Below are positions 1 to 48,648 of a stretch of 48,648 nt of DNA, piece after piece; positions within the stretch are counted from its first letter, which is position 1; each line of letters opens with the position of its first letter. A model generated the notes under the pieces. The model had not been told where the DNA came from, ran no database searches, and saw nothing but the letters and a program-made list of their open reading frames with translations. The stretch lies in assembly GCA_017453565.1 (NCBI GenBank), contig JAFTEQ010000006.1:1-48648 (forward strand), written 5' to 3'. The position numbers were made by a program, and so were the translations under genes. The stretch comes from Bacteroidales bacterium (lineage in GTDB: Bacteria > Bacteroidota > Bacteroidia > Bacteroidales > UBA932).

Positions 1-17
1 CAGGAGACAATGGGAGG

Positions 18-76
18 GGCCGGAACGGAGCGAAGCGAAGTGGAGTCCCCCGTGAGGGGTATCCCTTCCTCCGGCC
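18..76. other. structured GC-rich segment of unknown role
   Basis: Nested inverted repeats: an outer stem GGCCGGA (18-24) with TCCGGCC (70-76), and an inner CCCC-GTGA-GGGG hairpin (48-59). The purine-rich middle (about 25-45) carries a short GCGAA iteration. No convincing reading frame is visible here. It could be a dispersed palindromic element, a structured RNA, or the edge of a feature outside the window; the sequence does not decide. Confidence 0.3.
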
Positions 77-90
77 ACACAACAATACGT

Positions 91-130
91 AAAAAGAGAG
101 TGACCTAAGTCATCTTGACTTTTTGGTCAC
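91..130 (-). terminator. Rho-independent terminator after ppiD
   Basis: Read leftwards, the hairpin has an outer stem GTGACC/GGTCAC (100-105 with 125-130) and an inner stem AAGTCA/TGACTT (107-112 with 116-121). It is followed by a T-rich tract, complement of 91-99. It lies about 40 bases past the ppiD stop and would end the leftward envelope operon. Confidence 0.5.
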
Positions 131-171
131 CCTCCTGTTTCATGCGGCGGAACATTCCGCCGGACAAACGG

Positions 172-2268
172 CTAGAAGAAGCGGGCGCGATTGTCCTTTA
201 CGTCGGCAGCCTCCATCATCTCGGGCAGAATCATCTGCGAGGCGTACTGGAGCTTCTGCTGACCGAACATCTTGGCGTCTTCCTCGGTATAGAAGGAACC
301 GGCCTCGCGGTTCTTCACCTGGAATACATAGGTGCCCATCGCGCCGGCCACCGGACCGGAAATCTCACCCACGGGCGCCGTAAAGGCGGCGCCGAGCAGG
401 GCCGGATCCTGATTGAAACTGCCGGGCATGCTGCTGAAGTTGAACTCCTCGCTGCTCACGGACGAACCCAGCGCAGCCGCAATCTCCTCGAGGCTCTTCA
501 GGCCGGCGATCTTTTCAGCCACATAGGCCTTGCGCGCCTCCCCGAGCTTCTTGGCATAGAGATTTTGGCGGATCATGTCGGACACTTCGCTCACGGGAGC
601 GACGCCCTCCTTGTGGATCTCCTTCACCGCAACGATGAAGAAGAAGTTGTTGTTCACGGTGATGATGTCGGAAGCCTTGCCCTGCTTGGCGTCGAAGACC
701 CAGCGGGTCACTTCCTTGGCCTGCTCCACGGAACCGAAGGACGAAGTGCTCTCCAGCACGTTCATCTGGTGCGAGTAGACCCCCAGCGAATCGACCGCGC
801 GGCGGTAGCCCTCGAGCGAGTGGCCCGAGATGGTCGCGAAGCGGTTGGCCTGGGAATAATAGCGGTCGAAGGTCTCGCGGCTGGCGAGGGCGGCCTTCTC
901 GAGGATGGCCACCTGCTTCTTCAGGACGGGACGGCTCTTCTTAGACACAAGGACGATATGCGAACCATACTGGGTGTCGATGGTATAGGGCTTGCCCACT
1001 TCTGCGGTCAGCACCGACTCGAATCCGGGAATCATGTAGTTCTGGGTCATCCAGCCGATGTTTCCGAGTTCGCCGTCGGCGGCGGAACCCTTGTCGGCCG
1101 AGTAGAGCGCGGCGGTGGCCGCGAAATTGGCACCCTTGCGCAGCTCGGAAAGCAGGCTGTCGGCCTTGTGGCGGGCGTCGGCACCCTGCAGGAGGATGTG
1201 CTTCACATATGCGGAATCGGGCACCTGGGCGGTGTCCATCACACGGGCGGCATAGAAGGTGTTGTCGGTCCGGAAGACCGGGGAAACGCCCTTTGCGGCA
1301 CCAAATACGAAGCCGTCGATGTCTTTCGAAACGCTGTTCAGTTCCCCTTCCTTGTACCAGTAGCTGTTGAGCTGACGGTCGGAATTCTTCATGAGGAACG
1401 ACTTCATGCCCTTGGCGTCGACCGCGGCGAACTCGTCGTAGGCCTCGGCGATCTTGGTATTGGCGGCCTCGATATCGGCCTCGGACGGAATCACCTCAAA
1501 TACCACATACTCCACGTCGCGGTTGGCCTTCTGGCGGAACATCTTCTTGTGGCCGTCGTAGAACGCGCGGATGTCCTTGTCGCTCACCACTACGGTGGAA
1601 TCTTCCTCGAACGGATGGTTCAGCAGCACATAGTCGACCTGAGCCGAGGTGTTGTTCTGCGCCATCAGACGCTCCTGCTCCAGGGCGTTCACATAGCCCG
1701 AATTGGCAAAGAGCGAACCGTACTTGGCATAGAACTGCTGGGAAAGCAGCGTGTTCTGGATGTAATTCCAGTAGGTCTTGAGCCGGCCGCTCTGGTCGGC
1801 GTCCACGTTCTGGACGAACTCCACGAAACGCTCGTGCGAGAAATTGCCCTGCTCGTCGGCAAAAGCCGGGTTCTGGGAAATGAGCGGAGAAGGGGTTTCG
1901 CCCGAAGTGAGCGAAAGGATCTCGTCGTTGCCCACGGTGATGCCGGCGGCCTTCGCGTTCTTCACGAAAAGGTACTTGTCTACCAGCTCCTGCCAGGCCG
2001 CATTGCGGATCTGCTGCTGGGTCTGCTCATTCTGGACGGAACTGCCGGAGATGATTTCGTGGATGGTGGTGTACCGGTCCACGTCTGCGGCATAGTCGGT
2101 ATAGGAAATGGATTTGCCGGCGATGCGGCCCACGTCATACTTGGACGACATGGAATGCAGGGCCGACTCCAGCGTGCTCGGATCGATGATAAACGACAAA
2201 AGGGCCAGGGCGATGATGATGGAGATCGCCAGACCGAACTTTACACGGATTTTTTCAAGAACCGCCAT
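172..2268 (-). CDS. ppiD: PpiD/SurA-type periplasmic peptidyl-prolyl isomerase
   Basis: A 698-residue membrane-anchored chaperone of the SurA/PpiD family, thought to assist folding of outer-membrane and secreted proteins in the periplasm. Seen: a short cytoplasmic N-terminus, one hydrophobic anchor (about residues 12-30), a SurA_N-type helical domain, and a parvulin-like rotamase domain (about 345-435) with the typical YVKHILL start and an NIGWMT segment. The length is slightly above the 620-residue E. coli PpiD. It is the last gene of the leftward run coaX-barrel-TPR-lptC-ppiD; 63 bases separate it from lptC, and a terminator candidate follows. The start is the first Met, directly before a basic/hydrophobic anchor. 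Family assignment is firm; PpiD rather than SurA is inferred from the anchor. Confidence 0.9.
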   Translation of the reverse strand: MAVLEKIRVKFGLAISIIIALALLSFIIDPSTLESALHSMSSKYDVGRIAGKSISYTDYAADVDRYTTIHEIISGSSVQNEQTQQQIRNAAWQELVDKYLFVKNAKAAGITVGNDEILSLTSGETPSPLISQNPAFADEQGNFSHERFVEFVQNVDADQSGRLKTYWNYIQNTLLSQQFYAKYGSLFANSGYVNALEQERLMAQNNTSAQVDYVLLNHPFEEDSTVVVSDKDIRAFYDGHKKMFRQKANRDVEYVVFEVIPSEADIEAANTKIAEAYDEFAAVDAKGMKSFLMKNSDRQLNSYWYKEGELNSVSKDIDGFVFGAAKGVSPVFRTDNTFYAARVMDTAQVPDSAYVKHILLQGADARHKADSLLSELRKGANFAATAALYSADKGSAADGELGNIGWMTQNYMIPGFESVLTAEVGKPYTIDTQYGSHIVLVSKKSRPVLKKQVAILEKAALASRETFDRYYSQANRFATISGHSLEGYRRAVDSLGVYSHQMNVLESTSSFGSVEQAKEVTRWVFDAKQGKASDIITVNNNFFFIVAVKEIHKEGVAPVSEVSDMIRQNLYAKKLGEARKAYVAEKIAGLKSLEEIAAALGSSVSSEEFNFSSMPGSFNQDPALLGAAFTAPVGEISGPVAGAMGTYVFQVKNREAGSFYTEEDAKMFGQQKLQYASQMILPEMMEAADVKDNRARFF

Positions 2269-2302
2269 GATTATAGTTTTTTATTATTAGTCAATTGGGC
2301 TG

Positions 2303-2310
2303 CGAAGATA
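2303..2310 (-). promoter_or_regulatory. possible weak -7 box for ppiD
   Basis: TATCTTCG on the minus strand, one mismatch from TAnnTTTG, in the gap between lptC and ppiD. No TTTG at the usual -33 spacing. ppiD may equally be read from the operon promoter. Confidence 0.3.
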
Positions 2311-2331
2311 ACAATTTTCCGTCAAACTTCG

Positions 2332-2991
2332 TTATTTTTTGGGGAAAGGCCCGATAAAATTCACATAATCAATCACAACCGCCGTCGTGTCCTGCACCGT
2401 GACGCCATAGCTGTTGAAAGGCTCCAGCAGGATGGCATTGCGGGCGTGGTCGTCGGAACGCATGCCGTAACCCTGCATGAAACCGTCGGGCGAATACATC
2501 TTCACGTAACAGTCGGTATAGATCTCCTCCTTGGCCTGGTCCCAGTACAGGGTGTCCGTCTCCATGGTCTCCTGCTTCAGGACATTATGCACCACCACGT
2601 TCCCGAAGGCCTCCCAGATCTCGTCCTTGCTCTGCGGCTGACCGCGGCCGAGACGCTTTTTGCTCTTGCGCACCACGTGCCGGGCGTCATCGGCGATGAT
2701 GACCGTCTCCAGCAGTCCCTCCTCGGAATAGCCGTAGAGCGAGAAGCCGTCCGGGAAGGTGTCGACCGAGGCCGTATCGGACTCGAAATGCTTCATGACG
2801 CCGGCCTCCATCCGCATGCTCACCAAGCCGTTGCGGGTCTGCACGGCGAACATGTCGTCGATGGTCTGCACCGGCATCTCGGACAGCACCAGGTCTTCGG
2901 CCCGGCCGAGGCGCGACTTACAGCAAACAACGCAGATAGCAAGCGCAAAGACGCTTGCTATCCGATAAATCTGCCGAAGGGTCGCGGACAC
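2332..2991 (-). CDS. lptC: LPS export system protein LptC
   Basis: A 219-residue LptC-family protein: the periplasmic bridge component that passes lipopolysaccharide from the inner-membrane LptBFG pump towards LptA and LptD. Seen: an N-terminal hydrophobic segment (about residues 8-25) ending in a double Cys, so it could be an anchor or an atypical lipoprotein signal. After it comes the beta-jellyroll pattern typical of Bacteroidetes LptC, with a DTLYWD stretch in the second half. The start lies one base from the stop of the upstream TPR gene, indicating translational coupling. LptC sequences are weakly conserved, but the neighbours (ppiD, OM barrel) and the pattern agree. Confidence 0.85.
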   Translation of the reverse strand: MSATLRQIYRIASVFALAICVVCCKSRLGRAEDLVLSEMPVQTIDDMFAVQTRNGLVSMRMEAGVMKHFESDTASVDTFPDGFSLYGYSEEGLLETVIIADDARHVVRKSKKRLGRGQPQSKDEIWEAFGNVVVHNVLKQETMETDTLYWDQAKEEIYTDCYVKMYSPDGFMQGYGMRSDDHARNAILLEPFNSYGVTVQDTTAVVIDYVNFIGPFPKK

Positions 2992-2992
2992 C

Positions 2993-4315
2993 TTACTTCT
3001 GGGTGCGGACCGTGGTCACGGCGCTCATTCCGCCGCAGTTGACCGAGTAGGACTGGCCGTCCATGATGTTGTACATGAACGCATCGGCCGTGTTCGGGAA
3101 GTAGCGCGCGTAGGCGCCGATCATCCGGTTGGCCTCCTCGGTGAGCGAGGGATCGGCGGCCTTGGCCTTGTTGAGGAAGTCGATCGCCACCCAGTACGGG
3201 GAACGGCGCTGGATCTCGTCGCCGCCGCAGGTGGTGGAACCCCAGATCTGACCCATGAGGAAGTAGGCCTTGCCGGCCTGCTCAGGCACCTCGGACGCGA
3301 GCTTGGCACAGGCATACGCCTTGGCCGTACGGCCGTTCTTGTAGCAGAAGGTGGCGAGTTCGTAGTTGTACTCGGCGTCCTGCTTCTCGTCCGACTCGGG
3401 CGCGGCGATGGCTTCCTCCATATACTTGAGCGCCTCCTCCACGTTGCCGCGCGAGGAGTTCAGCTTGAAGAGGAAGTAGGCCGAGTTGTGCGAGGGCTCG
3501 AGCTTATACATGGAGGTGACGGCCTTCAGGTAGAGGTCGTTGTCGGTGCAGCCCTCGGTGATGCTGAGCATCTTCACGATATTGGTCACCAGGGCGAGGT
3601 CTTCGGGGGCCGCCTCGTAGCGCGGGGTGAAGAGTTTCACGAGATCCTCGCACGACGCCACCTTGCTGCTGATGAAGAGCGACTCCAGGTCGGTCTTGAT
3701 CTTGGTGTTCTGCTCCTTGGCCGCTTCGGTGGGCGCCGGAGCCGCCTCCAGGTACGAGACGTTGGTCTGATAGATGCCGATCACTTCCTCGGCGCCCACC
3801 ACGCCCTTCTGGTAGAGGTCGATGGCGGCGTTCAGGTCGAAGAGGAAGAGCTGCGCCTTGGTCTGCTCCTTGTTGCGGGCAATGATGTCGTTGTACCCCT
3901 CGTACAGACGCTTGGAATCGTCCTTGATGTAATTGGCCATATCGAGGCCCTTGTTGTTGAGGGCGGTCGCCGCATAACGGGGATAATTCTCGATGCGCTG
4001 GTCGTGCAGGACCATGAGCGAGTCGATGAGCGCCGCGCGGTACACCGGGTTCTTGGCGTTCTTCGAGATGAGCCGCCGGATGAGGGTGGTGCCGTCGATG
4101 AGCATGGTCTGGTTGGCGGTCGGCGGGCAGATCTTGTAGGCCTTGCGCCAGTTGGGCAGGGCGTCATCGTAACTGCGCTGCTTGTAATACTCCTTGTAAT
4201 ACGAAAGATACTTCACGCACTCGGCGCTGTCGGCCCCGTATTTTCCCTGCGCGAAGACGGAAGGTCCCGCGAGGAAGAAAAGGGCGCTTAAGGCAAGAAC
4301 AACTGTTTTTTTCAT
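2993..4315 (-). CDS. secreted tetratricopeptide-repeat protein
   Basis: A 440-residue exported helical-repeat protein. The Met at 4315 is chosen because a clear signal peptide follows it (Lys-Lys, then a Leu/Ala-rich core, ending near VFAQG); an in-frame Met at 4339 overlaps the stop of the upstream barrel gene and would put a polar stretch before the signal. TPR-like helical pairs are visible from about residue 35, clearest around 300-390 (FKLNSSRGNVEEALKYMEEA and the following repeat). No enzymatic motif. It sits between an outer-membrane barrel gene and lptC, so a role in envelope assembly or protein-protein scaffolding is plausible but inferred. The family occurs beside lptC in Bacteroidetes. 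Confidence 0.8.
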   Translation of the reverse strand: MKKTVVLALSALFFLAGPSVFAQGKYGADSAECVKYLSYYKEYYKQRSYDDALPNWRKAYKICPPTANQTMLIDGTTLIRRLISKNAKNPVYRAALIDSLMVLHDQRIENYPRYAATALNNKGLDMANYIKDDSKRLYEGYNDIIARNKEQTKAQLFLFDLNAAIDLYQKGVVGAEEVIGIYQTNVSYLEAAPAPTEAAKEQNTKIKTDLESLFISSKVASCEDLVKLFTPRYEAAPEDLALVTNIVKMLSITEGCTDNDLYLKAVTSMYKLEPSHNSAYFLFKLNSSRGNVEEALKYMEEAIAAPESDEKQDAEYNYELATFCYKNGRTAKAYACAKLASEVPEQAGKAYFLMGQIWGSTTCGGDEIQRRSPYWVAIDFLNKAKAADPSLTEEANRMIGAYARYFPNTADAFMYNIMDGQSYSVNCGGMSAVTTVRTQK

Positions 4316-4331
4316 ATCGCAATCGTTTTTA

Positions 4332-5684
4332 TTACTCATACCTTGGTTTCTGGAACCAGATGTCGAACAGGTTGACACCCAAACTGAAACGGACGTAGCG
4401 TTCGCGGATGAGGCCGTCGCGGAGCGACCCCCGCTGACCGAGGTCGACCGCCACCGAAAGGCCGTTGTACCAGCGGAAGACCGGAAGGGTGGCGCCGAAG
4501 GTCAGGCCCGTCGTAGCCACGTTCCGCCCGGCTACGGTATAATACTCGTCGGAATAATAGAAGCCCGCCCGGTACGCCCACTTCTTGTAGTAGTAGCGGA
4601 TGTCGTTGCGGTTGGGGATGTACTCCACGCCCGCGCGCCAGGTGTTGCGCACGCCGGCCGCGAAGGGGAGTTTGGCGTCGGGATTGGCAAAGCCATCCAC
4701 GGTGCCCATCCCCGTCTTGCCCCAGTCGGAGCGGGTGTAATCGATCTCCGCGCGGAACTTGTCGGCATAGGAGAGACAGACGCCCAGGCTCAGTTCGCCC
4801 GGCAGGCGGACCTTGCCCGGCGTGTGCGCAAGGGTGTCGGACCAGGCCTGAAGCGAGACGGGTTCGAGCGAAGCGCCCGCCGATTTCTTGGCGTAATCCA
4901 CAATGCCGCGCAGATTGGCTGCGAAGGAATAGGTGGCGCCGAAGCCCAGCTTGACCTTTCCGGGCAGCGGATGCTCGTACTGCAGGCCCAGTTTCCCACT
5001 TAGGGCGTTCAGGGCCATCGTGTAGGTTTCCTGAACCTCGTTATATCCCGTCTTTTCAAAGTCCTGCAGGAAACTCCGCTCAATCTTTCCGAAGTAGAAA
5101 TCGGCCTGGGCGCCCACGGAGAGACGTTTTCCCAGCGGAGCCCCCGCCCCGGCGAAGATCCGGTAGAGACCGCCCCGTCCGGAATCGGTGTAACTGATGT
5201 TGCTGCCCGCTGCGCTGATAACCAGGGGATCGGTCTCGCGAAGCTTGTATTTATAGCCCACGCTGCTGTAGGGGGCGATACCGCCCATCAGTGAAACCGT
5301 GTTCCAGATGGGCAGTGAGAAGCCGATCAGGCCCACGTTGGTGAGATTGGCCGCCGCGGAATACGTGTTCCCCTCGAACTTCTGACGGAAGACGCGATCG
5401 TCGTTGAAAACCGAGAAATCGAGCATCACCGACAGGGTGTCACGCGCCGTGACGGCGGCCGGATTGAGGGTGTTGAGGAAACGATGGTTACGGGAAGCGA
5501 CGCCCACGCCGCCCATGCTCCGCTGGTAGGCCGATCCGGGCAGCGCCAGATCGCCCACCCCGAAGATGGAATAGGGCGTGAAGGAACCGTACGCGCCCTC
5601 CTGGGCCGACGCGCCGAAGCCCGCCGCCAGCAGAAGTGCGGTAAACAGGACCTTCCTATACAATGTTCTTCTCCACATAATCAT
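4332..5684 (-). CDS. outer-membrane beta-barrel protein, FadL/OmpP1-like
   Basis: A 450-residue exported protein. Signal peptide: MWRRTLYRK then a hydrophobic core, cleaved after GASAQ. The mature part opens with the YSIFGVGDL and MGGVGVASR segments seen in Bacteroidetes relatives of the FadL/OmpP1 transporters, then shows alternating amphipathic strands, ending in an aromatic-rich final strand. It probably forms a channel for hydrophobic compounds, or a structural OM barrel; the substrate cannot be told. Its start overlaps the end of coaX by 29 bases (23 if translation begins at the third codon, also Met), so translation is probably coupled. The downstream TPR gene begins just after its stop. 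Confidence 0.75.
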   Translation of the reverse strand: MIMWRRTLYRKVLFTALLLAAGFGASAQEGAYGSFTPYSIFGVGDLALPGSAYQRSMGGVGVASRNHRFLNTLNPAAVTARDTLSVMLDFSVFNDDRVFRQKFEGNTYSAAANLTNVGLIGFSLPIWNTVSLMGGIAPYSSVGYKYKLRETDPLVISAAGSNISYTDSGRGGLYRIFAGAGAPLGKRLSVGAQADFYFGKIERSFLQDFEKTGYNEVQETYTMALNALSGKLGLQYEHPLPGKVKLGFGATYSFAANLRGIVDYAKKSAGASLEPVSLQAWSDTLAHTPGKVRLPGELSLGVCLSYADKFRAEIDYTRSDWGKTGMGTVDGFANPDAKLPFAAGVRNTWRAGVEYIPNRNDIRYYYKKWAYRAGFYYSDEYYTVAGRNVATTGLTFGATLPVFRWYNGLSVAVDLGQRGSLRDGLIRERYVRFSLGVNLFDIWFQKPRYE

Positions 5685-6384
5685 CGCTTATCAGAGCCAA
5701 CCCCACCAGTCCCAGGTTACAGACGACAAAGATGGAGTTTTTCATCCTTTTTGCAAAATATATCGCGTCGCCGCCGGTAAACACCACTACGTTGCCGGAC
5801 CGGGCGCCGATATAGCCGGAGATTTCAAACATTATGCCCGAAACCACGCCGGCCTCTATGGAACTCTCCACGGAATGCCCTTCATGAGGGACACGTTCCG
5901 GGGTATTGAGCAGCGGCAGCGCCCTCGAATAGCGGTTGAGCGCCTTGAAGCGGGTGCGGCAGCCCGGCGACACGTTCCCGCCCCGGTAGAGCCCGTCTGC
6001 GTCGATAAAATCGATGGTGAGGGTGGTCCCGAAGTCGAATACCGTGCAGGCCTTCCCTTTGAACAGGTAGCGCACCGCGATGAGCGACGCGGCCCGGTCG
6101 TAGGAAAGATAATCCGGCAGGCCGTAGCGCTGCAGGATGTCGGGGTGGGCGCTGTCGAGCACCATCAGATGCCGGCATTCCGGCCGCAGGAGCGCCTCCT
6201 CATCGGCCGACAGGGGCCGCACGCACACCACGGCCATCACCACGGGTTTCTCCTTCTCGGTGAGGGAAAGGATGAACTCGAAGAGTTTCTCTCCCTGATA
6301 ACGGAAGGTTTTCCCGAGCGTCACCCCTTCGGACCAGGCCGCCTTGAGCGCGGTGTTTCCTATTTCGATGAGCAGGTTTGCCAC
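5656..6384 (-). CDS. coaX: type III pantothenate kinase
   Basis: A 242-residue CoaX: phosphorylates pantothenate with ATP, the first step of coenzyme A synthesis, in the cytoplasm. Seen: the N-terminal phosphate-binding motif as EIGNTALK (residues 7-14), where the family usually has DxGNT, so Glu replaces the common Asp. Then come the FDFGTTLTID segment, the GGNVSPG loop before the R/F-rich pantothenate region, and a GVVSGIMFEI helix. Length is normal (about 240-260). It is the first gene of a leftward envelope operon and carries its own promoter box just upstream. CoaX is oxygen- and feedback-insensitive in characterised members (family knowledge). Confidence 0.92.
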   Translation of the reverse strand: MANLLIEIGNTALKAAWSEGVTLGKTFRYQGEKLFEFILSLTEKEKPVVMAVVCVRPLSADEEALLRPECRHLMVLDSAHPDILQRYGLPDYLSYDRAASLIAVRYLFKGKACTVFDFGTTLTIDFIDADGLYRGGNVSPGCRTRFKALNRYSRALPLLNTPERVPHEGHSVESSIEAGVVSGIMFEISGYIGARSGNVVVFTGGDAIYFAKRMKNSIFVVCNLGLVGLALISDDYVEKNIV

Positions 6385-6407
6385 TGTCGTTTCGTCTTAT
6401 AAACTTG

Positions 6408-6415
6408 CAAATATA
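6408..6415 (-). promoter_or_regulatory. -7 promoter box for coaX operon
   Basis: Perfect TATATTTG on the minus strand, 23 bases before the coaX start, in the 36-base gap after mfd. CTTG (3 of 4 matches to the -33 TTTG) lies 20 bases further upstream at 6436-6439, inside mfd. Confidence 0.65.
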
Positions 6416-6420
6416 CGTTT

Positions 6421-9400
6421 TTATTGCAACTTTCTCAAGAGGGCGAGCGCCGCATCGAGGGTTTCGACCCCCCGGCACACGAGTTTAAGCTTGCTTTCGC
6501 TCTGTTTGAGGGCGAAGGTGCCCGGTTCCTGCGTCACCCGGGCAAGCACCCGGTTGAAGGTGTCCGACTTGTAATAGGCCGAGATGGGATTGGACAGGAA
6601 GAAGGCGATGAACAGGCCGTTCTTGACAATGATCTTCTCGAAACCGAGCGCCGCCCCGGCGTTGCGCAGCCGCACCACGGTAAAGAGGTTGGAGAGTTCC
6701 GGGGGCAGTTTTCCGAAACGGTCGGCAATCTGTGTGGCCAGACGGTCGAGTTCGCGGTCGGAGGTCAGCGAATCGAGTTGCTTGTAGATGCGGATCTTTT
6801 CGGCCGTGATGTCGAGGTAATCGTCGGGAATGAGCGCCTGCTGGTCGGTCTCGATGGTGCAGTCCTCGGTGTAGGCGCTCCTGCCGCCCCGGCCCGAGGT
6901 CCCCGTCTCCACCCCGAGTTCCTCCATGGCCTCGGAGAGGATCTTCTGGTATGTCTCGTAGCCCATTTCGGTAATGAATCCGCTCTGCTCGGCCCCCAGC
7001 AGGTTGCCGGCGCCCCGGATGTCGAGGTCCTGCATGGCGATGTTGAATCCGCTGCCCAGGTCGGAGAACTCCTCTATGGCGCGCAGGCGCCGCCGTGCGT
7101 CGTCGGTGATGGAGATGAGCGGCGGCACGATGAGATAGCAGAAGGCCTTCCGGTTGGAACGGCCCACCCGTCCGCGCAGCTGATGCAGGTCGCTCAGGCC
7201 GATGTTCTGCGCCTGGTTGATGATGATGGTGTTGGCGTTGGGGATGTCGAGTCCGTTCTCGATGATGGTGGTGCAGAGCAGCAGGTCGTAGTCGCCCCGC
7301 ATGAAGTCGAGTACCCTGTTCTCCAGTTCCTTCGACTCCATCTGCCCGTGCGCCACACAGATGCGCATGTCGGGGATGAGCCGGTGCAGGATTTCCTCGA
7401 TGGCGGGCAGTTCCTCCACCTTGTTGTGCAGGAAAAATACCTGTCCGCCGCGGTTCAGCTCGTAATTCACGATGCTGCGGATCTCCCGCTCGTCGAAGAG
7501 GATGATCTCGGTCTGGACGGGGATGCGGTTGGGCGGCGGCGTGTTGATGATACTGAGGTCGCGCGCTCCGAGCAGCGAGAACTGCAGGGTGCGCGGGATG
7601 GGGGTGGCGGTGAGGGTGAGGGTATCCACGCCGGTGCGCAGCTGCCGTAGTTTCTCCTTGGCCGCCACGCCGAACTTCTGCTCCTCGTCTATGATAAGCA
7701 GGCCCAGGTCCTTGAATTCGAAGCCCGAGCCCAGGATTTTGTGCGTCCCTATCAGAATATCAATCTGCCCGGCGGCAAGGCGCTTCCTGATGTCGCCGAT
7801 TTCCTTTGCCGTGCGCAGTCGGCTCACGTATTCCACGCTGCAGGGGAAGTTTGCGAGACGGGCCGTGAAGGTATTGAAGTGCTGCAGGGCCAGGATGGTC
7901 GTGGGAACGAGGACCGCCACCTGCTTTCCGTCCGAAACGGCCTTGAACGCGGCGCGCACGGCTACCTCGGTCTTGCCGAAGCCCACGTCGCCGCAGATGA
8001 GGCGGTCCATGGGGCAGTTGTCCTCCATATCCTGTTTTACCGCCCGGGTCGCCGCTTCCTGGTCGGGCGTATCCTCATACATGAACGACGACTCCAGTTC
8101 GTCCTGCAGGTAACTGTCGGCCGAGAAGGCGAAACCCTTGGAAGCCTTGCGCTTGGCATACAGTTGGATGAGATCCTTGGCGATGTCCTTGACCTTGCTC
8201 TTGGCGCTGCTCTTGAGGGCCACCCAGGCCTTGGAGCCCAGTTTGTTGATTTTCGGGGCTTCGCCGTCCCGGGAACGGAAACGGGAAATCTTGTGCAGCG
8301 CGTGCACCGACACGAACACCACGTCGCCGTCCTTATAGGTGATTTTCACCACCTCCCGCACGCGGCCCTTGTCGTCGAACATCCGTACCAGGCCTCCGAA
8401 AACGCCCACGCCATGGTCGATGTGCACCACGTAGTCGCCTATATTGAAGGAGTTGAGGTCGTTGATGGTGAGTTGTTCACTCTTTTCCACGCTCCGCCTG
8501 ATACGCACCCGGTGGAAACGGTCGAAGACTTCATGATCGCTGTAGCAGCAGATCTTGTCTTCTGCATCCACAAAACCGTTGTGCAGGTTCTTTCCCTTGA
8601 TAAATTCGGGCATCAGCCCGCCTTCCTGGGCAAGGATGGAACGAAGACGCTCCAACTGCGCCTCTTTCTCACCGAACACGCAGACGCGGAATCCCTGTTC
8701 CAGACGCGTGCGGATATCGGCTTCCAACAGTTCGATGTTCTTGTTGAACGAGGGCTGGGGCGAGATGGAAAAACGCAGCGGTTCCTCGGGCCGGCCGGAA
8801 ACGGGGATTTCCAGGAATACCCGACGGAAACGGGAACAGGATTCGAACAGGGGATGCTCCTTATACAGATCGGACCCGTCGAGCCAGACCACCGTGTCGG
8901 CCGGCAGCAGGGAAAAGATTTCATCCCCATCCGAACAAGTGTCGGAAAAGAGGGAAGAAACAACTTCCATCCTATCTGTCTTCTCCTTGGAAATCTGCAT
9001 GTTGCAGTCGAAAATATGAATGCTCTCCAGTTCGTTTCCCCAGAAGGAAAGCCGGTAGGGTTCGTTGTTCGCGTAGGAGAAGATGTCGATGATCGATCCG
9101 CGCACGGCGTACTGCCCCGGCGCCGACACGAAGTCGGAGCGCTCAAACCCCTCCTCCTGCAGGATGGAGGTGATCCTGTCGAACGATATTTCCTCTCCCA
9201 CCGTGAGGCTGAGCACCGACGCGCGCAGGTTCTTCCCGGAAGGTATCCTTTCCTCCAGGGCTTCCGGCCAGCTGACCACGATGGACCGGGCGGCCTTGGA
9301 ATCCAGCAGACGGGAGATCGCCGCCGTCCGCTGCACGTTCAGCGACGACTTGTAATTGCTCCGCTCCACCCCTTTTCCCGTCGGCGGCAGGAAGAAGACT

Positions 9401-9606
9401 TCGTCCCCCTCCGTAAGATGGTAGAGGTCGGCCGCACAGTACTCCGCCGCCTCCCTGTCGGGCAGTACCACGAGGTGCACGCCGCTCCGGGCCGCCTGGG
9501 CCAGCACGAACCAGCGGGCCGACAGATAAAGTCCGTCACAGTACAGTTCCCGCTCCACTCCCAACCTTTCACACAAGCGGGCGGTAGTCTTGGTACTTAT
9601 CAACAT
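6421..9606 (-). CDS. mfd: transcription-repair coupling factor Mfd
   Basis: A 1061-residue Mfd: a DNA translocase that removes stalled RNA polymerase at lesions and recruits UvrA for nucleotide excision repair. Domains in order: UvrB-like N-terminal part (about 1-340), a CarD-like RNA-polymerase interaction domain starting near NIGDYVVHIDHG (388-399), and the RecG-like SF2 motor with Walker A CGDVGFGKT (538-546), DEEQ box (640-643), an SATPIPRTL-like motif III and QLRGRVGRS motif VI. A TRCF C-terminal domain closes it. Shorter than the 1148-residue E. coli protein, as usual for Bacteroidetes. It is divergent from ruvB across the candidate origin region. No clear -7 box is seen for it. Confidence 0.96.
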   Translation of the reverse strand: MLISTKTTARLCERLGVERELYCDGLYLSARWFVLAQAARSGVHLVVLPDREAAEYCAADLYHLTEGDEVFFLPPTGKGVERSNYKSSLNVQRTAAISRLLDSKAARSIVVSWPEALEERIPSGKNLRASVLSLTVGEEISFDRITSILQEEGFERSDFVSAPGQYAVRGSIIDIFSYANNEPYRLSFWGNELESIHIFDCNMQISKEKTDRMEVVSSLFSDTCSDGDEIFSLLPADTVVWLDGSDLYKEHPLFESCSRFRRVFLEIPVSGRPEEPLRFSISPQPSFNKNIELLEADIRTRLEQGFRVCVFGEKEAQLERLRSILAQEGGLMPEFIKGKNLHNGFVDAEDKICCYSDHEVFDRFHRVRIRRSVEKSEQLTINDLNSFNIGDYVVHIDHGVGVFGGLVRMFDDKGRVREVVKITYKDGDVVFVSVHALHKISRFRSRDGEAPKINKLGSKAWVALKSSAKSKVKDIAKDLIQLYAKRKASKGFAFSADSYLQDELESSFMYEDTPDQEAATRAVKQDMEDNCPMDRLICGDVGFGKTEVAVRAAFKAVSDGKQVAVLVPTTILALQHFNTFTARLANFPCSVEYVSRLRTAKEIGDIRKRLAAGQIDILIGTHKILGSGFEFKDLGLLIIDEEQKFGVAAKEKLRQLRTGVDTLTLTATPIPRTLQFSLLGARDLSIINTPPPNRIPVQTEIILFDEREIRSIVNYELNRGGQVFFLHNKVEELPAIEEILHRLIPDMRICVAHGQMESKELENRVLDFMRGDYDLLLCTTIIENGLDIPNANTIIINQAQNIGLSDLHQLRGRVGRSNRKAFCYLIVPPLISITDDARRRLRAIEEFSDLGSGFNIAMQDLDIRGAGNLLGAEQSGFITEMGYETYQKILSEAMEELGVETGTSGRGGRSAYTEDCTIETDQQALIPDDYLDITAEKIRIYKQLDSLTSDRELDRLATQIADRFGKLPPELSNLFTVVRLRNAGAALGFEKIIVKNGLFIAFFLSNPISAYYKSDTFNRVLARVTQEPGTFALKQSESKLKLVCRGVETLDAALALLRKLQ

Positions 9607-9630
9607 GAAGGGGCTTTTTTATTGTGAAAA

Positions 9631-9654
9631 CCTGTTTATAACCCTGTTCATAAG
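9631..9654. repeat. 12-bp tandem repeat, two copies
   Basis: CCTGTTTATAAC (9631-9642) followed directly by CCTGTTCATAAG (9643-9654), 10 of 12 identical. Each copy contains a DnaA-box-like 9-mer on the minus strand, placing the two boxes 12 bases apart in the same orientation. Confidence 0.75.
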
Positions 9655-9724
9655 CTTAGGATAACGCAAGCGCCGATTTTCCGGACAGATTATCAACAGC
9701 ATCATAAAAAGGAAACGGGGAGGA

Positions 9725-9791
9725 TTTCAACATATCTCAGAAGAAGGAAAGAATTGAGGCCCAGAGACTTCACCTACGTTTTCAACATATC
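9725..9791 (+). repeat. 12-bp direct repeat TTTCAACATATC, two copies
   Basis: Exact copies at 9725-9736 and 9780-9791, 55 bases apart. The second runs into CACA, giving the box-like ATATCCACA. They belong to the candidate origin region. Confidence 0.8.
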
Positions 9792-9831
9792 CACACAGGG
9801 AACAATAACAAAAGGAAAATATAAAAATTAC

Positions 9832-9839
9832 TATATTTG
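9832..9839 (+). promoter_or_regulatory. -7 promoter box for ruvB
   Basis: Perfect TATATTTG, 25 bases before the ruvB ATG, giving a leader of roughly 20 bases. No TTTG at the -33 distance; the upstream sequence is A-rich. Confidence 0.6.
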
Positions 9840-9864
9840 TATTTGTATTAAAAACGCACGAGCG

Positions 9865-10890
9865 ATGGAGGAATTCAATCCACGGGACATCTCCGAAGGC
9901 AAAGATAAGGATTTTGAGGGAATAATCCGCCCGCGCGAGCTGGAAGATTTCACGGGCCAGCGGGAAATCGTCTCGAACCTCGACGTCTACATTCAGGCGG
10001 CGAAACTACGGGGCGAGGCGCTCGACCATACCCTATTCCATGGCCCTCCCGGTCTGGGTAAGACCACGCTGGCGCACATCATCGCCGCCGAGATGGGGGT
10101 AGACATGAAAGTGACCTCCGGCCCGGTCCTCGCCCGCCCGGGCGATCTGGCCGGCCTGCTCACCTCCCTGCAGACCGGAGACGTACTCTTCATCGATGAG
10201 ATTCACCGGCTTCCCCCGGAAGTGGAGGAATATCTCTATTCCGCTATGGAAGACTATGTGATTGATATCATGATCGATAAGGGCCCCGGTGCCCGTTCCG
10301 TCCGGATCAATCTCAATCCCTTCACCCTGGTGGGGGCGACCACCCGCAGCGGCCTGCTGACCGCTCCCTTGCGGGAACGCTTCGGCATTACCTGTGCGCT
10401 GGAGTATTACGACACCGCCGATCTGGAAAAGATCGTGCGGCGCAGCGCCCGCATCCTGAAAGTGGAGATAGAGGATGATGCAGCCCACGAAATCGCCCTG
10501 CGCAGCCGGGGGACGCCCCGTATCTGCAACGGCCTGCTCCGGCGGGTACGCGACTTCGCACAGGTGCGCGGAAACGGGGTGGTAGACCTTGCCATTGCAC
10601 GTTTCGCCCTTGACAAACTGAAGATAGACACGCGCGGACTCGACAAGATCGACAACAACATCCTCCAGACCATCATCGCCAAATTCAAGGGCGGTCCGGT
10701 TGGGGCGAATACCATTTCTACCGCAATCGGCGAGGATCAGGGCACTTATGAGGAAGTGTATGAGCCGTTCCTCATCAAGGAAGGCTTTATCCTGCGCACC
10801 CAGCGGGGCCGAATCGCTACCGATCTGGCCTATGAACACCTGGGGTACGACCGGGCGGCCGCGCCCAAAGCACAGGGAGAATTGTTTTGA
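9865..10890 (+). CDS. ruvB: Holliday junction branch-migration helicase RuvB
   Basis: A 341-residue RuvB: the hexameric AAA+ motor that, with RuvA, drives branch migration of Holliday junctions. Seen: Walker A GPPGLGKT (60-67), Walker B with DEIH (111-114), sensor 1 GATTRSG, and the C-terminal winged-helix domain ending in QRGRIAT. The ATG at 9865 gives the standard N-terminus and standard length (E. coli 336). An in-frame TTG at 9754 would add 37 implausible residues that also cross the promoter box. Its partner ruvA is 9 kb away on the other strand, so the ruvAB pair is split here. Confidence 0.96.
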
Positions 10891-10895
10891 TCCGC

Positions 10896-10927
10896 TTTGC
10901 TCGTTTGCGTAAAAATGACTAAAATTG
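10896..10927 (+). promoter_or_regulatory. promoter for frdAB
   Basis: TTTG (10896-10899), 20 bases, then TAAAATTG (10920-10927), one mismatch from TAnnTTTG. Spacing matches the Bacteroidetes -33/-7 pattern. It lies in the 77-base gap between ruvB and frdA. Confidence 0.6.
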
Positions 10928-10967
10928 CAGGCTCTTAATTAATAGGAAAACCTAGTATCCGATACAA

Positions 10968-12914
10968 ATGGCAGACAAACTCATCTCTAAGATTCCCGAC
11001 GGACCGCTTGCCGAAAAATGGACCAGGCGCAAGTCGGAGATTCATCTGGTAAGTCCCAACAACAAAAGAAAACTGGAAATCATTGTAGTAGGAACCGGGC
11101 TTGGCGGCGCTTCGGCAGCTGCGACGCTCGGTGAACTTGGCTATAATGTAAAGGTGTTCTGTATCAGCGACAGCCCCCGCCGGGCGCATTCCATTGCGGC
11201 CCAGGGTGGTATCAATGCCGCAAAGAACTACCAGAACGACAACGACTCCGTGTACCGCCTGTTCTACGACACCATTAAGGGCGGTGACTATCGTGCCCGC
11301 GAGGCTAACGTGTACCGCCTTGCCGAGGTGAGCGCGTCCATTATTGACCAGTGTGTGGCGCAGGGAATCCCCTTTGCCCGCGAGTATGGCGGATATCTGG
11401 CCAACCGTTCTTTCGGCGGTGTGCAGGTGAGCCGCACCTTCTATGCCCGCGGTCAAACCGGTCAGCAGCTCCTTCTGGGTGCGTATGCGGCCCTGAACCG
11501 TCAGGTGGCTGCCGGTACGGTACAAAGTTTCCCGCGGCACGAAATGCTCGACCTGGTGGTCATTAACGGGGAAGCCAAGGGTATCATCGCCCGCAACCTG
11601 GTGACCGGCCAACTGGAGCGTTTCGGCGCCCACGCCGTGATCATCGCCACGGGCGGATACGGAAATACCTATTTCCTATCTACCAACGCCATGAATAGCA
11701 ACGGCTCTGCGGCCATGCAGTGCTATCGCCGCGGCGCCTTCTTCGCCAATCCCTGCTTCGCGCAGATCCATCCCACCTGTATCCCGGTGCATGGCGACCA
11801 GCAGTGCAAACTCACCCTTATGAGCGAGTCCCTGCGTAACGACGGCCGTATCTGGGTGCCCAAGAAACTGGAAGACGTGGAGAAACTGCGCCGGCACGAG
11901 ATCACGCCCTCCCAGATTCCGGAGGAGGACCGCGACTACTATCTGGAGCGCCGTTATCCGGCCTTCGGCAACCTGGTCCCGCGCGACGTAGCCTCGCGTG
12001 CCGCTAAGGAGCGTTGCGATGCCGGTTTCGGGGTGAATGAGACGGGTAAGGCCGTGTTCCTCGACTTCTCCGACGCCATCGAGCGCCTGGGTCATCAGCG
12101 GGTAGCCGAGCGTTACGGTAACCTTTTTGATATGTATGAGAAGATCACCGCTTCCTCGCCCTGGAAAGAACCGATGATGATCTATCCCGCCATCCATTAC
12201 ACCATGGGCGGTATCTGGGTCGACTATGACCTGCAGACCACCATTCCGGGTCTCTATGCTATCGGTGAAGCCAATTTCTCCGACCACGGCGGAAACCGTC
12301 TGGGCGCTTCCGCCCTCATGCAGGGACTTGCCGACGGTTATTTCGTGGTACCGGTAACTATCGGAGACTATCTCTCCAAAAAGTTCGCCGAGCCCAAGAC
12401 CGATATCAGCGCGCCTGAGTTTGCGGCCGCAGAACGTGCGGTGCAGGCCCGTATCGACAGGTTGCTGGGTATTGGTGGTACTGAGACGGTGGATTCCATC
12501 CATAAGGAACTGGGTCATATCATGTGGAATTACGTGGGCATGGCACGTGATGCGGACGGTCTGAAGAAGGCCATTTCCGAAATCAAGGCGCTGCGCGAGA
12601 AATTCTATGCCAGCGTCCGTGTGCCCGGAACACAGTTCGAATTCAACCAGGAACTGGAGAAGGCTCTGAGACTCGAAGATTTCTTCGATATAGGAGAACT
12701 GATGGCCCGCGACGCGCTTGAGCGCGGCGAATCCTGCGGCGGTCATTTCCGTGTGGAAAGCCAGACCGAAGACGGTGAGGCCAAGCGTGACGACGAGCAC
12801 TACATGTATGTTTCTGCCTGGGAGTACAAGGGAGAAGGGAAGGAGCCGGAAATGCACAAGGAGCCGCTCAAATACGAGTTTATCAAGGTAGCCACCCGCA
12901 ACTATAAAGACTGA
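10968..12914 (+). CDS. frdA: fumarate reductase/succinate dehydrogenase flavoprotein subunit
   Basis: A 648-residue flavoprotein that interconverts fumarate and succinate; in Bacteroidetes it usually works as fumarate reductase in anaerobic energy metabolism (succinate production). Seen: the FAD-binding GTGLGG motif (42-47), the His of [11 protein letters not shown] (H74), the usual covalent FAD attachment residue, the substrate-site HPTCIP segment, and the [10 protein letters not shown] and [10 protein letters not shown] segments of the FAD domain. Length fits the Bacteroidetes/Chlorobi type (about 650) rather than the shorter E. coli enzymes. It is followed after 4 bases by frdB. The cytochrome b gene that normally precedes it is absent: only 77 bases separate it from ruvB. 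Confidence 0.95.
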
Positions 12915-12918
12915 CGAA

Positions 12919-13662
12919 ATGGAATTCAATCTCAAGATATGGCGTCAGAAGAACGCCAAGGCCAAGGGGCACTTCGAAACCTATCACATTGCCGGTATCG
13001 AGTCGGACGCTTCCTTCCTGGAAATGCTCGACATCCTGAATGAGCAACTGATCCGGGATGGGAAGGATCCCGTTTCCTTCGATCACGATTGCCGGGAAGG
13101 CATCTGTGGTGCCTGTTCGCTCTACATTGACGGCCGCGCGCATGGGCCCGACGACCATGTGACCACCTGCCAGCTGTTTATGCGTCATTTTAAGGACGGG
13201 GCCACCATCACGGTGGAGCCTTTCCGCAGCGCCGCTTTCCCGGTCATCAAGGACCTGGTGGTGGAGCGCCGTGCCTTCGACAAGATCCTGCAGGCCGGCG
13301 GGTTCATCTCGGTCCGTACCGGTTCCGCCCAGGATGCCAACAACATCCTCATTCCGCACGACACGGCTGAAATGAGCATGGATGCTTCGGCTTGCATCGG
13401 TTGTGGTGCCTGTGTGGCCACCTGTAAGAACGGATCCGCCATGCTGTTCGTGGCCGCCCGCGTGAGTGCGCTCGCGCTGCTGCCTCAGGGACGTCCCGAG
13501 GCGAGCCGAAGGGCCAAAGCCATGGTAGCTAAGATGGATGAACTGGGCTTCGGCAACTGCACTAACACCCGCGCCTGCGAAATGGAGTGCCCCAAGGGTA
13601 TCTCCGTCTCGCACATTGCGCGGCTGAACCGCGAGTTCCTTAAGGCAAAATTCAGGGGATAG
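12919..13662 (+). CDS. frdB: fumarate reductase/succinate dehydrogenase iron-sulfur subunit
   Basis: A 247-residue electron-transfer subunit between the membrane quinone site and the FAD of FrdA. Seen: the [2Fe-2S] ligands in CREGICGAC plus a later Cys (C58, C63, C66, C84), then [11 protein letters not shown] (159-169) and a distal [11 protein letters not shown] (214-224) for the [4Fe-4S] and [3Fe-4S] clusters. All expected cysteines are present. It is coupled to frdA (4-base gap). Its stop overlaps the stop of the convergent GH127 gene by 11 bases. No membrane anchor gene follows, so the docking partner must be encoded elsewhere if the enzyme is membrane-bound. Confidence 0.95.
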
Positions 13663-15601
13663 CGTTGATCCAAACGCTCATCTGGGTAGGACCCTCCTGA
13701 GCGTGCCTGTAATAAGGAATAAACTCCAGATTACGGTCGGCGTCGGTCAGAATGACGGCGCCGGCTTTCTTTTCCTTCTGCACCTCAAAGCGGTCCCGGG
13801 AGGAGATGGAGAGGGAACGGATATCCTCTTTATCTTCGTTCGGAAGGGTGGTGCAGTAGACCATAGGTCCTCGCTCCACGGCGATACGGCCCAGCAGATC
13901 CTTTGCCCGGTCATCAGCCTTCACGATATGAACAGGCATGTCGAATCCGATCTCCACAACGTCTCCGTCTTTCCATTTCCGGTCCAGGACGGCATAGCCT
14001 TTTTCGGTGCTGTAGTTGGCTTCAACTCCGTTGACGGCAATCTTCGCCTGTGCGGAAGAGTTATCCAGATAGGAATAGAGCGTGCCGGGGACGGGTTTTC
14101 CCTGAGCCCATCCGGGAATGCGGATGCGCAGCGCCGTGGCCTTTCGGGGGGCTTTTGTGAGCGTCAGGCGGATGTTCCCGTCGTAGGGATAATCACTTTC
14201 GCACGACAGTTCCACCTTTTCTCCTTCCAAAGTCTCAAACGAGGCCGTTCCAGCCTGGAAGAGGTTCATGTAGATGCTCTTTTTACCCAAGGCATAGACG
14301 TAACCCGGCAGGGAGGGGATGAAACGGGCCAGGTTGGACGGGCAGCAGGAAGTTTCGAACCAGGGGCGGCGATGGCTTCTGCGAAGGCCCGATTTGGGTT
14401 TTTGCTTGAGCCAGTCGATTTCCCACTGGTATGTATCGGGACTACACTGCAGGACATTGGCGTAGAAGAACAACTTCCCGTCGTCTGAAATACCGTGCAG
14501 GACATTATTGTAGAGTGCCCGCTCCATCACGTCAATGTACCGGCTTTCGCCCGTGAGGCAGAACATCCGGTAGTTCCACATGCAGTTGGCAATACCGGCG
14601 CAGGTTTCACAGTGGGTGTCTGCGTCCGGCAGGTAATAGGGTTCTCCGAATTTCTCGCCTTTCAGGTAACTTCCGATTCCTCCGGTGAGATGCATTTTTC
14701 TGTCGGTCACGTCTTCCCAGATGGAGTCGATAGCCGTACGATATTCGGCATCGCCCGTAATGGCAGCGATATCACTCATGGCCATGTAGAGATAACCGGC
14801 ACGGACGGCGTGCCCAGCGGCTTCACGTTGTTCGCGAACCGGCAGGTGGCTCTGTTTGTATTCGGCCTTATCCTCTTCATACCCACGGCAGTCGAGAAGG
14901 AAACGGGACAGGTCCAGATAGCGCTTATCCCCCGTTGCCCGGTAGAGTTTAACCAGGGCGAGTTCAATCTCTTCGTGTCCCGATACAATCTTGCGGTCCG
15001 GTACCAGGAAGGTGTTGTAGATAAGATCGGCGTTACGTTTGGCAATATCGAGGAAGGTCGTCTTTCCGGTGGCGTAGTAGTGGGCCACGGCTGCCTCGTA
15101 CATGTGCCCCACGTTGTAGAGTTCATGGCTGTGGACAATGTAGGACCAGCGTTCCTGTCCCGCCTTGTTGTCGACATCCAGGCCGCCGGAGGTGCGGATG
15201 GTGTAGAGATAACCGTCCGGCTCCTGGGCCGCGCCTACAAGGGCGATGAGGCTGTCCAGGTAGTGGTCGAGCGCAGCGTCATAGCGGGTGGCAAGGCTGT
15301 AGGCGGCCGCTTCCATGACTTTGTACACATCGGAATCGTCGTAGCGGAGTCCCTGGAACGGGGTTTTATCGATTCCGGCTGCCCGGGCGAAGTTGGCAAT
15401 CCGCCCCGTTTCTTCGCATTTTCGGAAAGCGAAGGGGATGGTGCTGTCGCAAACGGTCTGTAGACGTTCGGCCAGCAGGCCATCGGAAAAATGCACATGC
15501 TCAAAGGAAACCCCCTTGTAGGGATAATCTTGAACCTGTTTTTGGGAACATGCGGCAAATAACGCCACAAAGGAAAGCAGGATAGGAAGAGATCTGTTCA
15601 T
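13652..15601 (-). CDS. GH127 beta-L-arabinofuranosidase, lipoprotein
   Basis: A 649-residue DUF1680/GH127 family glycosidase, expected to release L-arabinofuranose from plant or glycoprotein arabinan side chains. Residues known from the Bifidobacterium enzyme (Glu338, Cys340, Cys417, Cys418, binding Zn and forming the Cys nucleophile) are matched here by Glu332 and Cys334 in CETCA and Cys419-Cys420 in SCCPSN. The N-terminus is a lipoprotein signal with lipobox LFAAC, so it is probably membrane-anchored in the periplasm or at the surface. The Met at 15601 is chosen because it starts the signal directly; a Met at 15613 overlaps hflX. Its base composition looks less GC-rich than the neighbours, and there are no SusC/SusD genes nearby. 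Probably read through from hflX. Confidence 0.88.
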
Positions 15602-15606
15602 TGTCG

Positions 15607-16791
15607 TTACCATAGAAAATTATTGAAAGGATAGCGGCCGGCGTGGATTTCGGCTACCATCTTATAGATATCGTTGCGCAGTTTCGGGATGCCTTGTTTC
15701 TGTAGGGCGGATATGAAGATGCAGGGCGACTTCTCTTCCGCGATCCAGCTGTTTTTCAGGTCTTCCAGGCTGCGGTTTTCCTTCCCGGGCGGTTCCAGGG
15801 AGAAGGTGTCGTAGGCCTCGTAGGTGTAGGCGTCTATCTTGTTGAAAACCACATAGACCGGTTTGTTGCCTGCACCAATCTCCTGCAGGGTTCGTTCCAC
15901 CACCTGCATCTGCTCCTCAAAGTCGGGATGGGAGATATCTACCACATGCACCAGGATGTCGGCTTCGCGCACCTCGTCGAGGGTGCTCTTGAAGGCCTCG
16001 ATGAGTTGGGTGGGGAGCTTCCGGATGAATCCGACCGTATCGCTGAGCAGGAAGGGAACATTCTCGATGACTACCTTGCGCACCGTAGTGTCGAGCGTGG
16101 CGAAGAGTTTGTTCTCGGCAAAGACGTCCGACTTGGCCAGCAGGTTCATGAGCGTACTCTTGCCCACGTTGGTGTAGCCCACCAGGGCCAGGCGCACCAG
16201 GCTGCCGCGGTTGCCGCGTTGGGTGGCCATCTGACGGTCCACTTTTTTGAGCTGTTCCTTGAGCCGGGTGATGCGCTCTTTCACAATGCGCCGGTCTACC
16301 TCGATCTGGGTTTCACCCATACCGCCGCGGGTCCCGTGGCCGCCGCGCTGGCGCTCCAGGTGGGTCCACATACCCGCCAGGCGGGGGAGCATATAGTTGT
16401 AGCGCGCCAGTTCCACCTGCATTTTGGCATAGGCGGTCTTGGCCCGTTGGGCGAAGATTTCCAGGATAAGGCTGGTGCGGTCTATCACGGCGGCGGTCTT
16501 GATGACCTTTTCAATATTGCGCTGCTGCATCCCCGTGAGTTCGTCGTCGAAGATCACATAATTGATGGCGTTTTCCTCACAGTAGGCGGCAATCTCCTCC
16601 AGTTTTCCGCTGCGGATGTAGGTCGCGTTGTCGGGCCGGTCGAGCCGCTGGACGAACTTGCGGTCGCCCGAAGCTCCGGCCGTTTCGGCCAGGAACTCCA
16701 GTTCATCGAGATACTCCTCGATACGGCGTTCATCCTCTCCCTGGCGGATGATGCCTACGAAAACGGCTTTTTCAACGTGTTCTTCTTCCAT
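15607..16791 (-). CDS. hflX: ribosome-associated GTPase HflX
   Basis: A 394-residue HflX: a GTPase that binds the 50S subunit and can split stalled ribosomes. Seen: the HflX N-terminal domain (about 1-175), the Gly-rich linker RGGHGTRGGMGE before a helical region, G1 GYTNVGKST, the G2/G3 region with DTVGFI, and G4 NKID. The length is typical. A strong hairpin with a T-tract, the tonB terminator, lies just before its start and I see no -7 box, so expression may depend on read-through from tonB or an unrecognised promoter. GH127 follows directly. Confidence 0.94.
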   Translation of the reverse strand: MEEEHVEKAVFVGIIRQGEDERRIEEYLDELEFLAETAGASGDRKFVQRLDRPDNATYIRSGKLEEIAAYCEENAINYVIFDDELTGMQQRNIEKVIKTAAVIDRTSLILEIFAQRAKTAYAKMQVELARYNYMLPRLAGMWTHLERQRGGHGTRGGMGETQIEVDRRIVKERITRLKEQLKKVDRQMATQRGNRGSLVRLALVGYTNVGKSTLMNLLAKSDVFAENKLFATLDTTVRKVVIENVPFLLSDTVGFIRKLPTQLIEAFKSTLDEVREADILVHVVDISHPDFEEQMQVVERTLQEIGAGNKPVYVVFNKIDAYTYEAYDTFSLEPPGKENRSLEDLKNSWIAEEKSPCIFISALQKQGIPKLRNDIYKMVAEIHAGRYPFNNFLW

Positions 16792-16796
16792 TTCAG

Positions 16797-16828
16797 TGAA
16801 AAAAGGCCATCCGGTTGGGGACGGCCTT
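16797..16828 (-). terminator. Rho-independent terminator after tonB
   Basis: Read leftwards: AAGGCC (complement of 16823-16828), a short inner stem, then GGCCTT (complement of 16803-16808), followed by a run of six T (complement of 16799-16804, partly in the stem). It sits between the tonB-family stop and the hflX start. Confidence 0.8.
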
Positions 16829-16847
16829 GTCTGTGTGTTTCTTGCTT

Positions 16848-17537
16848 TTAGCGGAGCTGGAAGATCACAGGGAAGGTGTAGGTAACCTTTACCGCGCGGT
16901 CACGCTGCTTGCCGGGTTTCCACTTGGGCGAGGAAGAAACCACGCGCACGGCCTCCTTGTCGAGGGTGGGGTCTACGCCGCGGAGCACCTTCACGTTGGT
17001 GACGGAGCCGTCGGGATTCACCGTAAACTGCAGCATTACGCGGCCCTGCACGCCGTTTTCCTTAGCGATTTCCGGGTAGACCAGACGTTCGTTCACCCAC
17101 TTGGAGAACGCGTTGGCGTCACCGCCCATAAAGGAGGGTTTCTCTTCCACCAACTGGAACGGGATGGCTTCTTCTTCCACCACCTCTTCCTTCACGGCTT
17201 CCACGTAGTCGATGATGTCGACACCCAGGTTGCCGCTGTCTTCCAGGTTGAGGATGTTGTCCTCGATCTTGAGGTCGTCATCCACAATGTCGATCTGGTC
17301 GGAAAGGATCGGAATCTTGGGGGTCTCGGGCGGCGGGGGAGGAGTTTCCTGGGTGATAGGAACCATCTCGTCCTCCACAATCTCCTGATTGTCAGCCTCG
17401 AGCGTGGAAATCTTGCGGTCCTTGGAGCTGTACTCGAATGCAAACAGGACCGCGGCGAGTGCCACGACGAAACCAATCTCCACAAAGAGCAGCCTCTTGT
17501 TCTCAAGACTGGCTTTCTCTGATTTCTTTACTTCCAT
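16848..17537 (-). CDS. tonB: TonB-family energy transducer
   Basis: A 229-residue TonB-like protein: couples the proton motive force of ExbBD to outer-membrane receptors. Seen: a short cytoplasmic tail, one transmembrane helix (FVEIGFVVALAAVLFAFEY), a Pro-rich stretch (TPPPPPETPKIP), an acidic spacer, and a C-terminal TonB domain with YPEIAKENGVQG, VNPDGSV and PKWKPGKQ motifs. The start at 17537 (MEVKKSEK) is preferred to the Met 33 bases upstream because it is the usual N-terminus of the family and leaves room for the promoter box at 17568. Many Bacteroidetes carry several TonB paralogues; no exbBD is nearby, so the partner is unknown. Confidence 0.88.
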   Translation of the reverse strand: MEVKKSEKASLENKRLLFVEIGFVVALAAVLFAFEYSSKDRKISTLEADNQEIVEDEMVPITQETPPPPPETPKIPILSDQIDIVDDDLKIEDNILNLEDSGNLGVDIIDYVEAVKEEVVEEEAIPFQLVEEKPSFMGGDANAFSKWVNERLVYPEIAKENGVQGRVMLQFTVNPDGSVTNVKVLRGVDPTLDKEAVRVVSSSPKWKPGKQRDRAVKVTYTFPVIFQLR

Positions 17538-17567
17538 ATCTTGTTTCTTGGTTTTCGATAATCGTTT

Positions 17568-17575
17568 CAAAGGTA
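17568..17575 (-). promoter_or_regulatory. -7 promoter box for tonB
   Basis: Perfect TACCTTTG on the minus strand, 30 bases before the tonB start. TTGG (3 of 4 matches to the -33 TTTG) lies 19 bases upstream at 17595-17598. Divergent from the ybeY promoter. Confidence 0.65.
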
Positions 17576-17615
17576 GAAATAATTAATATCAATTCCAATT
17601 TTTTAATTAAAGTTG

Positions 17616-17623
17616 TAGTTTTG
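17616..17623 (+). promoter_or_regulatory. -7 promoter box for ybeY-mnmG
   Basis: Perfect TAGTTTTG, 16 bases before the ybeY ATG, within a very AT-rich divergent gap. Confidence 0.65.
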
Positions 17624-17639
17624 CAGAAAGATTTTGCAG

Positions 17640-18068
17640 ATGGTAAAGTACTTCACCGAAGACGTCCGCTTCCCCTTCAAGAAGAAACTTCCCGTACGCC
17701 GCTGGCTCCGTTTCGTGGCCGAGAGCGAGGTGCGGCGGCTGGGCGCGGTGAACATTATCTTCTGCTCCGACCACTACCTGCTCGACATGAATGTGAAGTA
17801 TCTCGGACACGATTATTTCACCGATATCATTACCTTCGACTATTGCGAAGGCAAGGTCCTGTCGGGCGATTTATTCATCAGCATCGACTCGGTGCGTGAG
17901 AATGCGGCGCACTACGGCGCCAGCTTCGAGGACGAACTCGACCGGGTCATCGTGCACGGTCTTCTGCACCTGATTGGCTACGACGACCACACTCCGGAAG
18001 AGCAGAGCCAGATGCGCGCCAAGGAAAACTACTACCTGTCGCTCCGGCCGGTGGTCTTCACCGACTAG
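17640..18068 (+). CDS. ybeY: rRNA maturation endoribonuclease YbeY
   Basis: A 142-residue YbeY: zinc-dependent RNase needed for 16S rRNA 3'-end maturation and ribosome quality control. The signature [12 protein letters not shown] supplies the three metal-binding His residues, preceded by a TDIITFDY strand. The length is typical. ATG at 17640 is preferred to a TTG two codons earlier. mnmG starts 4 bases after the stop, so the two are co-transcribed. Confidence 0.93.
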
Positions 18069-18072
18069 ACCG

Positions 18073-19932
18073 ATGCAGGGAAAGTACGATATCATTGTGG
18101 TGGGCGGCGGACATGCCGGTTGCGAGGCCGCAGCGGCGGCCGCACGCCTGGGTTCGTCGGTCCTTTTAATTACGATGGACCTCAGGGGCCTTGCCCGCAT
18201 GTCGTGCAACCCGGCTGTAGGAGGAATTGCTAAAGGGCAGATTGTCAGGGAGATAGATGCGCTTGGCGGTTGCTCTGCCCGCATTACCGACGCCTGTACG
18301 CTGCAGTTCCGCATGCTCAACAGGTCCAAGGGACCGGCCATGTGGAGCCCCCGCGCACAGTGCGATAAAAGGGCGTATTCCGCGTTCTGGCGCAAGGAAC
18401 TCGAAAGTCTCTCTAACTTAGATATTTACGAAGATTCTGCGCTTTCTTTCCTCTTTGAGAATTCAAAAATCGCGGGCGTCCTGACCCGTACCGGGGCGAT
18501 TTTTCATGCTCGCGCCGTTATTCTTACCGCCGGGACCTTCCTTGGAGGCCGGCTTTTCATTGGAAAGCACAGTTTCGAAGGCGGGCGCATCGGCGAGCCG
18601 GCTTCGCTCGGACTCAGCGAACAGCTTGCCGAACGGGGGATCGCCACCGGTCGGATGAAGACCGGCACCCCGCCCAGGATCGACATCGCCTCGGTCGACC
18701 TTTCCCGTCTCGGCGTTCAGGAGGGAGACCCCGACCCCGACCGTTTTTCCTTCCTGCCGGTTCCGTCCTCGGTTCAGGGTTCGGGCGAACAGATGGTCTG
18801 CTACACGCTGCACACCAATGAGCGGGTTCACGAAATCCTTCGCTCCGGTTTTTCGGAGTCGCCCATGTTTTCCGGGAAGATTCGGGGACGGGGACCGCGC
18901 TACTGCCCCAGCATTGAGGACAAACTCCGTGTCTTTCCCGACAACCCGGCGCATCTCCTGTTCCTGGAGCCCGAGGGGCGCGACATCAGGGAATACTATC
19001 TCCAGGGCTTTTCCTCCTCGTTACCGCTGCAGGTCCAGCTGGACGCCCTGCACGCCATCGAGGGCCTGGAGCAGGTGAAGATCTACAAGCCCGCCTATGC
19101 GGTGGAGTACGACTATTTCGACCCGTCTCAGCTGCACGCCACGCTGGAGTCGAAGATTGTGGAAGGGCTGTATCTGGCCGGGCAGGTGAACGGAACCACG
19201 GGCTACGAAGAGGCGGCCGCGCAGGGACTGATGGCCGGCATCAACGCGCACCTGCGACTGAAAGGAAAGGATCCCTTCGTCCTGCGCCGCGACGAGTCGT
19301 ACATTGGGGTGCTTATCGACGACCTGGTGACCAAAGGCGTGGACGAGCCGTACCGCATGTTTACCTCGCGCGCCGAATTCCGCATCCTGCTGCGCCAGGA
19401 CAATGCCGACCAGCGCCTGACGCCCAAGGGGCACGAGTTGGGCCTGGCGAACGAGGACCGTTATGCGCTCACGCTGCGCAAATACGAGGCGGTGGATGAA
19501 CTCACGCGCTATTGCGACACGCACAACCTGACGCCGGCGCAGGTCAACGAATACCTGGCGTCGTGCGGCTCCGCGGCCTTGGAAGAATCGAAAAAGATAT
19601 CCGAGGTGGCCCTCCGCCCGGAGCTGGATCTGGGGGCGTTGTTGCAATTGGTTCCACGTGGAACAGAGGACCGGAAGGTTGTGGAGTCGGTGGAGATTAC
19701 CCTGAAGTACCGGGGCTACATTGACCGGGAACGGCGCATGGCCGAGAAGATTCTTCGCCTCGAAGATTTCCGGATTCCCGAGTCGTTCGACTTTGACAAG
19801 CTATCGGGCCTCACCATCGAGTGCCGACAGAAATTAAAGAAATACGCGCCGCGGACCATTGCCCAGGCGTCGCGCATTTCGGGCGTTTCGCCCGCGGATA
19901 TTTCCGTTATGCTGGTCTATTTTGGCCGTTGA
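18073..19932 (+). CDS. mnmG: tRNA uridine-5-carboxymethylaminomethyl modification enzyme MnmG
   Basis: A 619-residue MnmG (GidA): with MnmE it installs the carboxymethylaminomethyl group on wobble U34 of several tRNAs, using FAD and methylene-tetrahydrofolate. Seen: FAD-binding [12 protein letters not shown] at the N-terminus, [11 protein letters not shown], the YFDP and [16 protein letters not shown] segments, and the C-terminal helical domain contacting MnmE and tRNA. The ATG at 18073 gives the normal N-terminus; an in-frame ATG at 17974 lies inside ybeY. A parS-like palindrome (19650-19665) lies within the coding sequence. In many bacteria this gene is close to oriC. mnmE is not in the window. 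Confidence 0.95.
19650..19665. promoter_or_regulatory. parS-like ParB-binding site inside mnmG
   Basis: GGTTCCACGTGGAACA: a 14-bp perfect palindrome GTTCCACGTGGAAC (19651-19664), matching the widespread parS pattern TGTTnCACGTGnAACA except at the first base. It lies in the mnmG reading frame. Confidence 0.7.
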
Positions 19933-19944
19933 GTGAAAGCGGCG

Positions 19945-19960
19945 TGTTCCACGTGGAACA
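19945..19960. promoter_or_regulatory. parS-like ParB-binding site between mnmG and ruvA
   Basis: TGTTCCACGTGGAACA, a perfect 16-bp palindrome fitting the parS pattern TGTTnCACGTGnAACA fully. It fills half of the 32-base gap between the convergent mnmG and ruvA stops and is 295 bases from the other copy. Confidence 0.85.
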
Positions 19961-19964
19961 GGCA

Positions 19965-20558
19965 CTAAAGCATCGACAGCGCGATTTTGATAATCTCTTC
20001 CACTTTTGCTGTGGGATTCTCGCGGAGGATGTTCTGAATGGCCTTATTGATGTTGGGCCGTGCAAATCCGAGCATCTGGAGGGCCGAGGCCGCCTCTTCC
20101 GCCGCATCGCTGCTGCTACCCTGAAACAGCGCTTCGCTCCCGGCACCAGCTCCTTTCACAATCTTGTCCTTAAGTTCGAGGATCATTCGTTGTGCCGTTT
20201 TAAGGCCGATGCCTTTGATGGATTTGAGTCGTGCCAGATTTTCGGAAAGGATGGCGTCGCGCAGTTCGTCGGCCGAGAGCGACGAGAGAATCATACGCGC
20301 CGAGGCGGCGCCCATTCCGGACACTCCGGTGATGAGGCAGAAGAGTTCGCGCTCTTCCTTGGAAGCGAAGCCGTACGATACTTCCGTGCCGTCGCGCTGG
20401 TTGACCTGGCGCTGCACATAGAGTGTGGCATCGCTCACTTTCTCCAAACGCGTGTAGGTCTGGAGCGAAATCTCCAGCCCGTAGCCGATGCCCTGGTTCT
20501 CCACCACCACGCGTGTGGGGCTGAGTTCGGCAATCTTTCCTTTGATATAATCGATCAT
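19965..20558 (-). CDS. ruvA: Holliday junction DNA-binding protein RuvA
   Basis: A 197-residue RuvA: a tetramer that clamps the four-way junction and loads RuvB. Seen: the N-terminal OB-fold (MIDYIKGKIAEL through about residue 65), the tandem helix-hairpin-helix region with LITGVSGMGAASA and LKSIKGIGLKTAQRMI, and a C-terminal three-helix domain (from about 150) that contacts RuvB. The length is normal. The promoter box lies so close to the start that the mRNA would be almost leaderless. It converges on mnmG. Confidence 0.95.
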   Translation of the reverse strand: MIDYIKGKIAELSPTRVVVENQGIGYGLEISLQTYTRLEKVSDATLYVQRQVNQRDGTEVSYGFASKEERELFCLITGVSGMGAASARMILSSLSADELRDAILSENLARLKSIKGIGLKTAQRMILELKDKIVKGAGAGSEALFQGSSSDAAEEAASALQMLGFARPNINKAIQNILRENPTAKVEEIIKIALSML

Positions 20559-20566
20559 AGCAGGAG

Positions 20567-20574
20567 CAAATGTA
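20567..20574 (-). promoter_or_regulatory. -7 promoter box for ruvA
   Basis: Perfect TACATTTG on the minus strand with only 8 bases between box and ATG, predicting a leader of a few bases at most. Confidence 0.6.
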
Positions 20575-20586
20575 AGAAATATTTCC

Positions 20587-20594
20587 TAATTTCG
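20587..20594 (+). promoter_or_regulatory. probable -7 box for sufS operon
   Basis: TAATTTCG, one mismatch from TAnnTTTG, 32 bases before the sufS ATG. Divergent from the ruvA box 12 bases away. Confidence 0.45.
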
Positions 20595-20626
20595 TGGTCC
20601 CGATTGAACAGGCAAAAGAGTATCCC

Positions 20627-21883
20627 ATGACGCTGGAGCAGGCGAGAAAGCGTTTCCCGCAACTGGAGGAAACGGTCTATGGAAAGCCGCTGGTCTATCT
20701 TGACCATGCGGCCACTTCGCTTCGTCCGCTGGAGGTCGTTCGTTGCTGGGAAGAAGTGTCTTTTCGGAAGAACGCCAACCTGCATCGCGCCGTGCACTAC
20801 ATGGCCCAGCAGGCCACCGCAGCCTTTGAAGAAGCCCGGGCCACCGTTGCTTCGTTCCTTGGCGCCGCCTCTCCGCGCGAGATCGTGTTCACTCCCGGCG
20901 CTACAGCCGCAGCAAACCTGCTGGCCACTTGCCTGGGACAATCCCGTATTGAAGGCGGTCACCGTGTTGCGGAGCCGTATATCGGCGCGGGCGACTGCCT
21001 CCTTGTGGCTGAAAGCGAACACCACTCCAACCTTGTCCCCTGGCAGATGTTGTGTGAACGTACGGGAGCCCGCTTGGTGGTCCTTCCCGTCGAAGAAGAC
21101 GGCAGCTACAACCTCACGCGTCTGGAGGAAGCTCTGAAGGCAGCCCCGAAGCTGTTCTGTATTGCGCACATTTCCAATGTGTTAGGCCTAATTAATCCCA
21201 TTGCGGAGATGGCCGCCCTTTGCCACCGCGCGGGCTGTCGCGTCGTGGTAGACGGCGCGCAGGGCATCGTGCATGCGGATGTGAATGTGTGCGAGATGGG
21301 GGCGGACTACTACTTCTTCTCGGGCCACAAGATCTATGCGGCTCCGGGAACGGGCGTGCTCTGGGCGCGCGCGGAATTGCTGGACGAACTGCCTCCCTAT
21401 ATGGGTGGCGGCGAGATGATCGACCACGTGCGTTGGGAGGGCTCAACCTGGGCCGAACCCCCGTACCGTTTCGAAGCCGGCACGCAGAATCTTTCTGGCG
21501 TGCCCACCCTGGTTCCCGCCCTGCGCCTGTTGCAGGAGCTCCGGGGCCCGGAAATGCTGGCGAACGCGCTGGCTGTGCGCGATTATGTGTGGGAGCAACT
21601 GCTTGCCATACAGGGACTTCGGCTTTACGGAAATCCTTCCGACCGGAGCCTGAAAGTCCCCATTTTCTCCTTCTCCATAGAAGGCGTGCACCATGAGGAC
21701 CTGGCCCTGCTGCTCGACAAGATGGGCGTTGCCGTCCGCTCCGGCCAGATGTGTGCCGAGCCGCTGATGGGCCGCATTGGCGTGACGGGCATGGTGCGCG
21801 CCTCGTTCGCGCCTTTCAACACCCTGCAGGAGGCAGAAACCTTTATCAAGAGCCTTCACAAGGCCATAGGAATGTTGCGCTGA
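20627..21883 (+). CDS. sufS: cysteine desulfurase SufS
   Basis: A 418-residue PLP enzyme that takes sulfur from cysteine as a persulfide for Fe-S cluster assembly. Seen: the PLP-stacking His in AESEHHSN (about 132), the Schiff-base Lys in SGHKIYAAPGTG (K235), and the active-site Cys in RSGQMCAEPL (C376) followed by RASF. These are SufS (type II) rather than IscS features. The ATG at 20627 is preferred to a GTG at 20594 that overlaps the promoter box. sufE follows with a TGATG stop/start overlap. The SufBCD scaffold is not next to it. Confidence 0.93.
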   Translation: MTLEQARKRFPQLEETVYGKPLVYLDHAATSLRPLEVVRCWEEVSFRKNANLHRAVHYMAQQATAAFEEARATVASFLGAASPREIVFTPGATAAANLLATCLGQSRIEGGHRVAEPYIGAGDCLLVAESEHHSNLVPWQMLCERTGARLVVLPVEEDGSYNLTRLEEALKAAPKLFCIAHISNVLGLINPIAEMAALCHRAGCRVVVDGAQGIVHADVNVCEMGADYYFFSGHKIYAAPGTGVLWARAELLDELPPYMGGGEMIDHVRWEGSTWAEPPYRFEAGTQNLSGVPTLVPALRLLQELRGPEMLANALAVRDYVWEQLLAIQGLRLYGNPSDRSLKVPIFSFSIEGVHHEDLALLLDKMGVAVRSGQMCAEPLMGRIGVTGMVRASFAPFNTLQEAETFIKSLHKAIGMLR

Positions 21884-22299
21884 TGGATAGTCTGGAAGAA
21901 GCAAAAGCCGCCGTTGTCGAGCAGTTCTCCCTGTTCGACGAGTGGCTCGACAAATACGAATACCTCATTGAACTGGGCAAGGACCTGGAAGCGTTCCCCG
22001 TGGAACATAAGACCGACGAACACCTTATCGAAGGCTGTCAGTCGCGGGTCTGGCTCGATACGGAGCTGCGCGACGGCCGCCTCTATTTCCGGGCCGACAG
22101 CGACGCCATCATCACAAAGGGCATCATCTCCCTCCTCATCGGGGTGTACTCGGGCCGTCGGCCGGAGGAAATCGCCTCCGACGATTTCTCGTTCGTAGAA
22201 GCCATCGGTCTGCGCGAGAACCTCTCGCCCACGCGGGCGAACGGACTCTCGTCGATGATTGCCCGTATCCGTGCGGAAGCGAAGGCACAAATGAGTTAA
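21883..22299 (+). CDS. sufE: sulfur acceptor protein SufE
   Basis: A 138-residue SufE: accepts the persulfide from SufS and passes it to the Fe-S scaffold. The active-site Cys is in IEGCQSRVW (C52), the family signature. The start is the ATG overlapping the sufS stop (TGATG), so the two subunits of one sulfur-transfer unit are translationally coupled. sufT follows after 4 bases. The reading frame is open further upstream, but only within sufS. Confidence 0.93.
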   Translation: MDSLEEAKAAVVEQFSLFDEWLDKYEYLIELGKDLEAFPVEHKTDEHLIEGCQSRVWLDTELRDGRLYFRADSDAIITKGIISLLIGVYSGRRPEEIASDDFSFVEAIGLRENLSPTRANGLSSMIARIRAEAKAQMS

Positions 22300-22303
22300 G
22301 ACA

Positions 22304-22660
22304 ATGGAAGACAAAGAAATACTGACTCCGGAAGATGTGAAGGAACTCGCTCCGCTCTACGAGGCGGTGGTGCTGGCGCTCAAGCAGGTCTACGACCCGG
22401 AAATCCCCGTGAACATCTACGACTTGGGGCTTATCTACGACATCCACATAGATAAAAAGCGCTTTGTCTCCATCAGGATGACCTTCACCGCGCCTAACTG
22501 CCCCATGGCCGACGAGGTTTTGGCGGAGGTGGAACACGGTGTGAAACTCACCCCGGGCGTGTCGGGCTGCAAGATCGAGCTCACGTTCGATCCGGTCTGG
22601 GACCGGAGTATGCTGTCCGACGAAGCGCGCGTAGCGCTGGGTTTGGACCCCGAATTTTAG
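22304..22660 (+). CDS. sufT: SufT/MIP18 (DUF59) Fe-S assembly factor
   Basis: A 118-residue DUF59 protein, the family of SufT and PaaD, thought to help insert or mature Fe-S clusters. Seen: the DPEIPVNIYDLGLIY motif, the conserved Cys in TAPNCPMAD, and a VWDRSMLSDEAR end. It lies directly after sufSE and 4 bases before folK. The family function is known mainly from accessory phenotypes; the exact step here is inferred from context. Confidence 0.88.
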   Translation: MEDKEILTPEDVKELAPLYEAVVLALKQVYDPEIPVNIYDLGLIYDIHIDKKRFVSIRMTFTAPNCPMADEVLAEVEHGVKLTPGVSGCKIELTFDPVWDRSMLSDEARVALGLDPEF

Positions 22661-22664
22661 CCCC

Positions 22665-23087
22665 ATGCCGAAACTCTATCTGCTGCTGGGATCCAATCTG
22701 GGCGACCGCCGGGCCAACCTCGAAACGGCCCTGGAGCGGCTTGACGCCTTGTTCGGGCCGCGTCTGGCGCAGTCTTCGGTGGCGGAGACCGAGGCCGTGG
22801 GTTTCGACGGTCCGGCCTTTCTCAATACGGTGGTCTGTTACCGCACCCGTCGTGCGCCGTTGTGCATCCTCCGCGCCGTGAAACAGATTGAATGGGAGAT
22901 GGGCCGCAGGGACGCGCCCGAGTACGGTCCCGACGGCGGACGCATCTACCACAGCCGCATCATCGACATCGATCTCCTGCGCTACGGACGGCTGGAGATG
23001 TCTACGCCCGAACTTACCCTGCCGCATCCGCAGGTGGCCGGACGGGCGTTCGTGGCCCCGCTGCTGGCGGAAATAGAGAGAAAATAA
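22665..23087 (+). CDS. folK: 6-hydroxymethyl-7,8-dihydropterin pyrophosphokinase
   Basis: A 140-residue HPPK: transfers pyrophosphate from ATP to 6-hydroxymethyl-dihydropterin in folate synthesis. Seen: the N-terminal LLLGSNLGDR, the FLNTVV strand, and the metal-binding signature RIIDIDLLRYG followed by PHPQVAGRAFVAPLL. Slightly shorter than the 159-residue E. coli enzyme but complete. Last gene of the suf run; a separate promoter for glyS follows. Confidence 0.93.
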   Translation: MPKLYLLLGSNLGDRRANLETALERLDALFGPRLAQSSVAETEAVGFDGPAFLNTVVCYRTRRAPLCILRAVKQIEWEMGRRDAPEYGPDGGRIYHSRIIDIDLLRYGRLEMSTPELTLPHPQVAGRAFVAPLLAEIERK

Positions 23088-23088
23088 C

Positions 23089-23096
23089 TACATTTG
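23089..23096 (+). promoter_or_regulatory. -7 promoter box for glyS
   Basis: Perfect TACATTTG with only 6 bases between the box and the ATG at 23103, so the transcript would start at or within a few bases of the start codon. Confidence 0.6.
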
Positions 23097-23102
23097 CACA
23101 TT

Positions 23103-24641
23103 ATGACTCAAGACGAACTTTTCAAGGTACTCGTCGCGCATTGCAAGGAGTACGGATTCATTTTCCCGTCGAGCGAAATCTACGACGGGCTCGCGGCCGT
23201 CTACGATTACGGCCAGATGGGCGTGGAACTCAAGAACAACATCAAACAGTATTGGTGGAACGCCATGACCCGCCTCAACGAGAACATCGTGGGCATTGAC
23301 GCGGGCATCTTCATGCATCCCAAGACCTGGGTGGCATCGGGCCACGTGGCCGCTTTCAACGACCCGCTCATCGACAACAAGGACTCCAAGAAGCGCTACC
23401 GCGCCGACGTGCTCATCGAAGACTATCTCGCCAAGATCGAGGAGAAGATGAACAAGGAGGTGGAGAAGGGCCGCCGCAAGTTCGGCGAGGCCTTTGACGA
23501 GGCCAAATTCCGCGAGACCAACCCCAATATCCTGCGTGAGAAGGCCCGTTACGAGGAAGTGCACAACCGTTATGTGGCCGCCGAAAAGGCGAACGACCTG
23601 GCCGAATACAAGCAGATCATCCTCGACTGCGGCATTGTCTGCCCCATCAGCGGCACCGCCAACTGGACCGACGTGCGCCAGTTCAACCTCATGTTCAGCA
23701 CCCAGTTCGGGAGCGTGGGCGACGAGGCCAATACCGTGTACCTGCGCCCCGAGACGGCTCAGGGCATCTTTGTCGACTATATCAATGTGCAGAAGACCGG
23801 GCGGATGAAGATCCCCTTCGGTATTGCCCAGATTGGCAAGGCCTTCCGCAACGAGGTGGTGGCGCGCCAGTTCATCTTCCGCATGCGCGAATTCGAGCAG
23901 ATGGAGATGGAGTTCTTCCTGCGTCCGGGCACCGAGATGGAGTGGTTCGCCAAATGGAAGGAGAATCGTATGAAATGGCATGTGAATCTGGGAATGGGCG
24001 CGGAGAACTACCGCTTCCACGACCACGAGAAACTGGCCCACTACGCCAATGCAGCCACCGATATCGAGTTCCGTTTCCCCTTCGGTTTCAAGGAGTTGGA
24101 AGGCATTCACTCCCGCACCGACTTCGACCTGGGTAACCACCAGCAGCTGTCGGGCCGCAAGCTCCAGTACTTCGATCCCGAGACGGGCGAAAGCTACGTG
24201 CCCTATTGCGTGGAGACCTCGATCGGCGTAGACCGCATGTTCCTGGCGGTGCTGTCCCATTCCTACAAGGAGGAACAGCTTGAGAACGGTGAAACCCGCG
24301 TGGTGCTGTGCCTGCCCGCCCCGCTCGCTCCGGTGAAAGCCGCCGTGCTGCCGCTGGTGAAGAAGGACGGCCTGCCCGAACTCGCCCAGGAAGTGATGGA
24401 CCTGCTGAAATACGACTTCAACTGCCAGTACGAGGAGAAAGACTCCATTGGCAAGCGCTACCGCCGGCAGGATGCCATCGGCACCCCGTTCTGCATCACG
24501 GTCGATCACGACTCGCTGCAGGACCGCTGCGTCACCGTGCGCGACCGCGACACGATGACCCAGGAGCGCGTCCCCATTACGGAACTGCGCGCCCTCATCG
24601 ACAGCAAGGTGAACCTCAACAACCTGCTGCGCAAGCTCTAG
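23103..24641 (+). CDS. glyS: glycyl-tRNA synthetase (dimeric type)
   Basis: A 512-residue class II synthetase of the alpha-2 (GlyQS) type that charges tRNA-Gly. Seen: an N-terminal region with IFPSSEIYDGLAAVYDYG, motif 2 with FRNEVVARQFIFRMREFEQ, motif 3 with the VETSIGVDRMF end, and a C-terminal anticodon-binding domain (about 400-512). The ATG at 23103 gives the usual MTQDELFKVL beginning; a TTG at 23094 would lie inside the promoter box. It converges on the EEP gene with a 3-base gap. Confidence 0.95.
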   Translation: MTQDELFKVLVAHCKEYGFIFPSSEIYDGLAAVYDYGQMGVELKNNIKQYWWNAMTRLNENIVGIDAGIFMHPKTWVASGHVAAFNDPLIDNKDSKKRYRADVLIEDYLAKIEEKMNKEVEKGRRKFGEAFDEAKFRETNPNILREKARYEEVHNRYVAAEKANDLAEYKQIILDCGIVCPISGTANWTDVRQFNLMFSTQFGSVGDEANTVYLRPETAQGIFVDYINVQKTGRMKIPFGIAQIGKAFRNEVVARQFIFRMREFEQMEMEFFLRPGTEMEWFAKWKENRMKWHVNLGMGAENYRFHDHEKLAHYANAATDIEFRFPFGFKELEGIHSRTDFDLGNHQQLSGRKLQYFDPETGESYVPYCVETSIGVDRMFLAVLSHSYKEEQLENGETRVVLCLPAPLAPVKAAVLPLVKKDGLPELAQEVMDLLKYDFNCQYEEKDSIGKRYRRQDAIGTPFCITVDHDSLQDRCVTVRDRDTMTQERVPITELRALIDSKVNLNNLLRKL

Positions 24642-24644
24642 CGG

Positions 24645-25484
24645 CTAGAATTCCAGTTCTGCCTGGATGGGATAGTGGTCGGAAACGTATTTCCGGCCAC
24701 TATATTCTTTTGTAACGGTCTCGAAGCGAAGGCAGCTGCGGAAACCGGAGAAGAAGATATAGTCGATGATGGGCTCCTGGCCTCGCTGGCCCCAGCCGTG
24801 GAAGGTGCCGTGGCGGTCGCCCTGCTGCGCCACATCGCGCGCATTCTGCATCACCTTGTTGAAATCGACGATGGTCTCGCTGTCGTGATGGAGGTTGAAG
24901 TCGCCCGTGAGCACAAGGGGCCAGCCCTTGGGGTTCATGGCGGCGATCTTCTCGCGCACGAGCCGGAGGCCCTTCACGCGCGCCACTTTGCCTTTGTGGT
25001 CAAGATGCGTGTTCACCATGAAGAACTTGCGTCCGCTCCGGCGGTCTTTGAACAGGGCCCAGGTGGCCGTGCGGCGGCAACGGGCGTCCCAGCCCCGGGA
25101 GGGGATGTCCGGCGTCTCCGAGAGCCACCAGGTCCCCCATTTGATGAGCTTCAGGTCCTTCTTCCGGTAGAAGATACCCATCTGTTCTCCTTTTGACACT
25201 CCGTCTTCGCGGCCTACGCCGATATACTTATAGTCGGGCTGCCGCTCCAGGAAGTAGGCTGCCTGGAAATCGTAGGCTTCCTGAACGCCGAAAAGGTCGG
25301 GCTTCCGGTCACCGATCATTTCGGCCGCGGCGTCACGCCGGAACTCCCAGGAATTGGGGCCGTCTTTGGCGACGCCCAGGCGGACATTGAAGGAAAGCAC
25401 GCTGAGACGTGCCGGATCTTTGCAAGCAGCATCGGAAAGCGTCAGACAAAGGAGAGAGAGCAGGAAAAACGCGAATTTTTTCAT
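24645..25484 (-). CDS. secreted endonuclease/exonuclease/phosphatase-family hydrolase
   Basis: A 279-residue exported member of the EEP (DNase I-like, Mg-dependent) superfamily. Seen: a signal peptide (MKKFAFFLLSLL..., cleaved near SDAA), then the N-terminal SFNVRLG, the catalytic Glu in FGVQEAY, the NTHLDH motif, TGDFN (Asp/Asn pair), and the final SDHYP (Asp-His). All core catalytic residues are present. Secreted Bacteroidetes members of this group include putative sugar- or inositol-phosphatases and nucleases; the substrate is not evident. The open frame continues upstream to 26516, but that part is antisense to the next gene. Confidence 0.87.
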   Translation of the reverse strand: MKKFAFFLLSLLCLTLSDAACKDPARLSVLSFNVRLGVAKDGPNSWEFRRDAAAEMIGDRKPDLFGVQEAYDFQAAYFLERQPDYKYIGVGREDGVSKGEQMGIFYRKKDLKLIKWGTWWLSETPDIPSRGWDARCRRTATWALFKDRRSGRKFFMVNTHLDHKGKVARVKGLRLVREKIAAMNPKGWPLVLTGDFNLHHDSETIVDFNKVMQNARDVAQQGDRHGTFHGWGQRGQEPIIDYIFFSGFRSCLRFETVTKEYSGRKYVSDHYPIQAELEF

Positions 25485-25504
25485 GAGACGAAAGGTTATC
25501 GGCA

Positions 25505-25512
25505 CAAATTTA
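25505..25512 (-). promoter_or_regulatory. -7 promoter box for the EEP hydrolase gene
   Basis: Perfect TAAATTTG on the minus strand, 20 bases before the start. Back to back with the ThiL-like gene's box, 2 bases apart. Confidence 0.6.
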
Positions 25513-25514
25513 TG

Positions 25515-25522
25515 TAATTTTG
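25515..25522 (+). promoter_or_regulatory. -7 promoter box for the ThiL-like gene
   Basis: Perfect TAATTTTG, 16 bases before the ATG at 25539. Confidence 0.6.
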
Positions 25523-25538
25523 CGCAAACTCGACAGAG

Positions 25539-26531
25539 ATGGAGAACAGAAGCTTTTCCAGCCTGGGGAAGATCCGGGCCATCGACGCACTCTACGAAGG
25601 CTGCGGCTTCCCGCGCGGGGAGCGCCTCTCCTTTCCCGCCGATGACTGCACGGTGCACACGGCACAGGCCCTGCTGCTGGAGGGGATCGACTTCAACCTG
25701 GAGTATTTCCCGCTCAAGCATCTGGGCTACAAAAGCGCCATTGTGGTGACGGGGATGCTCTATGCGCAGCGCGCCGTCCCCCAGTCCCTGGGCGTTCGCC
25801 TCGGCATCTCTTCCAAACTCGATTTCGAGCAGATCCGCGAACTCTGGACGGGGCTGGTGACGGCGGCTAAAGAGCATGGTTTCACCCAGGTGGACCTCGA
25901 CCTGGCCCCCTCGCTCAACGGCCTGGCCATCAGTCTGTGCGCCACCGGTTACCGCGGCCGTCTGGCCGAACGGCTCGACCCCAAGCCACGCAGCAAAGAC
26001 CTGGTCTGCGTAAGCGGGGCGCTGGGCGCGGCCTACCTGGGGCAGCAGGCGCTGGAGCGGAAAATGAAGGAGTTGGAGCCCTATCGGATGATTGTGGGCT
26101 CGTACCTCAAGCCCGAACTCGAGGCCGGGATTCCGGAACGCCTCGGACCGGGTCACGTGGCCCCCTCTGCGGGCTATTTCGTGTTCCGGGGCCTTTCCGA
26201 CGCGCTCAAGCGTCTTTGCCGTGAGACCGGGCTCGGCGTCAAAGTCTATGCGGAAAAGATTCCCTTCGAGGGCAATTCCTTCGAACTCGGGAAGAAACTC
26301 AACATCGATCCCGTGTCGGCCGCCTTCAACGGTGGAGACGACTGCCGGCTCCTGTTCACCATCCCCATCCTGCAGTTGGAGGAGTTCCGCAAAGAATTCC
26401 CCACCTTCGACGTGATCGGCCATCTGGCCCAGCCCGAGGTGGGCGCGACCCTGGTTCTGCCCACCGGAGCCGAACTGCCCGTAACGGCCCAGGGCTGGCC
26501 TGAGGAAGAGCCCCAAACATCAGACAATTAA
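25539..26531 (+). CDS. ThiL-like (AIR-synthase fold) protein, degenerate active site
   Basis: A 330-residue protein recognisable as a thiamine-monophosphate kinase (ThiL) relative by LEGIDFNLEYFPLKHLGYKS near residues 48-65, LVCVSGALGAAYLGQQ (155-170), YAEKIPF and NGGDDCRLLF (264-273). ThiL phosphorylates thiamine phosphate to the diphosphate. Motifs carrying its Mg/ATP aspartates are altered: NLSDIYAM is VTGMLYAQ (70-77), GGDT is DLAPS (121-125), and DISDGL is FRGLSDAL (216-223); only the first pair survives as PADDC (33-37). It is therefore probably not an ordinary thiamine-phosphate kinase. No other thiamine gene is near. The full length and open frame argue against a decaying pseudogene. 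Confidence 0.7.
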   Translation: MENRSFSSLGKIRAIDALYEGCGFPRGERLSFPADDCTVHTAQALLLEGIDFNLEYFPLKHLGYKSAIVVTGMLYAQRAVPQSLGVRLGISSKLDFEQIRELWTGLVTAAKEHGFTQVDLDLAPSLNGLAISLCATGYRGRLAERLDPKPRSKDLVCVSGALGAAYLGQQALERKMKELEPYRMIVGSYLKPELEAGIPERLGPGHVAPSAGYFVFRGLSDALKRLCRETGLGVKVYAEKIPFEGNSFELGKKLNIDPVSAAFNGGDDCRLLFTIPILQLEEFRKEFPTFDVIGHLAQPEVGATLVLPTGAELPVTAQGWPEEEPQTSDN

Positions 26532-26544
26532 TTCTTTAATGTAT

Positions 26545-27174
26545 ATGAAAAAGATTCTTGTTTCTCTGGCCGCGCTGGTGCTGGTTGCATCGGTAGGCCG
26601 CGCCCAGAGCTTCCTGGACGCCCTTAAGAATGTGGCCGGCTCGGCCGGCGCCTCCGCCGTGACCGACCTGCTGGGCGACGCCCTTGGCTCGCTTACTACC
26701 GTCAGCCTCCCCGGCACCTGGGTCTACAAAGGCGTAGCGACCGACTTCTCAAGCTCTGATGCCCTCACCAACCTGGCCGCAAAGGCCGCCGCCTCTTCCG
26801 TGGAATCCAAGGCCGACGAGGCCCTCGCCAAGGTGGGCATCAAGGCGGGCGTGGCCAAGTTCACCTTCTCTTCCGATTACCGTTTCACCATCACCACGGC
26901 GAACGGAAAGACCATCAGCGGAACCTGGACCCAGGAGGGCTCGGGCGTGACGCTCAAGTTCGGTAAAGTCTACAGCTTCCTGCAGATGGACGGCGTGGTG
27001 AAGGGCAATGCCAGCGGCTGCGAGATTGTGTTCGAGTCGAGCAAATACCTCACCTTCGTGCAGAAGGTGCTTGCCGTGGTGGGCAAGATTACCGGCAACA
27101 GCACCATCAGCGCCATCACCTCGCTGACCAGCAAGGTGGACGGACTCCGTCTCGGATTCAAGCTGGCGAAATAG
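26545..27174 (+). CDS. DUF4923 family secreted protein
   Basis: A 209-residue exported protein of the Bacteroidetes-specific DUF4923 family; function unknown. Seen: a signal peptide (MKKILVSLAALVLVASVGRAQS), an Ala/Ser-rich amphipathic segment, a GTWVYKGVA strand, an AAKAAASSVESKADEALAKVG helix region, and repeated beta-strand patterns with KFTFSSDYRFTI and SGTWTQEG. These look like a lipocalin-like barrel. ATG at 26545 begins the signal; a Met two codons earlier is equally possible. It follows the ThiL-like gene by 13 bases, so they may share a transcript, and converges on dnaE with 1 base between stops. Confidence 0.8.
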   Translation: MKKILVSLAALVLVASVGRAQSFLDALKNVAGSAGASAVTDLLGDALGSLTTVSLPGTWVYKGVATDFSSSDALTNLAAKAAASSVESKADEALAKVGIKAGVAKFTFSSDYRFTITTANGKTISGTWTQEGSGVTLKFGKVYSFLQMDGVVKGNASGCEIVFESSKYLTFVQKVLAVVGKITGNSTISAITSLTSKVDGLRLGFKLAK

Positions 27175-27175
27175 A

Positions 27176-30100
27176 TCAGGCGCCGCCCTTTTGGGCGACC
27201 GTGTAGATAATGCCCAGTTGCTCCAGGCCGTTCAGCAGATCGGAACTCACGGCAACTGGGTTTTTCTTTGACTCCATCTCGATCCGATAGCCTGTGCCGC
27301 GGTCGTAGACCAGCATGTAGAGCCGGGTCGGACCCTTGTGTGCCGCGAGAAGTTTGGTGAGACGTTTGCGGAACTTCTCGTCGAAACGGGCGAAGTCGAG
27401 CTGGAGCGTGAGGCGCTCCACCCGCTCGGCGCTCACGTTTCCGAGCAGGGACACCGCTTTGATGCGGTAAGTGTAGCCAGGCCTCTTCCCGGCGGCGATG
27501 TCCTCCGCTTTGGGGCGGAAGCGCGGGGCGATCTCGCCGTCGAGGAAAATGAGGGCGTGGAGTTGCAGATAGGGCATGAAGGCCTCGTAATCCTTACCGA
27601 ACAGCCCTAGTTCGTAGCTGCCGCTATAGTCTTCGAGCGTGATGCGCGCTCCCTGCGTGCCGCCGCGCGTGACCAGGGTTTTGACTTCAGTGACAATGCC
27701 GGCGATGCTGGTCTTCTCGCTCTTCCCCTCCTTCTCGGCCAGGTCGATGTGCTCCTGAAGGTCTGAGATCTTACAGGAGGCGAGATGCTTGATTTCGAAG
27801 GAGTAGCGGTCGAGCGGATGGGCCGACAGGTACATGCCCACGTATTCCTTTTCCTGCTGCAGGAGGAAGAGCGTGTCTTCCTCGCCCACGAACACGGGCG
27901 GCTGGGGCCGCTGCGGTTTGAGTTCCTCCACTTCACCGAAGAGGGAGGCAGAAGAGTCGAAACTGTCGCGCCCGAAACGCTCGGCGTAGGCCGCGAGCTC
28001 ATCGAGGAAACTTTTCCCCGAGGCGTCGAGAGCCAGATACTGGCTGCGTTTGAAGCCGAAGGAGTCGAACGCGCCGGAAAGCACCAGGATTTCTAGCGCC
28101 TTGCGGTTCACTTTGCCGTTCATGCGTTCCACGAAGTCGAAGACGTCGGCGAAAAGGCCGTTCTTCCCGCGCTCATCAAGGATGGCGGCCACCACGTTGT
28201 CGCCGAAGCCCTTGAGTCCGCCCAGGCCGAAGCGGATGTCGCCGTCGCGGTTCACCGAGAACTGGGCGTCCGACTCGTTCACGTCGGGGCTCAGCACGCG
28301 GATGCCACCCTTCTTGCAGTCGGCCATGATCTCCTTCATCTCGTCCATGTTGGACGACTGCTGCGTGAGGTTGGATGCCTGGAACTCAGAGGGATAGTGG
28401 GCCTTTACCCAGGCGGTCTGATAGCTCACCCAGGCGTAGCAGGCGGCGTGCGACTTGTTGAAGGCGTATTTGGCGAAGGCTTCCCAATCGGACCAGATCT
28501 TGTGCAGGGTCTCCCCAGGCAACCCGCGCTCCTGGGCGCCCGTCATGAAGGCGTCCTTGAGCGAGTCGAGCACGTCTTTCTGCTTCTTGCCCATGGCCTT
28601 GCGGAGTTTGTCCGCCTTGCCCTTGGAAAAGCCCGCCAGTTCCTGCGAGAGCTGCATCACCTGCTCCTGATAGACGGTGACACCATAGGTTTCCTTGAGC
28701 AGGGGCTCCATGGCGGGCAGGTCGAAGTGGATCTTGGACGGGTCGTTCTTGCCGGCCACGAAATCGGGAATGTAGTTCATGGGGCCCGGCCGGTAGAGGG
28801 CGTTCATGGCGATGAGGTCCTCGAAACGTTCGGGATGCAGTTTGATGAGCCATTCCTTCATGCCGGCCGATTCAAACTGGAAGATACTCTTGGTGTCGCC
28901 CCGTGAATAGAGCTCGTATACGGCCGGATCGTCGATGGGGATCTGCTCGATGTCGATTTCCTTGCCGAAACGCTTCTTCACCAGCTCGAGCGCCCGCTTG
29001 ATGATGGAAAGGGTCTTGAGCCCCAGGAAGTCCATCTTAAGCATGCCCACGTCCTCGATGAGCTTACCCTCGTACTGGCTCACCCACACTTCCTGCCCCG
29101 TGGCTTTGTCCACGCCGGTGGTGATGGGGATGTAGTCGGTGAGGTTGCCGCGTCCGATGATCATGGCGCAGGCGTGGATGCCGGTCTGGCGGATGCTGCC
29201 CTCAAGTTGGAGCGCGTACTCGAGCACCTCGCGCACGAGCGGCTCCCCATGCTCGTACTCCTCGCGCAGCTCCTTGATGAGTTTGATGCTGTTGGCGAGC
29301 GTGGGCTTGTACTCCACTTCCTCCCCGTTCTCCTTGACGACGATGGGTTTGTCGGGGATGAGCTTGGTGAGGCGGTTCGATTCCGGCAGGGGCAGGTCGC
29401 TGATGCGCGCCACGTCCTTCACGGCCAGTTTGGCCGCCATGGTGCCAAAGGTGATCACATGCGAGATGTGGTCGATCCCGTAGCGCTCCTGCACGTACTG
29501 GATGACCCGGTAGCGGCCTTCGTCGTCGAAGTCCACGTCGATATCGGGCATGGAGATGCGTTCGGGATTCAGGAAACGCTCGAACAGCAGGCCGTAGCGG
29601 AGCGGGTCCAGATTGGTGATTCCCAGGCAGTAGGCCACCACGGAACCGGCGGCTGAGCCGCGGCCGGGCCCCACGGACACCCCGTTCCGGCGTCCCCAGT
29701 TGATGAAATCCTGCACAATGAGGAAGTAGTCGGGGAAGCCCATCCGGGAGATGGTCTTGAGTTCGAAGTCGATCCGTCCCTGCAGCTCTTCGCTCAGCGT
29801 CTTGCCGTAACGGCGGTGCGCGCCGTCGAAGGTGAGGTGGCAGAGATAGGCCACCGACTGGCAGAACTCCTCGCCCCGCTCCTTGCCGTCCTTGTCACAG
29901 CGGCCCTCGTCAATCACCGACTTGTACTTTTCCAGCTCGGCGTCGATGCCGGAGAGGAAGGAGGGGTCGATCTGGAACTTGGGGAGCACGTGCTCGCGGT
30001 TGATTTCGTAGCGCTCCACCTTGTCGAGGACCTCGAGCGTGTTGCTGAGGGCCTCCGGATGCCCCGGGAACAGGGCCGCCATCTCCTCCTCGCTCTTGAG

Positions 30101-30859
30101 GAACTCCTGCTGGGTGTAGCGCAGGCGCTTCTCGTCTGTGACGCGGACGCCGGTGTTGATGCAGATGAGACGGTCGTGCGCCTCTCCGTCCTCGCGGCGG
30201 ACGAAATGCACGTCGTTGGTGGCCACCACCTTTACCCCGTGTCTGACCCCGAGTTCGAAGATGCGGGCCGTGTATTCTTTCTGGCGTTCGTAGAGCTCGG
30301 GTGACATGCCCGGGACCTCGGTCCTGTGGAGCATGACCTCCAGGTAGTAGTCGTCTCCGAAGACGCGCTTATGCCACTCGATGGCCCGGTCCACGCCGTC
30401 TTCGTCGCGGGCGAGGATGAGGCGGGGAATTTCGCCCGCCAGGCAGGCGGAGCAGCAGATGAGCCCCTCGTGGTAGCGCTCCACGATTTCGTGCGTGACG
30501 CGCGGCTTGCCGTAGTACATGCCCTCGATGTGCCCGGTAGACACGATCTTGATGAGGTTCTGGTAGCCCGTGTAGTTCTTGGCGAGCAGGATGAGGTGGT
30601 AGTAGGCCTTGTGGTCGTTGTCCTTGAGGCGGTGGTCGTAGTGCCGCGTCACGTAGATCTCGCAACCCAGGATGGGCTTCACGCCCGGGTGTTTCTTAGC
30701 TACGTCCGAGAACTCCTTCACCCCGTACATGTTGCCGTGGTCGGTGATGGCGAGCCCGGGCATGCCGAGCTCCTCGGCGCGCTGGAACAGCTTGTTGATG
30801 TCCGAAAGGCCGTCGAGGATCGAGTACTGGGTATGGACGTGCAGATGTACGAACGACAT
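27176..30859 (-). CDS. dnaE: DNA polymerase III alpha subunit
   Basis: A 1227-residue replicative polymerase catalytic subunit of the DnaE type. Seen: an N-terminal PHP domain with FVHLHVHTQYS and ITDHGNMYG, keeping metal-binding His residues lost in E. coli DnaE. The palm follows, with GPGRGSAAGS and the catalytic aspartates in PDIDVDF (about 438-444), then the fingers, a helix-hairpin-helix region, an OB-fold (SIAGIVTEVKT) and the C-terminal tail. The start at 30859 (MSFVHLHVHT) is the family N-terminus; the frame extends 17 codons upstream through the promoter box. The box is 7 bases from the start, so the mRNA would be almost leaderless. Confidence 0.96.
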   Translation of the reverse strand: MSFVHLHVHTQYSILDGLSDINKLFQRAEELGMPGLAITDHGNMYGVKEFSDVAKKHPGVKPILGCEIYVTRHYDHRLKDNDHKAYYHLILLAKNYTGYQNLIKIVSTGHIEGMYYGKPRVTHEIVERYHEGLICCSACLAGEIPRLILARDEDGVDRAIEWHKRVFGDDYYLEVMLHRTEVPGMSPELYERQKEYTARIFELGVRHGVKVVATNDVHFVRREDGEAHDRLICINTGVRVTDEKRLRYTQQEFLKSEEEMAALFPGHPEALSNTLEVLDKVERYEINREHVLPKFQIDPSFLSGIDAELEKYKSVIDEGRCDKDGKERGEEFCQSVAYLCHLTFDGAHRRYGKTLSEELQGRIDFELKTISRMGFPDYFLIVQDFINWGRRNGVSVGPGRGSAAGSVVAYCLGITNLDPLRYGLLFERFLNPERISMPDIDVDFDDEGRYRVIQYVQERYGIDHISHVITFGTMAAKLAVKDVARISDLPLPESNRLTKLIPDKPIVVKENGEEVEYKPTLANSIKLIKELREEYEHGEPLVREVLEYALQLEGSIRQTGIHACAMIIGRGNLTDYIPITTGVDKATGQEVWVSQYEGKLIEDVGMLKMDFLGLKTLSIIKRALELVKKRFGKEIDIEQIPIDDPAVYELYSRGDTKSIFQFESAGMKEWLIKLHPERFEDLIAMNALYRPGPMNYIPDFVAGKNDPSKIHFDLPAMEPLLKETYGVTVYQEQVMQLSQELAGFSKGKADKLRKAMGKKQKDVLDSLKDAFMTGAQERGLPGETLHKIWSDWEAFAKYAFNKSHAACYAWVSYQTAWVKAHYPSEFQASNLTQQSSNMDEMKEIMADCKKGGIRVLSPDVNESDAQFSVNRDGDIRFGLGGLKGFGDNVVAAILDERGKNGLFADVFDFVERMNGKVNRKALEILVLSGAFDSFGFKRSQYLALDASGKSFLDELAAYAERFGRDSFDSSASLFGEVEELKPQRPQPPVFVGEEDTLFLLQQEKEYVGMYLSAHPLDRYSFEIKHLASCKISDLQEHIDLAEKEGKSEKTSIAGIVTEVKTLVTRGGTQGARITLEDYSGSYELGLFGKDYEAFMPYLQLHALIFLDGEIAPRFRPKAEDIAAGKRPGYTYRIKAVSLLGNVSAERVERLTLQLDFARFDEKFRKRLTKLLAAHKGPTRLYMLVYDRGTGYRIEMESKKNPVAVSSDLLNGLEQLGIIYTVAQKGGA

Positions 30860-30866
30860 AACACTA

Positions 30867-30874
30867 CAAATATA
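30867..30874 (-). promoter_or_regulatory. -7 promoter box for dnaE
   Basis: Perfect TATATTTG on the minus strand, 7 bases before the ATG. It lies immediately after the hairpin that probably ends secDF transcription. Confidence 0.6.
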
Positions 30875-30875
30875 A

Positions 30876-30907
30876 CAAAAGAGACCGACCCGACGGCCGG
30901 CCTCTTT
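30876..30907 (-). terminator. terminator hairpin after secDF
   Basis: A 13-bp stem (30878-30890 with 30895-30907, two G-U pairs when read leftwards) with a CGAC/GTCG loop. Read leftwards it ends in TTTT then GTTATATTTG, so the U-tract is short and merges with the dnaE -7 box. Confidence 0.6.
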
Positions 30908-30928
30908 CAAAAGTTTTCAACAATCCGC

Positions 30929-33900
30929 TTATTTCTTTGCAGCCTCTTTTTTCGCTGCCTGCTTGCGGGTGGCATCGAACATGACCGGGGTGCCGATCAT
31001 GATGGAAGCATAGGTTCCGATGATGATACCCAGGATGAGCGCGACCGACAGGCCCCTGATGGACTCGCCGCCGAAGAAGGCGATGGCCACCATCGGGAGG
31101 AGGGTCGACACGGAGGTGTTGACCGTACGGGTGAGCGTGGCGTTGAGCGACTTGTTCACCGTCTCCTTGAAGTCGTCGTTGGGGTGCAGCATCCGGTTCT
31201 CACGGATTCGGTCGAAGATCACCACGTTGTCGTTGATGGCGTAACCGATGATGGTGAGGATGGCTGCGATGAAGGTCTGGTCAACGTCGAGGTTGAAGGG
31301 CAGGATGCCCGTGAACAGCGAGAAGAAGCCGATCACGATGATGGCCGTGTGCGCCAGCGAAACCACGCCGCCCAGGCCCCAGGTCCAGCCGCGGAAGCGG
31401 AAGGCGATGTAGGCGAAGATGACGAGCAGCGCCAGGATCACCGAGATGATGGCGTTGCGCTTGATATCGCTCGCGATGGAGGCGCCCACCTTGTCGGAAC
31501 TGATGATACCGTTGGGGTTGTCGAGCGTGGAAACGAAGTCGGAGAGCGACGGGTTGCTCACATAGAAGCCCTTTAGGGCCTCGTAGAGCATGCCCTCGAT
31601 CTCGGTGTCCACAGAAGAGGACTCGTCCTTCACCTTGTAGGAGGTGGTGATCTTCATCTGGCTGTCTCCACCGAACTGCTTCACTTCCACGGAAGCGCCG
31701 CGGGCGCTTTCGTCTGCTGCGGCTGCGGCGTCAAAGACGCGGTTGGTCGCCTCGCGGACGGCCTCTGCGGTGACGGGCTGGTCGAAGCGGACCACATAGG
31801 TGCGGCCGCCGGTGAAGTCGACGCCATAGGTGAAGCCCTTGAAGAAGATGGAACCGAGGGCGATCACGATGAGCGCGCCGGAGATCATGTAGGACCACTT
31901 GCGGGCGCCGATGAAGTTGATCTTCGTGTTCTTGAGGAAGTTCGCGGTGAGCTTGTTCTCGAAAGTGATGTTGCGGCCCCGGGCCAGACGCGCCTCGAAG
32001 ATGAGGCGGGTGATGAAGATGGAGGTGAGGACCGAGGTGATGATACCGATGATGAGCGTGGTGGCAAAGCCCTTCACGGGGCCGGAGCCGAAGAAGAACA
32101 GCACCAGACCGGTGAGGAGCGTCGTGACCTGACCGTCGATGATGGCGGAGTAGGCGTTGCGGTAACCGTCGGCGATGGCCTTGCCCAGACCCTTGCCGGC
32201 CTTGAGCTCTTCCTTCACGCGCTCATAGATAATCACGTTGGCGTCGACCGCCATACCCAGGGTTAGCACCAGACCGGCGATACCCGGCAGGGTGAGCACG
32301 GCACCGAAAGCGGCCAGCGTGCCGAAGAGGAAGAGTACGTTGGTCAGCAGGGCCGCGTCGGCCACCAGACCGGCGCCGCGGTAGAAAAGCACCATATACA
32401 CAAGCACCAGGAGGAAGGCGATGATGAACGAAATCATACCGTCCTTGATGGACTTGGCACCCAGCGACGGGCCCACGACCTGCTCCTGCACGATGGTGGC
32501 GGGGGCGGGCAGTTTACCCGATTTGAGCACGTTGGTAAGGTCGGTCGCCTCTTCCACGTCGAAGTTGCCCGAAATCTCGGAGTTGCCGCCGGTGATCTCT
32601 CCGTTCACGGTGGGATAGGAATAGACGGTACCGTCGAGCACGATGGCGATTTGCTTGCCGATGTTGTCCTTGGTGAGATGGGCCCAGATATTGGCGCCCT
32701 CGGCGTTCATGGTCATGGAGACGCTGGGGTGTCCGCCGCGCTGGTTGTCGTACGACACGCGGGCGTCGGTGACCACGCTTCCGTCGAGCGGAGCCTTGCC
32801 GTCACGCGAAGAAGCCTTGATGGCCACCAGTTCGTAGATGTTGTCGCTCTGCATGTAGGAAGCCGGCTTTACCGACCACATGGGACGGAATTCGGCGGGG
32901 AAGAGCTCGGCCACCTGCGGGAGGGCAAGCATGCGGTTCACCTTGGCGGTGTCGCCCACGGTCGCGAAACCGATGCAGGCGTTGCCGCGGGCCTCAGAGG
33001 GCTGCAGCACGGCGAAGAGCGGGTTGTTCTTCTTGTACTGGGCGAGCTCGTCGACCCCTTCGTTCTTGCTGATTTCCTGGGCCACGAGGTCCTGTCCCTC
33101 GGCGGCGGGAGCGGGGGCCGCGGCCTCTTCAGCCTCGGCGAGCGAGGCGAGCACCTGGTTCGCTTCCACGAGGAAGGGATAGATCTCCTGGTTGTCGTAG
33201 GTGGTCCAGAACTCCAGCGACGCGGTGCCCTGGAGGAGTTTGCGCACGCGTTCCGGCTCCTTCACGCCCGGCAGTTCCACGAGGATGCGGCCGGTGTTGC
33301 CCAGTTTCTGGATGGAGGGCTGGGTTACGCCGAAACGGTCGATACGGTTGCGCAGCACGTTGAACGAGTTGGCCACGGCGCTCTCGGCTTCTCCCTTGAT
33401 GACGGAGACCACCTCGTCGTCGGACGACTCGGGTTTGATGCGGTCACGCATCTCATAGGTGCCGAAGATCTGCGAAAGGCGCTGTCCGCCCGAAGTCTCC
33501 TTCCAGGCGTCGGCAAACAGCGAGATGAAGTCGGACTGGGAGCCCACGACGCGCTCCTTGGCGAGGGCGATGGCGCGCTGGAACTCGGGCGACTGGGCGT
33601 TCTGGCCCGCGAGGGCCTTCACCAGGTCTTCGAGCTGCACCTGCAGCATCACGTTCATGCCGCCCTTGAGGTCGAGGCCGAGGTTGATCTCCTTGGCCTT
33701 CACGTCTTTGTAGGTATAGCGGAAATAGACCTTCTCGGCCGAGATGGAATCGGTATACCAACGCTTCTCAGCCTTCTTCACGGAATCGAGATAGTAGGCC
33801 TGCTCATCGGCCGGAACCCTGTTGAACGCAGGGGTCTGCTGCACGGCAACGGCCGACTTCTCCGCATAGGCAGCCGCCTTCTTTTCCTGAAGGGCGCTGA

Positions 33901-33979
33901 CCAGCGTAAAAGAGAGCTGCCAGATGCAGGCGATGGCGAGTAGCAGGGCCACCAGTTTGATTGCTCCTTTGCTTTGCAT
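30929..33979 (-). CDS. secDF: fused protein translocase subunit SecDF
   Basis: A 1016-residue single-chain SecD-SecF, a proton-driven helper of Sec export in the inner membrane. SecD half: TM1 at the N-terminus, LGLDLKGGMNVML, a large periplasmic P1 head domain, and the membrane block with MAVDANVIIYERVKEE. SecF half (from about 680): a TM with YGVDFTGGRTYVVRF, its periplasmic loop, and the block with YAINDNVVIFDRIREN. Twelve membrane segments are expected. Fusion is normal in Bacteroidetes. A terminator candidate separates it from dnaE and it has its own promoter box. Confidence 0.95.
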   Translation of the reverse strand: MQSKGAIKLVALLLAIACIWQLSFTLVSALQEKKAAAYAEKSAVAVQQTPAFNRVPADEQAYYLDSVKKAEKRWYTDSISAEKVYFRYTYKDVKAKEINLGLDLKGGMNVMLQVQLEDLVKALAGQNAQSPEFQRAIALAKERVVGSQSDFISLFADAWKETSGGQRLSQIFGTYEMRDRIKPESSDDEVVSVIKGEAESAVANSFNVLRNRIDRFGVTQPSIQKLGNTGRILVELPGVKEPERVRKLLQGTASLEFWTTYDNQEIYPFLVEANQVLASLAEAEEAAAPAPAAEGQDLVAQEISKNEGVDELAQYKKNNPLFAVLQPSEARGNACIGFATVGDTAKVNRMLALPQVAELFPAEFRPMWSVKPASYMQSDNIYELVAIKASSRDGKAPLDGSVVTDARVSYDNQRGGHPSVSMTMNAEGANIWAHLTKDNIGKQIAIVLDGTVYSYPTVNGEITGGNSEISGNFDVEEATDLTNVLKSGKLPAPATIVQEQVVGPSLGAKSIKDGMISFIIAFLLVLVYMVLFYRGAGLVADAALLTNVLFLFGTLAAFGAVLTLPGIAGLVLTLGMAVDANVIIYERVKEELKAGKGLGKAIADGYRNAYSAIIDGQVTTLLTGLVLFFFGSGPVKGFATTLIIGIITSVLTSIFITRLIFEARLARGRNITFENKLTANFLKNTKINFIGARKWSYMISGALIVIALGSIFFKGFTYGVDFTGGRTYVVRFDQPVTAEAVREATNRVFDAAAAADESARGASVEVKQFGGDSQMKITTSYKVKDESSSVDTEIEGMLYEALKGFYVSNPSLSDFVSTLDNPNGIISSDKVGASIASDIKRNAIISVILALLVIFAYIAFRFRGWTWGLGGVVSLAHTAIIVIGFFSLFTGILPFNLDVDQTFIAAILTIIGYAINDNVVIFDRIRENRMLHPNDDFKETVNKSLNATLTRTVNTSVSTLLPMVAIAFFGGESIRGLSVALILGIIIGTYASIMIGTPVMFDATRKQAAKKEAAKK

Positions 33980-34025
33980 AATGTTTATTCGTTCTTTTTG
34001 AGTTACAATTCAGCAAAATAGTCAG

Positions 34026-34033
34026 CAAAAATA
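34026..34033 (-). promoter_or_regulatory. -7 promoter box for secDF
   Basis: Perfect TATTTTTG on the minus strand, 46 bases before the secDF start. Confidence 0.55.
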
Positions 34034-34075
34034 CGATTTTTTTCGGAGAAAGAAACGGAATACGCGCTTATTTCT

Positions 34076-34083
34076 TAATTTTG
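34076..34083 (+). promoter_or_regulatory. -7 promoter box for the PD40 gene
   Basis: Perfect TAATTTTG, 21 bases before the ATG at 34105. Confidence 0.6.
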
Positions 34084-34104
34084 CAAGTCCTACGGGGCTG
34101 AATT

Positions 34105-35397
34105 ATGCGCACCTGTTTCGCTAAAAAGCTGTTTGCGGCCCTGCCCGCCCTGCTTTGTGCCTGTTTCCTGCAGGCCCAGGGCCCCCTTCCCTTGTCGGAA
34201 TCGGAACTGCTCTGCATTCAGGGCGAAGACCGTCAGCAGACCTACGATTTCAGGGGTGCGGTGGAGAGCTACCGCGAGGCCCTGCGCCTCTGCCGCGACT
34301 CGCTCCGCCGCATCTCCATTCAGGAGCAACTCGCGCGCAGTCTCAACGGGGTGCAGATGATGCAGTTCTGCTCCAAACCCAAGGTGGTGGCCCGCGAACG
34401 CTTCAGCCTGCAGGACTTCTTCCTCTACTATCCGCTCCCCGACCGTTCCTGGCATCCCGTTCCCAATGCGCTCGACACCCTGGGCGGCGACTGGACTTCG
34501 CCGGCCACCTACATGCCCGAGGGGTCGCGCAGTGTGGTTTTCTCGGCGGTGGACACCCTGGGCGTGCGCAATCTCTACGAGACCCATTTCGCCGACACGG
34601 CCTGGACCGCCCCCGCCCTGCTGCCCATCAGTTCGGGCGAGCATGAAATCTACCCCCTGGTGCAGGGAGACCGCCTTTTCTTCTCGTCACAGGGCCTCTA
34701 CGGCATGGGCGGATACGACCTTTATGTTTCGCGCCGCGACCCGTCTACGGGCGATTGGGGGACTCCCGAGAACCTGGGCTTCCCCTATTCCTCGCCCGCC
34801 GACGACTTCCTCTTCCTCAATACGGACGACGGCCGCTACAGCATCTTCGCCTCCAATCGCGACTGCCCGGCCGACAGTGTGTGCATCTACGTGCTGGAAT
34901 ATGAACCCATGCCGGTGCGCAGCGCCGTGGTCGATACGGCCGAGCTCCGTCGGCTCTGTCTGCTCGACCCGGAGGCGGACCGCAAGGTGGTGAACAACAA
35001 GGCCGTGCTGGCCGACGCGCCCAAGGAAGACCCGCATACGGCCCGCTACCGCGCCCAGATGACGACGGTGCGTCAGCTGCGCGATTCCATCGCCCGGCAC
35101 AATGCGCATCTGGAGAGCCTGCGTGCCCGCTATGCGAGCTCATCGGAGCAGAACCGGGCCTCGCTTTCCGCCGAGATCCTTGCCGGCGAGGCGCAGATCC
35201 CCGCCATGCAGACGCGGCTCGACAGCGCCAACCGGGCCCTGCAGGCCATTGAGATGGATTTCCTGCTGCATGGCGTCATCATCGACCCCCGCAAGGTGGA
35301 GGCCGAATCGGACCAGGAGGTGGTGGGGGCCGACAAGGCCTACACCTTTACCCGCAAGCATCCCGGCGGGGAACTGATTCTTTCTACGGATTTATAA
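34105..35397 (+). CDS. secreted PD40 beta-propeller protein with N-terminal TPR-like part
   Basis: A 430-residue exported protein. Seen: a signal peptide to about LQAQG, a short TPR-like helical pair (FRGAVESYREALRLCRDS), then WD40-like PD40 repeats (YMPEGSRSVVFSAVD; GDRLFFSSQGLYGMGGYDLYVSR; DDGRYSIFASNRD). A coiled-coil-like helical stretch follows at about 310-385. The same PD40 logic occurs in Bacteroidetes envelope proteins related to PorE/OmpA types, but no OmpA domain is present here. A role as a periplasmic scaffold is a guess. Its stop codon abuts the malQ stop (6-base overlap of the two frames). Confidence 0.75.
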   Translation: MRTCFAKKLFAALPALLCACFLQAQGPLPLSESELLCIQGEDRQQTYDFRGAVESYREALRLCRDSLRRISIQEQLARSLNGVQMMQFCSKPKVVARERFSLQDFFLYYPLPDRSWHPVPNALDTLGGDWTSPATYMPEGSRSVVFSAVDTLGVRNLYETHFADTAWTAPALLPISSGEHEIYPLVQGDRLFFSSQGLYGMGGYDLYVSRRDPSTGDWGTPENLGFPYSSPADDFLFLNTDDGRYSIFASNRDCPADSVCIYVLEYEPMPVRSAVVDTAELRRLCLLDPEADRKVVNNKAVLADAPKEDPHTARYRAQMTTVRQLRDSIARHNAHLESLRARYASSSEQNRASLSAEILAGEAQIPAMQTRLDSANRALQAIEMDFLLHGVIIDPRKVEAESDQEVVGADKAYTFTRKHPGGELILSTDL

Positions 35398-37269
35398 GCG
35401 GCCGCTCTCTTCCACGAGGGCGCGCACTTCTGCTGCGAAGGAAGCCTCCGCATTGAGGTCTTCCAGGCTCAGGTGCATGCGCCAGCACCAGTGATTGTGG
35501 GGGTCCGCAGGGTCGTTGATGCGCTCGGCGGCGGCATCAGCCCGGCGCAGTTTGCCGCTCAGGGACAGCCAGTCCTGCAGGGGCAGGATGGCGAGCATGG
35601 ACGGGGCGAGGAGGTGTTCCCGCACGATGCGGCGGCAGTCTTCCGGGCTGAGGTCGCCCCCGTCGCGCCGGCGCAGCGGATCCATGTCGTGGCTCGAGGT
35701 GGTGCAGACGCTCAGCACCGGCCAGGGCCGGCCTTTTTCCATACGCTGCATCTCGAGCGAGAGAATCTTCTCGCGCTCCATCACTTCCGGCACGCAGTCG
35801 GGCACCATCCCCAGGTCTTCTCCGCAGGCGAGCATCCCCGTGCAGGAAAGCAGGGTCGGGAGTTTGCGCAGGGCGTTGCGGCGCCAGAACTCGTTGTGCC
35901 GGTGGAAGAAAAAGTCAGTGTAGAGCGCATCGAAACCCGCTTTCTGCCCCGTCGAGAGGGCGGAAGTGTCGGGGCTGATGAGGGGGTGCAGGAAGCCCGG
36001 CCGGTGCGGATCTTCCAGGAAGAGCCCTGCTTCGGGAAGGCCCATTGCGGCGATCTCTTCCCTGCTGTAGGGCAGGGCCGGATTGAAATGGCCCGCCCGT
36101 CCGCTCTTTTCCGGACGCGGAATCTCCCAGATGCGGAAGAAGCCCAGGATGTGATCGATCCGGTAGGCGTCGAAATAGACGGCCATCTTCTCCAGGCGCC
36201 GGCGCCACCAGCGGTAGCCGTCGCGCTCCATAGCCTCCCAGTTGTAGGTGGGGAACCCCCAGTTCTGGCCGTCCCGGCTGAAGAAATCGGGCGGAGCCCC
36301 CGCCTGGCTGTCGAGGTTGAAGAGTTCGGGGAACGAAGCCGCGTCCACGCTGTCGGCCCCAACCCCGATGGGCAAGTCTCCTTTCAGGTAGACGCCTTTG
36401 TCGTGGGCATGGCGCACGGCCTTCCGGAACTGGATGTCCAGATGGTACTGTTCCCAGCGGTAGAAGTCGGGGTCGTCGCCGTCTCTTTCAGCGCAGAAAA
36501 GGGCGTACGGCTCGAGCCATTCCTCGTTTTTCTGCAGGAAGGCGCGACAGGCGGGCTGGGCCAGGTCGCGCACCCCGTTCTGCTCGAAGGCCCGGTGCAG
36601 CAGCCGGCGTTTGGCCGCCGCCACCCGTGGATAGTCGAGGGCGGGCAGGGCCTCCAGTTCGGCCTTCAGCCTCTTGTAGACCGCATCCTGGCGCACGCCC
36701 GCAGCGGGCAGGTGCATGTAGATGGGATGGAGGGCGAAAGAGGAGACGGGGCTGTAGGGATAGGAGTCGTCCCAGCCGCCCTGGCGGGAGGTATCGTTTA
36801 TGGGAAGCAGTTGGATGACCTGCTGGCCTGTACGTGCGGCCCAGTCGGCAAGCGGAATGAGATCGAGGAACTCGCCCACGCCGAAACTTTGCGCGCTGCG
36901 CAGCGAAAACACGGGGACGGCGGTTCCTGCGCAGCGGAAGCCCGGGCGGTCGAAAACCGGGGCGGAATGCCGCCGCGGGAAGGGACAGCCTGCAACAGGA
37001 CAGTCGATCCACGCGTCCAGGTAACGGGGTTCCCTTTCCCTGGAGGGTTTCCGGTGATGCCGGTCCCACTCGGTGCGCGTCACCAGGCCGTCCTCAATCA
37101 CCAGATAGCCGTAGTCGGCAAGCAGGCTGTCGGGGCAGTCGGCGATGGTCACGCTCCACGCGCCGCCCTCGCTCCAGTGCATGGGGTAGCGCACGCCATC
37201 CGACTCCAGCGTCAGGCTCTCTCCCCAGCGCGTCCGATATTGAATGCTGAAATAGGCGGTTTTTAACAA
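35392..37269 (-). CDS. malQ: 4-alpha-glucanotransferase (GH77)
   Basis: A 625-residue amylomaltase that transfers glucan segments during maltodextrin or glycogen metabolism; no signal peptide, so cytoplasmic. Seen: an N-terminal CBM20-like starch-binding module (about 1-95, FSIQYRTRWGE and a Trp-rich core), then the GH77 barrel with LLPINDTS, the nucleophile Asp in YRIDHILG (D372), the acid/base Glu in ACGEDLG (E484) and the third Asp in SSHDMD (D528). Bacteroides homologues often carry two CBM20 modules and are near 890 residues; only one module is visible here. Its promoter overlaps that of the divergent BACON gene. Confidence 0.93.
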   Translation of the reverse strand: MLKTAYFSIQYRTRWGESLTLESDGVRYPMHWSEGGAWSVTIADCPDSLLADYGYLVIEDGLVTRTEWDRHHRKPSREREPRYLDAWIDCPVAGCPFPRRHSAPVFDRPGFRCAGTAVPVFSLRSAQSFGVGEFLDLIPLADWAARTGQQVIQLLPINDTSRQGGWDDSYPYSPVSSFALHPIYMHLPAAGVRQDAVYKRLKAELEALPALDYPRVAAAKRRLLHRAFEQNGVRDLAQPACRAFLQKNEEWLEPYALFCAERDGDDPDFYRWEQYHLDIQFRKAVRHAHDKGVYLKGDLPIGVGADSVDAASFPELFNLDSQAGAPPDFFSRDGQNWGFPTYNWEAMERDGYRWWRRRLEKMAVYFDAYRIDHILGFFRIWEIPRPEKSGRAGHFNPALPYSREEIAAMGLPEAGLFLEDPHRPGFLHPLISPDTSALSTGQKAGFDALYTDFFFHRHNEFWRRNALRKLPTLLSCTGMLACGEDLGMVPDCVPEVMEREKILSLEMQRMEKGRPWPVLSVCTTSSHDMDPLRRRDGGDLSPEDCRRIVREHLLAPSMLAILPLQDWLSLSGKLRRADAAAERINDPADPHNHWCWRMHLSLEDLNAEASFAAEVRALVEESGRL

Positions 37270-37276
37270 TTTTTTC

Positions 37277-37284
37277 TATCTTTG
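37277..37284 (+). promoter_or_regulatory. -7 promoter box for the BACON-M6 operon
   Basis: Perfect TATCTTTG, 32 bases before the ATG at 37317. The box points towards the malQ box 6 bases away, so the two promoter cores overlap. Confidence 0.6.
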
Positions 37285-37290
37285 ACGGTT

Positions 37291-37298
37291 CAAAGGTA
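37291..37298 (-). promoter_or_regulatory. -7 promoter box for malQ
   Basis: Perfect TACCTTTG on the minus strand, 21 bases before the malQ start, located where the rightward transcript is expected to begin. Confidence 0.6.
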
Positions 37299-37316
37299 TA
37301 ATTTTTCTCACGGATT

Positions 37317-38312
37317 ATGAAAAGAGGAATCTGTTTTTTGTTGCTCGGAGCGCTTTCCTTCGGCCTTGTTTCCTGCGGTGGATCTGCTACCAAGGAAGGT
37401 GGGGAGGAACTCATCCTGAAGATATCGATCAATAACAAGCCCCTTAATAAAAATGAGTATGAGGCCACGGGCTGGGCTGGCGACATCAACTTCACAGTTA
37501 CCCATAACAAACCCATAGAATGCAGCCTGCGTGACGGACAGTGGCTTCACATCGCGAAGCAGGAAGCCAATGCTGACAAGGGAGAAACCACAGTCACGCT
37601 CCACCTCGATACCAACGACGGACAGGCCACCCGCGAGGACGTCCTGAAAGTGGTGTCCGGCGGAAAGGCCATCTCGGCCAGCGTGAAGCAGTTGGCGATC
37701 GGGGAGATTGTTTCCGACAAGGAAGTGACCCTCTCCGGTATGGAACCCTTCACGCTAACCGTCCAGCAACAGAAGAAAGCCTGGACGGCGTCCATCATCG
37801 GCGGTGACTGGCTGGAAGTGACGCCTGATTCGGGCTCCGGCATGCTCGAAGCGCCCGTCGTCTTCAAGGCCAGAGGCCTCAACATCGGCAGCGAAAGCCG
37901 CAGTTGTGTGGTGCGAATCACCATGGCCGAACGGGTTGTCGACGTGGCGGTGACCCAGCCTTCCGACCTGCTCTCCGGCGCCTTCCAGGAGAAGGTGTAT
38001 GGCCTCTACAACGTGGACGGGGCCGGCGGCAACGTGACCTATGACCGTTATGCGCACCAGATCAACACGCTGTCCGGGAGCGTGCGCAAGTTCCGTCTGC
38101 TCGATCCCTCGGGTGCGCGTTTCCTGGAGCTTTCCGAACTTCCGTCCGTCTGGACGGCGGGCAGCCGGGTCGATGTCCAGGTTTCCCAGAACTTGACCTC
38201 CAAACTGAAGTCGCTCTTCACTGCCACCGTCACCGTGGTGAAGGAGGAAGACGGTTTCGTGTGGCTGCTTACCGACAACAAGGTGGGCGCCGTCATCAAA
38301 AAAGTTGAGTAG
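37317..38312 (+). CDS. BACON-domain lipoprotein
   Basis: A 331-residue lipoprotein: Lys-Arg start, hydrophobic core and lipobox LVSCGG (Cys about 20). After a short linker it shows BACON-type immunoglobulin-like modules (patterns FTVTHN...DGQWLHI...GETTVTLHLDTN and FTLTVQQQKKAWTASIIGGDWLEVTP...SRSCVVRI), common in Bacteroidetes surface proteins that bind glycans or mucin. The C-terminal 110 residues are beta-rich and unassigned. It precedes the M6 metalloprotease by 3 bases, so the two are co-expressed; the lipoprotein may retain or guide the protease at the surface (inference). Confidence 0.8.
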   Translation: MKRGICFLLLGALSFGLVSCGGSATKEGGEELILKISINNKPLNKNEYEATGWAGDINFTVTHNKPIECSLRDGQWLHIAKQEANADKGETTVTLHLDTNDGQATREDVLKVVSGGKAISASVKQLAIGEIVSDKEVTLSGMEPFTLTVQQQKKAWTASIIGGDWLEVTPDSGSGMLEAPVVFKARGLNIGSESRSCVVRITMAERVVDVAVTQPSDLLSGAFQEKVYGLYNVDGAGGNVTYDRYAHQINTLSGSVRKFRLLDPSGARFLELSELPSVWTAGSRVDVQVSQNLTSKLKSLFTATVTVVKEEDGFVWLLTDNKVGAVIKKVE

Positions 38313-38315
38313 CGT

Positions 38316-40931
38316 ATGAAAAAAGCGATATTGATTCTGAGTGCCCTGCTGCTCGGCGCAGCCGCACTCCGTGCCGTTCCGGCTTATCCCTATCCCGTGA
38401 AGTTGACCCAGCCCGACGGGAGCACGATCACCGTGCAGCTTCATGGTGACGAATTCTACCATTGGGCCACTTCCGACGGCTATGTGGTGGAACAAGACAA
38501 GGACGGGTTCTACCGCCGTGTGAACCTGGTGCAGCGCCGCAGCGCCGCGCCGTCCGCGGCCGCCATCCGTGAGGCCCATGCCGAACGCGCCCGCCGCGCC
38601 GCGCTCCTCGGGAAGCGTGCCGCAGACATGCGCAAGGGAGACAACCGTTTCCTCGTGATCCTGGTGGAATTCTCCGACCTTACCTTCTCCGTGAACGAGC
38701 CTCAGCAGGCATTCTGGAACCTCCTCAACCAGGAAGGCTACTCGGCCAACGGCGGGACGGGTTCCGTGCGCGACTATTATATGGAAAACTCCACCAACCA
38801 GTTCCGCCCCACCTACGACGTGATCGGACCGGTGAAGGTGAGCAAGGGTTTTGCGGCCTACGGCGAGGACATCAAGGACAGCCAGGGCAACCGCATCAGC
38901 GACAAGGCGGCGCGCGAGGCGTTCAAGGAAGCCTGCGACCTGGCCAACACCCAGGGTCTGGTGAACTTCGCCAACTACGATATCGACGGGGACGGCTACG
39001 TAGACAACATTTTCTTCTACTATGCCGGTCACAACCAGGCCGAGCATGGCGGCGACGACACCATCTGGCCGCATGCCTCCGGCTTCAGTTCAGGCAGTTA
39101 CAACGGTATCCGCCTGGGATCCTACGCCTGTACCTCGGAGTACAGGGGGGCTTCAGGCAATGCCATGTGCGGCATCGGCACCTTCTGCCACGAGTTCGGC
39201 CATGTGCTGGGTCTTCCCGACTTTTATGACACCGACTATTCGGAGAACGGCCAGGCCGAAGACGTGTATAACTTCTCGCTCATGTCGAACGGCCCCTACA
39301 ACAACAGCGGCCGCACTCCGCCCTACCTCGGCGCCATGGAGCGTCTGATGCTGGGCTGGGGCCCGGAACCCACGCTGTGGAACACGCCTGGCAGCAAGAC
39401 CCTCAAGGCCGTGACCGAAAACGTCTCGGCCTATACGCCCACCTCTGTTGAGGACGAGTTCTTCCTTTATGAGGTGCGTACCGGCGAGGGTTGGGACAAG
39501 TACATCGACACCACCATGCCTGCTACGGGCCTGCTGGTATATCATGTAGATCAGTCTGAAAACCTTGTGACCAGCGGTTATACGGCCCGTTACCTCTGGG
39601 AACATACCAACAGCATCAACGCCTACTCGAACCATCCCTGCTACTACCTCGTTTCGTCGGTGCCGAACCCCGGTTCCTATTATCAGTTCCCCTTTGGCGG
39701 CAATTCTGGCAAAACGGAGTTCTCCGACCTGTCGAAGCCGGCTTCGGTCGACTGGAGCAAGATAGCGACCGGCTACAACCTCACCGACATCGCTTATGCG
39801 AACAAGCAGGTGACGCTTACGCTCACCATCGACAAGAGCCGCAAGGTGGTCGGGACGGTGACTGACACCAAGGGTAACCCCGTAGCGGGCGCTTCGGTGA
39901 CCGTCACTGACGACGCCGAAATCCAGTCAATCATGGGCCTTCGTTCGCAGCGGCACATCAGCCAGCGCGCCAAAAAGGAGGGGACGACCGATGCCAGCGG
40001 TAACTACACCATCACCATCGATGAAGGGGCCACCGAAAACCTCACGCTTACCATTTCCAAGAGCGGGTATCGCGTCTACACCACCACGTTCGTCCTCAAA
40101 TCGGGCGGCGTGCGCAAGGACGTGGTGCTGCGCGATATTGCCGAGGCGGACAAGGTGACCATCAAGAAATACAACGCCCCGTCGGGCTACGGCCTTGGTT
40201 TCTGGAGCACGTCCGATCCGGCCAGCGCCTGCGCCGCCGTGGGCTATACGGCCGAAGAGTTGGCGCCTTACGTGGGCATGAAGATTTCCCAGATCAACTT
40301 CCTGGTTTACTTCGAGGCGGTCGAAGTGCTCGAGGCGCTGGTTGAGGTTGACGGCGAGCGGGTATGCACCCAGCAGGTAAAGAATCCGAAATACGACGGC
40401 AAGATCATGGAGGTTCCTCTCGATAACCCAGTGACGATCGAGGAAGGGAAGAACATCATCTTCGGCTATGCCTTCAAGAACCTCACCGACGTGGATCAGA
40501 CCGGAGCACCCCGCACGCCCTATCCCTTTGCCATCGACGATCAGGAGAATGGTGTCTCGAATGCTGGTCTGGTGTACAATGGCTACTCCACCACGGGTAT
40601 CAAGTGGGCCACTGCGCAGGACGGCAATGGCCGAACCTTTAACTTCATCATCGGAGCCGTCCTGGAAGACTCCAGCTCCAGTTTCTACAATTCCGGTTTC
40701 CGGGTGATCGACAACCCAAAGCCCGCCGGTTATGCCGTGGGCGACACCTTCCAGTTCGCGCTCATGCCCTCGACCGATCCCGCTCCGGCCAGCGTCAGCT
40801 GGAAGTTCGACGGAACCGACCAGAACGACGCGAGCATCGTGCTCACGGCGGGCGACCACACCGTGGAAGCCACGCTGGTGCACGCGGATGGCTCGGTGGA
40901 GCGCATCACGCAGGTGATCAAGGTCCAGTAG
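38316..40931 (+). CDS. secreted M6-family metalloprotease
   Basis: An 871-residue exported zinc protease of the immune inhibitor A (M6) type. Seen: a signal peptide (to about residue 20), a pro-region with YHWATSDGYVVEQD (48-61), the catalytic domain from GDNRFLVILVEF (108-119), a Ca-binding-like YDIDGDGYVDNIF (221-233), and the zinc motif HEFGHVLGLPD (292-302). After it come a carboxypeptidase-regulatory-like domain (from about 510, GTVTDTKGNPVAGASV) and beta-rich C-terminal modules ending in a PKD-like strand. No classic type IX sorting motif is certain. Such proteases degrade host or dietary proteins in other bacteria; the target here is unknown. Convergent with the SDR gene (2-base gap). 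Confidence 0.88.
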   Translation: MKKAILILSALLLGAAALRAVPAYPYPVKLTQPDGSTITVQLHGDEFYHWATSDGYVVEQDKDGFYRRVNLVQRRSAAPSAAAIREAHAERARRAALLGKRAADMRKGDNRFLVILVEFSDLTFSVNEPQQAFWNLLNQEGYSANGGTGSVRDYYMENSTNQFRPTYDVIGPVKVSKGFAAYGEDIKDSQGNRISDKAAREAFKEACDLANTQGLVNFANYDIDGDGYVDNIFFYYAGHNQAEHGGDDTIWPHASGFSSGSYNGIRLGSYACTSEYRGASGNAMCGIGTFCHEFGHVLGLPDFYDTDYSENGQAEDVYNFSLMSNGPYNNSGRTPPYLGAMERLMLGWGPEPTLWNTPGSKTLKAVTENVSAYTPTSVEDEFFLYEVRTGEGWDKYIDTTMPATGLLVYHVDQSENLVTSGYTARYLWEHTNSINAYSNHPCYYLVSSVPNPGSYYQFPFGGNSGKTEFSDLSKPASVDWSKIATGYNLTDIAYANKQVTLTLTIDKSRKVVGTVTDTKGNPVAGASVTVTDDAEIQSIMGLRSQRHISQRAKKEGTTDASGNYTITIDEGATENLTLTISKSGYRVYTTTFVLKSGGVRKDVVLRDIAEADKVTIKKYNAPSGYGLGFWSTSDPASACAAVGYTAEELAPYVGMKISQINFLVYFEAVEVLEALVEVDGERVCTQQVKNPKYDGKIMEVPLDNPVTIEEGKNIIFGYAFKNLTDVDQTGAPRTPYPFAIDDQENGVSNAGLVYNGYSTTGIKWATAQDGNGRTFNFIIGAVLEDSSSSFYNSGFRVIDNPKPAGYAVGDTFQFALMPSTDPAPASVSWKFDGTDQNDASIVLTAGDHTVEATLVHADGSVERITQVIKVQ

Positions 40932-40933
40932 AC

Positions 40934-41731
40934 CTATCCCAGCTTATAATACATGGAGAGGATGCCGGCGAACCATTTCGCCGGCAGAATCTTTTTCAGC
41001 AGCACCGAAAGCTTCTGAACCGGGGATGCGATGATGTAGCTGTGGGCCGGATGGCGCTTGCGCACAATACGCGCGATCTTCCCGGCCAGGTATTCGGGCT
41101 TGAGCCCGGTGGTCTCATCGTGCTCGATGCTCGCGAGCGAAGCGGCGTACATGGGGTAAGCCGCGTGCACCTCGGGTCCGTCGGCGCTCTTGCGCTGGGC
41201 GGTGAAGGCCGTGGAGAAGTCGCCCGGCTCGATTACCACCACCTTCACGCCGAAGCTCCGGAGTTCCAGGCGGAGCGCCTCGCAGTAGCCCTCGATGGCG
41301 AATTTGCTCGCCGAGTAGAGCCCCTGGAAAGGCAGACCCATGAGTCCTCCGATGGAGCTGAAACAGACGATGGTGCCACTGCGGCGCTGCCGCATGGCGG
41401 GCACCACCTGGTGCAGGAAGCGCACCATGCCCATCCAGTTCACGTCCATCTGGCGTTTGGCATCCTCGAGGCTGCTGAATTCCAGCGGCCCGCCGATGCC
41501 CATGCCCGCGTTGTTGATGAACACGTCGATCCGGCCCTCGGCGTCGAGCACGGCCTGCACGGCCGCCGCCACGGAGGCGTCGTCGGTGACTTCCGCCCGC
41601 AGGTAGTGTACGCTCGGAATGGGCTCCACGTCCTTGCGGTGGGTGCCGTAGACCGTATGCCCCTCTGCGCTGAGCCGCTCGGCCATGGCCTTGCCAAAGC
41701 CGGAGGTGATACCGGTGATGAGTATGACCAT
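40934..41731 (-). CDS. short-chain dehydrogenase/reductase next to spt
   Basis: A 265-residue classical SDR using NAD(P)H. Seen: cofactor motif TGITSGFG (6-13), NNAG, and the catalytic Ser-Tyr-Lys set (S125 or S126 in CFSSIGG; Y139 and K143 in YSASK). The C-terminus has a basic/hydrophobic tail (KLSVLLKKILPAKWF) that could touch the membrane. Its ATG begins on the base after the spt stop, so the two are tightly coupled. Serine palmitoyltransferase makes 3-ketosphinganine, which needs an SDR to become sphinganine; this gene is a good candidate for that reductase, but the substrate is inferred only from position. Confidence 0.85.
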   Translation of the reverse strand: MVILITGITSGFGKAMAERLSAEGHTVYGTHRKDVEPIPSVHYLRAEVTDDASVAAAVQAVLDAEGRIDVFINNAGMGIGGPLEFSSLEDAKRQMDVNWMGMVRFLHQVVPAMRQRRSGTIVCFSSIGGLMGLPFQGLYSASKFAIEGYCEALRLELRSFGVKVVVIEPGDFSTAFTAQRKSADGPEVHAAYPMYAASLASIEHDETTGLKPEYLAGKIARIVRKRHPAHSYIIASPVQKLSVLLKKILPAKWFAGILSMYYKLG

Positions 41732-42922
41732 TTAAGGAATGATTTCCAGTTTGCGGAAGATGCCGGTGAGCTTGTCGATGGCCTCGTCAAGCTGTTCCAT
41801 GCTGTGGGTGGCCATGAGCGCGAAGCGCACGATCACCGAGTCTTCCGGAACGGCCGGCGGGATGACCGGCGTGATGAACACGCCCTCGTCGAGGGCCATC
41901 TTCACGGCCGTGAGGCACTTCTCCAGGTTGCGCACGAACAGCGGAATGATGGGCGACTGGGTGTGCCCGATATCGAAGCCGCGCGCCTTGAACTCGGCGT
42001 GGGCGTGGTGCGTGAGGTCCCAGAGAGGCTGGATGCGCTCCGGCTCGGAGAGCATAATGTCGATGGCCTTGCTCACCGCCGCCACGTTGGCCGGCGGCAT
42101 GCTGGCGCTGAAGATGAGCGAGCGGGAGTTGTGCTTGAGGTAGTTCATGATGTCGTGCTCGCCGGCGATGAATCCGCCCAGCGAACCGAACGACTTGGAG
42201 AAGGTGCCCATGATGAGGTCAACCTTGTCGGTGAGGCCGAAATGGCTGGCCGTGCCGCGTCCGTGGTCGCCCACTACGCCCAGGCCGTGCGCGTCGTCCA
42301 CCATGAGGGTGGCGTTGTACTTCTCGCACAGGCCCACGAGTTCGGGCAGCGGAGCGATGTCGCCCTCCATGGAGTAGACGCCGTCTACCACGATGAGTTT
42401 GGGAGCGCGCTTGGCGACGAGCCGGAGTTTGCGCTCCAGGGCCTTCATGTCGTTGTGCGCGAACTTGAACACCTTGCTGAACGAGAGGCGGCTGCCGTCG
42501 ATGATGCAGGCGTGGTCGAGCGCGTCGAGGAAGATGAAGCCGTCGCGGAAGCCCAGGGCTGACACCACGCCCAGGTTCACCTGGAAGCCGGTGCTGTAGG
42601 TGATGGCTTCGGGTTTGCCCACCAGGCGGGCGAGTTTTTCCTCGAGTTCGAGATGGATGTCGAGCGTACCGTTGAGGAAACGCGAACCCGAACAGGATGT
42701 GCCGTATTTGCGGATGGCTTCGATGGCGGCTTCCTTGAGCCGCGGGTCGTCGGAAAGGCCCAGATAGGAGTTGGAGCCGAACATCAGGACGTCTTTCCCC
42801 TCCATCTTCACAACGGGGTCCTGGCCCGATTCAATGGGGCGGTAGTAGGGGTAGATGCCCATGGCCTTTACCTCATCCGCCAGTGTGTACTTGGCACACA
42901 CGTTATTGATAGGACGGTTCAT
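41732..42922 (-). CDS. spt: serine palmitoyltransferase
   Basis: A 396-residue PLP enzyme of the alpha-oxoamine synthase family; it condenses serine with a fatty acyl-CoA to 3-ketosphinganine, the first step of bacterial sphingolipid synthesis. Seen: PLP-stacking His in DHACIIDGS (H137), Asp and His in DDAHGLGV (D209, H212), and the Schiff-base Lys in GTFSKSFGSLGG (K243). SGSRFLNGT is also typical. KBL and BioF are relatives, but the sequence pattern and the length match Bacteroidetes SPT. The start at 42922 gives the family MNRP-type N-terminus; the frame extends 59 codons upstream into the LVIVD gene. The SDR follows without a gap. Confidence 0.9.
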   Translation of the reverse strand: MNRPINNVCAKYTLADEVKAMGIYPYYRPIESGQDPVVKMEGKDVLMFGSNSYLGLSDDPRLKEAAIEAIRKYGTSCSGSRFLNGTLDIHLELEEKLARLVGKPEAITYSTGFQVNLGVVSALGFRDGFIFLDALDHACIIDGSRLSFSKVFKFAHNDMKALERKLRLVAKRAPKLIVVDGVYSMEGDIAPLPELVGLCEKYNATLMVDDAHGLGVVGDHGRGTASHFGLTDKVDLIMGTFSKSFGSLGGFIAGEHDIMNYLKHNSRSLIFSASMPPANVAAVSKAIDIMLSEPERIQPLWDLTHHAHAEFKARGFDIGHTQSPIIPLFVRNLEKCLTAVKMALDEGVFITPVIPPAVPEDSVIVRFALMATHSMEQLDEAIDKLTGIFRKLEIIP

Positions 42923-42950
42923 GCAATAGGTTTTAGTACAGTCCAGGCCA

Positions 42951-42958
42951 CAAAGATA
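42951..42958 (-). promoter_or_regulatory. -7 promoter box for spt-SDR
   Basis: Perfect TATCTTTG on the minus strand, 28 bases before the spt start and after the LVIVD stop. Confidence 0.6.
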
Positions 42959-42977
42959 AGAAAAATCTGAAAAAGGT

Positions 42978-45104
42978 TCACTTCTCCAGGAGCAGGCCCT
43001 GATAGCCGCAGGGCACCACGAGACGCCCCTTCCAGAAGACGGCGAGGTCGGGGTTGCTTGCCACGCTCTCTTTCCAGAGCACGACGGGGTGCCGCTCATC
43101 GCTCATGTCTACGAGGCGCACTTCCCGCGCGATGCGGGCGGTGAGGGCGACCCTGCTGCCGCCGTCCCAGGCGGGGATGCCGGCAAAGTCGCCCTTGACT
43201 CCGGGCCAGCGCTCTCCGGAAAAAGCCCGTTCCGGGTCGATGAAGCGCAACTCCCCCGGGAAACTGCCAAGGAAGAGCCCGTTCCGGTAATTGGTTACCC
43301 CGTTCGTGAGGCTGGGGCGGTTGTTCCGGTCGATGGTGGACACGTACGGCGGATCCCCCATGGAGAGATCAATCCAGCGGTAGCCCTGATTGGCTACCGA
43401 GAAGGGCCAGAGGCCGTTCGAGGCCGCTTCGGAGGGAAGGTATCGGTCCCAGCCCGGGCAGCCTCCATTAAAGATGAAGTACAGCCTGAATTCCGGGAAG
43501 ATGCTGTTGTCCAGTACGTAGTAGCCCGACGTGCGGTCGGTTGCCACCACGTGACGGCTGTTCGGCGTCCAAACCCAGAGACAGAGTTTCTCCCCGCCCG
43601 GACCGCGGACACGGTAGTGCGACAGTTCCTTCAGGCCTGGTGTCCCTTGGCCCAGAGCCGCTCTTCCCGACCGGGCCGGGCCGTAGACCCCCAGGCCGTC
43701 AAGGCCTTCCGCCACGTAGATCCGTCCGTCGCGCACCCGCACGTCTCCGGCAAAACCCGCTCTGTGGTAACAGGGGACCAGGCGTCCGTCGGCACCCTCT
43801 TCCAGCAGGTAGAAACCCGCCTCGCCGCAGGCCACGGCCAGGCGGTCCCCCATTACGGCCACCGAACGCACCTGCCCCCGCGCCTCAGGCCGCCAGGCGG
43901 TGAAATGACTGTCCACCGGTGTATCGTATGGGTCGCGGAAACCGGGATTCAGGGGGACGGAACCCTTGTCGATCCGCTCAGGCCTGGCCCTTTTGCAGAC
44001 CGCTACGGCGAGACCCAGATTCTGCGCGGTGAAATAGACGACCCCCTTGCCCACGGCGACGGAGGTCACCGGCCGGCCCGGAGCGGGAGTCTCCAGGTAT
44101 TTCTTATCGCTGGTTTTGGGGACCGGAAGGCTCTTGTCGGGCAGGATGATGCGTCCCAGGATCGCCGGCTTGCGCGGGTCGCTGCAGTCGATGGCATAGA
44201 GGCCGTTGAAGGTGTCGGCCACAAACACCGTCTTCCCGTCCCCGCTGGGCCGGGGCGTCCAGTAATCGCTCCCGCGCATGTAGAGTTTGGGAAAATCGAT
44301 GCGCGAAAGCCGCTCGGGTTGCGTGGGGTCGGAGCAGTCGAAGATCTCGAGCCCGTGTCCGTTTCCGTAGTTCTCTTCGGTGCTGCGCCCGTTGTTGCGG
44401 CCGTGGTGCCCCGTGGCGGCGAAAAGCAGTTGCCCCTGCTTCCGGACGCCATCTCCGTTGCCCTGCAGCTTGCAGATGTGTGCCACATGCAGCTGCGCGC
44501 AGTCGTGTGCGTCGATCACCGTAATCTCGCCCCGTCCCCAGTCGCCCGAATAGAGCCAGCCGTCCTGGTAGCAGTTGCTCTGCGATTCGGAGGTCTTGAT
44601 GAGCGTGATGTGCTGCGGATGCGCGGGGTCGGTCACATCCACGAACTCCACCCCGTTCTGCCGCAGGCTCACGAAGAGCACGTCGCCCGCAAGGTCGAGC
44701 CCGGTAGCCAGTTCCACGGGGTCGTAGCGGGTAAGGAGCGAGAGGCTGTCGGGTTGGCGCGCATCGAGCACCCATAGGCCGGTCTCCCGGCTCGCCACGT
44801 AGACGTATCCTTTCCCGCCCGTTATCTGACGGCACTTTCCCTTGATGCGGCACTCCGCCAGCAGTTTGGGGTTACGGGGCTCCCGTACGTCGAAGCGGTA
44901 GACCGTGCTTCCGGCGCCCACGAAGAGCGTCTCTCCGTCCAGGAACAGCGCATTGCCCGCCCTGTCCACGCCCGGCACCACCGTTACGGACTTGAATGCC
45001 TTACCCTTCTTGGCGATGTCCGCAAGGGGAATCTCCATAATGGCGGCGCGGGCTCCAAGGCAGAAAAAGGCGCAAAAGACAGCGAGGCAAAGGCGTGTTT
45101 TCAT
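42978..45104 (-). CDS. secreted LVIVD-repeat beta-propeller protein
   Basis: A 708-residue exported protein built of repeated strand units of the LVIVD type: GNALFLDGETLFVGAG..VYRFDVREPRNPKLL, GYVYVASRETGLWVLDARQPDSL and further copies along the chain, each about 40-45 residues, suggesting one or two propellers. The signal peptide MKTRLCLAVFCAFFCLGARAA selects the Met at 45104; Met at 45113 or 45131 would leave no leader after the promoter box at 45119. There is no enzymatic motif. LVIVD proteins are secreted or surface proteins of unknown binding function. It has its own promoter and lies upstream of, but not fused to, the spt operon. Confidence 0.78.
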   Translation of the reverse strand: MKTRLCLAVFCAFFCLGARAAIMEIPLADIAKKGKAFKSVTVVPGVDRAGNALFLDGETLFVGAGSTVYRFDVREPRNPKLLAECRIKGKCRQITGGKGYVYVASRETGLWVLDARQPDSLSLLTRYDPVELATGLDLAGDVLFVSLRQNGVEFVDVTDPAHPQHITLIKTSESQSNCYQDGWLYSGDWGRGEITVIDAHDCAQLHVAHICKLQGNGDGVRKQGQLLFAATGHHGRNNGRSTEENYGNGHGLEIFDCSDPTQPERLSRIDFPKLYMRGSDYWTPRPSGDGKTVFVADTFNGLYAIDCSDPRKPAILGRIILPDKSLPVPKTSDKKYLETPAPGRPVTSVAVGKGVVYFTAQNLGLAVAVCKRARPERIDKGSVPLNPGFRDPYDTPVDSHFTAWRPEARGQVRSVAVMGDRLAVACGEAGFYLLEEGADGRLVPCYHRAGFAGDVRVRDGRIYVAEGLDGLGVYGPARSGRAALGQGTPGLKELSHYRVRGPGGEKLCLWVWTPNSRHVVATDRTSGYYVLDNSIFPEFRLYFIFNGGCPGWDRYLPSEAASNGLWPFSVANQGYRWIDLSMGDPPYVSTIDRNNRPSLTNGVTNYRNGLFLGSFPGELRFIDPERAFSGERWPGVKGDFAGIPAWDGGSRVALTARIAREVRLVDMSDERHPVVLWKESVASNPDLAVFWKGRLVVPCGYQGLLLEK

Positions 45105-45118
45105 GGTGGTCATTTTTG

Positions 45119-45126
45119 CAAAAATA
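45119..45126 (-). promoter_or_regulatory. -7 promoter box for the LVIVD gene
   Basis: Perfect TATTTTTG on the minus strand, 14 bases before the preferred start. Confidence 0.55.
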
Positions 45127-45127
45127 G

Positions 45128-48340
<3,213 letters not shown>

Positions 48341-48346
48341 TAAAAG

Positions 48347-48377
48347 TTTGCAGATACCGCAAAAGTTCCTATCTTTG
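48347..48377 (+). promoter_or_regulatory. complete promoter for tRNA-Ser
   Basis: TTTG (48347-48350), 19 bases, then TATCTTTG (48370-48377): both elements match the Bacteroidetes primary sigma consensus with accepted spacing. It begins 6 bases after the GH2 stop. Confidence 0.85.
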
Positions 48378-48425
48378 CAGTCCGCGCCGGGGCAGTCCGG
48401 CCGGGTTTCGGGTTAAAACCCTTCC

Positions 48426-48512
48426 GGAGAGGTGGGTGAGTGGCTGAAACCAGCAGTTTGCTAAACTGCCGTACGGGTAACCGTACCACGAGTTCGAATC
48501 TCGTCCTCTCCG
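48426..48512 (+). tRNA. tRNA-Ser (anticodon GCU)
   Basis: An 87-base type II tRNA. Acceptor stem GGAGAGG (48426-48432) pairs with CCTCTCC (48505-48511), discriminator G. The anticodon loop TTGCTAA carries GCT (reads AGC/AGU). A long variable arm GTACGG..CCGTAC and the T-loop GTTCGAATC are present. CCA is not encoded. Confidence 0.95.
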
Positions 48513-48513
48513 C

Positions 48514-48556
48514 AAACATCCTTGTAATCAACTGATTATAAGGATGTTTTCTTTTT
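48514..48556 (+). terminator. terminator after tRNA-Ser
   Basis: Inverted repeat AAACATCCTTGTAATC (48514-48529) with GATTATAAGGATGTTT (48534-48549), one G-U pair, loop AACT, followed by TCTTTTT. Starts one base after the tRNA. Confidence 0.75.
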
Positions 48557-48580
48557 AACATACAATGCTACATACAAAAA

Positions 48581-48648
48581 CTAGAAGGTATTTCGGCGGA
48601 TAAGGGAGGCGGTGCACTGCAGCTGGGAGAGGCGGCCTTCCAGCAGCA
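48581..48648 (-). CDS. possible 3' end of a leftward gene (partial)
   Basis: On the minus strand the frame entering from the right edge reads LLEGRLSQLQCTASLIRRNTF and stops at TAG (48581-48583). Third positions are mostly G or C, as in the genes of this window. Only 21 codons are visible, so neither reality nor identity is certain. Confidence 0.35.
   Translation of the reverse strand, partial: LLEGRLSQLQCTASLIRRNTF

Follow-up and report, generated by a model that had tools for sequence, protein, structure and literature searches.

Predicted parS-type centromere sites in and beside mnmG of a Bacteroidales bacterium

We analysed a stretch of 48,648 nucleotides from a Bacteroidales bacterium (contig JAFTEQ010000006.1), referred to here at its full length as the window. 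The gene of interest is mnmG (gidA; 18073..19932, + strand; TIGR00136, E 2.1e-240). Downstream of it lies ruvA on the - strand (19965..20558; TIGR00084, E 2.5e-52), followed on the + strand by a sufS family cysteine desulfurase gene (20594..21883; TIGR01979, E 9.3e-134, with 446.2 bits below the curated cut-off of 475.1) and a sufE-like gene (21883-22299, below the curated cut-off of its model). A search against Rfam returned one tRNA alone. An AT-rich segment (30-40% GC) is found at 17500-17699, around the gap upstream of ybeY.

Two parS-like sites are present at mnmG. Site 1 (GGTTCCACGTGGAACA, one mismatch; 19650..19665) lies inside the gene, where it runs from the third base of codon 526 through codon 531 (codons 527-531 are GTT CCA CGT GGA ACA, encoding the peptide VPRGT). 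Site 2 (19945..19960) is a perfect copy of TGTTCCACGTGGAACA in the 32-bp gap between the convergent mnmG and ruvA genes. The original prediction had named this perfect copy and a one-mismatch copy 295 bp away from it, and our search confirmed both coordinates and the spacing. When compared with the 16-bp palindrome TGTTYCACGTGRAACA, one site matched exactly and the other with one mismatch. A doubtful third copy (CGTTCCCCGTGGAACA, two mismatches; 21992..22007), absent from the original prediction, is located inside sufE. The GC skew within the window showed no clear switch at the sites.

The motif proved to be rare. With one mismatch or fewer, the window contained two matches, whereas 100 dinucleotide shuffles averaged 0.00. 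When two mismatches were allowed, three places were found in the whole assembly (sites 1 and 2 and 21992-22007), all within 2.4 kb of one another in the window, as anticipated from a genome-wide search for a few copies; the assembly comprises 1,949,615 bases in 80 contigs and is 76.5% complete, and further copies may lie in the absent part. The reversed pattern, used as a control, matched the same assembly once. At three mismatches or fewer the chance mean was 1.11, and three matches were reached by 11 of 100 shuffles. Because chance matches arise at such looser thresholds, the copy at 21992-22007 stays doubtful; among 27 genomes, only that of the window carries a site at this position of sufE.

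We searched 61 genomes of relatives for the same motif. A site with at most one mismatch to TGTTCCACGTGGAACA was found in 36 of them and none at that threshold in the other 25, and the reversed control matched in 1 of 61. The locus was returned for 29 of those relatives, and mnmG was present in every one. A set of 53 genomes with mnmG was then assembled from the genus (32) and the order (21). One or more sites with no more than two mismatches were located in mnmG or within 400 bp of it in 50 of the 53; two of the remaining three (G002 and G052) have an mnmG that breaks off short of its 3' end, and the third (G037) is without a site. Of the genus genomes, 31 extend over the 3' part of mnmG, and in 30 of these the internal copy is present, always in the same phase, at codon 526 or codon 527. 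The single exception, G025, is without the motif and its reading frame is open. The downstream copy, counted when it had two mismatches or fewer and lay no more than 100 bp past the mnmG stop codon, was found in 20 of the same 31; in G027 it lies at 380 bp. A parS-like site was also found in sufS in 10 of 27 genus genomes, the window being counted among the 27 and itself having none, at codons 330-341 where the position was computed. For G010, sufS was not found in its stretch.

The original prediction took the position of one copy within a coding sequence as a sign of selection. Coding location by itself is no evidence of this, but codon usage at site 1 does show selection. Among the 29 full-length genus genes, the genomes that carry the majority residue use GTT in 28 of 28, CCA in 28 of 28, CGT in 23 of 23 and GGA in 26 of 26, and the fifth codon, for T, is ACA in 22 and ACT in 5 of 27. 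For comparison, the mean share of the top codon over 208 conserved V, P, R, G, T, A, L or S columns is 0.44, and one column elsewhere in mnmG is equally frozen (L116, TTA 25/25, within a second conserved patch described below). Third-base conservation over the five codons from 527 is 0.95, the maximum in the gene, where the mean is 0.52 with a standard deviation of 0.10. Since the third-position GC of the genus genes ranges from 0.31 to 0.74, a common base composition does not explain the frozen codons. The frozen synonymous codons at site 1 therefore indicate that selection acts on the DNA and that the site is conserved among relatives at this level. In the predicted MnmG model the segment is part of a loop at 525-533 (pLDDT ∼76-81), and in the 20 order-level proteins aligned it is variable and the VPRGT motif is absent.

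The tie between mnmG and parS was also found across Bacteroidota. In the best 80 of 583 named mnmG loci, fetched with up to 4 kb of DNA on each side, a TGTTYCACGTGRAACA site with at most one mismatch was present in 67, compared with 0 of 80 in the reversed sequences; 13 had no site at that threshold within the fetched flanks. Judged by record title, the sites of Bacteroidales lie mostly just downstream of mnmG, and those of other orders lie upstream or on both sides, in several orders 22-140 bp upstream. We also examined 158 genomes drawn phylum-wide, all at least 99% complete except that of the window. An exact site was found in 118 and none in 40, and the reversed pattern was found in 1 of 158; the genomes in which exact copies occurred had one to five each. 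Among the 75 exact sites listed (43 genomes), 71 (39 genomes) lie no more than 1 kb from mnmG, with a median of 30 bp. The other four of these listed sites lie away from mnmG, three on other contigs and one at 25.5 kb. Two loci, one of Cryomorphaceae (L147) and one of Flavobacteriales (L196) by title, have a site inside mnmG at codons 489-492, apparently independent of the copy in this genus, and in L169 a parS-like site lies at mnmG codon 227.

The presence of parA and parB, proposed as a check of the original prediction, was borne out by a pair of adjacent genes on contig 69. ParB (308 aa; 11096-12022, - strand) matched TIGR00180 over its cut-off (E 5.1e-53), and the gene for a ParA-like ATPase (258 aa; 12019-12795, - strand) overlaps it end to start. 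The ATPase did not reach the cut-off of any NCBIfam model; its name comes from superfamily hits below their cut-offs and from its position beside parB. No second ParB was found in the assembly. We had considered a parAB pair adjoining the sites, which was rejected because the pair sits on this other contig. The best-scoring NCBIfam model for ParB was Noc, yet the score was 224.7 bits against a cut-off of 315. When the protein was aligned to a Noc chain (7nfu), R and G stood opposite Q and R of Noc; the choice between parS and the Noc-binding site (NBS) is set by these two residues, according to the portion of PMC7383237 available to us. With R and G rather than Q and R, and with the Noc model below its cut-off, an NBS was rejected as the identity of the sites. 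Among another 20 ParB loci, 19 also have R and G, and the remaining one (G036) gave no match in the motif search. The genome thus encodes a ParA-like protein together with a ParB that has the specificity residues of the parS type.

We sampled the GC skew in five single-contig relatives, one of the same family (G303) and two of the same order (G271 and G298) with 20 samples each, and G191 and G114 with 10 samples each, and applied two fits with different arm ranges. The distance from mnmG to the best switch from negative to positive skew, as a share of the genome, was 0.7%, 3.6% and 0.2% in G303, G271 and G298, respectively, and 5.2%, 0.1% and 3.7% when wider arm ratios were allowed. In G191 the distance was 2.8%. 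In G114, with its 10 samples, the skew optimum was 12.9% from mnmG, 8.7% from dnaA and ∼12.6% from parB. Permutations reached the observed fit in 1, 0, 1, 2 and 3 of 100 trials for G303, G271, G298, G191 and G114. Coding-strand bias, a weaker fit, placed the switch 4.5%, 3.8% and 18.7% from mnmG in G303, G271 and G298. In the same five relatives, again in the order G303, G271, G298, G191 and G114, mnmG is separated from parB by 669, 54, 1657, 838 and 885 kb and from dnaA by 1026, 1207, 2343, 1700 and 749 kb. Over seven single-contig relatives the distance between parB and mnmG ranges from 54 kb to 1.66 Mb. A second, weaker match to the ParB family is present in G191. The claim that the sites are origin-proximal agrees with the sampled skew in four of the five relatives (0.1-5.2% from mnmG, both fits) and with a predicted oriC ∼10 kb off; G114, where the distance is 12.9% and dnaA is nearer, gives a less clear picture. 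In the accessible text of a Hi-C study (PMC10197239), parS clusters lie at the origin in the strains studied, two of them Bacteroidetes, and the origin is not always at dnaA; this support is only partly independent, because parS helped to choose the origins there.

The predicted oriC (9597..9864) is the divergent gap between mfd (6421-9606, - strand) and ruvB (9865-10890, + strand), both identified with Pfam. The gap itself, 9607-9864, is ∼10 kb from the parS-like sites. Four of the six DnaA-box-like TTATNNACA matches in the window lie here, at 9597, 9633, 9645 and 9690, and a 50-bp stretch of 12% GC lies at 9804. One-mismatch matches to TTATCCACA numbered ten in the window, compared with a shuffle mean of 4.6 and with none of 100 shuffles reaching ten; three of the ten lie at 9597-9795. 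Since TTATNNACA was chosen after this stretch of the window had been seen, only the relatives provide a test of it. Upstream stretches were obtained for 14 genus genomes, of which 10 have the mfd-ruvB pair and 3 do not, that of G008 being too short. Boxes occurred in the gap in all 10 relatives with the pair, with a total of 29 (25-bp margin) against an expectation of 0.60 derived from the remainder of the stretches. When boxes overlapping the start of mfd were excluded, because the protein may fix them, 19 remained in the 10 genomes, with at least one in each. Every relative's gap has a 50-bp stretch of 6-18% GC; because the gap is AT-rich, the chance rate of boxes is raised to ∼0.1 per gap by a hand estimate. 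In G303, five boxes lie in the mfd-ruvB gap, at the skew switch and ∼16 kb from its parS-like sites, and no mfd-ruvB pair was found within the 20 kb at mnmG in G271 and G298. These sequence patterns suggest that the gap at 9607-9864 is likely the oriC, the alternative being a regulatory region.

Explanations other than parS were weighed against these results. Site 2 could be a bidirectional transcription terminator whose palindrome folds as an RNA hairpin between mnmG and ruvA. Its place in the 32-bp gap between convergent genes agrees with this, as does the predicted folding of the site 2 strand into a hairpin with a stem of 6 bp and the loop ACGU (-6.3 kcal/mol for the site by itself, -13.0 when its flanks are included). 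However, no T run follows the site on either strand, as an intrinsic terminator would have, and the same 16 bp occur inside mnmG and sufS and, in other orders, upstream of mnmG. In addition, the letters of the loop vary no more than those of the stem, a comparison in which the choice of sites at two mismatches or fewer favours invariance. We therefore regard a terminator as very improbable.

It is slightly less probable still that the in-gene copy is kept for a role of the VPRGT peptide in MnmG rather than for DNA binding. The peptide is found in 21 of the 29 full-length genus proteins and 7 more differ by one or two residues, but the motif is missing from G025, where the frame is open, the segment is variable and without the motif in the order-level proteins and forms a loop in the model, and its third-base conservation exceeds that of every other five-codon stretch of the gene. 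The least credible of the three explanations is that a different transcription factor uses the palindrome as its operator and that the likeness to parS is accidental. Palindromes of 16 bp are typical of operators, and the sites that lie shortly upstream of mnmG in several orders would suit this role. However, the TGTTTCACGTGAAACA form common in the relatives is the parS consensus used in PMC10197239, as far as its accessible text goes, and the few exact copies per genome occur upstream of, downstream of or inside the gene, so no single operator role fits.

We believe that the two sites, perhaps with the third, very probably constitute the chromosomal parS centromere of a ParABS system, origin-proximal, anchored at mnmG and predicted to bind ParB. 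The reading of the motif as parS in the original prediction is supported by its sequence, rarity, clustering and conservation, by selection at the DNA level, by the parS-type ParB and by the sampled skew in relatives. By analogy with known ParABS systems, from which binding, spreading and segregation are inferred, the ParB encoded by the parAB pair, at another place on the chromosome, would load at each of the 16-bp palindromes. Once loaded, it would bind CTP and slide, spreading into kilobases of adjacent DNA, and ParA would then separate the newly copied origin regions. The cluster would sit at mnmG because this gene is close to the origin of replication, for which the mfd-ruvB gap, 10 kb off, is the probable candidate.

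Clusters of gidA-gidB-parA-parB at the origin occur in other phyla. The present arrangement resembles them in bringing mnmG (gidA), parS and the probable origin together, and differs in that mnmG and parS stay together, with parB and dnaA at other places in those relatives for which distances were measured. Chromosomal ParABS systems with parS TGTTTCACGTGAAACA are described for Bacillus subtilis, Caulobacter and others in the available part of PMC7333895. The sites described here share with them the 16-bp palindrome family, the few clustered copies, the parS-type ParB beside a ParA-like ATPase and, in four of the five relatives sampled for skew, the apparent proximity to the origin; they differ in that parB is away from mnmG, here and in the seven single-contig relatives, and in having one copy within mnmG, at codons that are fixed. 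For Bacteroides caecimuris and Muribaculum intestinale, parS clusters were placed at an origin that had been chosen from skew and parS (PMC10197239, in part). These too are Bacteroidales parS clusters with an origin not always at dnaA; they differ in that neither mnmG nor an in-gene copy is named in the portion of that paper available. By title and the start of the abstract, no paper searched ties parS to mnmG/gidA in Bacteroidota; Livny 2007, the main survey of parS, may already describe such a tie. The type of site is known, and the apparent novelty, within the literature searched and seen in part, lies in how lastingly it is tied to mnmG across the phylum and in the fixed in-gene copy.

A broader reading, which we consider rather doubtful, is that mnmG is a lasting centromere address in Bacteroidota, where selection held parS in place as parAB and dnaA moved. 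Under the same reading parS would have been written into coding sequence more than once (at mnmG codon 526 in this genus, at codons 489-492 in two other loci and in sufS), making one stretch both protein-coding and centromere, the origin of the genus would be the mfd-ruvB gap, and ParB at mnmG might tune the gene or its dosage. For practical use, the results suggest that in uncultured Bacteroidota the origin region could be recognised from sequence alone by mnmG and its parS, and within this genus by the mfd-ruvB gap as well. The gene often used for rotating genomes is dnaA. Because dnaA is 0.75 to 2.3 Mb from mnmG in the five relatives measured, genome rotation and origin-based estimates of growth rate in such genomes could use mnmG. 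The in-gene copy is also a clean natural case of one sequence with two codes, in which the DNA code fixes the synonymous sites.

Some minor features of the sites and of mnmG were also observed. In G016 (L066) the internal and downstream sites share a change from CACGTG to CACATG. A concerted change of both sites was rejected as a general rule, since G003 and G013 have CACATG in one copy only, and no change matching CACATG was found in the ParB segment. Eight of the 29 full-length genus MnmG proteins (L072 to L079) have in-frame insertions of ∼75-90 residues soon after the parS-coded segment, past codon 531; in G030 (L070) the insertion there is ∼35 residues. A second patch conserved at the nucleotide level in the genus spans mnmG codons 109-133 (18397-18471 in the window). 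It reads TTAnnnATTTAC ... CTCTTTGAGAATnnAAAAATC, is AT-rich even in GC-rich genomes, was not seen in the other families aligned, and may represent a promoter, RNA element or protein site; its core occurs once in the assembly.
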